Source: Phaseolus vulgaris (lineage: Eukaryota > Streptophyta > Magnoliopsida > Fabales > Fabaceae). Taken from it: a stretch of DNA of 64,000 nucleotides. Shown here one piece after another: positions 1-64,000 of the stretch. The position numbers and the translations under genes are program-made. Positions within the stretch are counted from its first letter, which is position 1. Each line of letters starts with the position of its first letter. The stretch is from NCBI RefSeq assembly GCF_000499845.2, contig NC_023759.2, forward strand, positions 19,618,644 to 19,682,643, given 5' to 3'. The notes beneath the pieces are model-generated. The model did no database searches. It was given only the letters and a program-made list of their open reading frames with translations, and had not been told where the DNA came from.

Positions 1-730
1 GAAATTCTGGATTTGTGTTCGTCAAAGTGTTATAAAAAAGTAGAAAAAAGAAGTACTTCAAAATTCAAAGTACAAAAAAAAATGATAAATCAAATACAAA
101 CAGTGTGTAATTCTGCCGAAAAAAATACAGTAATCTGGCAGTGATTTTAGAAAATTTATCACAATTAATTGGCTTACTGTTTTTGAGTAATTCCAGTGCC
201 ATTATTGAGATAAGATCTTGAACTTTCTGTTGTTACAATTTCATAATCCAGTTCGCTTTATATGATTCCAGATAAATCTGTAAACATCACGCACAGTTTG
301 CACAAAAATATTTTCCAGTAGTTCTATTTTTGTTTTCTTCATCTACTCTAGTGCTTTTCTTTAGGTCTCTTTTGTGTGCCTTCTTTTTCATTGAGTACCT
401 TATTTTCTTGCTTGTCTTTTATTCACTAATCTTTGAGTTTGTCATACATCTTGTATTCCTTTTGATATAGCCTTTTATTGTTTATACCTTTTCTTGTTTG
501 TCGTTCATTGTTTCTTTGGTTTTGTGGTGATTAGCTTTGAGATTGTGTGCTATTGCTTTGACATCTTTCATTTGAGGTTACTAAAGGCCTCAAGATCAGA
601 TTGGTAAAGGGGAGTATTCTTTCTTTGGAGAGCTTTAAGTGACACTTCACTTCGGCATTTTTGATCTAGTTGTTGCTAACTTTGTTTTCTTAACATTTTT
701 TGTTCTTGTGTTTGCTGTTTTTCTTTTCTA

Positions 731-2921
731 ATGGATACCTATTCAAGTGCTGAATCTTCAAAGCCACGCTCTACTCATAGAGCTTATGTTCTTAATGAAT
801 TGAGAGAAGCAAGGAAGGCTCTTGCTCAAAAGGATGAAGAATTGCAAAGATTAGAAGCACGTTTGGCCAAGATTGAATTACAACAAAAAGGAGTTGTCCA
901 TTCTTTGCATGAGAGACACCCTTCTCCTAGGCATTCTTCCAAGAGCTCTTCAAATGCTCACGACAATGGAGAGGATACTAGAAGAAGGAGGCATCGTCAT
1001 CCTTCCAATGAGAGAACTCATTACCGTGACCAAAGACCTCACCATGAGTCCAAACCCCAAGTTCCTTTTATGAAAATTCCTAGCTTTAATGGGGATAGTG
1101 ATCCTAATGTTTATCTAGATTGGGAGGCTAAAATGTGAACAAATTTTTGATGTCCATGAGGTCAAAGAAGACCAAAAGGTTAAGATGGCCTCCTTAGAAT
1201 TCATTGATTATGCCATGAAATGGTGGCATAGTGTTGTAAAGGACATTATCTATAGCAAGAGACCTCCCGTGGTCTCTTGGGACGATTTGAAAGAGTGTAT
1301 GCGCCTTAGATTTGTGCCACCATACTTTAGGAAAGACCTCATGTTGAAGCTCCAACGGTTTTAACAAGGCACGCTAAGTGCGGATGCTTATTTTAAGGAG
1401 TTAGAAACGCTTTTACTTAAAGTTAATTTGAAAGAAAGTGAGGAAGCTATGATAGCTAGGTTTGTAAGTGGCCTAAGAAGGGATATTCAAGATGTTGTTG
1501 AACTTCAAGAGTATTCATCTTTGGGATCTTTGGTTCACCTTGCAATGAAGGTTGAAGCTGAAATTGCTAAGAAAAAAGCTTTTAAAAACTCTCCCAATGA
1601 TGGTTACTACAACAAATCTTGGAAAATTAAAAAGTATTTTTCAAACCTTCCTTCTAAGGATTCTTCTTTCACACCTAAAGAGTCTAAGCCTTCTACTTCT
1701 ACTCATATATCACCCATCAAATCGTCTAGTAAAAAATGTTTTACATGTTTGGGATATGGTCACATGGCTTCTAATTGCCCTTCTAAAAGGAATATGTTTG
1801 TGCATAATGGGGTAGTAGTTAGTGAGCATGATTCCAATTCATCTAGGCATTCTTCACCTTCTAAGCCATCAAGTGAGATTGAGAGCGAAAGTCCTTGTGA
1901 AGGTGACTTATTGATGATAAGGCGTATGTTGGGCACAATTCCAAAATCTTTGAATGATACTCAAAGGGAAAATATTTTTCACACCCGCTGTCTTATCAAC
2001 AACAACTTATGTTCCTTGATTATTGATGGGGGTAGTTGCACTAATGTGGCTAGTACAAGAGTTGTGGAGAAGTTAGCCTTACCCACTATCTCTCATACCA
2101 AGCCTTATAAGTTGCAATGGTTAAGTAACGAAGGTGAAATAATGGTGAACAAACAAGTCCTCATTAACTTTGCAATAGGAAAGTATAAAGATGAGGTTTT
2201 ATGTGATGTTGTACCCATGGAAGCAACTCATCTTCTTTTAGGAAGGCCTTGGCAATTTGATAGACATGTTTTACATGATGCCCTATCTAATAGAATGTCT
2301 TTTTCCTTCCAAGGGCGCAATGTTATCTTAAAACCTCTCTCTCCCAAAGAGGTTCACGAGGACCAAATAAAAATGAAAACTAAAAGAGAAAATGAGAAAG
2401 AAAAAGAAGTAAGTATTAAACCGAGTCACACCACTTTATCCACTAAATCCATTATGTTGACTCGTGCTATGCCTCACATGGAACTTCCAAGGTCTTCTTC
2501 TTTATCTTTTTCATTACCCAAGGTTCCTATTTCAACACCAAATTGGTTAAAAAATGTTAGGGAAGATTTTTTCATACCTCCTAATGGGTTTCACCATTTC
2601 AGAGGTATTTTTCCAAAACATATCATCATTCCCAAACAAATTTTTCCAACTTGGTTTGTTTATAGAACCTCCTTTTCTGAACTCCCACTGTTTACAAATG
2701 CTAAGTCATGTTTGCCTTTTTCTTCCACTTTTAATTGTAAAACTAAACTGACTTTGTTATATGCAGGGATTCAGAATTTGTGGTCGAATTCTCTCCAACT
2801 CGAGGAGTATGATGAAAAACAGATAAGAGAGGCTTTTACCAATGGAGGAAGAGGTCATTCACCCACACATTTGAAGTTCTTCCTTCTAGTCTTCTCAAAA
2901 TTAAAAGAAGACATAAAATAA
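731..2921 (+). pseudogene. T1 gag-protease, one frameshift and one stop
   Basis: Gag packages element RNA and the protease would process Gag. From ATG 731 there is a charged coiled coil (about codons 23-52), an RS/H-rich stretch and the start of a Retrotrans_gag capsid domain. A 1-nt shift near 1131-1134 moves the frame, and TAA at 1362-1364 replaces an expected Gln codon (CAA). The frame then stays open to 2921. In the last 497 codons a CX2CX4HX4C zinc knuckle (C104, C107, H112, C117) precedes an aspartic-protease core with D200-G-G-S and a flap/LLGRPW region. The final 37 codons are encoded inside the 3' LTR. The Gag identification is secure; the protease is a diverged match by motif. Confidence 0.85.
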
Positions 2922-3809
2922 AGAGAGGATCAAGCCTAAAGCCAAAGAAGTCTACAAGCTTTCAAGAATGGGCTTCAATTAAATATCTCTCTTTATAGTT
3001 TCTTTTGTATAAAATTGTAAATAATATAGAATAGTGTTTAGGAAGGTGCTTAGAGGGAAACCTTAAGATACCTCTTTTGTAAAGCATCTTTAGGCTTTAG
3101 TTTAGAATTTTCTAGGAGGTGACTCTTCATAAGTCACTATAGGCGTTAGCTTAGGAGACTCTTGGGTAGCTTGTGGTACAAGCTTTGTAAAGCTCATGAC
3201 CGGCCCTTGCTCCTATAAAAGGAGGGCTTGGGTCCTTCTAAATGGAGAATTGGAATTTGTAGTATCAAAACTCTCCCAAATTGGCGATTGTATAGCCTTG
3301 GTTCCCTCAAGTGGCCGCAATTCACACTTATCTTGGAGCTTTCACACTTCAAGTGGCGTGTTCATCAACCAAGAACTACAACCACATAAGTCTTCTTTCT
3401 TCTCCATCTTCCCCTTCCATTTCCGTGCTTATATGAACTCCTAAACATGTCTTAGGTTCCTTTCTTGCTTTCTATTCGGTGTTCTAGCTTAGTTTCATGT
3501 TTCAATCGGTTCATCTTCTTTCTTCCTTGCTTTTGTTCGGTGCATTTCATTTGTGAAGCATTTCAATTGGTTCCTTTCATTTCTTAAGCAATTTAATCGG
3601 TTCATTTGCATTCTTGCACCTTTTAATCGGTTCAATTGACAAGAAATGGAACTTCCATATGAGATTTGGTGTTTGGTGCGAGTTTTGGTGAGTTCTTGAA
3701 ACATAGAACATTGATCCATTTCTATAAAAGTGCCTATTCAATCTCCAACTCAAGTTGATTCCATAAAATGTCAAAGAATAATCTATATCTTGCTATTGGA
3801 ATCATATCA
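2810..3809 (+). repeat. T1 3' LTR
   Basis: This 1000-bp LTR begins TGATGA right after a purine-rich stretch (CGAGGAGTA) and ends ATCATATCA. Its boundaries come from alignment with the paired LTRs of T2 (reverse complement). A TATAAAAG box lies at 3214-3221. The first 112 bp carry the end of the gag frame. Confidence 0.85.
3214..3221 (+). promoter_or_regulatory. TATA box of T1 LTR
   Basis: TATAAAAG sits at the place in the LTR where the T2 LTRs carry TATAAATA, about 400 bp from the LTR start. It probably drives element transcription. Confidence 0.6.
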
Positions 3810-3813
3810 CGTC

Positions 3814-4313
3814 TCCAGGATGCGGAGGGCAAAGGAACTGGCCAACAAAGAAGTCCTCCAATCCACTGAGCTCAAACGCTGAGTAACCGGACTTACCCTG
3901 GAGGTGGAGGAGCTTCGAAAGACTGACCGAGAGACCAAGGCCCTCTTGTTTGAGAAATCCCAAGAGGCCTTGAGATTGTACTCCAGGAACAACGACCTTC
4001 GCACTGAGGTGGACTGGCTGAAAAGGGAGCTAGCCAGCAAAGACGAGGAGATGGCTTTGCAGAAGGAGGTGTTGGTTAAACTGAAGGAGGAGTTGGCCCA
4101 CAAGGATGAACTCTTCCAACAGACCAAAGATGAGCTCACTAGTGATTCCGCTGATTCCTATGTGGCAGGCTTTGAGGATTCCATGGCTCAGGTTGCCTAC
4201 GTGCATCCTGAGGTGGATCTTTCTCAAACAGGTTTAAACAAAAACTATTGCAGATGGGCAGTTGGTGGATGGAGAACAACGATGACCCTTCCCCCTATTG
4301 CCTTTATTTTGTA
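3814..4313 (+). pseudogene. Element B antisense ORF, 3' part
   Basis: This encodes a long charged coiled coil (heptad-like K/E/L-rich, 3904-4140) followed by a conserved tail AGFEDSMAQVAYVHPEVDLS. The same tail type ends the antisense ORFs of A (AAREQFACLFPDLDL) and C (EALAQAVCMNPGIE). It runs opposite to B pol, as expected for this ORF in Tat elements. The N-terminal Transposase_28-like part is missing because T1 cuts the ORF at 3810. Cellular function is unknown. Confidence 0.75.
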
Positions 4314-4545
4314 GTTCAATGAACGCCTTAACTATATATATGTATGAACGTTTTCTTAATCCAATCTGACCTCTCTATTAATGAACACCTTATTCTTTTC
4401 AAACTTAACACTCTGTGTGTGACTTCGGCTAACTCGTATGTCTTTAAAATGATTCTGCCAACTAACAACGCACCAACGATTGCCCCTACCTAAGTTGCAC
4501 GATCCTCTATGAACTTGCTTCTACACTTGATGTCCCTCGCTTTTC

Positions 4546-4918
4546 TCGACCTTGGCATTTTCACCTAAATGGGGGAAGGTATATTAGGAACCTTACTTTT
4601 CTCGACCTTGGTGTTTTCACCCAAGGAGGAGGTTCACTAAGAACCATACTTTTCCTGACCTTGGTACACAAAGGCAAGGGAGAGGTTTGCTTGGAACCTT
4701 ACTGCTTCTCGACCTTGGCATATAAAGGCAAGGGAGAGGTTCACTTGGAACCTTACTACTTCTCGACCTTGGCCTATAAAGGAAAGGGAGAGGTTCACTA
4801 GGAACCTTACTGTTTCTTGACCTTGGCATATAAAGGTAAGGGAGAGGTTCACTAGGAGCCTTACTGTTTCTCGACCTTGGCGTATAAAGGCAAGGGAGAG
4901 GTTCACTAGGAACCTTGA
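4546..4918. repeat. 54-bp tandem repeat, about 7 copies (element B)
   Basis: Copies start at about 4546, 4602, 4655, 4709, 4763, 4817 and 4871 (TCGACCTTGG or a close variant). Spacings are 56, 53, 54, 54, 54 and 54. Each unit reads roughly TCGACCTTGGCATATAAAGG then GGGAGAGGTTCACTAGGAAC. It lies between the pol end and the antisense ORF, the position of different repeats in A, C and H. Confidence 0.9.
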
Positions 4919-4956
4919 TTCACAATATATCGCAAGCATATTCTTCAAATAAATTT

Positions 4957-5007
4957 TTATTTGGTGACCTCATTAAAAACCCTGATAAGAGAAAAAAGTG
5001 TCCCTTT
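4957..5007 (-). promoter_or_regulatory. Conserved post-pol block with AATAAA (element B)
   Basis: Read on minus it is GGGACACTTTTTTCTC, then TTTTTAATGAGG, then CACCAAATAAA. The same block follows pol in A and C. It may be a polyadenylation signal for the gag-pol transcript (inference). Confidence 0.5.
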
Positions 5008-5027
5008 AACTGCGTTCAATAATATGA

Positions 5028-5392
5028 TTAACTGAAATAAAATTTGAGATTTTCCCCATTCCATGTTCGGGGAATCATCCCGCTTTCCAAGGTCTCGAGT
5101 TTGTACGCTCCATTCCCGAGCACCTCTATTACGCGGAATGGACCAGTCCACTTGGGAGACAACTTGTTCTCCTGGTCGTAGGGGTGAGCTTTTCGCATTA
5201 CCAAGTCGGCGACATGGAACTGCCACGGTTTTAATTTGGACTTGTGCTTATACTCCACCCGCCTCTTCAAGGTTTCGGCTTGGATGCACACTTCCTCCTT
5301 GACCTCGTCGAGCAGGTCTAAGTTTACCCTCCTTTCCTCGTTAGACTCCTCGGCCACGAAGTTTTGGAAACGAGGTGAGCTCTCTTGGATCT
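5028..5392 (-). pseudogene. Element B integrase C-terminus
   Basis: This is the end of B pol after the DDE core. Visible are ESSPRFQNFV, the charged linker SNEERRVNLDLLDEV, and the C-terminal block MRKAHPY..NKLSPKWTGPF with the ending NLKFYFS, matching the pol ends of A and C. The upstream codons continue at 17555 on the far side of element A. Confidence 0.85.
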
Positions 5393-6211
5393 TGATCCTG
5401 CCTGTTGACCAGAACGCTGGAGCTATGCCTCGTCAAACTTGGATCGACGTGTGCACCTCGTTTGCCTCCGTCCTTCGCCGCGATCCACCTCGAGAACCTG
5501 CAAAAGAACAGAGCGGCGCCGTTGCGGCCGATCGCACTCCAACGCCCAAGTCAGTGACTGAACCACCAAATACTAAGAGTAACACTCAAAAACTCTCTCA
5601 AGGAACCGTGAACCAGTTCTCTCTCCGTATACTCAAGAACTCGCAAGCGTAAAGAAGACAATCTGAACGTGCGTACCTCAGAAGTTCGTTGGGAAACCCT
5701 TATATACCTGGGCACTTTCTCTCTCCTGGCAGTTACACATCTGGACACGTGGCTCGCATCCAGCTGTACACGTGCCATCATCTGGAGCCTCCTTGACTTG
5801 GGCGCTGCTTCTGACTCTCCTTTGGCTAAGTTACTTATGCATGATACTACTCAGTGCATAGCTGTCCTGGAGTGCGATCTCTACTGGATTGGCGAGCTAG
5901 GGTGCCTTCGTACACACCTTCCCTGTGGTCTCGCCGGCCGCCTTCATAATCTGCACCACCTTCATCTTCGGCGATGTGCTTGCTCCGGCGATCTCTAATC
6001 ACTTGGTCGCCTGAGTTTACATCTGGCGACTTCATCTTTAACCCGGTGACCGCCGGTTCTGGTGTGCTGGAGATCAGAGCACGCCAACTTAATAACTGGC
6101 GACTTCACGAGCCCCCCGACTTCCTTCCCTTCTGCCAGCAAGGCGTCTCGTCAACACGCCTATACAATAGCTTGATGCCACGTCATCACTTCCGACTACC
6201 AGGGCGGTACA
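5393..6211 (-). repeat. Element A 3' LTR
   Basis: 819 bp, TGTACCGCC... to ...CAGGATCA in element sense. It pairs with 16736-17554 with about six substitutions and no indel seen. Confidence 0.95.
5700..5707 (-). promoter_or_regulatory. TATA box in A 3' LTR
   Basis: GGTATATAAGGG on the minus strand, duplicated at the same place in the 5' LTR (17043-17050). It divides U3 from R/U5. Confidence 0.65.
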
Positions 6212-6225
6212 CAAGCCCCCCAGTC
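6212..6225 (-). other. Polypurine tract of element A
   Basis: GACTGGGGGGCTTG directly abuts the 3' LTR start (TGTACC) in element sense. The same tract abuts the 3' LTR of C at 62836-62850. It primes plus-strand synthesis. Confidence 0.85.
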
Positions 6226-6796
6226 TTAAGCGAAGACTTGTCCAGCGAAAAGACTAAAGGAGTCACGTCAATACCGATCTACGTGGCACTGGCGCAGAAT
6301 TCCAAGCGGTTGTACTTTCTGCTTTCCTGACGCTCCACCAAACACTTCTCCCATCGCTCGACACGTGGCTTCATCAACGGTTACCTTTAATTGCCGTTTG
6401 CGCTTCCCAAACTTATTCGAAAAACCCTTAAACCCATTTTGCTCCACTGTTCCATCACTTTCTTCGTATTCTCAGATGCTTCAACTTTCTTCTGCAAAAG
6501 CTCTCAACGTTCTTCAACCTCCTGAATCACCAACTTCCTTCATCACTTTTCCGATCATAAAAAGGTACTTCCTTTACTTCTTCTGCTGGTTTTTCCTGCA
6601 TTTTAACCGATTCGCATCATCCTTTAACTGTCTGGTGCATACGCTGTGGGCTGTTTTCTCTGTTTCTCCTTTCTCGTAACTTAGGGCTTCGTCTTTGTTA
6701 CAACGAACCTTCGTTCGTTCGTTTTTCACCCTTCTTCCGCGATCGAGTCAGCCTCCGCGAACCCTGATCACCTTTTCTTTTCTTCTTCCTTTGCAG
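6226..6796 (+). promoter_or_regulatory. Leader and probable 5'-UTR intron of the antisense ORF
   Basis: No coding domain is visible. A donor-like AAAAG|GTACTT at about 6565 and an acceptor TTTGCAG ending at 6796, directly before ATG 6797, suggest a 5'-UTR intron of about 230 nt. A promoter for the antisense transcript must lie here or in the LTR; I cannot pick a TATA box with confidence. Confidence 0.4.
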
Positions 6797-9411
6797 ATGG
6801 CTCGCTCAAAGATTACCCCAAATCCTCCTCCCTCGCCTCGAAACCCATCGTCTCAAGCACACAACCAATCGCGAGCACCTGGTGCTTCTTCTTCTCAGGC
6901 TGAGAGGCCTGCACCCTCTCGCTCTAACCTGACTCAGGCCACACCACCTGTCGCCGGAGGAGCCTCCGTTCCTACCCCAGACTTCAAAAACTATACCCAT
7001 GGGCCACCCCGACCTTGCTGAAGGAAACTTCCTCAGTAAACTCTGCTGGGGCAGTTCTTTGTTTGAAGAAAGGGGACGAGCCTCACCTATCGTTCCACAA
7101 GGAGCACGACGACAAGATGATGGTGCTGCCTTGCTCTCCCGACATGCCGGTGTGCGTCGACGACAAGGGGAACACCGGCGGGTTGTTCTGCCTCATATAC
7201 ACCACTCTGTTCAAGAAGGTGAAACTTAGGTTTCCCTTCACTCGCTTTGAAAGAGAGCTACTTACCGAGCTCGACATCGCCGCCGCCCAGCTCCATCCCA
7301 ACAGTTGGGCGTTCGTGTGGGCCTTCCAGATCATGTGCGACCACTTGGGGCTGCCAGCGTCAGTGGACGTCTTCCTCTTTCTTTTCGAAGCCAAACACCC
7401 AGGAGATCGCCTGTGGGTGAGCCTCAATGGGATTGCTGGGAGGTCAATCCTCTCTATCTTCCAGCAATCCTACAAAGACTGGAAGGGCAAGTTTGTCCAA
7501 GTGCGCCCGAACGACAAGGACGCCTCACTGCTCGACGGTTTCCCCTTGTATTGGGTAAACAAGGGGAACAAAGAGTCCAAAGGCAGCTTCAGGAGGCCAA
7601 GGAGTCCTGATAGCATGGGTGCCTTGGACAAGGAACTGTGCTTCTTCTGGAAGAGTGTGGCAGACGCCAACATTACCTTCCTCACCACCACGCTCATCTC
7701 TTTCGAGTTCTTCGAAGATCAACTCGAAGTTCGCATAGGTTAGAACTCACCTCAACGTTTAAGTCTTTACTTTGACATTATCTCTGTTAACTGTTTCTGG
7801 GCGTCTTGTGCGTTGTGCGCAAGACTTTGGTTTTATTTTCTGCATCACTTATCTGCCTTTGCTGCATACTGACTTATGCGTTTATTTTCTTCTCTTGAGT
7901 TAATCCGTGTATCTTTGCATTATGCAGGTCGTATGTTGGGCCAGGGCAAACTTGCTGAACTAAGGGCGCTCGCCCGATCCCATGGGTTGGCATCGGGTTC
8001 CCAAACCGTGCCAAACTCAGTGGTGGAGATCGCCGCTGCGCAAGGCAGATCGCCACCCAAAGGCCCAACTTCCTCCGAGGCCCAGCCCGCCAACCAGCGC
8101 AAGAAACTTATCCTTAGGAAACCCAAGAGGAAAGCCCCTCAAGTGGTTCATGAGGAGGAAGAAGAAGACGACGAGGCGACTGAAGATGGCCTCGTCACCA
8201 AGAGGAAGAGGGTGGCACCTTCTTCACCATCTGCCCCACCCCCTCTTCCAACATCAACACCACCATCCACACCTGCCCCGCCTCCAACATTGCTTCCTCC
8301 ACCAGCTCCCGCCTCGCCAGTCCAAGCGATTCCTTTGGCATCCGCTCCCCCTGTGGTTGAGGCCGCCGAGCCTAATTTCATGGAGAACCCCCCGAGCGCC
8401 TCCACGCCTTATGTATCAACTGGAGGGGGTCCTCCTTCAAATGCCTCAACCGCAAACGCCGCACCAATCGGGGATGAGGGTGCTCACAACTCTCCAATCC
8501 TTATCACTGAATCCCCGACGTTGCCACCACGCCAAGAAGCCCTCATTGATCAACCAACTCAAGAAGGTGGCGGCGAGAACCAACAAGAAGCCCCCCCGGT
8601 GCCTCCACCAGCAAACCTCTCTCTTGAGGTTAAAAGGGTATGGGAGCCCTTCTCGGCAAAACTGAAGATGATGGTGGAGGATTTCCCTTCCATCATATCT
8701 AAAACGGTGGAGAGTTCTACCAGGAAGCTCCAGGATGACCTCTTCGCACTCCGAACTGAGAACAACACTATAAGGATTGAGGCGGAGAAGTTATCCTGCA
8801 ATCTGACACTCGCCGAGATTGAACACCCCCGAGTAGAAGATGCCATGAGCACCGAGCTCCGGGTGGCGCGCAAGGAGGCCACCGATCTCCGCCATAAGGT
8901 GTAGCTCATGGCTCAAGAGAAGATTGAACTGGAGAGCAAGCTGGTGCCTTATCGCGTCAAAGTGGCTGACCTGGAGGAGTTGATCAAAACAGACGCCGCC
9001 AAGGTAAAGAAGCTCGAACAAAGGTCAGCCGATCGGGAGGTCTTCCTGGGGAAGGTGGAAAAGGAGAGGGACGACACCATGTCTAAGCTTGTCAAAGCCA
9101 ACGAAGAAAAAGGGAAGATCGCCACTGAACTGGGCCAGGTGCAGGCAGAATCCAAGAAGGTTGCTGAAGACCTTCTTCAAGCTCGGGAAACCATTGAAGA
9201 ACTTAAGAAACAAGCTGAAGAGCTGAAGCAACAGAACGAGGGGCTGAAGAAACAGATCGAAGAACTTAACCTGAGTTCTGCCCAGATTCTTGCTGCTGGA
9301 TTCGAGGCCGCCCGGGAACAGTTCGCCTGCCTGTTCCCCGATCTAGATCTTACCATGGTGTCTCTCAACAACGAGGTGGTGGACGGGAAGGTTGTTCCTG
9401 CTGAAGACTGA
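6797..9411 (+). pseudogene. Element A antisense ORF (Transposase_28-like + coiled coil), spliced
   Basis: The ORF runs opposite to gag-pol. Exon 1 (6797-7738) starts with a Pro/Ser-rich region, then the conserved Transposase_28-like domain (putative gypsy-type transposon domain): VLPCSPDMPVC, FPFTRFERELLTELDIAAAQLHPNSW and FEAKHP. A GT-AG intron (7739-7927) splits a Gly codon. Exon 2 has a nuclear-localisation-like KRK/RKR cluster, a Pro-rich acidic linker and a long C-terminal coiled coil. Two defects: a frame change near 6994-7000 and TAG at 8902-8904, which replaces a likely CAG. The same ORF type, with the intron at the same codon, occurs in C. Function is unknown; DNA binding or chromatin targeting is speculation. 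Confidence 0.8.
7739..7927 (+). other. Intron in element A antisense ORF
   Basis: The donor is CATAG|GTTAGA and the acceptor TTATGCAG|GTC. Removing 189 nt joins two open frames in phase (..VRI-G-RMLGQGKL..). Element C has an intron at the equivalent codon. Confidence 0.75.
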
Positions 9412-10019
9412 TTGATTCCCTCCATCCACTACCTTTATGCTTTCTCCTTACATATGATTGTAATAAACTTTCTATTTTTCTGTACATGTGCCTGGAACTG
9501 ACATTTACTTTATGATAAGGTCCTTGTATTCTTCTAGTAACTTTTCTGTCTGCTTTATCTCTTCTTGTATAATTCACTTCAACGAAATTAACTTAGTAAC
9601 TTCGTAAGCGTAATCGTATACTTAACTGCTTCGAACCACCGATTTTCGAATAACAATCACTCTAACAACTTGTAACTCTAGGGTAATAAACCTTAGCGTA
9701 AAATCGCTCTTCAAATAACGAACTTCAACTCAACTAATGGCTTAAAACACCGCTCACCCGATCTGCTTCATCAAAACGGGTCTTTGACTTTCTTGCCATT
9801 GCTTGAATTTCTCCTGGTCGCCAAAGACTCTTGGCGATATCAGCTTCTTCCTGGCTTCATTACTTGGCCATTGTTCCTTCATCTGGGGGTAGAGGCGCCT
9901 TTCGGATCCTTCTCTACCTCCCTGGTCTTCAGAACAAGAGACCGGGTGGCTAGGCGTTCTCTTCAAACCTACCTTAGCTACCCTCCAAACTTCTTCCACC
10001 CTTTACACCATACCTGAAC
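9412..10019. other. Spacer after antisense ORF of element A
   Basis: Non-coding. It is the 3' flank of the antisense ORF and leads into the tandem repeats. No domain or RNA seen. Confidence 0.6.
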
Positions 10020-10158
10020 TCGTTCGAGACGAGAAGGATTTTATCTTGCCTGAATCGCTCATCGGCGATCAGGTCCTTAACTCGCCTGAACTCGCTCATC
10101 GGCGAGAAGGTCTTTTAACTCGCCTGAACTCGCTCATCGGCGAGAAGGTCTTTAACTC
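10020..10158. repeat. 38-bp repeats (element A)
   Basis: About three units built on TCGCCTGAACTCGCTCATCG followed by GCGAGAAGGTCTTT. TCGCC and GGCGA form a short inverted pair in each unit. Confidence 0.8.
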
Positions 10159-10483
10159 GTGCCTCTGCATTGCCCCAGGGGTTACATCTCCTCTCCCCCA
10201 GAAACACTGAGGACTTTTCACTGGTGCCTCTACATTGCCCCAGGGGTTACATCTTCTCGCCCCCAGGAACACTGAGGACTTTTCACTGGTGCCTCTACAT
10301 TGCCCCAGGGGTTACATCTTCTCGCCCCCAGAAACACTGAGGACTTTTCACTGGTGCCTCTACATTGCCCCAGGGGTTACATCTTCTCGCCCCCAGAAAC
10401 ACTGAGGACTTTTCACTGGTGCCTCTACATTGCCCCAGGGGTTACATCTTCTCGCCCCCAGAAACACTGAGGACTTTTCACTC
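10159..10483. repeat. 65-bp tandem repeat, 5 copies (element A)
   Basis: Copies start at exactly 10159, 10224, 10289, 10354 and 10419 and are nearly identical (GTGCCTCTACATTGCCCCAG... ACTGAGGACTTTTCACTG). The high identity points to recent amplification. It is placed between pol and antisense ORF. Confidence 0.95.
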
Positions 10484-10640
10484 TTCCTCGCCTGCACTCG
10501 CTTGACGGCGAGGAGGTCTTTATCTCGCCCCAGAACGCGCGAGGGTGTTGAGGTCGTTTAACTGGTGCCTCCGATCGCCGAAAGACGATGAGGACTTTAA
10601 CTAGTGCCTCCGATCGCCGAAAGACGATGAGGACTTAAAA
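10484..10640. repeat. Degenerate units and a 39-bp duplicate (element A)
   Basis: Two 39-bp copies start at 10565 and 10604 (GTGCCTCCGATCGCCGAAAG then ACGATGAGGACTT). Preceding sequence shares the GGCGAGGAGGTCTTTA element with the 38-bp repeats. Confidence 0.75.
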
Positions 10641-10769
10641 CTTTTTAGAAAGCATGCAATATATCTTTACTTGCCTTAAATCACATATAAGTGACAAGGT
10701 CTTTCTTCAAAACTTTCTGAAAACAACAAGCATGCAATCTAAAACAACCTTAAGCTTCGAAAACTCTTC

Positions 10770-10823
10770 TTTATTGGGTGGCCTCATTAAAAACCCTCCT
10801 TAGGGAAAAAAGAGTGCCCCCTT
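10770..10823 (-). promoter_or_regulatory. Conserved post-pol block with AATAAA (element A)
   Basis: Minus strand reads GGGGGCACTCTTTTTTCCCT, then TTTTTAATGAGG, then CACCCAATAAAG. It lies about 60 bp after the pol stop and matches blocks in B and C. Confidence 0.5.
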
Positions 10824-10884
10824 CAAACTGTTTTAACAGAGACATTGTAATATAACTTCGTGTTTGTCTTTACTTACAAAGCTC

Positions 10885-13800
10885 TTAACTGTAATACAAC
10901 TTGAGGTGCGTGGCGTTCCAGGTGCGAGGAATCGCCCCTCCTTCCAATGTCTCTAAGCGGTAGGCGCCGTTCCCGAGCGCCTCGGTTATTCTGAACGGTC
11001 CCGTCCACTTAGGCGACAGCTTATTCTCCATCTCGTACTGGTGGGCTTTCCTCATCACCAGGTCGCCTTCTCTGAACTGTCTCGGCATCACCTTCGAGTT
11101 ATATCTTCGCTCAATCCTTCTCTTCACCGCCTCAGCTTTTAACCTCGCCTCTTCCCTGACCTCATCCAGTAGATCCTGGTTCAACCTTCTCTCCTCATTC
11201 GAGTCTTCCTCCACGAAGTTCTGGAATCTCGGCGAGCTCTCCTGGATCTCCACTGGAATCATTGCGTCGCACCCATAGACCAAACTGAACGGGGTCTCAT
11301 GGGTTCCTGACTGCTCGGTGGTGTGGTACGCCCAAACTATACGGGGTACCTCCTCAGCCCAGCTTCCTTTGGCTTTCTCTAGCCTTCTCTTCAAACCTCT
11401 CAGCAACACCCGATTGACTGACTCTACTTGGCCATTCGTCTGAGGGTGCTCGACGGATGCAAACACTTGTTGAATTCCCACCCCTTCGCACAGCTTCTTC
11501 AACAGGTGACTTGCAAACTGAGTCCCATTGTCCGACACCAGGCATTTGGGCACACCAAACCGGCACACAATGTTCTTCCACACGAAACCCTCGATCTTGT
11601 GTGCGGTGATCTGGGCCACTGGTTCTGCTTCGATCCACTTGGTGAAATACTCAATCGCCACCACCAAGTACTTCATCTGCCTGATCGCCAGCGGGAATGG
11701 TACCAGGATGTCGATTCCCCATGTATGAAACGGCCAAGGGCTATAGATCGACTTCAACTCCTCGGGAGGCGCCTTGTGCCAATCGGCGTGCTGTTGGCAT
11801 TGTTTGCAACACTGCGCATACTTTTTGCAATCTTCTCTCATTGTTGGCCAGTAGTAACCAGCACGGAGAGTCCTTGCGGCCAGAGCTCGACCCCCGACGT
11901 GGCTCCCACATATCCCTTCATGGAGCTCTGCCATAATTCTCGTACACTTCTCACCATGCACACATTCCAGGAGTGGGTGAGTGAACCCAAACCTGTACAG
12001 ATCGCCATCAATCATTGTGAACTTGCTAGAATTCTTCTTTACCTTCCTAGCCTCTATCGGATCCAGCGGGAGAAGGCCATCTGCCAGGCACCGCTTATAC
12101 TGTGTCACCCAGGTGTCTGGCTCATGGGTTGTGCAGACCTGCGTCATGTTCACCTTCTCTCCCCGACATGCTCTTATTCTTGGCGACCTCAAGGTCTCTT
12201 GAGTCAAGGATCTGTGACTCCTCGCCGCTTTCTCCGTCGACTTGCTTATCTGGAGGACCAGGTGATCTGCCACAAATGCTCTCGGCGTCTTCAGAGTTTC
12301 TTGAATCACCGTCCTCTGCCTACCCCCCTTGCCTGAACTGGCGAGCTTAGCCAGCAAGTCAGCTCGGGCATTCTGCTCTCTGGGCACATGCACTACTTCA
12401 AAAGAGGCAAAGGAACTCTTCAATTCCTGCACATACTCCAGGTAAGCCGCCATTTGTGGATCTTTGGCCTGGAACTCGCCTGTTACTTGCCCCGTGACTA
12501 GCAGCGAGTCACTCTTTGCCATCAACACCCTAGCTCCCATCTCTTTGGCCAGCAAAATTCCGGCGATCAGCGCCTCATACTCTGCTTGATTGTTGCTGGC
12601 CTTGAAGGCAAACCTCAAGGATTGTTCGATCAGCACGCCGTTTGGTCCCTCCAAGATGACTCCAGCACCGCTACCCTGCTGGTTCGACGACCCGTCCACG
12701 GAAAGCACCCAACGGAAGTCGTCCCCTTCAACTCGTGTCGCTTCAGACGAGAGCTCGACCACAAAGTCTGCAAAGATCTGCCCCTTAATCGGGCCTCGGG
12801 GCTCATACTTAATATCAAACTCCGACAGCTCCACTGCCCACTTTACCATCCTCCCAGCAACGTCAGGCTTCTTCAAGACCTTCTGGATGGGCAAGTCGGT
12901 CATCACCAGTATCGTGAAGCTATGGAAATAGTGGCGTAACCTCCTCGCCGAAAATACCACAGCCAGTGCAGCCTTCTCCAGGGCCTGATATCTTGTTTCT
13001 AGGCCCTGCAGCACCTTACTAACAAAATAAATAGGCTTTTGAGCCTGATCTAGATCCTGGGCGAGCACCGCACTCACCGCCCTCTCAGTTACAGCAAAAT
13101 ACAACCTGAGAGGGGTTCCCACCAGCGGTTTGCACAAAACCGGCGGGCTCGCCAGATACTCCTTCAGCTTGACGAAGGCTTCCTCACACTCCTTCGTCCA
13201 GGCAAACTTGTTATTCCGCCTTAAGCACTGAAAATAGGGATGGCCCTTCTCTCCGCTAGCTGACACGAAGCGAGATAGGGCGACCATCCGACCTGTAAGC
13301 TGTTGTACTTCCTTCACAGTGGCCGGGCTCCTCATCGCCAAGATTGCGGCACACTTATCCGGGTTGGCCTCTATTCCTCTTTCAGTTAAGAGAAACCCCA
13401 GGAAGTTTCCAGCCTCCACGCCAAAGATGCATTTCTCTGGATTCAGCTTCAACCTGAACTTGGCGATCGTCATGAACAACTCCTCCAAGTCCGCAACGTG
13501 CTTGCTTTTCTCTGGCGAGGTCACGACCATGTCATCTACGTACGCTTGCACATTCCTTCCCAGCATCGGTGCAAGTACTCGATCCATCAACCTCTGGTAC
13601 GTGGCCCCCGCGTTCTTCAGCCCAAACGGCATCACCTTGTAGCAGTAGCACGATCTCTCGGTCATGAAGGCAGTCTTCTCTTCATCCATGGGATGCATCT
13701 TGATCTGGTTATACCCCGAGAAGGCATCCAGGAAGCTCAACAACTTACACCCTGCAGCACTATCCACCAGGGCATCTATGCTTGGTAAAGGATATGAGTC

Positions 13801-15102
13801 CTTTGGGCAAGCTTTATTCAAATCAGTGAAATCGACGCACATGCGCCATTTCCCATTACTCTTCTTCACCAGCACGACATTTGCCAGCCATTCAGGGTAC
13901 TGGACTTCCCTGATGTGGCCTGCAGCGAGGAGTTTCTGTGTTTCGTCTCTAATCGCCTGCCTCCTCTCCTCGTTGAACTTTCTTCTCCTTTGTCGCACTG
14001 GTCTCACCAAGTTGTCCATCGCCAAATGATGGCACAAGAAGTCGGGATCGATCCCGGGCATGTCCGAAGCGGACCATGCAAACGCATCCAGATGCCGCTC
14101 TATCACCTTGGCGATCTGGTCCTGGAGCTCGACCTCCAGAGATCTTCCCAGCTTGAAGATCTTTCCTCCGATCTCTCTCTCGAGCCACTGCTCGACGGGT
14201 TTTGGCCTGGTCTCTCTGGTGATCACCGCCCTGGCGATTCCCAGCTCTCTCGCTTCCTCAGGGCGATTCCTCGCCTCTTCTTCCTCCAGGCCAGCGTTCC
14301 CCTCTCCCAGCTCAACATCCACCATCTCCACGTCTCCCCCAGCGGTCTCTTCTGTTACCGTCGATCTGGGCTTCACACCGGGAGGCGGGGTGGTTGTCAC
14401 GTAACTCACCGACCTCTTGTTTTTCAGGCTATTCTCATAGCACTTCTTCGCTTCTTTCTGGTCGGACTTGATGGTGATCACCACCCCCTCCATAGACGGC
14501 AACTTCACCTTCATGTGCCGGGTTGATGGTATGGCGCCTATTCTGTTGAGCGTGGGCCTTCCCAACAGAATGTTGTATGCTGAAGGAGCGTTCACGACAA
14601 GGTATTTGATTTTCTCCGTTCTCGAACCTGCCTCATCTGTAAACGTAGTCCTCAACTCTCTGTACCCCCTGACCTCTACCTGGTCGCCAGCGAAACCATA
14701 CAAACACCCTCCATAGGGCCTTAGCTGGTCAAGGGGTAGCTCCAACTGCGTGAAAGTCGGCCAGAACATCACGTCTGTCGAGCTTCCTTGGTCCACCAGA
14801 ACCCTGTAGACCTTTCTTCCTGCTGTGATCAACGAGATGACTATGGGATCGTTGTCGTGGGGCACAACGTCCCGAAGATCTTGCTTGGTGAACGTAATGT
14901 CCACATCCGGCGAGTGGTCTTCAAACATATCCACCGTCATCACAGACCTCGCATACTTCTTCCTCTGTGATGCGGTGCATCCACCACCCGAGAAACCCCC
15001 TGCAATGGTGTGGATTTCCCCGTGTGTAGGCATCTCGTGCTGCTGAGCCTCAGCATCTGCTGGCTGGGAGCTCGACGTGCCCCCCGTCCTTCTATCCAGC
15101 AA
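10885..15102 (-). CDS. pol: Element A Pol: protease-RT-RNaseH-aRNaseH-integrase
   Basis: An open 1405-codon polyprotein. Protease active site is D104-Q-G-S. Reverse transcriptase spans about 395-570 with FLDAFSGY (D459) and Y521-V-D-D. A first RNase H (about 660-780) has FAVTERA where gypsy RNase H usually has its first catalytic Asp. A second, archaeal-type RNase H (about 798-920) has D803, E841, D865 and D915. Integrase has H1061, H1068, C1099, C1102 and a DDE triad D1131, D1191, E1227 (35 residues between the last two). The C-terminus has the conserved NKLSPKWTGPF. Residue 1134 is Val where B and C have Gly, possibly harmful. It is in the same frame as gag, 13 codons after its TAG, so expression needs readthrough or internal initiation. 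Confidence 0.95.
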   Translation of the reverse strand: MLDRRTGGTSSSQPADAEAQQHEMPTHGEIHTIAGGFSGGGCTASQRKKYARSVMTVDMFEDHSPDVDITFTKQDLRDVVPHDNDPIVISLITAGRKVYRVLVDQGSSTDVMFWPTFTQLELPLDQLRPYGGCLYGFAGDQVEVRGYRELRTTFTDEAGSRTEKIKYLVVNAPSAYNILLGRPTLNRIGAIPSTRHMKVKLPSMEGVVITIKSDQKEAKKCYENSLKNKRSVSYVTTTPPPGVKPRSTVTEETAGGDVEMVDVELGEGNAGLEEEEARNRPEEARELGIARAVITRETRPKPVEQWLEREIGGKIFKLGRSLEVELQDQIAKVIERHLDAFAWSASDMPGIDPDFLCHHLAMDNLVRPVRQRRRKFNEERRQAIRDETQKLLAAGHIREVQYPEWLANVVLVKKSNGKWRMCVDFTDLNKACPKDSYPLPSIDALVDSAAGCKLLSFLDAFSGYNQIKMHPMDEEKTAFMTERSCYCYKVMPFGLKNAGATYQRLMDRVLAPMLGRNVQAYVDDMVVTSPEKSKHVADLEELFMTIAKFRLKLNPEKCIFGVEAGNFLGFLLTERGIEANPDKCAAILAMRSPATVKEVQQLTGRMVALSRFVSASGEKGHPYFQCLRRNNKFAWTKECEEAFVKLKEYLASPPVLCKPLVGTPLRLYFAVTERAVSAVLAQDLDQAQKPIYFVSKVLQGLETRYQALEKAALAVVFSARRLRHYFHSFTILVMTDLPIQKVLKKPDVAGRMVKWAVELSEFDIKYEPRGPIKGQIFADFVVELSSEATRVEGDDFRWVLSVDGSSNQQGSGAGVILEGPNGVLIEQSLRFAFKASNNQAEYEALIAGILLAKEMGARVLMAKSDSLLVTGQVTGEFQAKDPQMAAYLEYVQELKSSFASFEVVHVPREQNARADLLAKLASSGKGGRQRTVIQETLKTPRAFVADHLVLQISKSTEKAARSHRSLTQETLRSPRIRACRGEKVNMTQVCTTHEPDTWVTQYKRCLADGLLPLDPIEARKVKKNSSKFTMIDGDLYRFGFTHPLLECVHGEKCTRIMAELHEGICGSHVGGRALAARTLRAGYYWPTMREDCKKYAQCCKQCQQHADWHKAPPEELKSIYSPWPFHTWGIDILVPFPLAIRQMKYLVVAIEYFTKWIEAEPVAQITAHKIEGFVWKNIVCRFGVPKCLVSDNGTQFASHLLKKLCEGVGIQQVFASVEHPQTNGQVESVNRVLLRGLKRRLEKAKGSWAEEVPRIVWAYHTTEQSGTHETPFSLVYGCDAMIPVEIQESSPRFQNFVEEDSNEERRLNQDLLDEVREEARLKAEAVKRRIERRYNSKVMPRQFREGDLVMRKAHQYEMENKLSPKWTGPFRITEALGNGAYRLETLEGGAIPRTWNATHLKLYYS

Positions 15103-15141
15103 ATAATCGTTTAGGAACCCGCTCTTAACCAGATCGTCGAG

Positions 15142-16359
15142 CTAGTATCCTAAAGCCAAGCACGAATCCACGGTGTGGCCAAAGCCCTGGTGAAACTCAC
15201 ACCAGGTGTCTGGCTTTGGTCCCAGCACCTTGTCGCCTACCTTCTCGGGCGCTTTCAACCTAGCTGATATATTGGGAATGGCGATCAGGTCCGTCAATCC
15301 CATGACAAACTTGTGCTTAGGCGGGCGATTGTATTCCCGGCGTGCTGGTTGCGGGCGCCCTTGGCCCCTGCCCTTGTTCTTCCTTGGATCATAAGGATGG
15401 CGAGTCCTCTGATCCCTTCTGGCCGCCGCTGTCTCCAGCACCCTCTGTGGCTGGATCCTGGTCTGGGCGCGTGGCCTAGCGGGAGCCACGCTTCCTCTCT
15501 TCTCGGCGACTTCACTCTCGTCGGCGATGTGGGCCACCGCAAGTCGCCTAACCTCAGCAAACGTGGCGGGGTGAGCCCTGATCAATGCCTCGCAGAAAGG
15601 TCCCGGCAGCACGCCCTTCTTAAATGCGTAGACCAGCATTTCTTCATCTTTGGCCGACGATCTGACCATCTGCGCCCCAAAGCGATTCAAGTAGTCCCTG
15701 AAGGACTCTCCATGATATTGCCTTATATCAAACAAATCATAAGACACCCTGGGCGGTGCCTTATTCACGATGTACTGCTCGACGAAAATCTTAGAAAACT
15801 GTTGGAAGTTGGTTATGTGACCGGTAGGCAGGCTCACAAACCATTCCAGCGCCGTTCCCTGGAGTGTGCTCACAAACATCTTGCAGTACACGGCGTCTGA
15901 CCCTCCCGACAGCATCATCTGCGTGTGGAACGTGGTGAGATGAGCCTCAGGATCCTCCACGCCTGTAAACACAGCCTTAACAGGTACCACACTCGCAGGA
16001 ATAGGCGTGTCTGTAATCGCCTGAGCGAAAGGCATAGGAAAAACACGAGGCGGCGTTGACGGCGCGACCTCTTCAGCAATAGGACGCCCTCGCTGCTCCT
16101 GAAGAGCTTGACGCAGCTCTTCAGTCACTTTGCTAAGCTCATCATTCCTGGCCCGAGAGGCGACCAGGTCCTCATGCATTCTCGCCTGTTCTATGCGCGA
16201 GGCTTCCACATTCGCCTGCAACGAACGCATAATCTCCACCATCTGCGCCATGGTCATGGCGCCGGCGCCTTCAGCAGCAACGGGCGCAACTGGACTTGAA
16301 CGGTTGCTTCTCATTTTTCTCATGAAACTTGACGAATCACAGAGTGCAATGAACAACAC
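15142..16359 (-). CDS. gag: Element A Gag
   Basis: 405 codons from 16359; in-frame ATGs at 16323 and 16314 (MRSNRSS) are equally plausible starts. A coiled coil covers about residues 36-90. The Retrotrans_gag capsid region (about 127-270) has FTGVEDPEAHL, ALEWFVSLP and QYHGESFRDYLNRF. The C-terminal knuckle is a variant CX2HX4HX4C (C387, H390, H395, C400) instead of CX2CX4HX4C. The frame ends at TAG (15144-15142), where B and C encode Gln in LGYQL. Gag would form the virus-like particle in the cytoplasm. Confidence 0.93.
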   Translation of the reverse strand: MLFIALCDSSSFMRKMRSNRSSPVAPVAAEGAGAMTMAQMVEIMRSLQANVEASRIEQARMHEDLVASRARNDELSKVTEELRQALQEQRGRPIAEEVAPSTPPRVFPMPFAQAITDTPIPASVVPVKAVFTGVEDPEAHLTTFHTQMMLSGGSDAVYCKMFVSTLQGTALEWFVSLPTGHITNFQQFSKIFVEQYIVNKAPPRVSYDLFDIRQYHGESFRDYLNRFGAQMVRSSAKDEEMLVYAFKKGVLPGPFCEALIRAHPATFAEVRRLAVAHIADESEVAEKRGSVAPARPRAQTRIQPQRVLETAAARRDQRTRHPYDPRKNKGRGQGRPQPARREYNRPPKHKFVMGLTDLIAIPNISARLKAPEKVGDKVLGPKPDTWCEFHQGFGHTVDSCLALGY

Positions 16360-16715
16360 TTCCTTCAGCGACGATCGATTCAGCGATCAATCGGTCAAAA
16401 CTGCGCGAAACTTCGCAAGAAACCTCAAGAACACAGCGAACCTCCACAGAAACCTGCAACTCCACTAGAAACCACCGCTTCTTCCTCGAAAGACCAAACA
16501 AGCCAAAGAACTCAAATCTTCACCGAACAAATCTCGCGTAAGAAGCAGAAAACTTCACTTCACCGAACAAAACTCCAAATGAACGGTGGAAAACGCGAAA
16601 TCACCGAACAAAAACTAGATGAACAGCGAACAATGGTTGCACCAGCACACAACCACACCGAAAACTGCGAAAACTTCAAAGAACTCACGCTGTGGATGGG
16701 AACAGGTTTTACACG
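16360..16715 (-). other. 5' leader of element A
   Basis: The untranslated region between PBS and gag. No ORF of note. It probably holds packaging signals, but no structure is evident by eye. Confidence 0.6.
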
Positions 16716-16732
16716 GCCCCACGGTGGGCGCC
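16716..16732 (-). other. Primer-binding site of element A (tRNA-Lys)
   Basis: The plus strand carries GCCCCACGGTGGGCGCC, the 3' end of tRNA-Lys(CUU) plus CC. The match ends beyond this, so it is an ordinary PBS, three bases from the 5' LTR. Confidence 0.85.
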
Positions 16733-16735
16733 TGA

Positions 16736-17554
16736 TGATCCTGCCTGTTGACCAGAACGCTGGAGCTATGCCTCGTCAAACTTGGATCGACGTGTGCACC
16801 GCGTTTGCCTCCGTCCTTCGCCGCGATCCAACTCGAGAACCTGCAAAAGAACAGAGCGGCGCCGTTGCGGCCGATCGCACTCCAACGCCCAAGTCAGTGA
16901 CTGAACCACCAAATACTAAGAGTAACACTCAAAAACTCTCTCAAGGAACCGTGAACCAGTTCTCTCTCCGTATACTCAAGAACTCGCAAGCGTAAAGAAG
17001 ACAATCTGAACGTGCGTACCTCAGAAGTTCGTTGGGAAACCCTTATATACCTGGGCACTTTCTCTCTCCTGGCAGTTACACATCTGGACACGTGGCTCGC
17101 ATCCAGCTGTACACGTGCCATCATCTGGAGCCTCCTTGACTTGGGCGCTGCTTCTGACTCTCCTTTGGCTAAGTTACTTATGCATGATACTACTCAGTGC
17201 ATAGCTGTCCTGGAGTGCGATCTCTACTGGATTGGCGAGCTAGGGTGCCTTCGTACACACCTTCCCTGTGGTCTCGCCGGCCGCCTTCATAATCTGCACC
17301 ACCTTCATCTTCGGCGATGTGCTTGCTCCGGCGATCTCTAATCACTTGGTCGCCTTAGTTTACATCTGGCGACTTTATCTTTAACCCGGTGACCGCCGGT
17401 TCTGGTGTGCTGGAGATCGGAGCACGCCAACTTAATAACTAGCGACTTCACGAGCCCCCCGACTTCCTTCCCTTCTGCCAGCAAGGCGTCTCGTCAACAC
17501 GCCTATACAATAGCTTGATGCCACGTCATCACTTCCGACTACCAGGGCGGTACA
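16736..17554 (-). repeat. Element A 5' LTR
   Basis: 819 bp, paired with 5393-6211. TATA box at 17043-17050. Confidence 0.95.
17043..17050 (-). promoter_or_regulatory. TATA box of element A 5' LTR
   Basis: TATATAAG in GGTATATAAGGG on the minus strand. It is the likely core promoter for genomic RNA of element A. Confidence 0.65.
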
Positions 17555-19041
17555 CTCTCGACGGGAATCATGGCATCCGCTCCATACACCAGGCTAAAAG
17601 GTGTCTCCTTGGTAGTGGATTGGGGAGTGGTGTGGTAAGCCCATAAAATTCTAGGAACCTCTTCTGCCCAAGTTCCCTTAGCTTTCTCTAGTCTTCTCCT
17701 TAGGCCCCTGAGCAAAAATCGGTTGGCAGACTCAACCTGACCATTCGTCTGGGGGTGTTCTACCGAGGCAAATACCTATTTGATGCCGAGCTCTGTGCAC
17801 AGGTTACCCATGCGAATTGGGTGCCATTGTCAGATTCTAAACTCTTTGGGATTCCAAAGCGGCAAACTATGTTCTTTCATATTGTGAGCCATGATCTACG
17901 CAATAGGCTCGGCCTCGACCCACTTGGTGAAGTACTCAATGGAGACCACTAGGTACTTCATCTGGCGAACTGCGAGAGGAAACGAGCCCAGGATGTCAAT
18001 CCCCCAGGGGAGGAATGGCCATGGGCTATGGGTTGACCGTAATTCCTCTGGGTGCGCATGATGCCAATCGGTATGTTGTTGGCATTGCTTGCATCGATGT
18101 GCGTACCTCATGCAGTCCTCCCTCATGGTTGGCCAGTAGTACCCTGCTCGAACGGTCTTTGACGAGAGAGCTTGCCCGTCGATGTGACTCCCACAAATAC
18201 CTTCATGGAGTTCAGCCATGATACATGTGCACTGCACCCCACTCACATAGAAGAAGATAGAGCGAGAGTAGCCATGCCTGAATAAGTTATCATCAACAAT
18301 AGTATACCGATCTGCGTTCTTCTTGATGACCCTGGCTTCCACTGGATCCAGTGGGAGTAGACCGTCAGCCAGGTAGCGCCTATAGGGTGTCATCGAGGTT
18401 TCACCTTCGTCGACCAGGCAAATGTGCAATGGCTCTCCTATTGACAAGTCGTATGCGCTTATCCTGGGTACCCTTAACGTTTCCTGGGTCAACGACCGAT
18501 GACCTCTTCCTCCGTCTTCCGAGACATTGACCTGTTGGATCTCTTTCGTGCAACCTGTGATAGTTCTTGGCGTCTTTAAGGTCTCCTGGATGACTGTCCT
18601 CTGTCTGCCCTCCCTGCTTGAGCTGGCGAGCTTTGCCAGCAAGTTGGATCAGGCATTCTATTCTCTGGGGACAAGTACTAACTCGAACGTATCAAAAGCT
18701 TCTCTTAAGAGTCTAACATACTCTAGGTATGCGACCATTTGGGGGTCCTTGGCCTGGTACTCGCCCGTAACCTGCCAAGTTATCAGCAGTGAATCGCTCT
18801 TTACCAACAAGCTTCGAGCACCCATCTCCTTGGCTAGCAACATCCCTGCCACTAAGGTCCCATATTCAGCTTGGTTGTTGCTAGCCTTGAAGGCGAATCG
18901 TAGGGCCTGCTCTATCAATAGCCCATTTGGTCCTTCTAAGATGACACCAACCCCACTTCCTTGTTGGTTGGAGGATCCGTCCACAGAGAGGACCCACTGG
19001 AAGTCTCCCTCCGCTCGATGTATGGCCGTCGAGGAGAGTTC
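17555..19041 (-). pseudogene. Element B archaeal-type RNase H and integrase
   Basis: In minus order: VLSVDGSSNQQGSG, NNQAEY and KSDSLL of the second RNase H (18984-18658), then the integrase zinc region with HEGICGSH and CKQCQQH, WGIDILGSFP of the DDE core and HPQTNGQVES. Several stops and shifts break the frame, including ones in the integrase core near 17780-17900. It ends at VYGADAMIPVE, where element A inserted, and continues at 5392. Confidence 0.85.
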
Positions 19042-20190
19042 TGTTAGAATGGATGGCTTTAAACTAGAGGAGGGGTGAATTGTTTAAAGAGAATTTTCGC
19101 AAACTTTTAAAACAAGAATGAATTTATCTCAGGAAACAATTGATTCAGAAATTCAGTTCGCCAAAACACCAAGCAAAAGCTGCAGTACCAGAAAAAACAA
19201 TAGGTTGTTTCACAGAAACAATCGGTTGTTTATACCAACAAACAACAAATAAAACTGAATTTAAAGATAGAGATAGAGAGATTGTACACAGTTGTTTATA
19301 CTGGTTCACTCCAAACCCAGAGCTACATCCAGTCTTCTCAGAACTCTGAGGAAATCCACTAAGCAACCACACCTTGATCACTTACACAACAACCAAGAGA
19401 ATGACCTTGAACACCTCAAGAAAGACACTCTCCTTGGTCAACACAACAACACCAAGATTGTTGATCTTGATCCCCTCAAGAACACACAGCCAATCTTAGC
19501 AAACACAGAAACAAAACTTGTTTTTACAGAGAGTACAAGGATTGCACTTGTTACAGAAGATAATCTGAAATCAATACAAGCAGAATCCTATTCCACAACT
19601 TTGATCAATCACACAGTCTTAGCAATCTCAGCTCTTTGAAAAACTCAAAAACTCTTAGTGAAAACTTGTCAAAGATTGATTGTCAAATCTGTTTTTTTGA
19701 ATTTATTCAAAGATGTAGTTTGTTATCAAATCTTAACAAACTCTTAAATTGTATGAAAAGATTGGTCAAAGCATTTAATGACTGGAGCAAAAGTAGTTAA
19801 AACATTTAAAGCTCAGTCAAAGATAAAACAGTTTTTCTATTATGGTCCCAAAAGAAACAATCGGTTGTTTCCTCGAATCAATCGGTTGTTTTGGTACTTA
19901 ACAATTCAACCATTTTAAAAACAGTTTTCAATCTTTTTCTCAAAACACCTAAGTATAAACAATCGATTGTTTCGACAAAACAATCGGTTGTTTTAACTTA
20001 GTTTGAAAACATTTTACTTTCACAAAGATTATGATGCTTATGCTTTAGATTTAATCAAAGGGTGGATTACAACATTCAAACTACCCCAGAACTAAGCTAA
20101 ACCAGCACAACAACATCAAGCACAGCAGAGGCTTCAACATCCTTCAAAGGATTTGGATTCTTCAAAGCTTGAACACCACTTGGTTCAACA
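19042..20190 (-). repeat. S1: solo LTR, SIRE-like family, 1149 bp
   Basis: It begins TGTTAGAATGG, ends GGTTCAACA, and is flanked by a perfect 5-bp duplication AGTTC (19037-19041 and 20191-20195). No PBS, polypurine tract or ORF, so it is a solo LTR left by recombination. Orientation is set from element D, which keeps a polypurine tract. It carries three doublets of a 16-bp near-palindrome (starts 19195/19216, 19855/19876, 19957/19978). It splits pol of element B. Confidence 0.88.
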
Positions 20191-22219
20191 AGTTCTACCA
20201 CCAAGTCAACATAAACCTGACCCTTGATAGGTCCTCTTGGCTCATACTGCACATCGAACTCGGACAGCTCGATCGCCCAACGCACCATACGCCCTGCTAC
20301 GTCAGGCTTATGAAAAACCTTACGAATGGGAAGGTCGGTCATCACGATTACACTGAAACTCTAGAAGTAGTGGCGGAGCCTTCGTGCTGTTAATACTACT
20401 GCTAAAGTTGCCCTTTCAATGGCCTGGTAGCGCACCTCGGGTCCCTACAGTACTTTGCTGACGAAATAGATAAGTCTTTGGACGCAGTCTTGCTCCTAGA
20501 CGATGACCGAGCTGATTGCTCGTTCTGTGAAGGCGAAATAGAGGCAGAGGGGGGGTACAAGGCAGTGGCTTACACAGGACCGGAGGGCTGGGCAGGTACT
20601 CTTTTAATTTGAGGAACGATTCCTCACACTCGTTTGTCCACACAAACCTGTTGCTTCTCTTCAAACACTGGAAATAGGGATGCTCCCTATCCCCTCCTGC
20701 TGATACAAACCGGGACAGGGCGAGCATTCGTCCTGTAACCTACTGCACCTCCTTCACCGATGTCGGGCTCCTCATAGCTATAATCGTCGCACACTTCTCA
20801 GGGTTTGCCTCTATTCCCAGCTCGGTGAGGAGGAAACCCAAGAACTTCCCTGCCTCTACCCCAAATACGCACTTTTCGGGGTTTAACTTGAACTTGTGTT
20901 TGGCTATTGTAGTGAATAGCTCCTCTAGGTTGGTGATGTGTTGGTCCTTCTCATGGGAGGTGACAACCATGTCGTCCACGTATGCCTGCACATTTCACCC
21001 TATCATAGAGGTGAACACCCTGTCCATCAATCTCTGGTAGGTCACGTCAGCATTCTTGAGCCCAAAGGGCATCACCTTATAACAGTAAATGGAGTGCTCT
21101 GTCACGAAGGCCGTCTTGCATTCGTCTTTGGGATGCATCCGGATCTGATTATACCCGTAGAAGGCATCCAGAAAACTGAGGAGTCTATAGCCTGGCAACA
21201 GATATGAGTCCTATGGACAGGCCTTGTTTAAATTTGTGAAGTCGACACACATCCTCCACTTTCCACTGGCCTTCTTAACCAACACCACATTCGCTAGCCA
21301 CTCAGGGTACTGTATCTCCCTTAGTAGTCGACACTCAGCAGCTTCTGGGTCTCCTGCCTGATGACCAGACGTCTTTAGTCATTAAACTTCCTCCACCTTT
21401 GGCAGATGGGTCGAGCCTTTGGATCCATGGTGAGACGCTGGCACAAGAAATCAGGGACGATGCCAGGCATGTCTGATGCTGACCATGCGAAGGCGTCCAG
21501 ATGCCGTGCTATCACCTTGGTGATCTGGCCTGGTCTTCTTGGCTTAGACACTTGCCGAGCTTGAACTTCTTTCCCCCGATCTCCCTCTCCAGCACCTCCC
21601 CTGCAGGCTCTAGTCACCTTTTCCGGGCCATCTCAGCTCGGGCGACCCTTTCTCCCCTTTGAGGCTGGCTGGTGACGGAGCACACCCCTCTCTTCGTCTT
21701 TAGGCTATTCTCATAGAACTTTTTCACCGCCTTCTGGTCGGATTTAATGGTAATGACTGCTCCCTCAAGGAAAGGCAGCTTCATCTTCATATGCCTCATC
21801 GAGGATACTGCCCCTATCCTATTCAGGGCAGGTCTTCTTAAAAGGATGTTGTAAGCTGAAGGAGCGTTGACAACGAGGTACCTTATATTAATGGTGCGTG
21901 ATGTGGTGCCGTGTATGAAAGTTGTTCGTAGCTCCACGTGCCCTCTCACTTCCACCTAGTCCCCCGCAAATCCGTATAGGCAGCCATCGTAAGGTCTTAG
22001 CTGGTCAGGCGACAACTGCAACTTGTTGAAGCTCGACTAGAACATTATGTCTGCCGAGCTCCCCTGGTCGATAAGGACTCGGTGTACCCTTCTCCCTACC
22101 ATCACCATTGAGATCACCACCGGGTCATTATCGTGTGGGACCACATCTTGTAGATCAGCCTTTGTGAAGTAGAGATTAGGCTCTAGGGACTGGTTAGGCT
22201 CCTGTGCTTCCACTACCAT
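20191..22219 (-). pseudogene. Element B protease, RT and first RNase H
   Basis: On minus, from 22219: PHDNDPVVIS and VLIDQGSSADIMF (protease D-Q-G-S), NAPSAYNILL, FAWSASDMPG, RT pieces with FLDAFYGYNQI and AYVDDMVVTS, QKVF/DVAGRM of the RNase H and EPRGPIKGQ. It aligns throughout with the pol of A. At least seven frame breaks or stops, so it is dead. Confidence 0.88.
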
Positions 22220-22680
22220 TACTTCTCTAGCGTACTTCTTTCACTGGGAGGCAGTACACCCTCCTCCTGAAAAACCCCCAGAGATCGTGTTGACCTCCCC
22301 ATGGACTGGTACCTCATACCTCTGATCTCCTGCTGGGGCTACTGACATCGGGGCTTCCTGATTTTCTTATAAGTATTCCTTCAGAAAACCATCCCTCACC
22401 AACTCATTCAATTGGTTTCCGAGTGCCAAGCAGTTGCGCATGTTGTAGCTAAAGGCTTAGTGGAATTCACACCAAAGTCTTTTAGGGGCTCTCCCTGGTA
22501 CAATTTCACATCAAAGAGGTCGAAAGAGATGGGGGTGGAGCTCGATTGACAATGAACTATTCCCTGAACAATGTTGAGAACTAATCAAATGAAGTGACGT
22601 GTCCATTGGGGAGATTGATGAATCAGTCCGTGTTGTGCTTGAGAATGTTCCCATAAACAGCTTGTAGTGCATAACGTTAG
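22220..22680 (-). pseudogene. Element B gag, internally deleted
   Basis: On minus, a capsid piece (LPNGHVTSF, then IVNRAPPISFDLFDVKLYQGES; 22680-22490) is joined directly to the C-terminal knuckle region (WCEFH...CLALGNQLNELVRDGF). About 170 codons present in A gag between these points are missing. The 5' end of gag is cut by element D at 22680. Confidence 0.75.
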
Positions 22681-23831
22681 TGTTAGAAATATAAGGCTGA
22701 ACAAGAGGGGGGGTGAATTGTTTAGTGAAAGATGTTTGCAAAGGATTGATTAAGAATGAGCCTTTAATGAATTACAGAAAGGAATATCAGAGCAGCCAAC
22801 GAAAACGAACAATTAAAACAGTTGACAAAAAAACAATCGATTAATATTTCGATATAACCGGTTGTTTTTAGCACAAAGGCAAAAGAAAGTATAACAGTTT
22901 GCAAAGCAAGAATATCAATCGGTTGAAATAAAGAAATAACCGGTTGTTTATGACAACAGAGCAAATATCAAACAGTTATTAAAGAGATAGAGATAGAGAG
23001 ATTTACACACAAGGTTTATACTAGTTCACTAAATCCCAGAGCTACATCCAGTCCTCAGTCAAACCGCTGAGTATTTCACTATGTAACAAATCACAGATTA
23101 CAACTTACACAACCACAAAGAGGTGACTTTGAATCCCACAAAGCCTACTCACCCTCTTTGCACCAGCACACACCTCAAGCCAGAATCACACTGACTTTAC
23201 AGGATTTTACATACACTTTTTCAATATCAAAATTTAATTACAAGAAACTAAGTAAGAGCAGATTACTCCTGACTTCAGGAAATCACAGGGCTCCTAGAAT
23301 CACTTCTTGAACACTTGCAAACCCTCTAAGAAATCTTGCAAAAACTCTTTTAAAACTTCTCTCTCAAATCAGATTTTAAATCTTTCTCAATCATTACTTA
23401 GAAGGATGAGGGAGAACACATTTTATAGCTCTTAGATATGACCGTTATAGTCAGGTAATCACGAGCCAAAAACAGTTTGAAAAGCCAACAAGAACAGGTT
23501 AAACTAATTTTTGAAAAGCTGTTAAGGATACAACAATCAATCGATTGAAATCTCAAAATAACCGGTTGAATGGTAAGTCTGTTGGTCAACCAAGTCAAAG
23601 TTAGTTAAAAAAACTCTCAAACATGCTATGTGTCAAATAACCAATCGGTTGTTTATCACTTAGCTTTGAAAAACTTATTTTCTTTTTCAAACAAGATTGC
23701 TCTGGCTAAGCTAAGTTTTTCAAGAGTGATATAACACAAAATCTAAACACTAAAAACTAAACCCAAACAGCAGCAACACAACATCCAAGCATCTTCACAT
23801 ATTTGGGGTCATCAAAGCCTTATGTTCAATA
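22681..23831 (-). repeat. Element D 3' LTR
   Basis: It begins TGTTAGAAAT and ends TTCAATA (expected CA end changed to TA). It contains the near-palindrome doublets at 22831/22852, 22913/22934 and 23535/23556 and a single motif at 23639. Diverged relative of S1-S4. Confidence 0.75.
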
Positions 23832-23845
23832 TTCTCCCCCTATTT
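23832..23845 (-). other. Polypurine tract of element D
   Basis: Minus strand AAATAGGGGGAGAA directly precedes the LTR. It shows that element sense is minus, and by homology orients S1-S4. Confidence 0.75.
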
Positions 23846-24262
23846 GATGAAGACAAATCCCTGGTTGCTTTGGGATGGTTGTTTAGAACTTTGTCACCAC
23901 CTGCAATCACAAATAAAAGCAGAAAAGCACAGAGTATTTGTTTCTAGAAATAACAGAGCACCATTAAACAATTTTCACAATCAAACTAGAGTGAAAACCA
24001 AACCATAGGTGTAGCAGCAGAAGAACAATCGGTTAAATCGCAGGATTAACCGGTTAAAACTATCAGAGCAGTAACTTTTATCAAATGTAGTGATTAAAGC
24101 AAAATAAGTGTGCAAATAATAGATGATTACAGCCCAAAATCATAAAAGCTATTTCTCCCCCGATTTGTCTTCACAAATACACACAAGGAACGATTAAAAA
24201 CAGGATAAAGAAAAGATAAATTGTTCATAGAAAAAGGCCATTTAAAAGAAAATTCTCTAGCC

Positions 24263-24360
24263 TTAGTCTTCTTTCCCATATTGTAGCTCAAAAAGTTGAT
24301 TCTGTACAGTTTCAATTTGCTCATCCAGGTTCAGGAAACGTGCATCCATACCCTGGAATC
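24263..24360 (-). pseudogene. Element D downstream ORF, C-terminal coiled coil
   Basis: 32 codons reading FDERFQGMDARFLNLDEQIE, then a Q/L-rich heptad stretch, ending at TAA (24265-24263). It lies between pol and the 3' LTR, where SIRE-like elements carry an extra (env-like) ORF. Truncated at 24360. Function unknown. Confidence 0.4.
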
Positions 24361-24900
24361 TCTCATCAAATCTCTATGTTCAGACAAGGAGCAGAGGATT
24401 TTTTTTGTGAGACATGGGAAAGATTCAAGATGATATTGAGAAAATGCCCAACTCATGAGTTTGAAGACATTGCTCAATTGAGCATATTCATTAATGGTCT
24501 CAAATCTGATATGAAGATGCTCTGAGATGCTGTAGCTGGTGGAACAATGATGACTCTTGATGCAAAACAAGCAATGAGGATTATTAAAGCATTGACATCA
24601 GCGGATTCTCAAGACCAGTATGATGGACGAAGTACTCAGAAGAAAGGATGGAGGGAAGATACACTATTGGCTCAAAATCAAATTTTGACACAGCAGATTG
24701 AGCAGTTAACCACACAAATGGCGAAATTGCCTCAACAATTGCATGCTACTCAAAGTCAAAATCAAGAATTAAGGTGCAAACTGCATGGAGGTGAGCATTC
24801 CAGTGAGCAATGTGCTTACCAAAATATTTCTTCTGAAAAAAAGTGTTTTACATGGAAGATCAAGGAAAGTAAGGAACTTTTCAACAACTCCAACTATTAG
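24361..24900 (+). pseudogene. Athila-like gag, 5'-truncated
   Basis: It starts inside the capsid domain (ISMFRQGAEDFF, ETWERFKMILRKCP), has a TGA in the former MLRDA stretch at about 24523, continues with AKQAMRIIKAL, a Gln-rich coiled coil and a half knuckle (CKLHGGEHSSEQC). Confidence 0.75.
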
Positions 24901-25276
24901 ATCCTGTGTCCTAAGAGAGAATGAGCAAAATGGAAGATTTTATGGAAAAATCTACACACCATGTTGGTTGTGCAAAAGAACGTTGAGAATCTGGAGACAC
25001 AAATTAAGCAACTTACACAAGAGTTGAGGGAACTCAAGGAGAAATGTAATTCAATCACTACTAGAAGTGGAGTAGTTATAGGAAAGGGGATTGGTGATAA
25101 TATACAAAGTAAGGAAAGAGACATAGAAAGTGAGGAAGAGAGAAAAAGTAAGGAAAGAAAAATTTTGAGGGAAGAGAAAAAAGAAGAAGAAGAAAAAAAC
25201 CAAAAGTGAAGAGGGAGAAGAGAAAGAAAAAAATGAGAGGGTACAGGAAGAAAAGAAAAAAAAAAGGAAAAAGAGA
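24901..25276 (+). pseudogene. Athila-like gag-protease linker
   Basis: Lys/Glu-rich, strongly A-biased sequence containing the Athila-type NSITTRSG motif in frame (about 25050-25072). No intact frame. Confidence 0.5.
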
Positions 25277-26026
25277 ATGAAAAAAATTAGTGTTCCAATT
25301 GTAGATTTACCTTATCCACATGCTCACTTCAGAAAGAATATAGAAGGACAGTTTATCAGATTCTATGAAATTCTAAAACAACTAGAGATAAGTATTTTGT
25401 CCACTGAAGGTTTGGAACAAATGCTTACTTATGCCAGATTTATGAAGGATTTGTTGACCAAGAAGAGAAGATTAAAAGAACAAGGAATTGTGGAGCTAGA
25501 AGCCAGATGTAGTGCCATTATTAAAAAATCATTGTCACAAAAATCTACAGATCCGGAGAGTTGTACTTTGCTAGTCACAATAGGATATTTTATAGTGGCC
25601 AAAGCATTACTAGATCTTAGGGCAAGCATAAATCTGATGCCACTATCTATGTTGAAGAAAATTGGGGATGTTAAAATTCTGCCTACAAGGATGACATTGC
25701 AATTAGCTGACAGATCAATAAAATATCCAAATGGGATAGTAGAAGATCTTTTGGTGAAGGTAGACAAATTTTACTTCCCAGTTGATTTTGTGATCATGGA
25801 CATAGAGGAAGAAGTCGAAGTACCTCTCATTCTTAGACGCCTATTTATGAAGATTGCAAAAATTATGATTGACGTGGATGAAGGAAAATTGAAGGTTCGA
25901 GTGCAGGATGAAGAAGTTAGCTTTGATGTATTTGAAGCAATGAAACATTCGATTGATCAGAAGGATATTTTAGGATGGATGCACTGGATGAACTATATTT
26001 GGAAAATCACAGAAAAATATTTATAG
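25277..26026 (+). pseudogene. Athila-like protease region
   Basis: 249 open codons with LPYPHAHFRKN at the start, LLDLRASINLMPLSML at the active site and LQLADRSIKYPNG after it. The family motif is D-L-G-A; here the Gly is Arg (DLRA), which should kill catalysis. The family's usual LGRPFL is LRRLFM here. Confidence 0.75.
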
Positions 26027-27180
26027 ATGATTCATTGATGAAAACAAATGATAATGAAAATTGTGAGGAATGGAAGGATAAGGAAGTCAAGGAATGTTTG
26101 CTTGAGCCGGGAAAGGAAAAAGAAGTTCAACAAGGGATTTTTGATGAATTAGAACTGAACAAAGCCAACACCCCTCAGAAAATAGAGATGAAATCGTTGC
26201 CAACACATTTGAAATATGTTTTTCTTGAAGAAAATGGGGAGAAGCCAATTATCATAAGCATCCATTTATCCAAAGAGGAAGAACAAAAGGTGATAAAAGT
26301 GTTGAAGGTAAATAAAGAAGCTATAGGATGGACATTTGTTGACTTGAAAGGTATAACCCATCATATTGCATGCATAAAATTCACATGGAGCAAGATTTCA
26401 AACCTGTGGCTCAACCACCAAGGCGGTTAAATCCTTCCATGAAGGAGGTTGTTAGAAATGAGGTACAAAAGAATTTAGAAGCAGGAATGATTTATCCCAT
26501 TTTAGACAGTGTGCGGGTTAGTCCAGTATAGGTACCTAAGGAATGAGGTATGACATATATTTATAACAAAAACAATGAATTAATTTCTATAAGAACTGTT
26601 ACAGGATGGAGGATGTGCATTGACTATAAGAAACTGAATCAAGCTACGTGGAAAGATCATTATCCATTACCTTTTATGGTCAAATGTTGGAAAGATTGGT
26701 AGATAAAGCATATTATTGTTTTTTGGATGGTTATTTTGGATATCATCAAATTGTGGTTGATCCATAATATCATGAGAAGACAACATTTACTTTCCCATTT
26801 GGCGTTTTTGTTTAACAGAAAAAGCTATTTGGTTTATGTAATGCCCCATCAACTTTCCAAAGGTGTATGTTTGTTATTTTCGCATATATGATTGAGAAAT
26901 GCATTGAAGTTTTTATGGATGACTTTTCTGTGTTTGGATCTTCTTTTGATGATTGTTTAACTAATCTTGATCTCGTACTGAAGCGATGTGTGGAGACAAA
27001 TCTTGTGCTAAATTGGGAGAAATGTCATTTCTTTGTCACTGAAGGAATTGTCTTAGGCCATAAAATTTCTCATAAAGGGCTGGAGGTACATAAAGCAAAA
27101 GTTGAAGTCATTGAAGTTACCTCCACCAGTCAACATCAAAGGAATTAGAAGTTTTCTAGGGCATGCTAGATTTTAGAAAA
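26027..27180 (+). pseudogene. Athila-like reverse transcriptase
   Basis: A linker (to 26430) is followed by RLNPSMKEVVRNEVQKNL, YKKLNQAT, DHYPLPF, the finger-palm region in several frames and FMDDFSVFG (the Y/F-x-DD box). In-frame TAG/TGA codons occur at 26529-26545 and 26760-26830. Confidence 0.75.
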
Positions 27181-27845
27181 GATTTATTAATGATTTCTCC
27201 AAGATTTCAAAGCCCTTATGCAACCTTCTCAATAAGAATACTCCTTTTAAATTTGATGATAATTGTTTAGCTGCTTTTAATATCTTGAAAGAAAAACTCA
27301 TTTATGCACCTATCTTATCTGTTCCTGATTGGAAACTTAATTTTGAGATAATGTGTGATGCTAGTGATTATGCAGTAGGAGCAGTCTTAGGACAAAGGAA
27401 AGAAAGAATTTTTCAAATAATACACTATGTAAGTAAATTTTTGAATGAAACTCAAAGTAATTACACCACAACAGAAAAAGAATTACTGGCTATAGTATAT
27501 GCACTTGAGAAATTTCGATCTTATTTGATAGGTTCTAAATTCATTGTTTTCACTGATCATGTTGCAATAAAATATTTATTGAATAAAGCAGATTCTAAGC
27601 CAAGGCTTATACGATGGATACTTTTGTTGCAGGAATTTGATTTGGAGATCAAAGATAAGAAAGGATGTGAGAACAATGTAGCAAATCATTTATCAAGACT
27701 AACAAATGATGAGGTAACCACATTGGAGCCTGAAGTTCTTGCTGAATTTCTAGATGAGAAGCTACTGATAATCAAAGAGAGGCCATGGTTTGCATACATG
27801 GCCAATTTTAAAGCTACTAGAACAATCTCGAAGAATTTGGACTGA
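27181..27845 (+). pseudogene. Athila-like RNase H
   Basis: 187 open codons from 27285. [18 protein letters not shown] keeps the catalytic Asp, followed by [31 protein letters not shown] and NVANHLSRL. The best preserved piece of this element. Confidence 0.8.
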
Positions 27846-28755
27846 CATCAAAGAAGAAATTTTTTTAAGGATGCCAATGATTATGTGTAGGATGATCCTC
27901 ATTTGTTTAAAATTGGTGCAGATAATTTGCTGAGAATATGTGTTTCTTCAGATGAAGCCAACAAGTTATATGGAAATGCCATAATTCAACATATGGAGGA
28001 CATTTTAATGGGGGAAAGACAGCTGCAAAAATTCTTCAATCAGGTTATTTCTGGCCTTTTTTGTTTGAAGATACACATGCATTAGTACAAAGATGTGACA
28101 GGTGCCAAAGGACAAGAAGCATTTCTAGAAGACATAAGATGCCATTACAAAATATTCAAGAAATTGAGGTTTTTGATTGTTGGGGCATTGATTTTATAGG
28201 ACCTTTGCCATCTTCTTTTTCAAATGAATATATACTAGTGGCAGTTGAGTATGTTACTAGATGGGTGGAAGCAATTCTAGCACAACATGCAGATTCCAAG
28301 AGAGTCATTAAATTTCTTAAAAGGATTTTTTTTTTGCATATTTAGCACTCCAAGAGTATTGATAAGTGACGGTGGATCTCATTTTTGTAATATCAAGTTG
28401 AAGAAAGTGTTAGAGCATTATAGGGTTAGTAATAAAGTAGCATTAGCCTACCACCCACAAACGAATGACAAGTAGAAGTTTCTAATAGAGAAATCAAGAA
28501 AATATTAGAGAAAACACTGGTTGCATCAAGGAAAGATTGGTCAATGAAACTTGATGAAGCTTTGTGGGCGTATAGAACGACATTTAAAATGCCTACTGGC
28601 CTTTCCCCATTTCAGCTTATTTACGAGAAAGTTTGTCATCTTCCGATAGAATTGGAGCATAAAGCATATTGGGCATTAAAAAAATTAAATGTAGATGCCG
28701 AAGCAGTAGGGGAAAGAGAAAACTTCAAATCCAAGAACTTGAAGAGATGAGGTTA
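27846..28755 (+). pseudogene. Athila-like integrase
   Basis: The zinc-binding half has CDRCQRT; the core has WGIDFIGPLP, VLISDGGSHF and HPQTND (then TAG where Gly-Gln is expected) and later [19 protein letters not shown]. Frameshifts lie near 28065, 28340 and 28720. It ends at ELEEMRL, cut by the F LTR fragment. Confidence 0.8.
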
Positions 28756-29170
28756 AGCTCTCAAGTGGTGGCCAACACACTCATCTTGGAGCACATCACC
28801 CTTCAAGTGGCGTGACATTTCTCACCCACAATCATAAGCTTTCTCATTCCATTTAATGTTTGTCTCTTAGTTTCTCTTCTTTGTTGCTCTTGGGTTTCAC
28901 TCATAATCATGAGTATGGTGCATCATTTGGGAGGCTATGGCCACCATTGATGTTACCTTGTGCTTATTTTCAATTCCGCATTTCATCTCATTCTCACCAT
29001 ATTTTGTTTTTCTTCTTTGCCTCTATGAAGTGAACCTTCACACTTACTTAACCTTTTGGTTAAGTTCGTGTCCAGTGGGAATCTTCCTTAGGTCCTCACC
29101 TCTAATTGTTAAAATTTCAACCTTAAGTAAAAGTGTCACTATGAAAACATCTAAAAATCAACTCACATCA
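28756..29170 (+). repeat. F-family LTR fragment (3' half)
   Basis: It matches the second half of the F LTRs from GCTCTCAAGTGGTGGCC to the LTR end ATCAACTCACATCA. The 5' half is missing, so it is a deletion remnant. Confidence 0.75.
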
Positions 29171-29851
29171 ACTAGGAAAGACTATCTTAACACATCCTGT
29201 TCCAGAAGAGAGTTTAAAAGGGAGGATTACCCCTCCAAATCCAGGTATGAAGGGTCCCAAGAGGATGAAAAGGAAAGAAAAATAGGAAACTGTTTTTCTG
29301 GAGCTGAACTAGATATTGATAACATTTTCCCTTCAATTACAAAACCTTGTGAGGATGTGCTTGAAGAGAAATTTGTGTCTGGAGCCGAACCAGATATAGA
29401 TATAAATGGTTCCTCCACAGGAAATGAAGATTTATGGTTGATTGCAAAGGAAGAAGAAGAGGAAACCCAAAAGGAAAAGGAGTCTCTTATGACACCCCCT
29501 ACAAGCATAAAAGAATCCTTAAAAGGGGATTGAAATACTTTGAACTCTTCTTTTCAATTATATAATACTCATTCTTCTTCACAAAAATCTCAAATACAAC
29601 ACTTTGCGACGTTGTTGCCTAGCTTGGGCAATAAACAACACAAAGTGAACAAAAATATTTTTGATAAAAGCCTTATGTTTTACTTTCAAATTTTTTATAA
29701 AAGGTTTTATTTCTGTTCTGTTTTATTTTCTTTTAATAAAGAAAATTAACTAATATTTGTTTGATGTCTATTGTAGAATGACATGGCCAAAGGTTGGTGT
29801 CATTAAGCATCATTCAGATCTGAGGACAAATCCTTTTCAAGAGGGAGGGAA
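29171..29851 (+). other. Unassigned retroelement 3' internal region
   Basis: No recognised domain. An acidic Lys/Glu-rich open stretch (29137-29533) is low complexity. It holds a strong hairpin (29600-29647) and ends in a purine tract GAGGGAGGGA (29841-29850) next to a TG start. It could be the 3' part of the Athila-like element, separated from it by the F fragment. Confidence 0.45.
29600..29647. other. Hairpin
   Basis: CACTTTG pairs with CAAAGTG, and GTTGTTGCC with GGCAATAAAC (one bulge), around a 6-7 nt loop. Confidence 0.55.
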
Positions 29852-30036
29852 TGATGAAAATCATCCAGCCTCACAACATTCGGCTAAGAAGATTGGAAGC
29901 AGAAAAATGAGCTCCTCATCTCAGGGACAATTAATTGTTGTCTGCTCCTCCATTTTTTATTTAATTTAATAAACATTGTACAAAGTAATATAGGGTTTAT
30001 TTTGGGCTTGTATTTCGGCCATTGTCTTGGGCCATG
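29852..30036 (+). repeat. Possible LTR start after a polypurine tract
   Basis: TGATGAAAATC follows GAGGGAGGGAA. Only 185 bp remain before the inverted F LTR starts at 30037. No partner LTR found. Confidence 0.35.
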
Positions 30037-30825
30037 TGATGTGAGTTGATTTTAGATGATTCCATTTTAGATATGACACTTTACTTAGGATTGAGTTTTT
30101 TTATCAATTATATGGTGAGAACCCAAAGAAGATCCCCACTGGACACGAACTTAACCAAGTGTTTAAGTAAGTGTGAAGGTAAACTTCTAAAGTGCAAAGG
30201 AAAGATAGAAGTATATGGTGATTGATGATGAAGGGACAAAATTAAATGAACATGGAAGGAAACATAAAAGCATGATGGAAAGCAAATTGACAATGGAGGA
30301 AAATAAGAACATAAGAACAAAAGGATAAATGGAGTAATGGAAAAAAGGAAGAAATAAAGGAAGGAAAATGCTTATGTGATGGAAGAGAGTTGGACTTGCC
30401 ACTTGCAGTGTGGTTTTCCTCCAAGAAAAGTGTTGATGGCCGTCACTTGAGAGCTCTCAAATCACTCAAGATGAGACCTAATGCTAAGAGGAAACAAGTC
30501 TCACAAACACCTCACACAAATTGTGCAGAGTAACTTTTCTATTCAAATTCAACATGAAAAATACAAGGAGCATGACACCCTATTTATAAGAGATGGCACC
30601 TTGGAAAACAAGAAGCTAGGGTAGGATGACAAACTTAAAAATGGAGCTGCCTTTAGGGTTTGACTAAGTCAATACCACACCTTAGGATAGTTCTTCTAGA
30701 AACTAGGTCAAAAACAAGCTAAAGTGATAAGCACACCTCCCCTATTATGCTATATGAACCTACTGTAGCCTATCTTTCTATTTGGACCTTTAGAGTGAGC
30801 CCAATTTATTTGCAACTTGTTTATA
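30037..30825 (-). repeat. F-family LTR, inverted, 5'-truncated
   Basis: Reverse complement of the F LTR from its end (TGATGTGAGTTGATT on plus) to the AACAAGTTG...TAAATTG region near its start. It forms an inverted pair with 31160-31952. Confidence 0.8.
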
Positions 30826-30991
30826 AGTTACCATAGCTCTCAAAGGTCTAAGTTTCCTACCTCTTCAAAAAGCCAAAATGAGGAAGAATGTGAGTTACCA
30901 CGTGAGGGAGACTTGTTAGTGATAAGGCGCATGCTTGGTAAAATTCAAAAACCTTTTGATGAAAGTCAAAGGGAAAATATATTTTACACAA
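30826..30991 (+). repeat. F-family internal fragment
   Basis: It matches 34018-34170 of F1 (ACCATAGCTCTCAAAGGTCT onward, the linker before protease). It joins the following LTR with no polypurine tract, so a deletion brought them together. Confidence 0.75.
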
Positions 30992-31952
30992 TCATACAAT
31001 ACAAGCCAACAAGGAGATGACCAAGGACTCAAATTACCATTCACATTATGAGAAGTCATCTCAACTTTCAAGTGAAGGCCCCACCAAGGATCTAGCAAAT
31101 CTCACCAAAAGGAGAAATGGGCAAAGACCAAAACATCGAATGTTCTTCCTTCTGGTCTTCTTAAGAATAAAACAAGTTGTAAATAAATTGGGCTCACTTT
31201 AGGGGTCCAAATAGCAAGATAGGCTAGAATAGGTGCATTTAGCATAATAAGGGGTGTAGTTATCATTTTAGCTTGTTTTTTTACATAGTTTCTAGAAGAA
31301 GTGACCGAAGGTGTGGTTTTGACGTAGTCAAACCCTAAAGGCAGCCCCCTCACACATTTACCATCATACCCTTGCTTCTTGTTTTCCAAGGCACCATCTC
31401 CTATAAATACAGTGCCTTCCTCCTTGTATTTTCATGTTGAATTTGAATAGAAAAGTTACTCTGCAAAATTTGTGTGAGGTGTTTGTGAGGCTTGTTTCCT
31501 CTGAGGATTAGGTCTCATCTTGAGTGATTTGAGAGCTCTCAAGTGGCGGCCATCAACACTTATCTTTGAGGAAAACCACACTCCAACTGGCGTGTCCAAA
31601 TCTCTTCCATCACATAAGCATTTCCTTCCTTCATCTATTCCATTTCTTCCATTTACTCCATTTATCTCCGTGTTCTCATCTTCTTATTTTCCTCCATTGT
31701 CAATTCGGTTTCCATCATGCTTGTATGTTTCATTTTATGTTCATTTAAATTCCGCCCTTCATCATCAATCACCATATACTTCTATTTTTCCTTTGCCATC
31801 TAGAAGTGAACCTTCACACTTACTTATCCAGTTGGTTATGTTCGTGTCCATTAGGGATCTTCTTTGGGTTCTCACCATGTAATTGATAAAAATATCAATC
31901 CTAAGTTAAGTGTCATATCTAAAATGGAATCATCTAAAATAAACTCACATCA
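30992..31952 (+). repeat. F1 5' LTR
   Basis: 961 bp. It begins TCATACAA (expected TGATACAA, one change) and ends AACTCACATCA, followed by the PBS. TATAAATA lies at 31402-31409. An internal fragment, not target DNA, precedes it, so this LTR is shared by two element copies. Confidence 0.8.
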
Positions 31953-31954
31953 TG

Positions 31955-31972
31955 TGGTATTTAGAGCTTTGG
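31955..31972 (+). other. F1 primer-binding site (initiator tRNA-Met)
   Basis: TGGTATTTAGAGCTTTGG, two bases after the LTR. It is the standard plant tRNA-Met site (TGGTATCAGAGC) with CA changed to TT. Confidence 0.75.
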
Positions 31973-32950
31973 TTTTTTGTGCATATTTTCTTTGAGTTGA
32001 TTTGACACTTTACTTTTCTTGCACCTTTAAATTCTTTCCTTTATATTGAAGAAAACTTAAATTCTTTCCTTTACATTCAAACAAATTTAAATTCAGCCTT
32101 TACTTTTTTGTCTTTACTTTTCAACATTTTTTTTCATTACCACTTCTTTTTCGCTTTTGAATGTTTATGTTATGTCCATTTTTGTTCTTACTCTTTTTGC
32201 TTTAGTCATATGTTCTTAGTGTTTCTAGGACTCCTTAATTGTTTCTACTTACTTCCTTTTAATTGTGAAGATATAAAAGTAACTAGAATTTGTTTGAGTA
32301 GAAGTAGATTTAAGTTCCAAACATAGTTTTCAAGTGTTCATTTCATTTTAATCCCAAACTTTTTGTGATAATTGGAGGTAAATGAAAATATGCATAACAA
32401 ACATTATGGACATCTTATTTCCATAATCCAAAAACAAGTATACAAAAAAAGAGAAGTTGCGCAAATTATTTGTTCCAATCTTTTCAAGAGCAACATTTCA
32501 AAAAATAGTGGATTCATTTTATTTGGCAAATTGATTTCAACCTTGTGGATTCATCCTTTTTCTTTGACAATTTCTAAAGAAAAGAAAAATTCATTGTTGA
32601 AGATTTAGTAAGTGTCTTAGAATCTTTTTGTGTGCTTTTCTTGCTTGTGTTTTTTTAAAGTTTTGTCATCATCTCTTTTTTCCAACTTGGTTTAGCTTCT
32701 ATGTTTTGAGCTTTTCTTGCTTGTCTTTTAAAATTATTTTAGTTTTGTTGTGGTTCATTTTTAGATCAAGTGTTAAGGGCTTTGTCCTTTTTCATTTGAG
32801 AGCTTGCAACACCAAGATAGACCTTTTTTGAGAGAAATTTACTTTTGAGTGCTTTGTGCAATTCTTTTCTTTGCTATAGAAAAGAGTGACACAAGTGAGG
32901 AGAGAGTTATTAACTTTTATTTCACTAATTGTTTGTTCACTTTGTGCAAT
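31973..32950 (+). other. F1 5' leader
   Basis: T-rich untranslated leader before gag, similar in make-up to the leader of T1 (1-730). Short ORFs here show no family match. Confidence 0.6.
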
Positions 32951-32954
32951 TTTT

Positions 32955-34016
32955 ATGGCTAATGTTTCTTAGGGGAATCATCCAAACCTCAATCTTCCGA
33001 AAAGGCCTTTCTTATGGGTGAGCTTGCGGCAACCAAAAGAGCATTAGCCCAAAAAGAAGAAGACATGCGACAATTGGAAGAGAGACTTCAAAGACTTGAA
33101 TTGGCACAAGATAGACAACCAAGAGGAAGGAGGTGGGAGCCAAGGAGAACTTAAAGGAGCTATACCCACTACGACAACCAAGAAGAAGAAGAAGAGTGGA
33201 GAAGGCATCATTATGATGAAAGGCACCACCACCACCAACCAACCAAGCCATCTTTCCCTTTTATTATATTGCCAAGTTTTAATGGGGAAAGTGATGCCAA
33301 TATATATCTAGGATGGGAAGCTAAGGTACAAAATTTCAATGTGTATGAGGTCCAAGAAAACCAAAAAGTTAGGTTAGCTTCCCTAGAATTCTTAGACCAT
33401 GCCATGCAATGGTGGCATCAAACTGTAATGGATATTGGGCTAAATAAGAGGTCAACCGTGGTCTCTTGGAACGATTTAAAGTTATGCATGCATGCAATTT
33501 GTTACTCCTTGTTATAGGAAAGAACTCTTGTTGAAGCTCCAACAACTTCAACAAGGACCTAGAAGTGTAGATGAGTACTTTAAAGATCTTGAAACTACTT
33601 TGACTAAAATTGACATGCATGAAAATGAGGAGTCAAAGATAGCTAGATTTGTAAGTGGTTTAAGAAGAGAAATCCAAGATGTGGTAGAACTTTATAATTA
33701 TTCCTCTTTGGAAAAGTTGTTTCACCTCGCCATCAAGGTTGAATCACAAATTTTAATGAAACTTCTTTCAAAACTAATCATAATGATGGATTTTACCACT
33801 CATAAAACTTCTTCAAAAACTTTTCCAACCAATTTTGTGAAAGTTACCACTTACAATCCTAGAGTTTCTCAACCCTCAACCTCTACACCTAAGTCACCCA
33901 CCAAAACCTCAAGTCAAAAATGTTTTAAATATCTAGGTTTTTGGGAAGATAACAGCCAATTGTCCTTCAAAAAGAACCATGATAGTCAAAGGGGAGGGGG
34001 GGGGGTTCATGAGTGA
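32955..34016 (+). pseudogene. F1 gag
   Basis: In pieces: a coiled coil (GELAATKRALAQKEEDMRQL), an H/E-rich stretch, capsid domain (LPSFNGESDANIYLGWEAKV, ASLEFLDHAMQWWH), a shift near 33490, then GLRREIQDVVELYNYSSL and a ruined knuckle (KCFKYLGFWEDNSQLS; the second Cys and the His are lost). At least three shifts. Clear relative of T1 Gag. Confidence 0.8.
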
Positions 34017-34778
34017 CCATAGCTCTCAAAGGTCTAAGTCCCCTACCTCTTCAAAAAGCCAAAATGAGGAAGAGTGTGAGTTACCATGTGAGAGAGACTT
34101 GTTAGTGATAAGGCACATGCTTGGTCAAATTTAGAAACCTTTTGATGAAAGTCAAGTAAAAGGGAAAACATTTTTTACACAAGGTGCCTTATCAATAACA
34201 AATTGTGTTCCTTAATTGTGGATGGGGGTAGTTGCACAAATGTGGCAAGTACAAGAGTGGTGGAAAAGCTTGGGTTATCCACCATCTCTTATTCAAAGCC
34301 CTACAAGCTCCAATGGCTTAGTAAAAAGAGGGAAATCATAGTTAATAAAGAAGTCCTCATAACTTTTGCTATAGGAAAATATAAAGATGAGGTTTTAGGT
34401 GATGTTGTGCCAATGAAAGCAACACGTATTCTTTTGGGAAGGCCTTGGCAATATGATAGACAATTTCTACATGATGGCCTAACTAATCACATTTCTTTTA
34501 ACTTCCAAGGGCACAAGGTTATCTTAAAACCCCTCTCTCCCAAAGAATTTCATGAGGACCAAATAAAAATGAAAAACAAAAGAGAAAATGAAAAAGAGCA
34601 AGAAAGAAAAGATAAACTGAGTCAAAAAATATTATCTTACACAACTAAATCAATCATAATGACTTGTGCAATGCTACAAACTGCACCTCCAAGTTATCCT
34701 TCTTTCTTATCTTTTTCATTACCAAATAAAAATTACTTCACATCTTGGACAAAGAAACTTTTGATTGAACATCAAACA
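34017..34778 (+). pseudogene. F1 protease
   Basis: Open from 34203: CSLIVDGGSCTNVASTRVVE (active-site Asp in DGGS), ILLGRPWQYD and a Lys/Glu-rich tail. TAG at about 34132 lies upstream. Solo LTR S2 cuts the frame at 34779. Confidence 0.78.
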
Positions 34779-35915
34779 TGTTGAACCAAGTAGTGTTCAA
34801 GTTTTGAAGAATCCAAACCCTTTGAAGGATGTTGAAGGCTAGGTTGTGCTTGTTGTTGCTGAGTTGTCCTAGATAGGATCTGGGGTAGATCGTGTATGTA
34901 ATCCACTCTTTGATTGAATCCAAAGTATAGGCATTCTCAATATTTTTAAAAGAAAAGTGTTTTTCAAACTAAGTGAAAAACAACTAATTGTTTTGTCGAA
35001 ACAACCGATTGTTTTATACTTAGGTGTTTTTAGAAAAGATTGAAATATGTTTTTCAAATGGTTAAGCTGTTAAAACCAAAACAACCGATTGATTCGAGGA
35101 AAGAACCGATTGTTTGTTTTGGTACCATAACAGAAAAACTGTTTTGTGCTTTGACTGAACATTAAATGTTTTTCTAATTGTTTATGCTTCAGTCTTTAGT
35201 GCTTTGACCAATCTTTAAATGCAATTAATAGTTTGTTAAGATTTGATAACAAACAACATCTTTCATATATTCAAAAAAACTGATTTGAGTTTTAACAATG
35301 CAGATTTTGAGATTTTGAAAAGTTGAGATTGCTTAGAGATTGAGATTGATCAAAGTGTGTGAGATAGGATTTCTGGTTGTATTGATTTCAGATTTGTTTT
35401 TGTAACAAGTGTAATCCTTGTATCTGTTAAACAAGAATCTTTGTGTGGTTGCTGAGAAGTGTTGTGTGTTCTTGAGGGGATCAAGATCAACATTCTTAGT
35501 GTTGGTGTGTTGGCCAAGAGAAGTGTGTGTCTTGAGGGGATCAAGGTCACTTTCTTGGTTGTGTTGTAAGTGATCTAGGTTTGATGGCTTAGTGGAATTC
35601 CTCAGTGGTTTCTTAGAAAACCGGATGTAGCTCTGGGTTTAGAGTGAACCAGTATAAACATTTGTGTGCATTCTCTCTATCCTTAATCTCTTTAAATTCA
35701 ATTTCAATCTTTGTGAACTGGTATAAACAACCGGTTGTTTCTGTGAAACAACCGATTGTTTTTCTGGTGCTGTTGTTTTTGCTTTGTGTTTCGGCAAACT
35801 GAATTCCTTATCATTTGTTTCTCGAAGTAATTTCATTCTTGGCTTAAAAGTTTTCGAAAACCCTCTTTAAACAATTCACCCTCCCCCCTCTAGTTTAAAG
35901 CCATATATTCTAACA
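34779..35915 (+). repeat. S2: solo LTR, 1137 bp
   Basis: TGTTGAACC to TTCTAACA with a perfect duplication AAACA (34774-34778, 35916-35920). Same family as S1 in opposite orientation. Motif doublets at 34978/34999, 35079/35100 and 35725/35746. Confidence 0.9.
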
Positions 35916-35920
35916 AAACA

Positions 35921-36030
35921 CCTCCTAAGGGTTCTCACCTTTTGAGAGGATTTTTATCACCAAGCCCTTTCATCCCCAAATATTCTTTCCCAACATGGCT
36001 TGTACGAAGAGCTTGCCATGTTGAACTCCC
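35921..36030 (+). repeat. F1 3' internal tail, first part
   Basis: Equivalent to 43745-43845 of F2. It ends in CTCCC, the target duplication of solo LTR G. Confidence 0.75.
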
Positions 36031-38242
36031 TGATGACTTTTTATGGCAAATGCACCGCTTTGTCAGAAGTAATAATTGTCCCTAAGGACGAAAATCGATC
36101 CCACAAGGAACAGTGAATTATCAAGTACAATAATCGCTAAATATAGAACAAAACAATTAAAAGTGTATTGAAAGTGGTTGTGTTGGCGATGATCAATAAG
36201 AAAACAGACAAAGAATTGGTTACTTCAAGTTGGAAAAATAGGGATTAGGTTTCATATCTCTCACTCTCATGTATTTTGATTAGCATGTCAATATTAAGTT
36301 CTTTGATTGAAATTGATGCCCGTATAAAAATCATTTATATCGATTCCTCGCATATAAAATCCTTAAGAATGTTCCCTAACTATCGATCCCTCGCATAAAT
36401 ATAAGAACAACTTAGAACGAAGCTCAGATGTTAATAGCAATTAACATTTCAAGTCTATTCCTAGCACTCAAATATGTTAAGTATTGTTTTTTAGGTCCAA
36501 ATCCTAAAAATACCTCCCGATCAGATTTAAGATTCTCAATTTGTCACGGAAAGTTAAAAGTAAAATAAAAATACCAATAATCAATCAAGAACTGAATATT
36601 AATATATAAGATATCACCTCAATACATAAGAGTTGTTGAACCAAGTGGTGTTCAAGTTTTGAAGAATCCAAATCCTTTGAAGGATGTTGAAGCCTCTGTT
36701 GTGCTTGATGTTGCTGTGCTGGTTTAAGCTTTGTTCTGGGGTAGTTTATATGTTGTAATCCACCCTGTGATTAAATCTAAAGCATTAGCATTCTCAATCT
36801 TTGTGAAAGCAAAATGATTTCAAACTAAGTAAAAACAACCGATTGTTTTGTCGAAACAACCGATTGTTTGTACTTAGGTGTTTTGAGAAAAAGTTTGAAA
36901 ACTGTTTTGAATGGTTGAACTGTTAAGTACCAAAACAACCGATTGATTTGAGGAAACAACCGATTGTTTGTTTTGGGACCATAACAGAAAAACTGTTTTC
37001 TATGACTGAGCTTTAAATGATTTAACTGCTTACGCTCCAGTCATTAAATGCTTTGACCAATCTTTTAATGCAATTTAAGAGTTTGTTAAGATTTGATAAC
37101 AAACTACATCTTTGAATATATTCAGAAAAACAGATTTAAGAATTAAAAATCTTTGAAAAAGTTGTTCTAAGAGAGTTTTTCAAAGTGCTGAGATTGCTAA
37201 GAGTTTGTGATTTATCAAAGTGCTGGAATAGGATTCTACTTGTATTGATTTCAGATTATCTTCTGTAACAAGTGTAATCCTTGTACTCTGTTGAACTATT
37301 TCGTTTCTGCGTTTGCTGAGATTGGCTGTGTGTTCTTGAGGTGTTCAAGATCAGCAATCTTAGTGTTGGCCAAGGAGAGTGTGTTTCTTGAGGTGTTCAA
37401 GGTCATTCTCTTGGTTGTTGTGTAAGTGATCAAGTGGTGATTGCTTAGTGGATATCCTCAGGTTTCTGAGAAGACTGGATGTAGCTCTGGTTTGGAGTGA
37501 ACCAATATAAACAACTGCGTACAATCTCTCTATCTCTAACTCTTTAAATTCAGTTTATTTGTTCTTTGCTGGTATAAACAACCGATTGTTTTTCTGGTTC
37601 TATAGCTTTTGCTTGTTGTTTTGGCTAACTGAATTACTGAATCAATTGGTTCCTGAGATAAATTCATTCTAGGTTTGAAAAGTTTGCGAAAACCCTTTTT
37701 AAACAATTCACCCCCCCCCCCCTCTAGTTTAAAACCATCTTTTCTAACAAGAGTTTGAGCATATTACTCCCAATCCCAAAGAGTATAATTACCCATGCAT
37801 ACTTCTAGCACCTTCCATTCTCCCAATTGCGCTACAATTCACTCTATGGTGTTTTCCTCTCAATCTGGCACCCTAGGATTGAGCCTTTAGCCCCCTATTT
37901 ATCCTAATTTTCTAGGGTTAGGTTGCTTCTTGTGTCGCGCTAATGGACTAAGTGATAAAACATACAAAAAAGTCCAATTGCGTTTTTTTTCATTCTGGGA
38001 CCTTCCAGCTTTCTCTTTTTAGCTCAAATTATTCTCCTTTACTCCAAATCTTCAATCCTCCCTAAAAATATGCAATTAACACCAAATTTGGGAATAAAAT
38101 GCTCTTATTCAAATAAAGCTCATAAAAATGTAAAAAGGTATAAGTTCATAAATTAGGGATTATTTTATATGTAAATTAGCAATAAATCCTTGTAAGTGCC
38201 TATTTTTTAATATGAAATATTACTGAAATGAGACACTTATCA
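36031..38242 (-). repeat. G: solo LTR of another family, split by S3
   Basis: TGATGACTTT to ACACTTATCA with a perfect duplication CTCCC (36026-36030, 38243-38247). Without S3 and its duplication it is about 1.09 kb. On minus it begins TGATAAGTGTCTCA, a common start for plant gypsy LTRs; the minus orientation is inferred from that. No coding potential. Confidence 0.82.
36634..37749 (+). repeat. S3: solo LTR inside G, 1116 bp
   Basis: TGTTGAACC to TTTCTAACA with a perfect duplication AGAGT (36629-36633, 37750-37754). Close copy of S2. Doublets at 36833/36854 and 36933/36954; the third doublet is reduced to one motif at 37576. A homopolymer C run lies near 37711. Confidence 0.9.
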
Positions 38243-38247
38243 CTCCC

Positions 38248-38373
38248 TGAGCTAAAAAAACATAAGTTTATTTCACTTCCCACACCTTGCACTCTTTTAT
38301 ATGTGAACAAACTAACTATATAATTTGCAGGAGTTCTAAATTCGAGGTTGAATTCTCTCAAACGTGGGGGGCA
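38248..38373 (+). repeat. F1 3' internal tail, second part, with polypurine tract
   Basis: It resumes after G and ends AACGTGGGGGGCA (about 38361-38373) directly before the LTR start TGATACAAGCC. Confidence 0.75.
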
Positions 38374-38573
38374 TGATACAAGCCAAGCCAACAAGGAGAT
38401 GACCAAGGACTCAAATTACCATTCACACTATGAGAAGTAATCTCAACTTTCAAGTGAAGACCCCACCAAGGATCTAGCAAACCTCACCTAAAGGAGAAAT
38501 GGGCAAACACTAGGACATCAAATGTTCTTCCTTCTGGTCTTCTTAAGAATAAAACAAGTTGTAAATAAATTTG
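38374..38573 (+). repeat. F1 3' LTR, left part
   Basis: First 200 bp of the LTR, ending in ATTTG, the target duplication of T2. It resumes at 43259. Confidence 0.8.
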
Positions 38574-39581
38574 TGATGTGATTCCAATAGCCACATAGAA
38601 CAAGATTCTTGACACTTTGAGGAATCACCTTGAGCTGGAAAATATAGAGGCACTTTCTTAGAAGTTGGATCATGGTTCTAAAATCAAGAACTCACCAATA
38701 ACAAGTACCAAATCCCAAACTCATTTGGATGAACCAAATATTGTCAAATTGAATCAACAAAGGAAAATAAAAAGAATAGACCGAACAGAATTGAATTAAA
38801 AACAAAAGTACCGAACAGAAATAAGCAACAAACAGAAAATAGGTGCTGGAAAAATAGAGGAACCGAAACAACAACAACTCAAAACTCAAGGCAACATGAA
38901 CAAATTGAAGAAGAAGAAAGGAAGGAGAAGAGAATGCTCATGAAGATGGAAGATAGGTTGGATGATCACGCCACTAGAAGTATGGATGCTCCTAGATGAG
39001 TGTGCAAGCCGCCACTTGAGGAAACCATGGTCCTTCAAGATAAGACTAGAGTAGAAGCTCAAAAGCTCTCCAAATGCTCACTCCAATTTTGAGTATAGTT
39101 TCTTTAGATGAATTCAAATCTCAATTTTACAAAGGAAGCACCTCTATTTATAGCCTAAGGTGCTGAAAAATAGGTGGGAAATTTCAAATAAACTCATTTG
39201 AAATTCCCACCAAAAACAAGTCACATGGGAGGTGTGACCTTTTTCTACTATGACACCTCCCAAAAACTACACCTACACCACTCTCCTAAGTCACATGGAC
39301 AATGTGACTTTATTTTACATTTTCACACACCTTTATTTAATAACCAAACCTCCTAAAACTATACAAGAGTATTTCAAAGCTTGGCCTTGCCCCTCATGGG
39401 ATGGACTTGGGCTCTTTGGGCTTTGGCCTTCTTGGGCTTGGGCTTGGGCTTTGGGCTTGGGCCTCATCTTTATTTTATTTCTTCTTTTAATTTTGAGAAG
39501 ACTAGAAGGAAGAACTTCAAATGTGAGGGTGGATGTCCTCTTCCTCCATTAATAAAAGCCTCCTTTATTTGATTCTCATCA
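38574..39581 (-). repeat. T2 3' LTR
   Basis: 1008 bp. Holds the last 112 nt of the gag frame (39581-39470) and a TATAAATA box at 39145-39152 (minus). Confidence 0.95.
39145..39152 (-). promoter_or_regulatory. TATA box in T2 3' LTR
   Basis: TATAAATA on minus, repeated in the 5' LTR at 42817-42824. Confidence 0.65.
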
Positions 39582-40894
39582 TACTCCTCGAGTTGGAGAG
39601 AATTCGTCCACGAATTCTGAATCCCTGCATATAACAAAGTCAGTTTAGTTTTACAATTAAAAGTGGAAGAAAAATGTAAACATGACTTAGCATTTGTAAA
39701 TAATGGGATTTCAGAAAAGGAGGTTCTATAAATCGACCAAGTTGGAAAAATTTGTTTGGGAATGATGTGATGTTTTGGAAAAAGACCTCTTAAATGGTGA
39801 CAACCATTAGGAGGTATGAACAAATCATCCCTAACATTTTTTAACCAAGATGGTGGTGAAATAGGAACCTTGGGTAATGAAAAAGATAAGGAAGGAAAAC
39901 ACCTTGGAGGTGAAAGGATAAGACCCATGTCAACTTGGCCTTCTTTGTCTTTTTCTTGTTTACTTGTGGTAGGTGGGTGAGTTAGGTCTTGTTTTACCTT
40001 GTTGATCTTTAAGATTTGCTTTTGTGGACAATGAAGAGCTATGTGCCCAAAACCTAAACATTTAAAACATTTGATATTTGAAGTTTTGGTAGGTGACTTA
40101 GGAGTAGAAAGATTTGTAGTAGAAACTTTGTTTGGAAACATGGTTTGTTTGGAAAAATTGGAAGGAGAAATTTTGTTTGCATCCTTCCTAGAAGAGTTGT
40201 AGAAATCATCATCATGAGTATTTTTGAAAGTTTTGTTCAAAAGATATGATTCTACCTTGATGGCTTTGCGAAACACGCTCTTTAAAGAAGAATATTCTTT
40301 TAATTCTACAAAATCTCTAATATCTCTTTTCAAACCACGTACAAACCATTTAATCTTTGACTCTTCATTAGCATGCATATTCATTTTAGTCAAAGTTGTT
40401 TCAAAATCTTTAAAGTATTCATCTACCATCCTATGTCCTTGAGGAAGCCTTTGGAACTTCAACAAGTGTTCCTTCCTAGAAGGAGGAACAAACCTCGCGC
40501 GCATACACTCTTTCAAAGCATTCCAAGAAACCACGGGAGGTTTCTTGCGATATATAATGTCCATTACAATTTTATGCCACCATTCTTTGGCATAGCCCAA
40601 AAAGGATAAAGAAACTAATCTAAGTTTTTGGTCATCTTGGACCTTATACACATGAAAATAATGGTCAACCTTAGTCTCCCATTCTAAATACACATTAGGA
40701 TCACTATCACCATTAAAACTAGGGACTTTTTTACAAGCAATGTTGAACACTTGGTGATATCTTTGGTCACGGTTATAGCTCTCTTCATGAGAATGATGGT
40801 GATGCCTCCTTCTTCTATGTTCTTCTTCACCAAGGACTGAAGCTTTGGAAGGAGAATGCTGTTTGTAAGATGCACCACTTGAATAGCCAGCCAT
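39470..40894 (-). CDS. gag: T2 Gag, intact
   Basis: 474 codons from ATG 40894 (MAGYSSGASY). I prefer it over the upstream in-frame ATG 41044, whose 50 extra codons are leader-like hydrophobic sequence and absent from T1. His/Arg-rich N-terminus, Retrotrans_gag capsid domain (about residues 55-220: FNGDSDPNVYLEWETKV, YAKEWWHKIV, FKDFETTLTKM), a CX2CX4HX4C knuckle (C276, C279, H284, C289) and a C-terminal region shared with T1. Compared with T1 it lacks the N-terminal coiled coil and the whole protease. The last 37 codons lie in the LTR. It probably forms particles that package its own RNA. Confidence 0.92.
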   Translation of the reverse strand: MAGYSSGASYKQHSPSKASVLGEEEHRRRRHHHHSHEESYNRDQRYHQVFNIACKKVPSFNGDSDPNVYLEWETKVDHYFHVYKVQDDQKLRLVSLSFLGYAKEWWHKIVMDIIYRKKPPVVSWNALKECMRARFVPPSRKEHLLKFQRLPQGHRMVDEYFKDFETTLTKMNMHANEESKIKWFVRGLKRDIRDFVELKEYSSLKSVFRKAIKVESYLLNKTFKNTHDDDFYNSSRKDANKISPSNFSKQTMFPNKVSTTNLSTPKSPTKTSNIKCFKCLGFGHIALHCPQKQILKINKVKQDLTHPPTTSKQEKDKEGQVDMGLILSPPRCFPSLSFSLPKVPISPPSWLKNVRDDLFIPPNGCHHLRGLFPKHHIIPKQIFPTWSIYRTSFSEIPLFTNAKSCLHFSSTFNCKTKLTLLYAGIQNSWTNSLQLEEYDENQIKEAFINGGRGHPPSHLKFFLLVFSKLKEEIK

Positions 40895-42231
40895 TTTGCA
40901 AATAAAAAACAGCAAACACACAAAAACAGCAAACAAGTTAAGAAACAAAATTAGCAAAAACAGTGATCTTGGCAATGAAACTGCCGAAGTGAAATGAGGC
41001 TGAAAAAAGAGATCACTCTCAAAGAAATAATGTTCTTGCACCAATCTGATCTTGAGGCCTTGGAATCTTCAAATGAAATATGTCAAAGCAAGCACACCAA
41101 TCTTAAGAGCAAACCACCACAAAACCAAAGAAACAATAAAGACAAACAAGAAAAGGTATAAGCAAGGAAAGGTAATTGCAAAAGGAATACTATATGTAAG
41201 ACAAACTCAAAGAGTAAGAATGAAAGACAATCAAGAAAATAAAGAACTCAATGAGAAAAGTAGGCACACAAAAGAATACCTAAGGAAAAGCACTAGAGTA
41301 GATGAAGAAAACAAAAAATTTAGCTACTGGAAATTTTTTTTTTTTTTATGCAAACTGTGTTTGATATTCACTGATTTAACTGGAACGTTGTAGAGCGAAC
41401 TGGATTATGAAATTTATACCACAGAAACTTCAAGATATTAAATCAATAATGGCACTGGAATCAATTAAAAACAGTAAGCCAATTGAGAGAAATAAAGTTT
41501 TTAAAATCGCTGCCAGATTACCGTATTTTTTTCGGCAGGAATGTACACTTTTTTTATTTTATTTATCATTTTTTGTGTACTTCATATTTTTGAATGATTC
41601 TTTTTTCTATTCTTTTCTAACACTTTGAATATCTCAAATCCAGAATTTCAGAATTTTACAGTACGTAAATCAGTTGCAATAAGGAAAAACAGTAAGCACT
41701 CTTTTCAGAAACAGAGGAATCCTAATAGGAATAAAAAACAGAATGATGAACTAGCAAAGACATAATAGAAAATGATGTATTGGAACTTGTATAGGTCTAG
41801 AATACAAATATGAACTCAATTCTAAAAAGAAAATGCACAAAGGATCAACATCAATTCAGAAAAATTATATGACACCAAAGCAAGAAACAATCAAAACAAT
41901 AAAAGTACTACTAGAAGTAATGACATATATGGAATAACATGACTAAGACAAAACTTGACATGATTCAAAAATTAAAAGACACATCACAAATTGTAACAAG
42001 TGAAAGGAAGCTTAAGGTATACTCTAGGAAGGATAATGCCATTCCAAAAGAGCAACCATACTCATAAGAATTATGAGTGCCATAAACCTTTCCACAAACA
42101 CTTGGTGTAAAGAAAAAACAGCAAGAATACTCAATTAAAATTCTAAAACAGAAACTTAAATTGCAAGAAATTAAAGAGCTCTTGAAATAAAGTGCACACA
42201 ACTCAACAATTAAACAAGAATGAACCTAAGA
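40895..42231 (-). other. T2 5' leader
   Basis: 1.3 kb untranslated leader, A-rich on plus. Its gag-proximal half aligns with positions 1-730 of T1. No ORF with a recognisable product. Confidence 0.7.
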
Positions 42232-42243
42232 CTCATGATACCA
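42232..42243 (-). other. T2 primer-binding site (initiator tRNA-Met)
   Basis: TGGTATCATGAG on minus, two bases after the 5' LTR. It resembles TGGTATCAGAGC. Confidence 0.75.
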
Positions 42244-42245
42244 CA

Positions 42246-43253
42246 TGATGTGATTCCAATAGCCACATAGAACAAGATTCTTGACACTTTGAGGAATCAC
42301 CTTGAGCTGGAAAATATAGAGGCACTTTCTTAGAAGTTGGATCATGGTTCTAAAATCAAGAACTCACCAATAACAAGTACCAAATCCCAAACTCATTTAG
42401 ATGAACCAAATATTGTCAAATTGAATCAACAAAGGAAAATAAAAAGAATAGACCGAACAGAATTGAATTAAAAACAAAAGTACCGAACAGAAATAAGCAA
42501 CAAACAGAAAATAGGTGCTGGAAAAATAGAGGAACCGAAACAACAACAACTCAAAACTCAAGGCAACATGAACAAATTGAAGAAGAAGAAAGGAAGGAGA
42601 AGAGAATGCTCATGAAGATGGAAGATAGGTTGGATGATCACGCCACTAGAAGTATGGATGCTCCTAGATGAGTGTGCAAGCCGCCACTTGAGGAAACCAT
42701 GGTCCTTCAAGATAAGACTAGAGTAGAAGCTCAAAAGCTCTCCAAATGCTCACTCCAATTTTGAGTATAGTTTCTTTAGATGAATTCAAATCTCAATTTT
42801 ACAAAGGAAGCACCTCTATTTATAGCCTAAGGTGCTGAAAAATAGGTGGGAAATTTCAAATAAACTCATTTGAAATTCCCACCAAAAACAAGTCACATGG
42901 GAGGTGTGACCTTTTTCTACTATGACACCTCCCAAAAACTACACCTACACCACTCTCCTAAGTCACATGGACAATGTGACTTTATTTTACATTTTCACAC
43001 ACCTTTATTTAATAACCAAACCTCCTAAAACTATACAAGAGTATTTCAAAGCTTGGCCTTGCCCCTCATGGGATGGACTTGGGCTCTTTGTGCTTTGGCC
43101 TTCTTGGGCTTGGGCTTGGGCTTTGGGCTTGGGCCTCATCTTTATTTTATTTCTTCTTTTAATTTTGAGAAGACTAGAAGGAAGAACTTCAAATGTGAGG
43201 GTGGATGTCCTCTTCCTCCATTAATAAAAGCCTCCTTTATTTGATTCTCATCA
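42246..43253 (-). repeat. T2 5' LTR
   Basis: 1008 bp, pair of 38574-39581. TATAAATA at 42817-42824 (minus) is the likely active promoter. Confidence 0.95.
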
Positions 43254-43258
43254 ATTTG

Positions 43259-43702
43259 GCTCACTTTAGGGGTCCAAATAGATAAAGAGGCTAGAATAGG
43301 TGCCTTTAGCATAATAAGGGGGTGTAGTTATCATTTTAGCTTGTTTTTTACCTAGTTTCTAGAAGAAGTGTCCTTAGGTGTGGTTTTGACTTAGTCAAAC
43401 CCTAAAAGCAGACCCCCACATATTTACCATTCTACCCTTGCTTCTTGTTTTCCAAGGCACCATCTCTTATAAATAGGTGTCTTCCTCCTTGTATTTTCAT
43501 GTTGAATTTGAATAGAAAAGTTACTCTGCATAATTTGTGTGAGGTGTTTGTGAGACTTGTTTCCTCTTAGCATTAGGTCTCATTTTGAGTGATTTGAGAG
43601 CTCTCAAGTGGTGACCATCAACACTTATCTTGGAGGAAAACCACACTCCAAGTGGCATGTCCAACTATCTTCCATCACAAGCATTTCCTTCCTTCATCTT
43701 TA
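43259..43702 (+). repeat. F1 3' LTR, right part, 3'-truncated
   Basis: It continues from 38573 (GGGCTCACTTTAGGGG once T2 is removed) and has a TATA-like CTTATAAATAGG at about 43467. It stops inside the LTR at CTTCATCTTTACTT and switches to F internal sequence. Confidence 0.75.
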
Positions 43703-43977
43703 CTTGACATCTTGGACAAAGAAACTTTGGGATTAACATCAAACACCTCCTAAGGGTTCTCACCTTTTGAGAGGATTTTTATCACCACACTCTTTCATCC
43801 CCAAATATTCTTTCCCAACATGGCTTGTAAAAGAGCTTACCCTTTTGAACTCTCCATGCCAAAGAACATAAGTTTGTTTCACATCCCATACCCCACACTA
43901 TCTATATGTGAACAAACTAACTATGTTATCCCCAGGAGTTCTAAATTCGAGGTCGGATTCTCTCAAACCTGGGGGCA
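43703..43977 (+). repeat. F2 3' internal tail
   Basis: ACATCTTGGACAAAGAAAC onward, matching the F1 tail around 34739-34778 and 35921-36030, but uninterrupted. It ends in a polypurine tract CCTGGGGGCA before the F2 LTR. Confidence 0.78.
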
Positions 43978-45614
43978 TGATACAAACCAAGCCAACAAAG
44001 GAGATGACCAAGGATACACATTACCATTGACACTATGAGAATTCATCTCAACATTTAAGTGAAGACCTCACCAGAGAGAGAAATTGACAAAAACTAGAGG
44101 GTCTAATGTTCTTCTTGCTAGTCTTCTTAAGAATTAATCAAGTTGTAAATAAATTGGGCTCACTCTAGGGGACCAAATAGCAAGATAGCATAGAGTAGGT
44201 TCATATAGCATAATAGGGGAGGTGTGCTTATCATTTGTGCTTGTTTTTTTACCTAGTTTCTAGAAGAACAAGCCTAAGGTGTGGTTTTGACTTAGTCAAA
44301 CCCTAAAGGCAACCCCATTTTTAGGTTTCCCATCCTACCCTTGCTTCTTGTTTTCCAAGGCACCATCTCCTATAAATAAGGTGTCATACTCCTTGTATTT
44401 TTCATGTTGAATTTGAATAGAAAAGTTATTTTGCACAATTTGAGTGAGGTGTTTGTGAGGCTTATTTCCTCTTAGCATTAAGTTTCATCTTGAGTGATTG
44501 GAGAACTCTCAAGTGGCGGCCATCAACACTTATCTTGGAGGAAAACCACATTCCAAGTGGTGTGTCCAACTTTTTTCCACCACATAAGCATTTCCTTCCT
44601 TCATCTCTTCCATTTTTCCATTACTCCATTTATCTTTGTGTTCTTATGTTCTTATTTTCCTCTATTGTCAATTCAGTTTCCATCATGATTTTATGTCTCC
44701 TTCTGTTCTCATCGGTTGATTCAATTGCCGGTTGACTCGAACAATAGTCTTTGGCCCACCTGTCTCCACCTGTGAATCGAACTTCCTTGGGTTGAAGAAC
44801 GCTTTCCTGCAAAGACAAAAGGGGGCCTAGCGGCCGTTTGCACTCTGACGCTCAAGTCAGTAAGGGTTAGAGAAACAGTAATGTGTATATGTAGTTTCAG
44901 ACTTAGAAACGGCGTACCTTGCTACAGTTTTTACCACCCTATTTATAGGTTGTAACTAGGGTTACTTCTACGATGCTCCCACGTCTCTTAATGGGCTTAA
45001 GATTCCTGGGAGAGTGTCCTTGCGCCGCTATCACACAATCTTAGCATAATCTGGCGCATAGGACTTCCCTTTTCTGGAGTGCAAAGACCTAACAACGTAG
45101 CCGCCAAGGTACCTATTCACGTACCAGCGCTTGCGGCATCATCTGTTTTGCGGGTGCCCTAAGTATTTACGTGCCATGCATGCAGTCTTTCCCTGTAAAC
45201 CCTAACCCTAACGGGCCTTAGCGCCTCCAACGAACACTTGCTTGTGCCGTACCCGAATGTACCATACACACCCCATGCATGATCCCCTCTTGACTTAGGT
45301 CTTTATCTGGTATATTGGTATTAACCCATGTTAACTCATGCAATCTGTGGGAACCAGCTCACGCGGCCCACCATTATTATCAGTCCACCGATGTCCGATG
45401 TCTTTCTCTTAGGCTGATGACCGAGGTTTGGCCTGTACACCTTCCATGTTCATTTAATTTCCGCCCTTCATCATCAATCACCATATACTTGTATTTTTCC
45501 TTTGCCCTCTTCAAGTGAACCTTCACACTTACTTAACCACTTGGTTAAGCTCCTGTTCAGTGGGGATCTTCTTTGGGTTCTTACCATATAATTGATAAAA
45601 ATCTCAATCCTAAG
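43978..45614 (+). repeat. F2 3' LTR, split by a solo Tat LTR and 3'-truncated
   Basis: It begins TGATACAAACC. TATAAATA lies at about 44373. Interrupted by 44709-45446 and resumes CATTTAATTTCCGCCC. The last about 45 bp of the family LTR are missing, cut at CCTAAG next to the 99-bp repeat. Confidence 0.78.
44709..45446 (-). repeat. Solo Tat-type LTR, 738 bp
   Basis: Flanked by a perfect duplication TGTTC (44704-44708, 45447-45451). The stretch CTGCAAAGACAAAAGGGGG..CTAGCGGCCGTTTGCACTC is the reverse complement of the end of the C LTR (about 52390-52450), so it is a Tat-family LTR on minus. One terminus reads GA instead of CA. Confidence 0.72.
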
Positions 45615-46150
45615 TAAGACGAACTACCTCAGAATGAATAGATTCATCAGAGTATAGGTGCCCTGTGAAGTTGAATCTACTGTTGTTGATGAATTATTTG
45701 ATATAACACATGGTAAGACGACCTAACTCAGAATTAATAGAGTTATCCGAGTATAGGCGCCCTGTGAAGTTTAACCTATTGTTGTTGATGAATTATTTAA
45801 TATGGAACATGGTAAGACGACCTAGCTTAGAATGAATAGAGTCTTCTGAGTATAGGTGCCCTGTGAAGTAGAATTTATTATGTTGAAGAATTATTTGATA
45901 TGGCACATGGTAAGACGACCTAGCTCAGGATGAATAGAGTCATCCGAGTATAGGCGCTCTATGACGATGAAATTTTTTGTTAATGAATTATTGATATAAC
46001 GTGAGGTAAGATGACCTAACTCGGCATAAGTACAACTACCCGAGTTAGGTGCCCTGTGAGTTAAGTTGATATGTAGATCATTTGAGATAGCGCACAACCA
46101 AGCTCAGAGCAGCTGTGTCTATCCGGGTAGGCGCCCTTCGAGATAATATA
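45615..46150. repeat. 99-bp tandem repeat, 5-6 decaying copies
   Basis: TAAGACGACCTA-type starts at 45615, 45714, 45813, 45911 and 46007 (spacings 99, 99, 98, 96), plus a degraded sixth near 46094. Each unit has GTATAGGCGCCCTGTGAAG. Its place before the H antisense ORF matches the Tat plan (inference). Confidence 0.85.
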
Positions 46151-46660
46151 TCGTGGAATAAAGGTTGAACTCACATGGTAAAGTAACTCAGTTCAAAGGC
46201 CATAATGACTCGACCATGCTCGAGTTTAAAATAATCCAAAGAGCTTAAGGTATTATGTCCTTTACCTAACTTGCGAAGTGAAGCTATGTAGTTAATTCCC
46301 AGATAGAAAGAGGGTGCGTGTCAAGTTGAAGTGAAAGTTTTTCCTAACCATGAAGGTGTGGCTCATTAAAGGTTAGACTTTTCTATCAAGAGAGATAAGT
46401 TATTACTTTCCATGCTTAAGTTGGTAAAACACTGTTATATTATTTGTATTAAGTAAGTGGAGTTAATTGGTAAAAGGTTGAAGCATGCATTTATAGAGGC
46501 GAAAATAAACTATGTAGAAAATCCCAAAACTAGTGTAGACAAATATGTCAAAGTGTCAAGAGAGTTTAGCAGACAAATATGTGTTACAGACCATAGCAAA
46601 GTTTTGTTTAGTCCTCCCTTAGTTGATCATCGACCATGGTTTTAACCGGGCCGAGCTCTA
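46151..46660. other. Spacer after the 99-bp repeats
   Basis: No domain, RNA or repeat recognised. Probably untranslated sequence of Tat element H. Confidence 0.4.
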
Positions 46661-46664
46661 AAAA

Positions 46665-47494
46665 GTCCAGGTTAGGATGGACTATCCTTGCTTGCTCTAT
46701 AGTTGCCTCGAATCCTACGAGGTAGGATTGGGCGACATCTAAGCAAAATGGGTTTGTTCCAAGCCCACTTTTCATGACACATGCATCTAGAATTAGGGGT
46801 TTTAACCTAACTTCTATAAGTTATGCCTATGGTGCGGTTTTGACCATGGTCAACACCCTGGGCAGCTCCTCTCCCCTTCCTTTTCTACCCCTCACTCATC
46901 TTGCCCTCCAAGTCACCCCTTCCTATATAAAGGGTGCCTTCCTCCATGTATAGAACTTGATTTTGAATAGTAAAGAAACTCTGCAAGAGTGATTTTGTGA
47001 GACTTGTGAGCTCTCATGTTGAGTCTTATCTTGGGGTGGGTAATATCTCAAGTGACGGCTCAAGTTATCTGGGTCTTATCTTGGGTGGGTAATATCTCAA
47101 GTGGCGGCTCTTGCATCACTTATCTTGGAGTCCCTCTGCTCCAAGTGGCATGACTTCCTTTCTTCCCATAAGATCTCTTCATTCCTTCCTCTTTTATCTT
47201 TTATTAACGCGTCCTTCCATTCCATACATGTCTTCTTCTAATCTTTAATTTTGTTCTTTACTTTGTTCTTCTTCTTTAATTGTTCCTTGTCTCTAATTCC
47301 GCTGCATCATTTGTCACCTTATAATTGTCTTTTCTCTTTGCCCTTTTGAAGTGAGCCTTCACACTTACTTAATCACTTGCTTAAGTTCGTGTCTAGTGAG
47401 AATCTTCTTAGGGTTCTCACCATAATTGCTAAATCAAAAATATTAAACAAAGAGCAACCAATAAAATGTGCAATCCTAAAATAAATTCACATCA
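46665..47494 (+). repeat. F-like LTR (diverged), start uncertain
   Basis: It shares the F LTR layout: TATATAAAGG (about 46923), CTCAAGTGGCGGC, CTTCACACTTACTTAA and the end ATAAATTCACATCA at 47494. A segment with GGTGGGTAATATCTCAAGTG is duplicated within it (about 47034 and 47083). The 5' boundary and target duplication could not be fixed. Confidence 0.55.
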
Positions 47495-47800
47495 CAAGTT
47501 CTCCATGCGCTGAGCACTCTGGAATCTGGGTTCAGGGTGCAATAAAAGGGAAATCCGCTAGTAGGGTCGGATTTTAAGCAATATACCGTTAAATTTTTTG
47601 TATGATGACTGGAAGAGGGTGAGCACAGCTCTTCCGGGGCACCGTTTAGGGAAACTATTCTCGCCGGTTGACTGTGCCGCTAGTTCACCTTGGGATGAAT
47701 GCCTCCTCCTGGATCTACCTCTTCTAGAAGTAAATCCACGTCTCCTTGTTACACTAGAATAAGGCTCCGTTGGGACTGAGGGCGCCTTGATTATTGATTA
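47495..47800. other. Unassigned spacer
   Basis: No recognised feature. It ends in GATTA, the target duplication of S4. Likely part of element H. Confidence 0.35.
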
Positions 47801-48876
47801 TGTTATAAGTAATGGGCTAAACAAGAGGGGGGGTGAATTGTTTGATAAAAGATTTTTGCAAAGATTGGCTAAGAATGAAGATTTATCAACAATCACAGAA
47901 AGAGCAATTAGGGAAGCCCAGAAATCCAAGCAATTAAAACTGTTTGGAGAAAAAGAATCTGTTGAAATTTTGTTTTAACCGGTTGTTTATAGCAGCAAAG
48001 ACAAAAACCACATCAAAGAATTTGTAATGAGTTAGAGAGAGAGAAATTACACAATCAATTTATACTGGTTCACTCAACACCTGAGCTACATCCAGTCCCC
48101 ATAAAACCACTGGGCATTCCACTAGCAATCAATCAACAAATTACAAACACTTAACACCACAAAGAGGTGATATTGACCACATAAGAACACTCACCTTCTT
48201 TGCTTTTCATAACTATCGGAACAATCCTCTGACCTCACAGTTTTACAAACATACAAGAATAGAAAGGAAAGCAATTACAAGAATTAAAAGGATCCGATTA
48301 CACCTGGTATTCAGGAAATCACAGAGCTCCTAAGATCAGTTCTTGAACCAACACAGGCTTTAGGCAATCTTGCAAAACTTTGAATCAAATCTCTTCTAAA
48401 AAACGTTTTCAATCTCTCTTTCTTTATATTTTGAATATGGAGAGTAATCATATTTATAGCTCTTAAATCTAGCCATTTTAGGCAATCAATCATGAGCCAA
48501 AACAGTTTCAAATAAACTAAAAACATATTTAACAGGTTTTTGAAAAGCTGTTAGAAAATATTACAATCAACTGGTTGAAATGTCGTTTTAACCGATTGAA
48601 TTGGTTTTGACAGATAGTCAACCAAGTCAAAATCAATTTTGAAAACCCTCAAACAAGCTGGGTGTTAAACAACCCACTAAACCGTGAAATCAACCAGTTG
48701 TTTTTCACTTGGCTTAGAAAAACATTTTTCTTTTTCAAAACAGATTGATTTAGCTTGTGCATAGGATTAAGAATAAACATTACACAAAATCTAACCACCC
48801 TAAAACTAAGCTCCAAGCAACACAACCAACAAGTTCTCCTCATAGATTTGGTTTCATCAATGCTTCATTTTCTATA
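47801..48876 (-). repeat. S4: solo LTR, 1076 bp
   Basis: TGTTATAAG to TTTTCTATA with a perfect duplication GATTA (47796-47800, 48877-48881). A diverged member of the S1-S3/D family. Doublets at 47952/47973, 48565/48586 and 48667/48688, all 21 bp apart. Terminal CA has become TA. Confidence 0.85.
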
Positions 48877-48881
48877 GATTA

Positions 48882-50330
48882 CACTCCGACGATCAACTCA
48901 ACTAGGGCTCACCAAAAGTAACAGTTTAGAAAAGTGTGTAATCAAAGACGTACCTTTACCTGGAAACTTAATCACCTTTTATCACCGCACATGCAATATG
49001 CAACAACTCTCACTGGAGATAAGCAAACCTCAACTGAAAATAATCATATTAAACTTTTATCTCTAACAGAAAACCACCTACCACGGGCACCAATGATCTT
49101 CAGATGCTATCCACATGCCCTCTTTTTGTTACCAGTGCACCTCCCTATCTTCTTAGGATGAATAGTAGTTATCCACGTGCAACAAACATGCAACAGAAAA
49201 AATATTGACATGTAATCATAACAAATATTATATTCACAACCCCACATATATCTATAAGCACATGTATATAAATTATGTCGCGCAATGACCTTATTGTGCG
49301 CTTTGGGCCCCTCCATGGAAGAGGGCCATTTGCGCAAGTCTCACCCAGGCCCAAGAACCAAGTTGCCCCCCACTCTACCCAAGAACCGAGCCAGCACAAA
49401 ATTACTACCGAGAACCGAGCTCTGATTAGTACAGAAACCCATAGTTGACGGCCCAAATGTTTGGCCTCAAAGAAATATTGGAAAAAAAAATTCCATAGTC
49501 GACGAAATGTCGAGTTGTGAGCATAAGATTGTAAGAGCATAAATAAATGCTCAGTTATTTGGATATAGTTGGGCAAGATCTACGTTGAGCTCGGATAATA
49601 GCTCCTTCTCAAAAATAGACAAAGGAAGACGCAGGAGAACCTTCTTAAAGAACATGGCATAAAAGAAACAAAATGGACCATCAGGGTTCGACGATTCGTC
49701 ACAACAAATAGGTTCATCTTCCCTACACTCTACCATTTTTACAAATCCTTCATCTCTTTTACTCAAGGTACAACCATTTTCTCTCAACTCCCTATTACGT
49801 GAACGAGTGGTGTAATAGGAGGTTTCTTTTTATCCCAATAGTATAAAGAACCATAATCCATCGTTGATATAGCTAGAACACAAGCAAAAACACAAACAAA
49901 ATACGAAAAGCAATTCATACCAAGTAGAACAAACGAATTAAAATGCAACTCATTTCATATAATGTAGCCAGTAAAATAGGATAACAATCATTCGACTTAC
50001 TTGTTTTTCCGGTGAGTAGACGATGGTATGTGGTGGCGTGAAGGAGGAAATGAAGAGTCCAAAAGAATCTCAAGTAGGAGAGAGTGGAGTGGGAAAGTGA
50101 GGAGTGAACGAACAAAGGTGAATATTTTTGAAAAGGTGAAGAAGTTGAAACGGTAGGGTTTTTCAACCGTTGATACAAAGCCACGTGGACGCTCCTGATT
50201 TAGTATGGTAAGGTATCATATCAGGAAACACTTCTACAATCGCGCCCTACCTACCCTCTGAGAAAACGTCATGTCAGTCGCCAAGACTGGATAGTCTCTT
50301 CGCCTTGTCAAGTTCGGCTCGAGCCTGGGG
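48882..50330 (+). mobile_element. H: 3' internal region of a Tat element
   Basis: It contains an antisense ORF fragment on minus (49861-49415), its upstream leader and a polypurine tract (GAGCCTGGGGGGCT, about 50318-50331). The sense strand of H is therefore plus. Its gag-pol is absent from the window; the 99-bp repeats at 45615 may be its post-pol repeat. Confidence 0.65.
49415..49861 (-). pseudogene. Element H antisense ORF, N-terminal part
   Basis: From ATG 49861 (MDYGSLYYWDKKKPP), a shift, then DEPICCDESSNPDGPFCFFY, LRLPLSIFEKELLSELNVDL, AQLYPN and FFEAKHLGRQLWVS: the Transposase_28-like domain seen in A and C. A perfect donor GTAAGT at about 50002-49997 (minus) and an acceptor TGTTCTAG before the ATG suggest a 5'-UTR intron like that of A. 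The remainder is lost. Confidence 0.7.
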
Positions 50331-50965
50331 GGCTTAAGTACTAGTTAGTAGTGCTTGAGATCTCGGTCCAAGCACTTAGGTATGGTAAGCTCTGTTGTAT
50401 AAGCTCAGCTTGGGCCGATTATGTGCCCAAAAGTTAATTACGAGGTCAACCCAAGTTCACACAAAAGTTCATTACGAGGTCGACACAAGTTTACGTGGAA
50501 AAGATAATTAAAAATAATAGAAGAAATAATTGAATTGGTTGAAGTATATTATTAAATACATGCATGATTGAATTAATTGAAGTATATTATTAAATGCAAG
50601 TAAAAACGGTTAAGAATGTTTGCACCCGAAAGTAACATGTACACGATAAAACAGATTATTGTTGAATGATATTATTGTTGTTGAAGATTATATTCTGGAT
50701 GTTGAGATTATTTTCTCATTGATGAAAATTGTTGAAGGAGTTTCTATAAAAGGGGTTTGAGACCCTAGGTAAAGGTACGCTTTTCTGAATATTCTAGACT
50801 GAAGCAATTTTATAGTTTGAATGCTCTCACTGACTTGATTGTCGGAGTGTGATCAACAAGTAGATCCCCCTTTGTCCTAGTGGAGCAGCATTTCAGAGCA
50901 CCAAGTGGAGACCATTCAAAGCGGAGCTCAACTCGGAGATCGACCGAAGTCAGTCAGCGAGAACA
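50331..50965 (+). repeat. Element H 3' LTR (probable)
   Basis: It follows the GGGGGG polypurine tract. It contains a stretch like the C LTR end (GATTGTCGGAGTGTGATCAA, CCCCCTTTGTCCTAG) and probably ends GCGAGAACA. The start reads TAAG, not TG, so the boundary is approximate. Confidence 0.5.
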
Positions 50966-51350
50966 TATATATTTATTTTTCTATTTTTGTACCTTATGAA
51001 TTTGCAACAACTTTTTATCTTTTTGTGTTATTTCAAAAACATCTTCACAAGGTTTTTTAACAAGATCTGGTTCAACTCCAGATAGAAAAATTTCTTCAGA
51101 TACTAATCACAAGAGTGTTCTAAAGAAGAGAAGTTTATTTCAATGTCTGGTTCAGCTCCAGACAAAGAATTTTATTTTGAGTTCTTTTCTTCTTCAATTT
51201 TCAAAACTCGAGATTCTAAAATATATTTTTCGTGGAAAACAATTTAAGTGTCAAATAAAATTTTATAATGAATTGGAAAAATGGATGATCATAAGAAGTT
51301 TCAAAACTATGTTTTTTCCTTATCATCAGCAAAACAGTTTATAGGACACT
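50966..51350. other. Unassigned A/T-rich sequence with two twin hairpins
   Basis: Two copies of TCTGGTTCA(A/G)CTCCAGA (about 51067 and 51153) each form a 5-bp stem. No ORF. It may be the target DNA of H and C, or other element leader. Confidence 0.4.
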
Positions 51351-52536
51351 TGTACCGCCCCGTATTCGGGCGTTGACAAAGTCAAGGTCAAAGTCAACAC
51401 AAGGCGTCGCCTAGGTGGAGAGACGCCAAGTACCCGCGTCGCCAGGAGGAAGCGTCGCCAAGGCAAGGCGTCGCCTAGATGAAGGCGTCGCCCAACCAGG
51501 GCGTCGCCAAGATCAAAAATCACTAAGACAAGGCAATCACAGTGCGGTTCCCCGATACCCATGGGTAGGAAAGACCATGGAGGGAGCGACGCCGTGGGTA
51601 GGCCTCAGGTCCCGATAATCCGGGGTAGTGATAAAGAGAAGAGAAAGGTGGCTTCAAGGCCATAGTGATAGCACCAGTGTAGGGCAGCCTGACTCGTGAA
51701 ATACCCCTGCCGCCCCAGAGACGCCTTTGGGACAGATACGGCTCAAGAGGAGGGTCTCGCCCAGGGTAGCCAGGTGCAGGGTACGAGAGGAAGGCAGATA
51801 CGCTCTCTAAGTGAGTTACTAGATGATTGGGGGCATGAGTTGGCACCCAAAAAGTCACCCCTTGCGCAGTAGCACTCCCAAGCAGGAGGACTCACACGTA
51901 GAAACGTCCCCAGATGGGGTCATGGCGCTGTGAGGCCCTCCACGTGTACGACAGCCAGGTCAGAATAGAAACACCATTTAGTCAGGTACCAGGTAATTAA
52001 AGTCATTTAATACAGTTTCTGTTTCGAGCGTTTAAGGTACTATAAAGGCTCCCAAGCGTTTCAACGTCTTAAATGCGCTACGTTTTCTAATTAGACGCGT
52101 TAATTAAGTGCGTTACGTTTTATGATTAAAAGCGCTTTAAGGCGCTTTAAATGCTTGGGTAGTTTAAATAGCGCCGAGAATGTTGGGAACGGGGTTCGAA
52201 GTTTTTGGCAAATTTTCCAGAAACTCTCTAGTTGCTTGCTCGAGCCTTGAGGTTACGAACAAGGGACTGGGGAACGATCTTTGCCGGGACGAGAAAATAC
52301 ACACTAGAAACAGTTTCCTTTTTACCACCTTCAGAGTGCCATACGCGGTGCTCCGATACGGAGGTGCATAGTTTTTGGTGTTTCTTGCTGGCTAACTTGA
52401 GCGTCGGAGTGCAAACGGCCGCTAGGGCGCCCTTTTGTCCTTCTTTGCAGGAATCCACAGGTAATCAGTGGGAAGGAGTCCCTAGCTGACGGTTGAGGTT
52501 GCGCACGAAGACGTCGCAGGTCAACCGGACGGAACA
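51351..52536 (+). repeat. Element C 5' LTR
   Basis: 1186 bp, TGTACCGCCCCG to GACGGAACA. It carries six GCGTCGCC octamers (51404, 51436, 51452, 51468, 51485, 51501) and TATAAAGG at 52041-52048. Confidence 0.9.
52041..52048 (+). promoter_or_regulatory. TATA box of element C 5' LTR
   Basis: TATAAAGG, repeated at 63539-63546 in the 3' LTR. Confidence 0.65.
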
Positions 52537-52538
52537 TT

Positions 52539-52556
52539 TGGCGCCCACCGTGGGGC
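52539..52556 (+). other. Element C primer-binding site (tRNA-Lys)
   Basis: TGGCGCCCACCGTGGGGC is complementary to the CCA-containing 3' end of tRNA-Lys(CUU), two bases after the LTR. The complementarity does not stop here (see the tRNA-like feature). Confidence 0.9.
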
Positions 52557-52614
52557 TCGAACCCACGACCACAAGGTTAAGAGCCTTGTGCTCTACCAAC
52601 TGAGCATGACGGGA
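52542..52614 (-). tRNA. Retro-copied tRNA-Lys(CUU) sequence (not a functional gene)
   Basis: All 73 nt of a tRNA-Lys body can be read on minus. Acceptor TCCCGTC/GGTGGGC (first pair mismatched), D-stem GCTC/GAGC, anticodon arm CAAGG-CTCTTAA-CCTTG with anticodon CTT, T-stem GTGGG/CCCAC with TTCGAGC loop, discriminator G, then CCA encoded in DNA. Against the plant tRNA-Lys(CUU) sequence as I remember it there are about four changes. Encoded CCA and position at the PBS indicate a copy of the mature primer tRNA made during reverse transcription. Confidence 0.85.
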
Positions 52615-53303
52615 AGGAAGAAACCAGAGGGGAGACGCCCCTACGAAGCCAGAAAGTCCCAGCCCCGGGGTCCAGGGGGAGGTGATCGCCCGGTCAGAGA
52701 AAGAACGAGGCCGGCGAGATACAATTTTGTGGTGGAACTGAAGGACCTGATCGCCGTGCCTAATATAGCTAAGAGATTGAGGCGACCGGCGAAGTCTGAT
52801 AAGGTGTTGGGGCCTCGGAAAGACTCTTGGTGTGATTTCCACGAGGCTTTCGGTCACCACATTGATAACTGCCTGTCGCTGGGTTACCAGCTGGATGAGC
52901 TGGTGAGAACCGGGTTTCTGAAGGATTATGTCGCGGAACCCGCAACAACCGCCACCTTGCCGCCGCCAGCGGAAGAACAAGCACACGAGACGCCGGTTCT
53001 CGGCGAGGTCCATACAATAGCTGGAGGATTTTCCGGCGGAGGACCCACCGCCTCCCAGCGAAAGAAATACGCGATGGGGGTCAACTCGATCGAAGAAAGG
53101 ATCTCGGGTGAGCCGTGGGAGTCGGACCTCGTATTCACGAGAGGGGATCTCCGAGACGTGGTGCCGCACGACAATGACCCCGTGGTCATTTCGGTTGTCA
53201 CAACTGGAAGAAAGGTGCACAAAGTTCTTGTCGACCAGGGAAGTTCAGCAGACGTCATGTTCTGGTCGACATTCAATAAGTTACGGTTATCCCCGACCTT
53301 TTG
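52606..53303 (+). pseudogene. Element C truncated gag and start of protease
   Basis: An open frame from ATG 52606, which lies inside the tRNA-like copy. The N-terminal two thirds of Gag are absent. What remains: basic linker (KPEGRRPYEARK), FVVELKDLIAVPNI, the variant knuckle WCDFHEAFGHHIDNC (CX2HX4HX4C), LGYQLDELV with the Gln that is amber in A, then PHDNDPVVIS and VLVDQGSSADVMF of the protease. A frameshift at about 53295-53303 ends it. Confidence 0.82.
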
Positions 53304-55260
53304 AGGCCCTACACAAGGTGCCTGTATGGGTTTGCGGACAACCAGGGGGAAGTCCGAGGCTACCTGGAGATGAGGACTACGTTCACGGATGGAGAGGCCT
53401 CGCGTACCGAAAGCATCCGGTACTTGGTCGTGAACGCCAGCTCCGCTTACAATATCTTGTTGGGCAGGCCGGCGTTGAACCGGCTGAACGCAGTAGCCTC
53501 CACACGCCATATGAAGATGAAGCTGCCAGACCTAAGTGGCTAGGTGATAGTCATCAAGTCAGACCAGGAGGAGGCAAGGAAATGCTATGAGAACAGCCTG
53601 AAAACGAAGAGAGGCGTGTTCATGGTGTATGAGCGTCCGCCGAGTGCAGACACGACGATGATTGAGGCGACGCCCGCTGGGTCGACGCCTAACGAGGCCG
53701 TACCCGCAAGGGCGATGCCCGAAACAGATGCACCCATGGAAGAAGGTCCTGACGACGCGGCGCCCGTGGAAGAGGCGGCGCACGTCGAGGATGGTAGCAG
53801 GGAACAACCGGCGGCTAACGCCGTGGAGAGGGAGATTGGCGGCAAAACGTTTAAGTTAGGAAGTTTGTTGAGCCCAGAAGAACAGGAAGGGGTGGCATAA
53901 GTGATTTCACGCCACTTGGATGCTTTCGCATGGTCCGCCTCGGATATGCCCGGCAACGACCCTGATTTCCTGTGTTATCACCTCAGCATGGACGCCACGG
54001 TCCGCCTCGTGCGCCAAAGAAGGAGAAAGTTTAACGAAGAGAGGCAGCAGGTGGTAAAGGATGAAACGCAGAAGCTGTTGAGTGCTGGCCACATCAGGGA
54101 GATTCAATACCCTGAGTGGCTAGCCAACGTCGTCTTGGTGAAGAAGGCGAATGGGAAGTGGAGGATGTGTGTGGACTTCACGGACTTGAATAAGGCGTGC
54201 CCGAAGGACTCGTACCCACTACCCAGCATCGACGCGTTGGTGGATAGTGCGTCCGGCAGCAATGTGCTGAGCTTCGTGGATGCATTCTCGGGGTACAACC
54301 AAATCAAGATGCACCCGAGAGATGAGAGTAAAACTGCATTCATGACGGAGACTTGCAGTTACTGTTATAAGGTGATGCCTTTTGGGCTGAAAAACGCAGG
54401 CGCCACATACCAAAGGCTAATGGACAAGGTCCTAGTGCCCATGCTAGGGAGGAATGTGTACGCCTACGTGGATGACATGGTGGTGGCGTCGCAGGATAGG
54501 GCACAGCACATGGCAGACCTGGAGGAGTTATTCGTCACAATATCCAAGTACCGCCTCAAGCTAAACCCTGAAAAGTGCGTCTTCGGGGTAGAGGCCGGTA
54601 AGTTCTTCGGTTTTATGCTAACAGAGAGGGGGATAGAAGCGAACCCCGACAAATGCGCAGCGATTATCGCCATGCGAAGCCCGACGTCGGTAAAGGAAGT
54701 GCAGCAGCTGACAGGGCGGATGGCGGCACTCTCAAGGTTTGTTTCCGCCGGGGGAGAGAAGGGACACCCATATTTCCAGTGCCTCAAGAGAAATAGTCGT
54801 TTTGCATGGACTGACGAATGCGAAGCGGCTTTCATTAAGTTAAAAGAGTACCTGGCGACGCCACCGGTCCTCTGCAAACCAGTAACAGGTGTTCCCCTCC
54901 GGCTGTATTTCACGGTAACGGAGCGGGCTATCAGCTCTGTGTTAGTCCAGGAGCAGGACCAGAGTCAAAAGCCCATCTATTTTGTGAGCAAGGCATTACA
55001 AGGCGCTGAGACGAGATACTAGGCGCTGGAGAAGGCAGCGTTAGCAGTGGTGTTTTCAGCCAGGAGGCTCCGTCATTACTTCCACAGCTTTACGGTGGTA
55101 GTGATGACAAACCTCCCTATACAGGAAGTGCTGCAGAAGCCTGACGTGGCGGGAAGAATGGTGCGCTGGGCAGTGGAGCTGTCAGAATTCGACATTCAGT
55201 ATGAGCCTAGAGGTGTACGCAGATTTTATAGCGGAACTCTCGCCCGAAGGTGAGCAAGAG
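53301..55260 (+). pseudogene. Element C protease C-terminus, RT and first RNase H
   Basis: One frame with three stops: TAG 53541-53543, TAA 53898-53900, TAG 55020-55022 (QALEKAAL with Gln changed). Contains NASSAYNILLGRPALNRL, FVDAFSGYNQIKMHP, AYVDDMVVAS, TGRMAALSRFVSAGG and the RNase H with YFTVTERAISSVL, again lacking the usual first Asp. Near 55211 a short deletion fuses EPRG to VYADF and shifts the frame. Confidence 0.88.
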
Positions 55261-55790
55261 GTGGAGGTGGGCTCGCAGTGATTGCTCTCGGTTGATGGCT
55301 TTTCCAACCAACAAGGGAGCGGTGCGGGAATAGTCTTGGAGGGACCCAACGGCGTACTGATTTAGCAAGCTCTGCGCTTCGCCTTTAAGGCAAGTAATAA
55401 TCAAGCGGAATACGAAGCTCTGATCGCAGGATTGCTCCTGGCCAAGGAGATGGGCGCACAGAACCTCCTGGTGAAAAGCGATTCCCAGCTGATTACTGGG
55501 CAGGTGTCGGGTGAGTTCCAGGCGAAGGACCCACAGATGGCGGCGTATCTAAAATACGTCCAGTTATTGAAGGGAGCATTCAACGCTTTTGAGCTGGTAC
55601 ATGTCCCAAGGGAGCAGAATGCCAGAGCTGACCTGCTTGCCAAGCTGGCCAGCTCAGGCAAGAGGGGTAGGCAAAGGACAGTGATCCAAGAGACGCTCAA
55701 GGCTCCGCGTAATTTGTGGAAGATAACAGGGTGGATGTCTTCCAGACTTATACAACAAGAGGAAGGTTAAGGACTCATCGCTCTTTGAAA
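55261..55790 (+). pseudogene. Element C archaeal-type RNase H
   Basis: LSVDGF, GSGAGIVLEGPNGV, a stop before QALRF, NNQAEYEALIAG, KSDSQLITGQ and NARADLLAKLAS. Catalytic Asp/Glu positions are kept but the frame is broken. Confidence 0.82.
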
Positions 55791-57094
55791 ATGCCCCGTA
55801 TCAGCACGTACGCGGATATGCCTGAAGAAGGAAGGCAAATGTATGTGTCCTAGCCGAGGGAGACACCTGGATGACGCCATACAAACAGTACCTGGCGGAT
55901 GGGGCTCTCCCAGTGGAGCCGGAAGAGGGTAAGAAGGTCAAGAGAAATGCCGCAAGATATACTCTGGTGGACGGAGTGTTGTTCAGGCATGGTTTCACTC
56001 ACCCTATCCTAACGTGTGTAAGTGGCGACGAGTGTACTAGGATAATGGCGGAGCTCCACGAAGGCATTTGCGGGAGCCACGTAGGGGGAAGGTCCTTAGC
56101 CTCCAAGGTGATACGCGCAGAGTTCTTCTGGCCAACAGTAAAAGAGGACTGCACGCGACACGCCCAGCGCTGCAGGCAATGCCAAAAGCACGCTGACTGG
56201 CACAAGGCGCCGCCAGAAGAACTGCGATCCATATATAGTCCGTGGCCTTTTCATACCTGGGGAATCGACATCCTGGGTCCGTTCCCACTGGCGATAAGGC
56301 AGATGAAGTATTTGATCGTTGCCATCGAGTACTTCACCAAGTGGATAGAGGCAGAGCCCGTGGCACAGATCACTGCGCACAAGGTACAGCAGTTTGTGTG
56401 GAAGAACATTGTGTGTCGCTTTGGCGTACCTAGGCGCTTGATATCCAATAATGGGACCCAGTTTGCCAGTCAGCAGTTGAGAAATCTGTGCGCTGAGGTA
56501 GGTATCAAGCAAGTGTTCGCATCAGTCGAACACCCCCAGACCAACGGGCAAGTGGAATCAGCAAACAGAGTCCTGCTGAGGGGGTTAAAAAGGAGGTTAG
56601 AGAAGGCCAAAGGGGCGTGGGCGGAGGAAGTACCAAGGATCGTATGGGCATACCACACCACGCCCCAATCTTCTACCATGGAGACGCCTTTCAGTTTGGT
56701 GTATGGGTCGAATGCGATGATCCCCGTAGAAATACATGAAAGCTCGCCACGCTTTCAAAACTTTGTGTTTGAAGAATCCAACGAAGAAAGGCGGGTAAAC
56801 CTGGATCTACTGGACGAAGCCAGGGAGGAAGCCAGAATAAAAGCCCAAGCGGTAAAGAGGAGAGTAGAGCGGCAATATAGCTCTAAGGTAAAGCCACGAC
56901 AGTTTCAGATTGGCGACCTAGTGATGAGGAAAGCCCACCCATACGAGCTGGAGAATAAGCTGTCTCCCAAGTGGACCGGACCCTTCAGGGTTACCGAGGC
57001 TAAGGGCAACGGCTCGTACTACCTAGAGACCTTGGAAGGGGGTCCCATCCCGCGCAGTTGGAATGCAGCCAACCTAAAGTTTTATTTTAGTTGA
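55791..57094 (+). pseudogene. Element C integrase
   Basis: 407 codons open from 55871. Zinc region HEGICGSH...CRQCQKH; core WGIDILGPFPLA, ISNNGTQFAS (Asn where A has Asp, i.e. the second DDE residue is lost) and HPQTNGQVESANR; C-terminus MRKAHPYELENKLSPKWTGPF and ending NLKFYFS. The intact length hides an inactivating D-to-N change. Confidence 0.85.
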
Positions 57095-57124
57095 CTTATG
57101 TAAAGTAGCTATGTAACAGTCTTG

Positions 57125-57185
57125 TTAAAGGGGACGCTCTTTTTCCCTTTCCGGGGTTTTTTAATGAGGTCACCCAAATAAAAGA
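57125..57185 (+). promoter_or_regulatory. Conserved post-pol block with AATAAA (element C)
   Basis: GGGGACGCTCTTTTTCCCT, then TTTTTTAATGAGG, then CACCCAAATAAAAG, starting 30 bp after the pol stop. Matches A and B. Confidence 0.5.
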
Positions 57186-57272
57186 AAAACAAGTTTGAGA
57201 AAAAACCTTGCCTTGGTTTTCAATCTTTATCTTTCTCCGTTTGAAGTAGCGAGAGGCATCGCTAGTAAAGAA

Positions 57273-57398
57273 GGCGTCGCCAAGAAGACAGGCGTCGCCA
57301 AGAAGAAGGGCGTCGCCAAGAAAGTAGGCGTCGCCAAAAAAGAAGGCGTCGCCAAGGAGAAAGGCGTCGCCAAAAAGAAAGGTGTCGCCTGAGTGCAG
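57273..57398. repeat. 18-bp minisatellite, 7 units (element C)
   Basis: GGCGTCGCC starts at 57273, 57291, 57309, 57327, 57345 and 57363, with GGTGTCGCC at 57381; exact 18-bp period. The variable half is A/G-rich (AAGAAG types). One frame reads GVAKKx repeats, but no start context or family supports a protein. Confidence 0.95.
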
Positions 57399-57583
57399 GC
57401 GCCGCTAAGAAACATGACGGAGGAAAAACGCACAATATATGAGATGTATGCAAAGTAAAGTGGCGTTACAGAAACCAAGTGTGGTATAATACAATTGATT
57501 TTACAAGCAGTTTTCGATACAGATGGGAGAAACGCGAGTAGGGCAAACATTACAACTCATACAAAAGCACAAACGAATCACTT

Positions 57584-58550
57584 CTCAATGGCCGTCGGGA
57601 TCAGCACGGGAAGAAGACGAAGCCCCGCTCTCAGCCCACAGAGCTCGGGTAAGTAGTGTCCTCCGCTCTTGGTTTATTTTCGAACCTGCACCAAGGAAGA
57701 TGAATGTGTCAGAGACACCATGAAGCAAAACACACCCAGATAGAGAACGATAAAGGCGGAAGTTTTTAGGGCAGTGACTCATACCTATGTACTTTTCGAG
57801 AGTTCCAGCGTTGAACTCCAAACTGATCAAGGTGGCGGAGTCAAAACCTCCCGCCTCAGCGAGAATCCGGCAAACCACCTGGTCATTTGGGGCTAACTTC
57901 TTGAAGGGCTTGGATTTGAGGGCCCTCGTCTCCCTCACCCAGTACAGTGGAAAACCATCCAGGGCGGAGGGAGTGAGGTCAGAGCAGCAGATCTTGAAGA
58001 ACTGGCCTTTCCACCCAGTGAATGAGTTTTGGAAGGGGGTCAGGAGAACTCTGCCAGGAACGTTACTAAGGGTTACCTAGAGGTTGCTCCTTTGCCTCTT
58101 CACCTCAAAGAAGTGAAGGAAGATGTCAACCGAGGGTGCACAACCCAGAAACCCGAAAAGGATGTCAAAGGCCTTGACAAAAGCCCAGCTGTTGGGATAT
58201 AACTGGGCCGGAGCGGCATTGATCTCCGTCAGCAGTTCCTTCTCAAACCTGGAGAAGGGCAGGCGCACGCCGATGGTTTTGAAAACGACCTGATAGAAGT
58301 AAAAGAAGGGGACCCCGTCGTTGGCCCGTTCGTCTCCACATACTGGCTCCCCTAGAGTGCAAGGGAGCACAACAATGTCATCATCGTGCCTCCTCGCGAA
58401 GGCACAGTGATTATAGGAGCATGAATCCCCTTTGTGTTCCCTTATGGCCCTGGTGGAGAGTAAGCAGGAGCATTCGTCAAGAAGCTCGCTCGAAGCCCAA
58501 GTATACAGGTCCTTGGGGTTGACCCTGGGGGGAGTGGCACGATAAGACAT
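57584..58550 (-). pseudogene. Element C antisense ORF, copy 1
   Basis: From ATG 58550 (MSYRATPPRV): YTWASSELLDE, VVLPCTLGEPVC, LPFSRFEKELLTEINAAPAQ, LYPNSW and FLHFFEVKRQ of the Transposase_28-like domain. TAG at 58079-58077 replaces an expected Trp codon. Then FQNSFTGWKGQF, DGFPLYWV and the exon end. A GT-AG intron (57784-57684, 101 nt) splits a Gly codon exactly as in A. Exon 2 ends at TGA after 33 codons, so the Pro-rich and coiled-coil parts are missing from this copy. Confidence 0.78.
57684..57784 (-). other. Intron in element C antisense ORF copy 1
   Basis: Donor ACATAG|GTATGAG, acceptor TTGGTGCAG|GTTCG on minus. Same codon and phase as the intron at 7739-7927. Confidence 0.72.
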
Positions 58551-59849
58551 TCTTGAACAGAATCAGGGAGGTTTGAAGGCGTGAGGCCCACTGGTAACGC
58601 AAGGTTAAAACGCTGGTGGGAACAAACACTGGAAGAACCCTTCGCGAGAAGAGAAAGGGTGCAAGTAGAAAGGGTGCAAGTAGGTTACGAAAAGCGCAGA
58701 AATGATGAGGGCAGTTTCAAAGTTTTGAAGAATTAAATACTGCGGTTAGAAAGCCAAACGACGCCAATGGGAGTATTGCAGTTATAGCGCTAAAGGACGC
58801 GAATGGATGCACCACACGATCGAGCCACGTGGCGGAGGATGGAAGGATGGCCCTGGCACCACTGGTTAAACTCAAAAACGTCGTATCGACAGAATGCCCA
58901 AGGGTACGATGCGCCGTCGAGAGTGGGTCAGGGGCACAGTAGGAGTCAGGACCAAGTCGAGTGACTAAACGTCCCATCAGCCATGCAAGGAGCGCCACGT
59001 GGATGGCACAGGCGAAACCTTGAACTCTTCGCCATCCTCATGCGTCGACCAAGGCCAAGGTCAAAGTCAATGCCAAGGTAAAGATAACGCCCAAGGCGAC
59101 GCCAGCATGAGACGCCCGAGGCGTCGCCAGGAAAGGCGCAAAAGGCGGCGCCAGCATGAGACGTTGCGGGCGTCGCCAACCCAAGTATCAGCAGTGCCGC
59201 CTCCCCGATACCCACAGGTAGGAAAGACTGTGGAGGGAGACGAAAATCGAAGAAGTCGAAGCTAGTTTAGCGGCGTCGCCTCCCTGATACCCGCAGGTAG
59301 GAAAGACTCTGGAGGGAGACGAGATCGCCAAATGCCAGCAGATCGCTGGCAGGGTTGTTCCCCGATACCCATGGGAAGGAAAGACCATGGAGGGAACGAC
59401 CCCCCCCCCCCTAGAGCGCTCGACGTTTTTAGACACCCTGGGACGATACAGCGCTGCTGTAGCAGGCCTCTCCTTAGGCATGGGCGCCGGGCACCAAGAA
59501 TCAAGGGACGGATCGCTTTGGTGTTTGAGACACCCCGTGGACGATACGGCCCCATTAGGCAAGCCTCTCCATGGGCGTGAGCATCGACGCGTGACCTTTC
59601 CCGGGCATACAGGGCCACCCAACGCAGTGAAAGAAACGGGTAGAATACAGGCAAAACAACCGAAGCACGCGAAGGCAAAAAACGAGAGTAAAATCACAAA
59701 GGTGGAATTCTATATCCCAGTGGCACGAAAGTAGTCATGCAAAAACCCAAAGTTGTAACGAAAGTGCAAACAATTCAAAGAATTACAAGTTTATCAAAGA
59801 GGGTCAAAACAAGTGAAAAGTGTAAAGGAATAAAGTGATGGTCGAGGGT
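58551..59849. repeat. Tat promoter/LTR-like segment between antisense ORF copies
   Basis: It carries GCGTCGCC-type octamers and three copies of a CCCCGATACCCAYRGGTAGG-like unit followed by AAAGAC..TGGAGGGA (about 59205, 59283, 59361). Each LTR of C has one such unit (51550, 63052). No complete LTR ends seen; it looks like a fragment of a related LTR with its upstream sequence. A run of 12 C lies at 59401. Confidence 0.6.
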
Positions 59850-62124
59850 GGCGGTTCAATCATCCAGCTCCAAGGGCACGACTTTCCATCAACGATGTGG
59901 TGAGTGGAATTCGCAGTTGGAAATGTTCGATCCCCGGGTTCATGCAGACAGCTTGGGCCAGAGCCTCCTGGAATCCCTCCTCGATGGTGCCCGCCATGTC
60001 ATGGATGAGGGTCCTTTTTGTCCTTCTCTAACTCCTCAATGGTGGCGTCCCCAGAAGCTACCTGCTTCTCCAAAGCCTCCTTCTCCACGCGGAGTCGGCT
60101 GACTTCGACCTGCAGTTTGTCGTAGTCAATCTGGAGAAGGCCCATAGCTTTGGCCTGGGTAGCCATTTCCCCTCCATCCGCTCCATTTCGTCAGCCTGCT
60201 CACAGCAACGGTCCTTCAAGTCCTTTTGAACTTCCTCGTAAGCTTCGACTATGTCTTGGAGGCTCGTTACCTGAACTTGGAGGGCGACTTCCCGAGCGTA
60301 GAAGTCCCTAGAGCTCCACCGCCTCTGCCAGTTGTTTCAGCCTCTGCTTTGGACTCTTGGCCTGCTTCAGGGGTTTGGTAAGTTCGTTTTGGCGTCCTAG
60401 AATCTTCCTTTCCTCTCCAGGGCAGCTACCCTTGTTTCAAGGCCTGGAGGGTTTGGTTTGCAAAGTAGCGTTTCTGGCCTGGGCGCGCCTATTCAAGGGC
60501 CACCGCAAGAAGGCCCCCAAGTAGAAGGGCAGCCCTCCTTCCTGTCGGAGCCTTCTGGCATTGTTCCGCCACTGAAGCCCCTCATCAGATGCATAATTGG
60601 AGGAGGGATGGCGATAAGATCGGGGCGCAGCGACGGGGGCAGGAGAAGCAGAGACCTCTGCCGTGGCGGAGGTGGAGCAGACTCGGCGCCTTCACCTATA
60701 TCCTCCTGGACGTTTGTGGGGGGAAGGAAGTAGCGCTTGGAGGGTTGTCCCTGAAAGAATCCTCTCCCTGGGGCACACCGCTGGTAGGAGGGGAACCCTT
60801 GCAGATTTCCTCCTCTTGAAGGGTGCCACGCCATCCGAGTCCTCATCGTCGGATATGATCTCCAAGACCCGTTTCCCTTTGTCGAGGGGGGTTGGGCCGG
60901 TGATGAGGCCACGGCCAGAGGAACGGCGGCAATGGGCAGAGGAGAGCCGGGAGTCTGAAGCACCTCGGGGCTATGTGGGACGGTGAAGATGAGCCTAGTG
61001 GGGCTTCGGTAGTGGTCGGTGGTGGCGGGGTAGGTTGATGGGGGGGTTCGGGATCAGCAGCAGGGGCGGAGGGGCGCCCGCTTTGGCAGCACGAGCGTCC
61101 TTTATCGCCTTCGCCATCATCATCCTTTTGGAGGCCCCATCACCGATCCTACATTCAGATAAACCAAGCAGCAGAAGTCAAAGCCAAGCAATTATGCAAA
61201 ACCACAAACGCGTAGAAACGTGAGACGCAAGTCACATGGTACAATGGAAAGCAGGTGGAAGAGGCTAGAGGAACAAACATCCGATAGTAAGGTCAGATAA
61301 CAAAGATGGTAAGGGGAGAGTCTCCCTACCAAATATGTGGTCAGGGGCGTGAGCGTTGTATTCGCTCGCCGATAAGCTTCAATGTATCGAAGACAATCCC
61401 AGGCCAGCCAAGGCCTTGCATACCTCCCTATCAGCAGGGGATAGCTCATCCAGGGCCTTTGGCCTGAGCAGTTAGGTGCTCCGTCCAGTACAGGGGAAAC
61501 CCGTCTAAGGCTGTGGGGCGTGCTTGGCGCTGCACACCCTAAAGAATTTTCCTTTCCAGTTTTTGTAGTTGTTCTGGAAGAGGGAGAGGATGATCCTACC
61601 CGCGATCCCGGAGAAGCTTACCCAAAGCTTTTCCCCTGTTTCTTCACTTCGAAGAAATGCAAGAAACATCCACGGAAGGAAGGATGCCCAGGTGCCCGCA
61701 GAGATTTGAAAACCCCTTACAAATGCCCAGTTGTTGGGGTGGAGCTGGGCGAGGGCTGTGTTAATCTCGTGAGGAGCTCCCTCTCAAAGGGCGTGAATGG
61801 GAGACGCACCCCGACGCATTTAAACACCGTCTGGTACATGAAGAAGAAAGGATCCCCTTTCTAGGTCTGTCATCCACACAGACAGGTTCCCCCGGTCGGC
61901 CGGGACGAACGGAGATGTGCGCTTCATGAGTGCGGCAGAAAGCATTAAAGTTGTACAAGTGGGGATCCCACGATGATTCTCCAGGTCTGAAAGGATGTCA
62001 GGCTGGTACATTCGTTCAAAAGCTCGTCGGGGGCCCATGTATAGAAGGCTTTATAGTTGGACTTGGGGGTCTTGGGGGGAGAACTAGACTGGGAGTTCGG
62101 GCGCGTTATGGTGTGAATAAATAG
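59850..62124 (-). pseudogene. Element C antisense ORF, copy 2, degraded
   Basis: On minus, the Transposase_28-like part (YTWAPDELLNECTS, VRLPFTPFERELLT, FLHFFEVKKQ; 62060-61640), a gap region, a basic/Pro-rich linker (about 61140-60490), the coiled coil (60430-60000) and a C-terminus like that of B (GFQEALAQAVCMNPGIE, about 59925). Many shifts and stops. It is more complete in layout than copy 1 but more decayed. Confidence 0.7.
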
Positions 62125-62835
62125 CTGGAGAAAGAAGAAAGGAAAAGGTTTTTAACAAGTGATGCAAAGACAGAAAAGGGGGTAAAACCCACGAAATGCC
62201 ACCCACGCGAGAAAAACCCAGAGGGAAGGAGAAGGGAACAGAGAAGAAAGGAGAAGCGGAAGAACACAGTAATGCATAAACGTAAACAGTCCCAGGCAGT
62301 TCAATACACAGTGATGCAATGCGACGAAGAAGAAGAGTCGTGGAGATGCAAAATCATACCTTTGTTGTCAAAGTGAGGAGGAAGGAGAGCATGAAGGAAA
62401 GAGCAGGAGTTGCAGGGAAAGGGTTTGAAGGCGATGAACAGTGCGGAGATGCAGAGAGAATGGATGTAACAGTGGTGTGAGCGCGGGGTTTGGGGTAACT
62501 TGAACGTTACATTTGCAACCCAAGAGGCGCTAATTAGGAGCCGTGAGATCGTGCCGCGTGTCAAAGGATTAAGCGCCCAAGGGGAGCGCAAGAGACTCTA
62601 AAGGCTGGCCGTGTGATGAGCCACGTGGCGCACGATTAAGCGTAGCCCCAAAAGGTGTTACTTTCCCCGCTTCAGAGGATGTCCAATCAGCCATTAAGAG
62701 CGCCCTATGGTTCAGAGAGTGTCACGTCAATAATTCGAGAATTGTTGAGTCAGCAGGGAATGACACGTCATCAAGATGCACTGGACGGCGTGGGCGAGGC
62801 CTTAGTCTTTGCGCTGAAGACAAGTCTTCGGCTTA
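62125..62835. other. Leader of antisense ORF copy 2 / 3' internal end of C
   Basis: No coding feature. Contains CCACGTGGCGCACGATTAAG-type sequence also seen near 58830, so it is the upstream region of the antisense ORF. Confidence 0.5.
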
Positions 62836-62850
62836 AGACTGGGGGGCTTG
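62836..62850 (+). other. Polypurine tract of element C
   Basis: AAGACTGGGGGGCTTG-type tract directly before the 3' LTR start TGTACCG; same as in A. Confidence 0.85.
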
Positions 62851-64000
62851 TGTACCGTCCCGTATCCGGGCGTTGACAAAGTCAAGGTCAAAGTCAATGC
62901 CATGAGTCAAAGTCAACACAAGGCGTCGCCTAGGTGAAAGACGCCAAGAGGAAGCGTTGCCAAGGCGAGGCGTTGCCTAGGTGAAGGCGTCGCCCAACAG
63001 GGCGTCGCCAAGATCAAATATCATTAGGGCAAGGCAATCACAGTGCGGTTCCCCGATACCATGGGTAGGAAAGACCATGGAGGGAGCCACGCCGTGGGAA
63101 GGCCTCAGGTCCCGATAATCCGGGGTAGTGATAAAGAGAAGAAAAAGGTGGCTTCAAAGCCATAGTGATAGCACCAGTGTAGGGCAGCCTGACTCGTGAA
63201 GTACCCCTGCCGCCCCAGAGACGCCTTTGGGACAGATACGACTCAAGGGAGGGTCACGCCCAGGGTAGCCAGGTGCAGGGTACGAGAGGAAGGCAGATAG
63301 CTCTCAAAGTGAGTGACTAGATGATTGGGGGCATGAGTTGGCACCCAAAAAGTCACCCCTTGCGCAGTAGCACTCCCAAGCAGGAGGACTCACACGTAGA
63401 AACGTCCCCAGGTGGGGTCATGGCGCTGGTGAGGCCCTCCACGTGTACGACAGCCAGGTCAGAATAGAAACACCATTTAATCAGGTACCAGGTAATTAAG
63501 TCATTTAATACAGTTTCTGTTTCGAGCGTTTAAGGTACTATAAAGGCTCCCAAGCGTTTCAACGTCTTAAATGCGCTACGTTTCTAATTATACGCGTTAA
63601 TTAAGTGCCTTACGTTTTATGATTAAAAGCGCTTTAAGGCGCTTTAAATGCTTGGGTAGTTTAAATAGCGTCGAGAATGTTGGGAACGGGGTTCGAACTT
63701 TTGGCAAATTTTCCAGAAACTCTCTAGTTGCTTGCTCGAGCCTTGAGGTTACGGACAAGGGACTGGGGAAAGATCTTTGCCAGAACGAGAAAATACACAC
63801 TAGAAATAGTTTCCTTTTTACCACCTTCAGAGTGCCATACCGGTGCTTCGATACGGAGGTGCATAGTTTTTGGTGTTTCTTGCTGGCTGACTTGAGCGTC
63901 GGAGTGCAAACGGCCGCTAGGCGCCCTTTTGTCCTTCTTTGCAGGAATCCACAAGTAATCAGTGGGAAGGAGTCCCTAGCTGACGGTTGAGGTTGCGCAC
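62851..64000 (+). repeat. Element C 3' LTR, cut by window edge
   Basis: 1150 bp visible, matching 51351-52506 with small indels. TATAAAGG at 63539-63546. Confidence 0.9.

What the first reader, a model, noticed from the sequence alone, without database searches (positions are those of the whole stretch)
52539..52620. Whole mature tRNA-Lys copied into a retrotransposon at its primer-binding site
Normally about 18 nt of the primer tRNA are copied, because reverse transcriptase stops at a modified base. Here all 73 nt of tRNA-Lys(CUU) plus CCA are present as antisense directly after the 5' LTR, with full cloverleaf pairing. The homology ends at the tRNA 5' end and the next bases are mid-gag sequence. 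The simplest history: plus-strand strong-stop synthesis ran through the tRNA to its 5' end, and the product was joined to internal cDNA, deleting two thirds of gag. Element A in the same window has the ordinary short PBS, so this is not the family's standard form.
Basis: partly seen in the sequence, partly recalled or inferred. Interest (0 to 1): 0.85.

Follow-up and report, generated by a model that had tools for sequence, protein, structure and literature searches.

The report
Primer tRNA copied into bean retrotransposons
In common bean, a retrotransposon has copied most of the cellular tRNA that primes its replication into its own DNA, and several other elements in the same genome carry shorter scars of the same kind, which look like a fossil record of reverse transcriptase overrunning its primer and then jumping to the wrong place.

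Summary
In a Phaseolus vulgaris Tat (Ty3/gypsy) element, 52539-52605 is an antisense copy (66/67) of tRNA-Lys(CUU)+CCA, nt 76 to nt 10. About 1.3 kb (leader and 78% of gag) is missing relative to element A.

It is not unique. A pattern search of the genome gave 14 extended-PBS sites, 11 loci after merging three segmental duplicates, ending at tRNA nt 10, 16, 28, 29, 30, 33, 37, 45, 47, 48 and 52, against 5,205 exact 17-nt PBS sites. Nine of the 11 exceed chance. The nine joins I could name are not to a normal leader.

Best reading: plus-strand strong-stop DNA overran the m1A58 stop into the tRNA and was rescued by illegitimate transfer. Both copies that include nt 26 are changed there, while 19 of 20 gene matches have G26: possibly miscopied m2,2G26, though the site is a CpG.

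The mechanism is known from retroviruses; my ten literature searches found no natural genomic series.

The parts
51351..52536 (+). 5' LTR of element B (TGTACCGCCC ... GGAACA)
   Evidence: 93.9% match to 62851-64000; ends read
52537..52538 (+). 2-base spacer TT between LTR and PBS
   Evidence: sequence
52539..52556 (+). ordinary 18-nt primer-binding site (tRNA nt 76-59)
   Evidence: sequence
52539..52605 (-). tRNA-Lys(CUU)+CCA copy, nt 76 to nt 10; one difference, at nt 26
   Evidence: 66/67 against host gene plus CCA
52606..53304 (+). gag remnant running into protease; first bases ATGACGGG are gag
   Evidence: three DNA relatives, protein relatives, frame
52608..52613 (+). GACGGG, shared by gag and the complement of tRNA nt 7-2; completes the apparent cloverleaf
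53901..55022 (+). reverse transcriptase and start of RNase H
   Evidence: RVT_1 3e-34, RT_RNaseH_2
55432..55770 (+). additional RNase H (Tat-clade mark)
   Evidence: RVT_3 1.3e-11
55871..57094 (+). integrase
   Evidence: rve, Integrase_H2C2
62837..62850 (+). polypurine tract region GACTGGGGGGCTTG
   Evidence: sequence; same motif before A's 3' LTR
62851..64000 (+). 3' LTR of element B, cut by the window end
   Evidence: sequence past the window reads N
16716..16732 (-). short PBS of element A (GGCGCCCACCGTGGGGC), for comparison

Best explanation
Element B is a deletion derivative made by one aberrant round of reverse transcription. Normally tRNA-Lys(CUU) primes minus-strand DNA, and plus-strand strong-stop DNA copies U3-R-U5 and then the 3' 18 nt of the still attached tRNA, stopping at m1A58. 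In B the stop failed and copying went on at least to tRNA nt 10. The overlong 3' end was not usable for normal transfer to the PBS complement; it was transferred to minus-strand cDNA inside gag, where there is an imperfect match (CAA-TGAG-C--GACGGG), and extended from there, losing the leader and 78% of gag. The sequence, its length, its source and the loss are shown; the order of steps is inferred. The same failure left at least eight other scars of different length in this genome.
For: (1) 66/67 match to host tRNA-Lys(CUU)+CCA, antisense, at the PBS. (2) The next base is gag, with about 1.3 kb missing relative to element A. (3) A graded series of 11 loci, nine of them far beyond chance. (4) The nine continuations I could name are not a normal leader: gag (window), protease region (C10:20.10), RT gene (C3), 3' region equivalent to window 58236 and 58425 (C8, C2), 214 bases before a PPT (C10:32.52) and 47 before one (C4), middle of an LTR (C10:8.78), inverted U3 tip (C11). 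(5) C11 looks like integrated strong-stop DNA: LTR 3322-4252 of L183, tRNA copy to nt 29, then CCTGGGCGGTAC, the inverted tip of the same LTR, CCT shared, and (T)ACTTT on both sides: there the tRNA-ended plus strand acted as primer. (6) nt 26 is changed in 2 of 2 copies that include it; 19 of 20 tRNA-Lys(CUU) gene matches examined have G26; probability 0.004 if the 6 changed CpG cytosines of 90 fell at random. Arabidopsis nuclear tRNAs show the m1A58 and widespread m2,2G26 signatures (PMC11658184, passages). (7) With unmodified tRNA, plus-strand synthesis reaches the tRNA 5' end, and only products stopped in the T loop serve as templates (PMC13191261, passages).
Against: nt 26 lies in a CpG, so both changes could be decay of methyl-C, and only two copies reach it. 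nt 58 is changed in only 1 of 11. The acceptor match in gag is not outstanding (7 sites in 10.2 kb score as high). Two loci, C4 and C10:20.10, have extensions expected 0.32 and 0.66 times by chance. The acceptor of C5 and C1 is not identified. For C10:8.78 and C10:20.10 no LTR before the PBS was confirmed, and for C4 only short matches. In C8 the LTR part starts near the TATA box after internal sequence, so loss of gag and pol is not shown there and an insertion as in C3 is possible. No biochemistry was available.
Confidence: 0.85

Rival explanations
1. DNA-level capture: a tRNA gene, or free tRNA cDNA, was joined to the element by recombination or break repair, not by primer overrun.
For: About 20 tRNA-Lys(CUU) gene matches exist; C3 and C8 lie inside internal sequence.
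Against: The copy is always in register with the PBS and carries CCA complement or the element's own base, no gene flank appears, end points are graded inside the tRNA, and the two copies that include nt 26 differ from 19 of 20 gene matches there.
Confidence: 0.06
2. A long PBS is a standard, selected feature of a subfamily, giving extra pairing with the primer.
For: Several LTR families are affected; lentiviruses and spumaviruses have a short primer over-extension sequence (PMC13191261, passages).
Against: 14 sites against 5,205 exact 17-nt sites; lengths differ at every locus; the nine named continuations are not a leader.
Confidence: 0.03
3. Variant of the best explanation: copying reached the tRNA 5' end (nt 1-2) and the end paired with gag through GACGGG; the mismatched TA was later replaced by gag's AT.
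For: 15 of 17 similar bases between the tRNA 5'-part copy and the gag acceptor.
Against: 117 of 10,204 windows score as high; a switch at nt 10 needs no extra change.
Confidence: 0.35
4. The nt 26 change in two copies is CpG decay, not miscopying of m2,2G26; the overrun model stands but the modified-base signature does not.
For: CpG context; in the 11 copies all other differences except nt 76 and nt 58 are C>T or G>A.
Against: Only 4 of 71 CpG sites changed to TG or CA between B's LTRs; 2 of 2 at one site has probability 0.004.
Confidence: 0.35

Closest known systems
Large deletions by errors in strand transfer in retroviral vectors (Pulsinelli and Temin 1991; seen only as a reference-list entry in PMC9278108; not held; content recalled)
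   Same: Recalled: deletions that start at the PBS because plus-strand strong-stop DNA ended wrongly and was transferred to internal sequence.
   Different: Cultured vector against germ-line copies in a plant; here most of the tRNA is retained and lengths form a series.
Overrun of primer tRNA by HIV-1 RT when A58 is unmodified (product P1; TRMT6-mutant cells; PMC13191261, passages)
   Same: Plus-strand synthesis past A58, up to the tRNA 5' end; such products are said not to be usable templates.
   Different: Intermediates there; integrated end products with an illegitimate join here.
Large internal deletions after tRNA-primed reverse transcription of HIV-1 RNA in vitro (PMC10986323, abstract and passages)
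   Same: Strand transfer to random positions gives cDNAs with large internal deletions.
   Different: Concerns the first (minus) transfer in vitro; the passages I saw mention no tRNA sequence at the joins.
Tat-clade plant elements, PBS survey (PMC6317226, passages)
   Same: tRNA-Lys PBS among others, additional RNase H.
   Different: The passages shown describe matches of at least 12 bp to tRNA 3' ends; none mentions copies with most of a tRNA.

Membership tests
Tat clade of Ty3/gypsy LTR retrotransposons | gypsy order RT, RNase H, integrase | tested here: met
   Pfam matches in B and in one 1418-aa ORF of A
Tat clade of Ty3/gypsy LTR retrotransposons | additional RNase H domain (PMC6317226, passages) | tested here: met
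   RVT_3 between RNase H and integrase in A and B
Tat clade of Ty3/gypsy LTR retrotransposons | subclade (Retand, Ogre, TatI-III) | not tested
   no RT tree was built
Strand-transfer-error deletion derivative | LTR and PBS followed at once by internal sequence, leader missing | tested here: met
   window:
Strand-transfer-error deletion derivative | primer tRNA sequence past the PBS at the join | tested here: met
Strand-transfer-error deletion derivative | formed within a single replication cycle | not testable with these tools
   needs cDNA intermediates
Nuclear tRNA gene | whole tRNA in genomic flank, no encoded CCA | tested here: not met
   CCA complement present, tRNA sequence stops at nt 10, gag follows

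The most novel reading that the evidence does not exclude
[quoted passage not shown] The length of each scar and its miscopied bases (nt 26, nt 58) report the modification state of the tRNA that primed that insertion, so old insertions can be read as records of tRNA modification in the ancestral germ line; in one case (C11) a tRNA-ended strong-stop DNA was itself integrated.
Probability: 0.45. Interest if true: 0.8.

Novelty: new variant of a known kind. Interest (0 to 1): 0.66.

Why it matters
The m1A58 stop of plus-strand synthesis is known from retroviruses (PMC13191261, passages). A series of natural end products lets one ask, in any assembled plant genome, how often the stop fails, what becomes of the failed product, and whether miscopied bases reveal tRNA modifications at the time of insertion. 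It also gives a simple route to internally deleted, non-autonomous elements. Of 5,205 exact 17-nt PBS sites, 10 have the long extension (7 independent, two of them weak); the other 4 of the 14 sites have a mismatch within the 17 nt. This counts only products that integrated and survived.

Tried and rejected
Full-length copy to tRNA nt 1: not supported as visible sequence, because gag relatives carry the last bases. ARAGORN's complete tRNA is explained by the shared GACGGG.

Descendants by retrotransposition: none seen. Searches found three other copies of the exact junction; all share about 310 bp of 5' flank. One search scored only 40 of 156 candidates.

Source gene with A26: one degenerate match (L145), which differs elsewhere from the copy; 19 of the 20 tRNA-Lys(CUU) gene matches examined have G26. 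Matches without a locus were not examined.

My first reading of C8 (gag and pol deleted) was dropped: one search showed that its LTR part starts near the TATA box behind internal sequence, so it may be an insertion as in C3.

A single-event model for the several LTRs at C10:32.52 Mb (overlong end re-primed before the PPT, then a normal transfer) was considered; the LTR before the scar is chimeric or nested, so it is left open.

Other collections: one unrelated match for the PBS pattern in viral contigs, no relative of the RT, none for a tRNA-Lys pattern.

Not completed: counts of extensions of 20 nt or more with the PBS, and the same question for the primers tRNA-iMet and tRNA-Asp, because the genome search did not complete. 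Shorter read-through is undercounted, since needed 28 nt with at most 3 mismatches.

Literature: searches listed no paper that I recognised as reporting such copies in a genome; most subscription papers are not held. I judged from listings and opened ten papers for passages; of PMC11658184 I also read one section.

Full report
What is there. The window is G000:C1:19618644-19682643, in an assembly of 537.7 Mb and 467 contigs. Named protein hits are Phaseolus vulgaris, and one lies on a contig of the same length as C1 (51,433,939), so I take it to be common bean. The finding lies in element B, with LTRs at 51351-52536 and from 62851 to beyond the window. It has RT, RNase H, an additional RNase H and integrase, the mark of the Tat clade (PMC6317226, passages). 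Its LTRs differ by K2P 0.035, about 1.3 million years at a rate of 1.3e-8 that I recall.

The tRNA copy. After the LTR and TT comes the complement of tRNA-Lys(CUU) with CCA. ARAGORN reports a tRNA-Lys at 52543-52613, Rfam only model positions 10-63. Against the gene sequence of this genome the copy matches 66 of 67 bases from nt 76 to nt 10. The next bases, ATGACGGGAAGG, are gag: family proteins read VNETTTGRKKPEGRRPYEARK, one has M at the same place (P0022), and 3 of 3 DNA relatives fetched read GTCAATGAGACCATGACGGGAAGG. So the copy ends at nt 10, and the GACGGG that completes the cloverleaf is gag. Element A's gag has 393 residues from its first Met; the part equivalent to B begins after 307 of them.

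It is a series. A 28-base pattern (tRNA nt 75-48) with up to 3 mismatches matched 34 places, its reversed control none. Fourteen begin with the GG of the CCA complement; the other 20 are tRNA genes or gene-like. Of the 14, four are the window's junction and three copies with the same 5' flank, 23 and 58 kb away on C1 and on contig C113: segmental duplicates, or one locus placed twice. Eleven loci remain. Their last tRNA nt are 10 (window), 16 (C10:32.52 Mb), 28 (C3:17.79), 29 (C11:50.88), 30 (C1:18.34), 33 (C5:5.61), 37 (C10:8.78), 45 (C8:25.80), 47 (C2:18.96), 48 (C10:20.10), 52 (C4:4.87). The 17-nt PBS occurs 5,205 times exactly. Among so many sites, extensions like those of C4 and C10:20.10 are expected 0.32 and 0.66 times by chance, so these two are weak; the other nine have expectations of 3e-4 or less.

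What the scars join to. Window: gag. C2: a whole LTR (84% to B's), itself inserted in RT sequence of another element, then sequence equivalent to window 58425, so gag and pol are absent between. C8: LTR sequence 92% like B's but only from near the TATA box on, behind internal sequence, then the equivalent of window 58236; deletion or insertion cannot be told. C3: inside an otherwise collinear RT gene, 55 bases of U5 end, PBS and tRNA stand in place of 5, with AGGCAGG shared on the left and TT on the right. C10:20.10: protease region of pol. C10:32.52: 214 bases before a PPT; C4: 47 bases before one, followed by an LTR with a normal PBS. C10:8.78: middle of an LTR of C5's family (80-84%). C11: LTR, tRNA to nt 29, then the inverted LTR tip CCTGGGCGGTAC with CCT shared, and (T)ACTTT on both sides. 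C5 and C1: not identified. None of the nine named joins is to a normal leader. An LTR before the PBS was confirmed by a second or family LTR for the window, C10:32.52, C11, C1, C5 and C2, and in part for C8; not for C10:8.78 and C10:20.10, and only by short matches for C4.

How it works. Plus-strand strong-stop DNA copies the LTR and then the tRNA still attached to the minus strand. In HIV-1 it stops at m1A58; with unmodified tRNA it runs to the tRNA 5' end, and only the products stopped in the T loop serve as templates (PMC13191261, passages). The bean copies fit survivors of such a failure: an overlong end that primed elsewhere. C11 shows it most directly, since there the tRNA-ended plus strand primed on a plus-strand U3 tip. 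The window's acceptor in gag resembles the copy of the tRNA 5' part, but 117 of 10,204 windows of the element score as high. All steps are inferred from end products.

Trace of a modified template. Apart from nt 76 the 11 copies show 13 differences: 12 are C>T or G>A, as methyl-C decay gives, and one is T>A at nt 58 (C1). Both copies that include nt 26 have T there; 19 of the 20 tRNA-Lys(CUU) gene matches examined have G26, the exception being degenerate. If the six changed CpG cytosines fell at random among 90, both nt 26 cells would be among them with probability 0.004 (its second figure used 11 changes where 12 is right). G26 is the m2,2G site at which RT miscopies (S. pombe, PMC4697793, passages; Arabidopsis, PMC11658184, passages). 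Against this: nt 26 is a CpG, n is 2, and nt 58 is changed in only 1 of 11. nt 76 differs in 4 of 11; two of these share element A's base, so this is at least partly inherited.

Limits. The genome search answered 3 of 48 requests, so other primers and shorter extensions were not counted. No other plant genome could be searched. The end of B's 3' LTR and its TSD are not available, since the sequence past the window reads N.

Noticed in passing
G000 C11:50.88 Mb (L183, about 3322-4310 in PBS orientation): A solo LTR ending in a tRNA copy to nt 29 and a 12-nt inverted U3 tip, with (T)ACTTT on both sides: apparently an integrated plus-strand strong-stop DNA.
   Followed up: partly
G000 C10:32.52 Mb (L181) and C4:4.87 Mb (L189): Scar followed by PPT and an LTR that carries a normal PBS (in L181 also gag and pol); the LTR before the scar in L181 is chimeric or nested.
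   Followed up: partly
window 16733 (element A) and loci L146, L149, L158, L160: The PBS base opposite tRNA A76 is not T (A, A, A, G, C), so some families may be primed by tRNA ending in CC.
   Followed up: no
window 24358-24461, minus strand: Match to plant snoRNA snoR71 just below the Rfam gathering score (37.4 against 40 bits).
   Followed up: no
G000 C1:19.67-19.73 Mb and C113: Element B with its 5' flank occurs three more times in inverted orientation or on an unplaced contig: segmental duplication or one locus placed twice.
   Followed up: partly
window 38574-39581 and 42246-43253: 1008-bp direct repeat, 99.8% identical, probably the LTRs of a young element.
   Followed up: no
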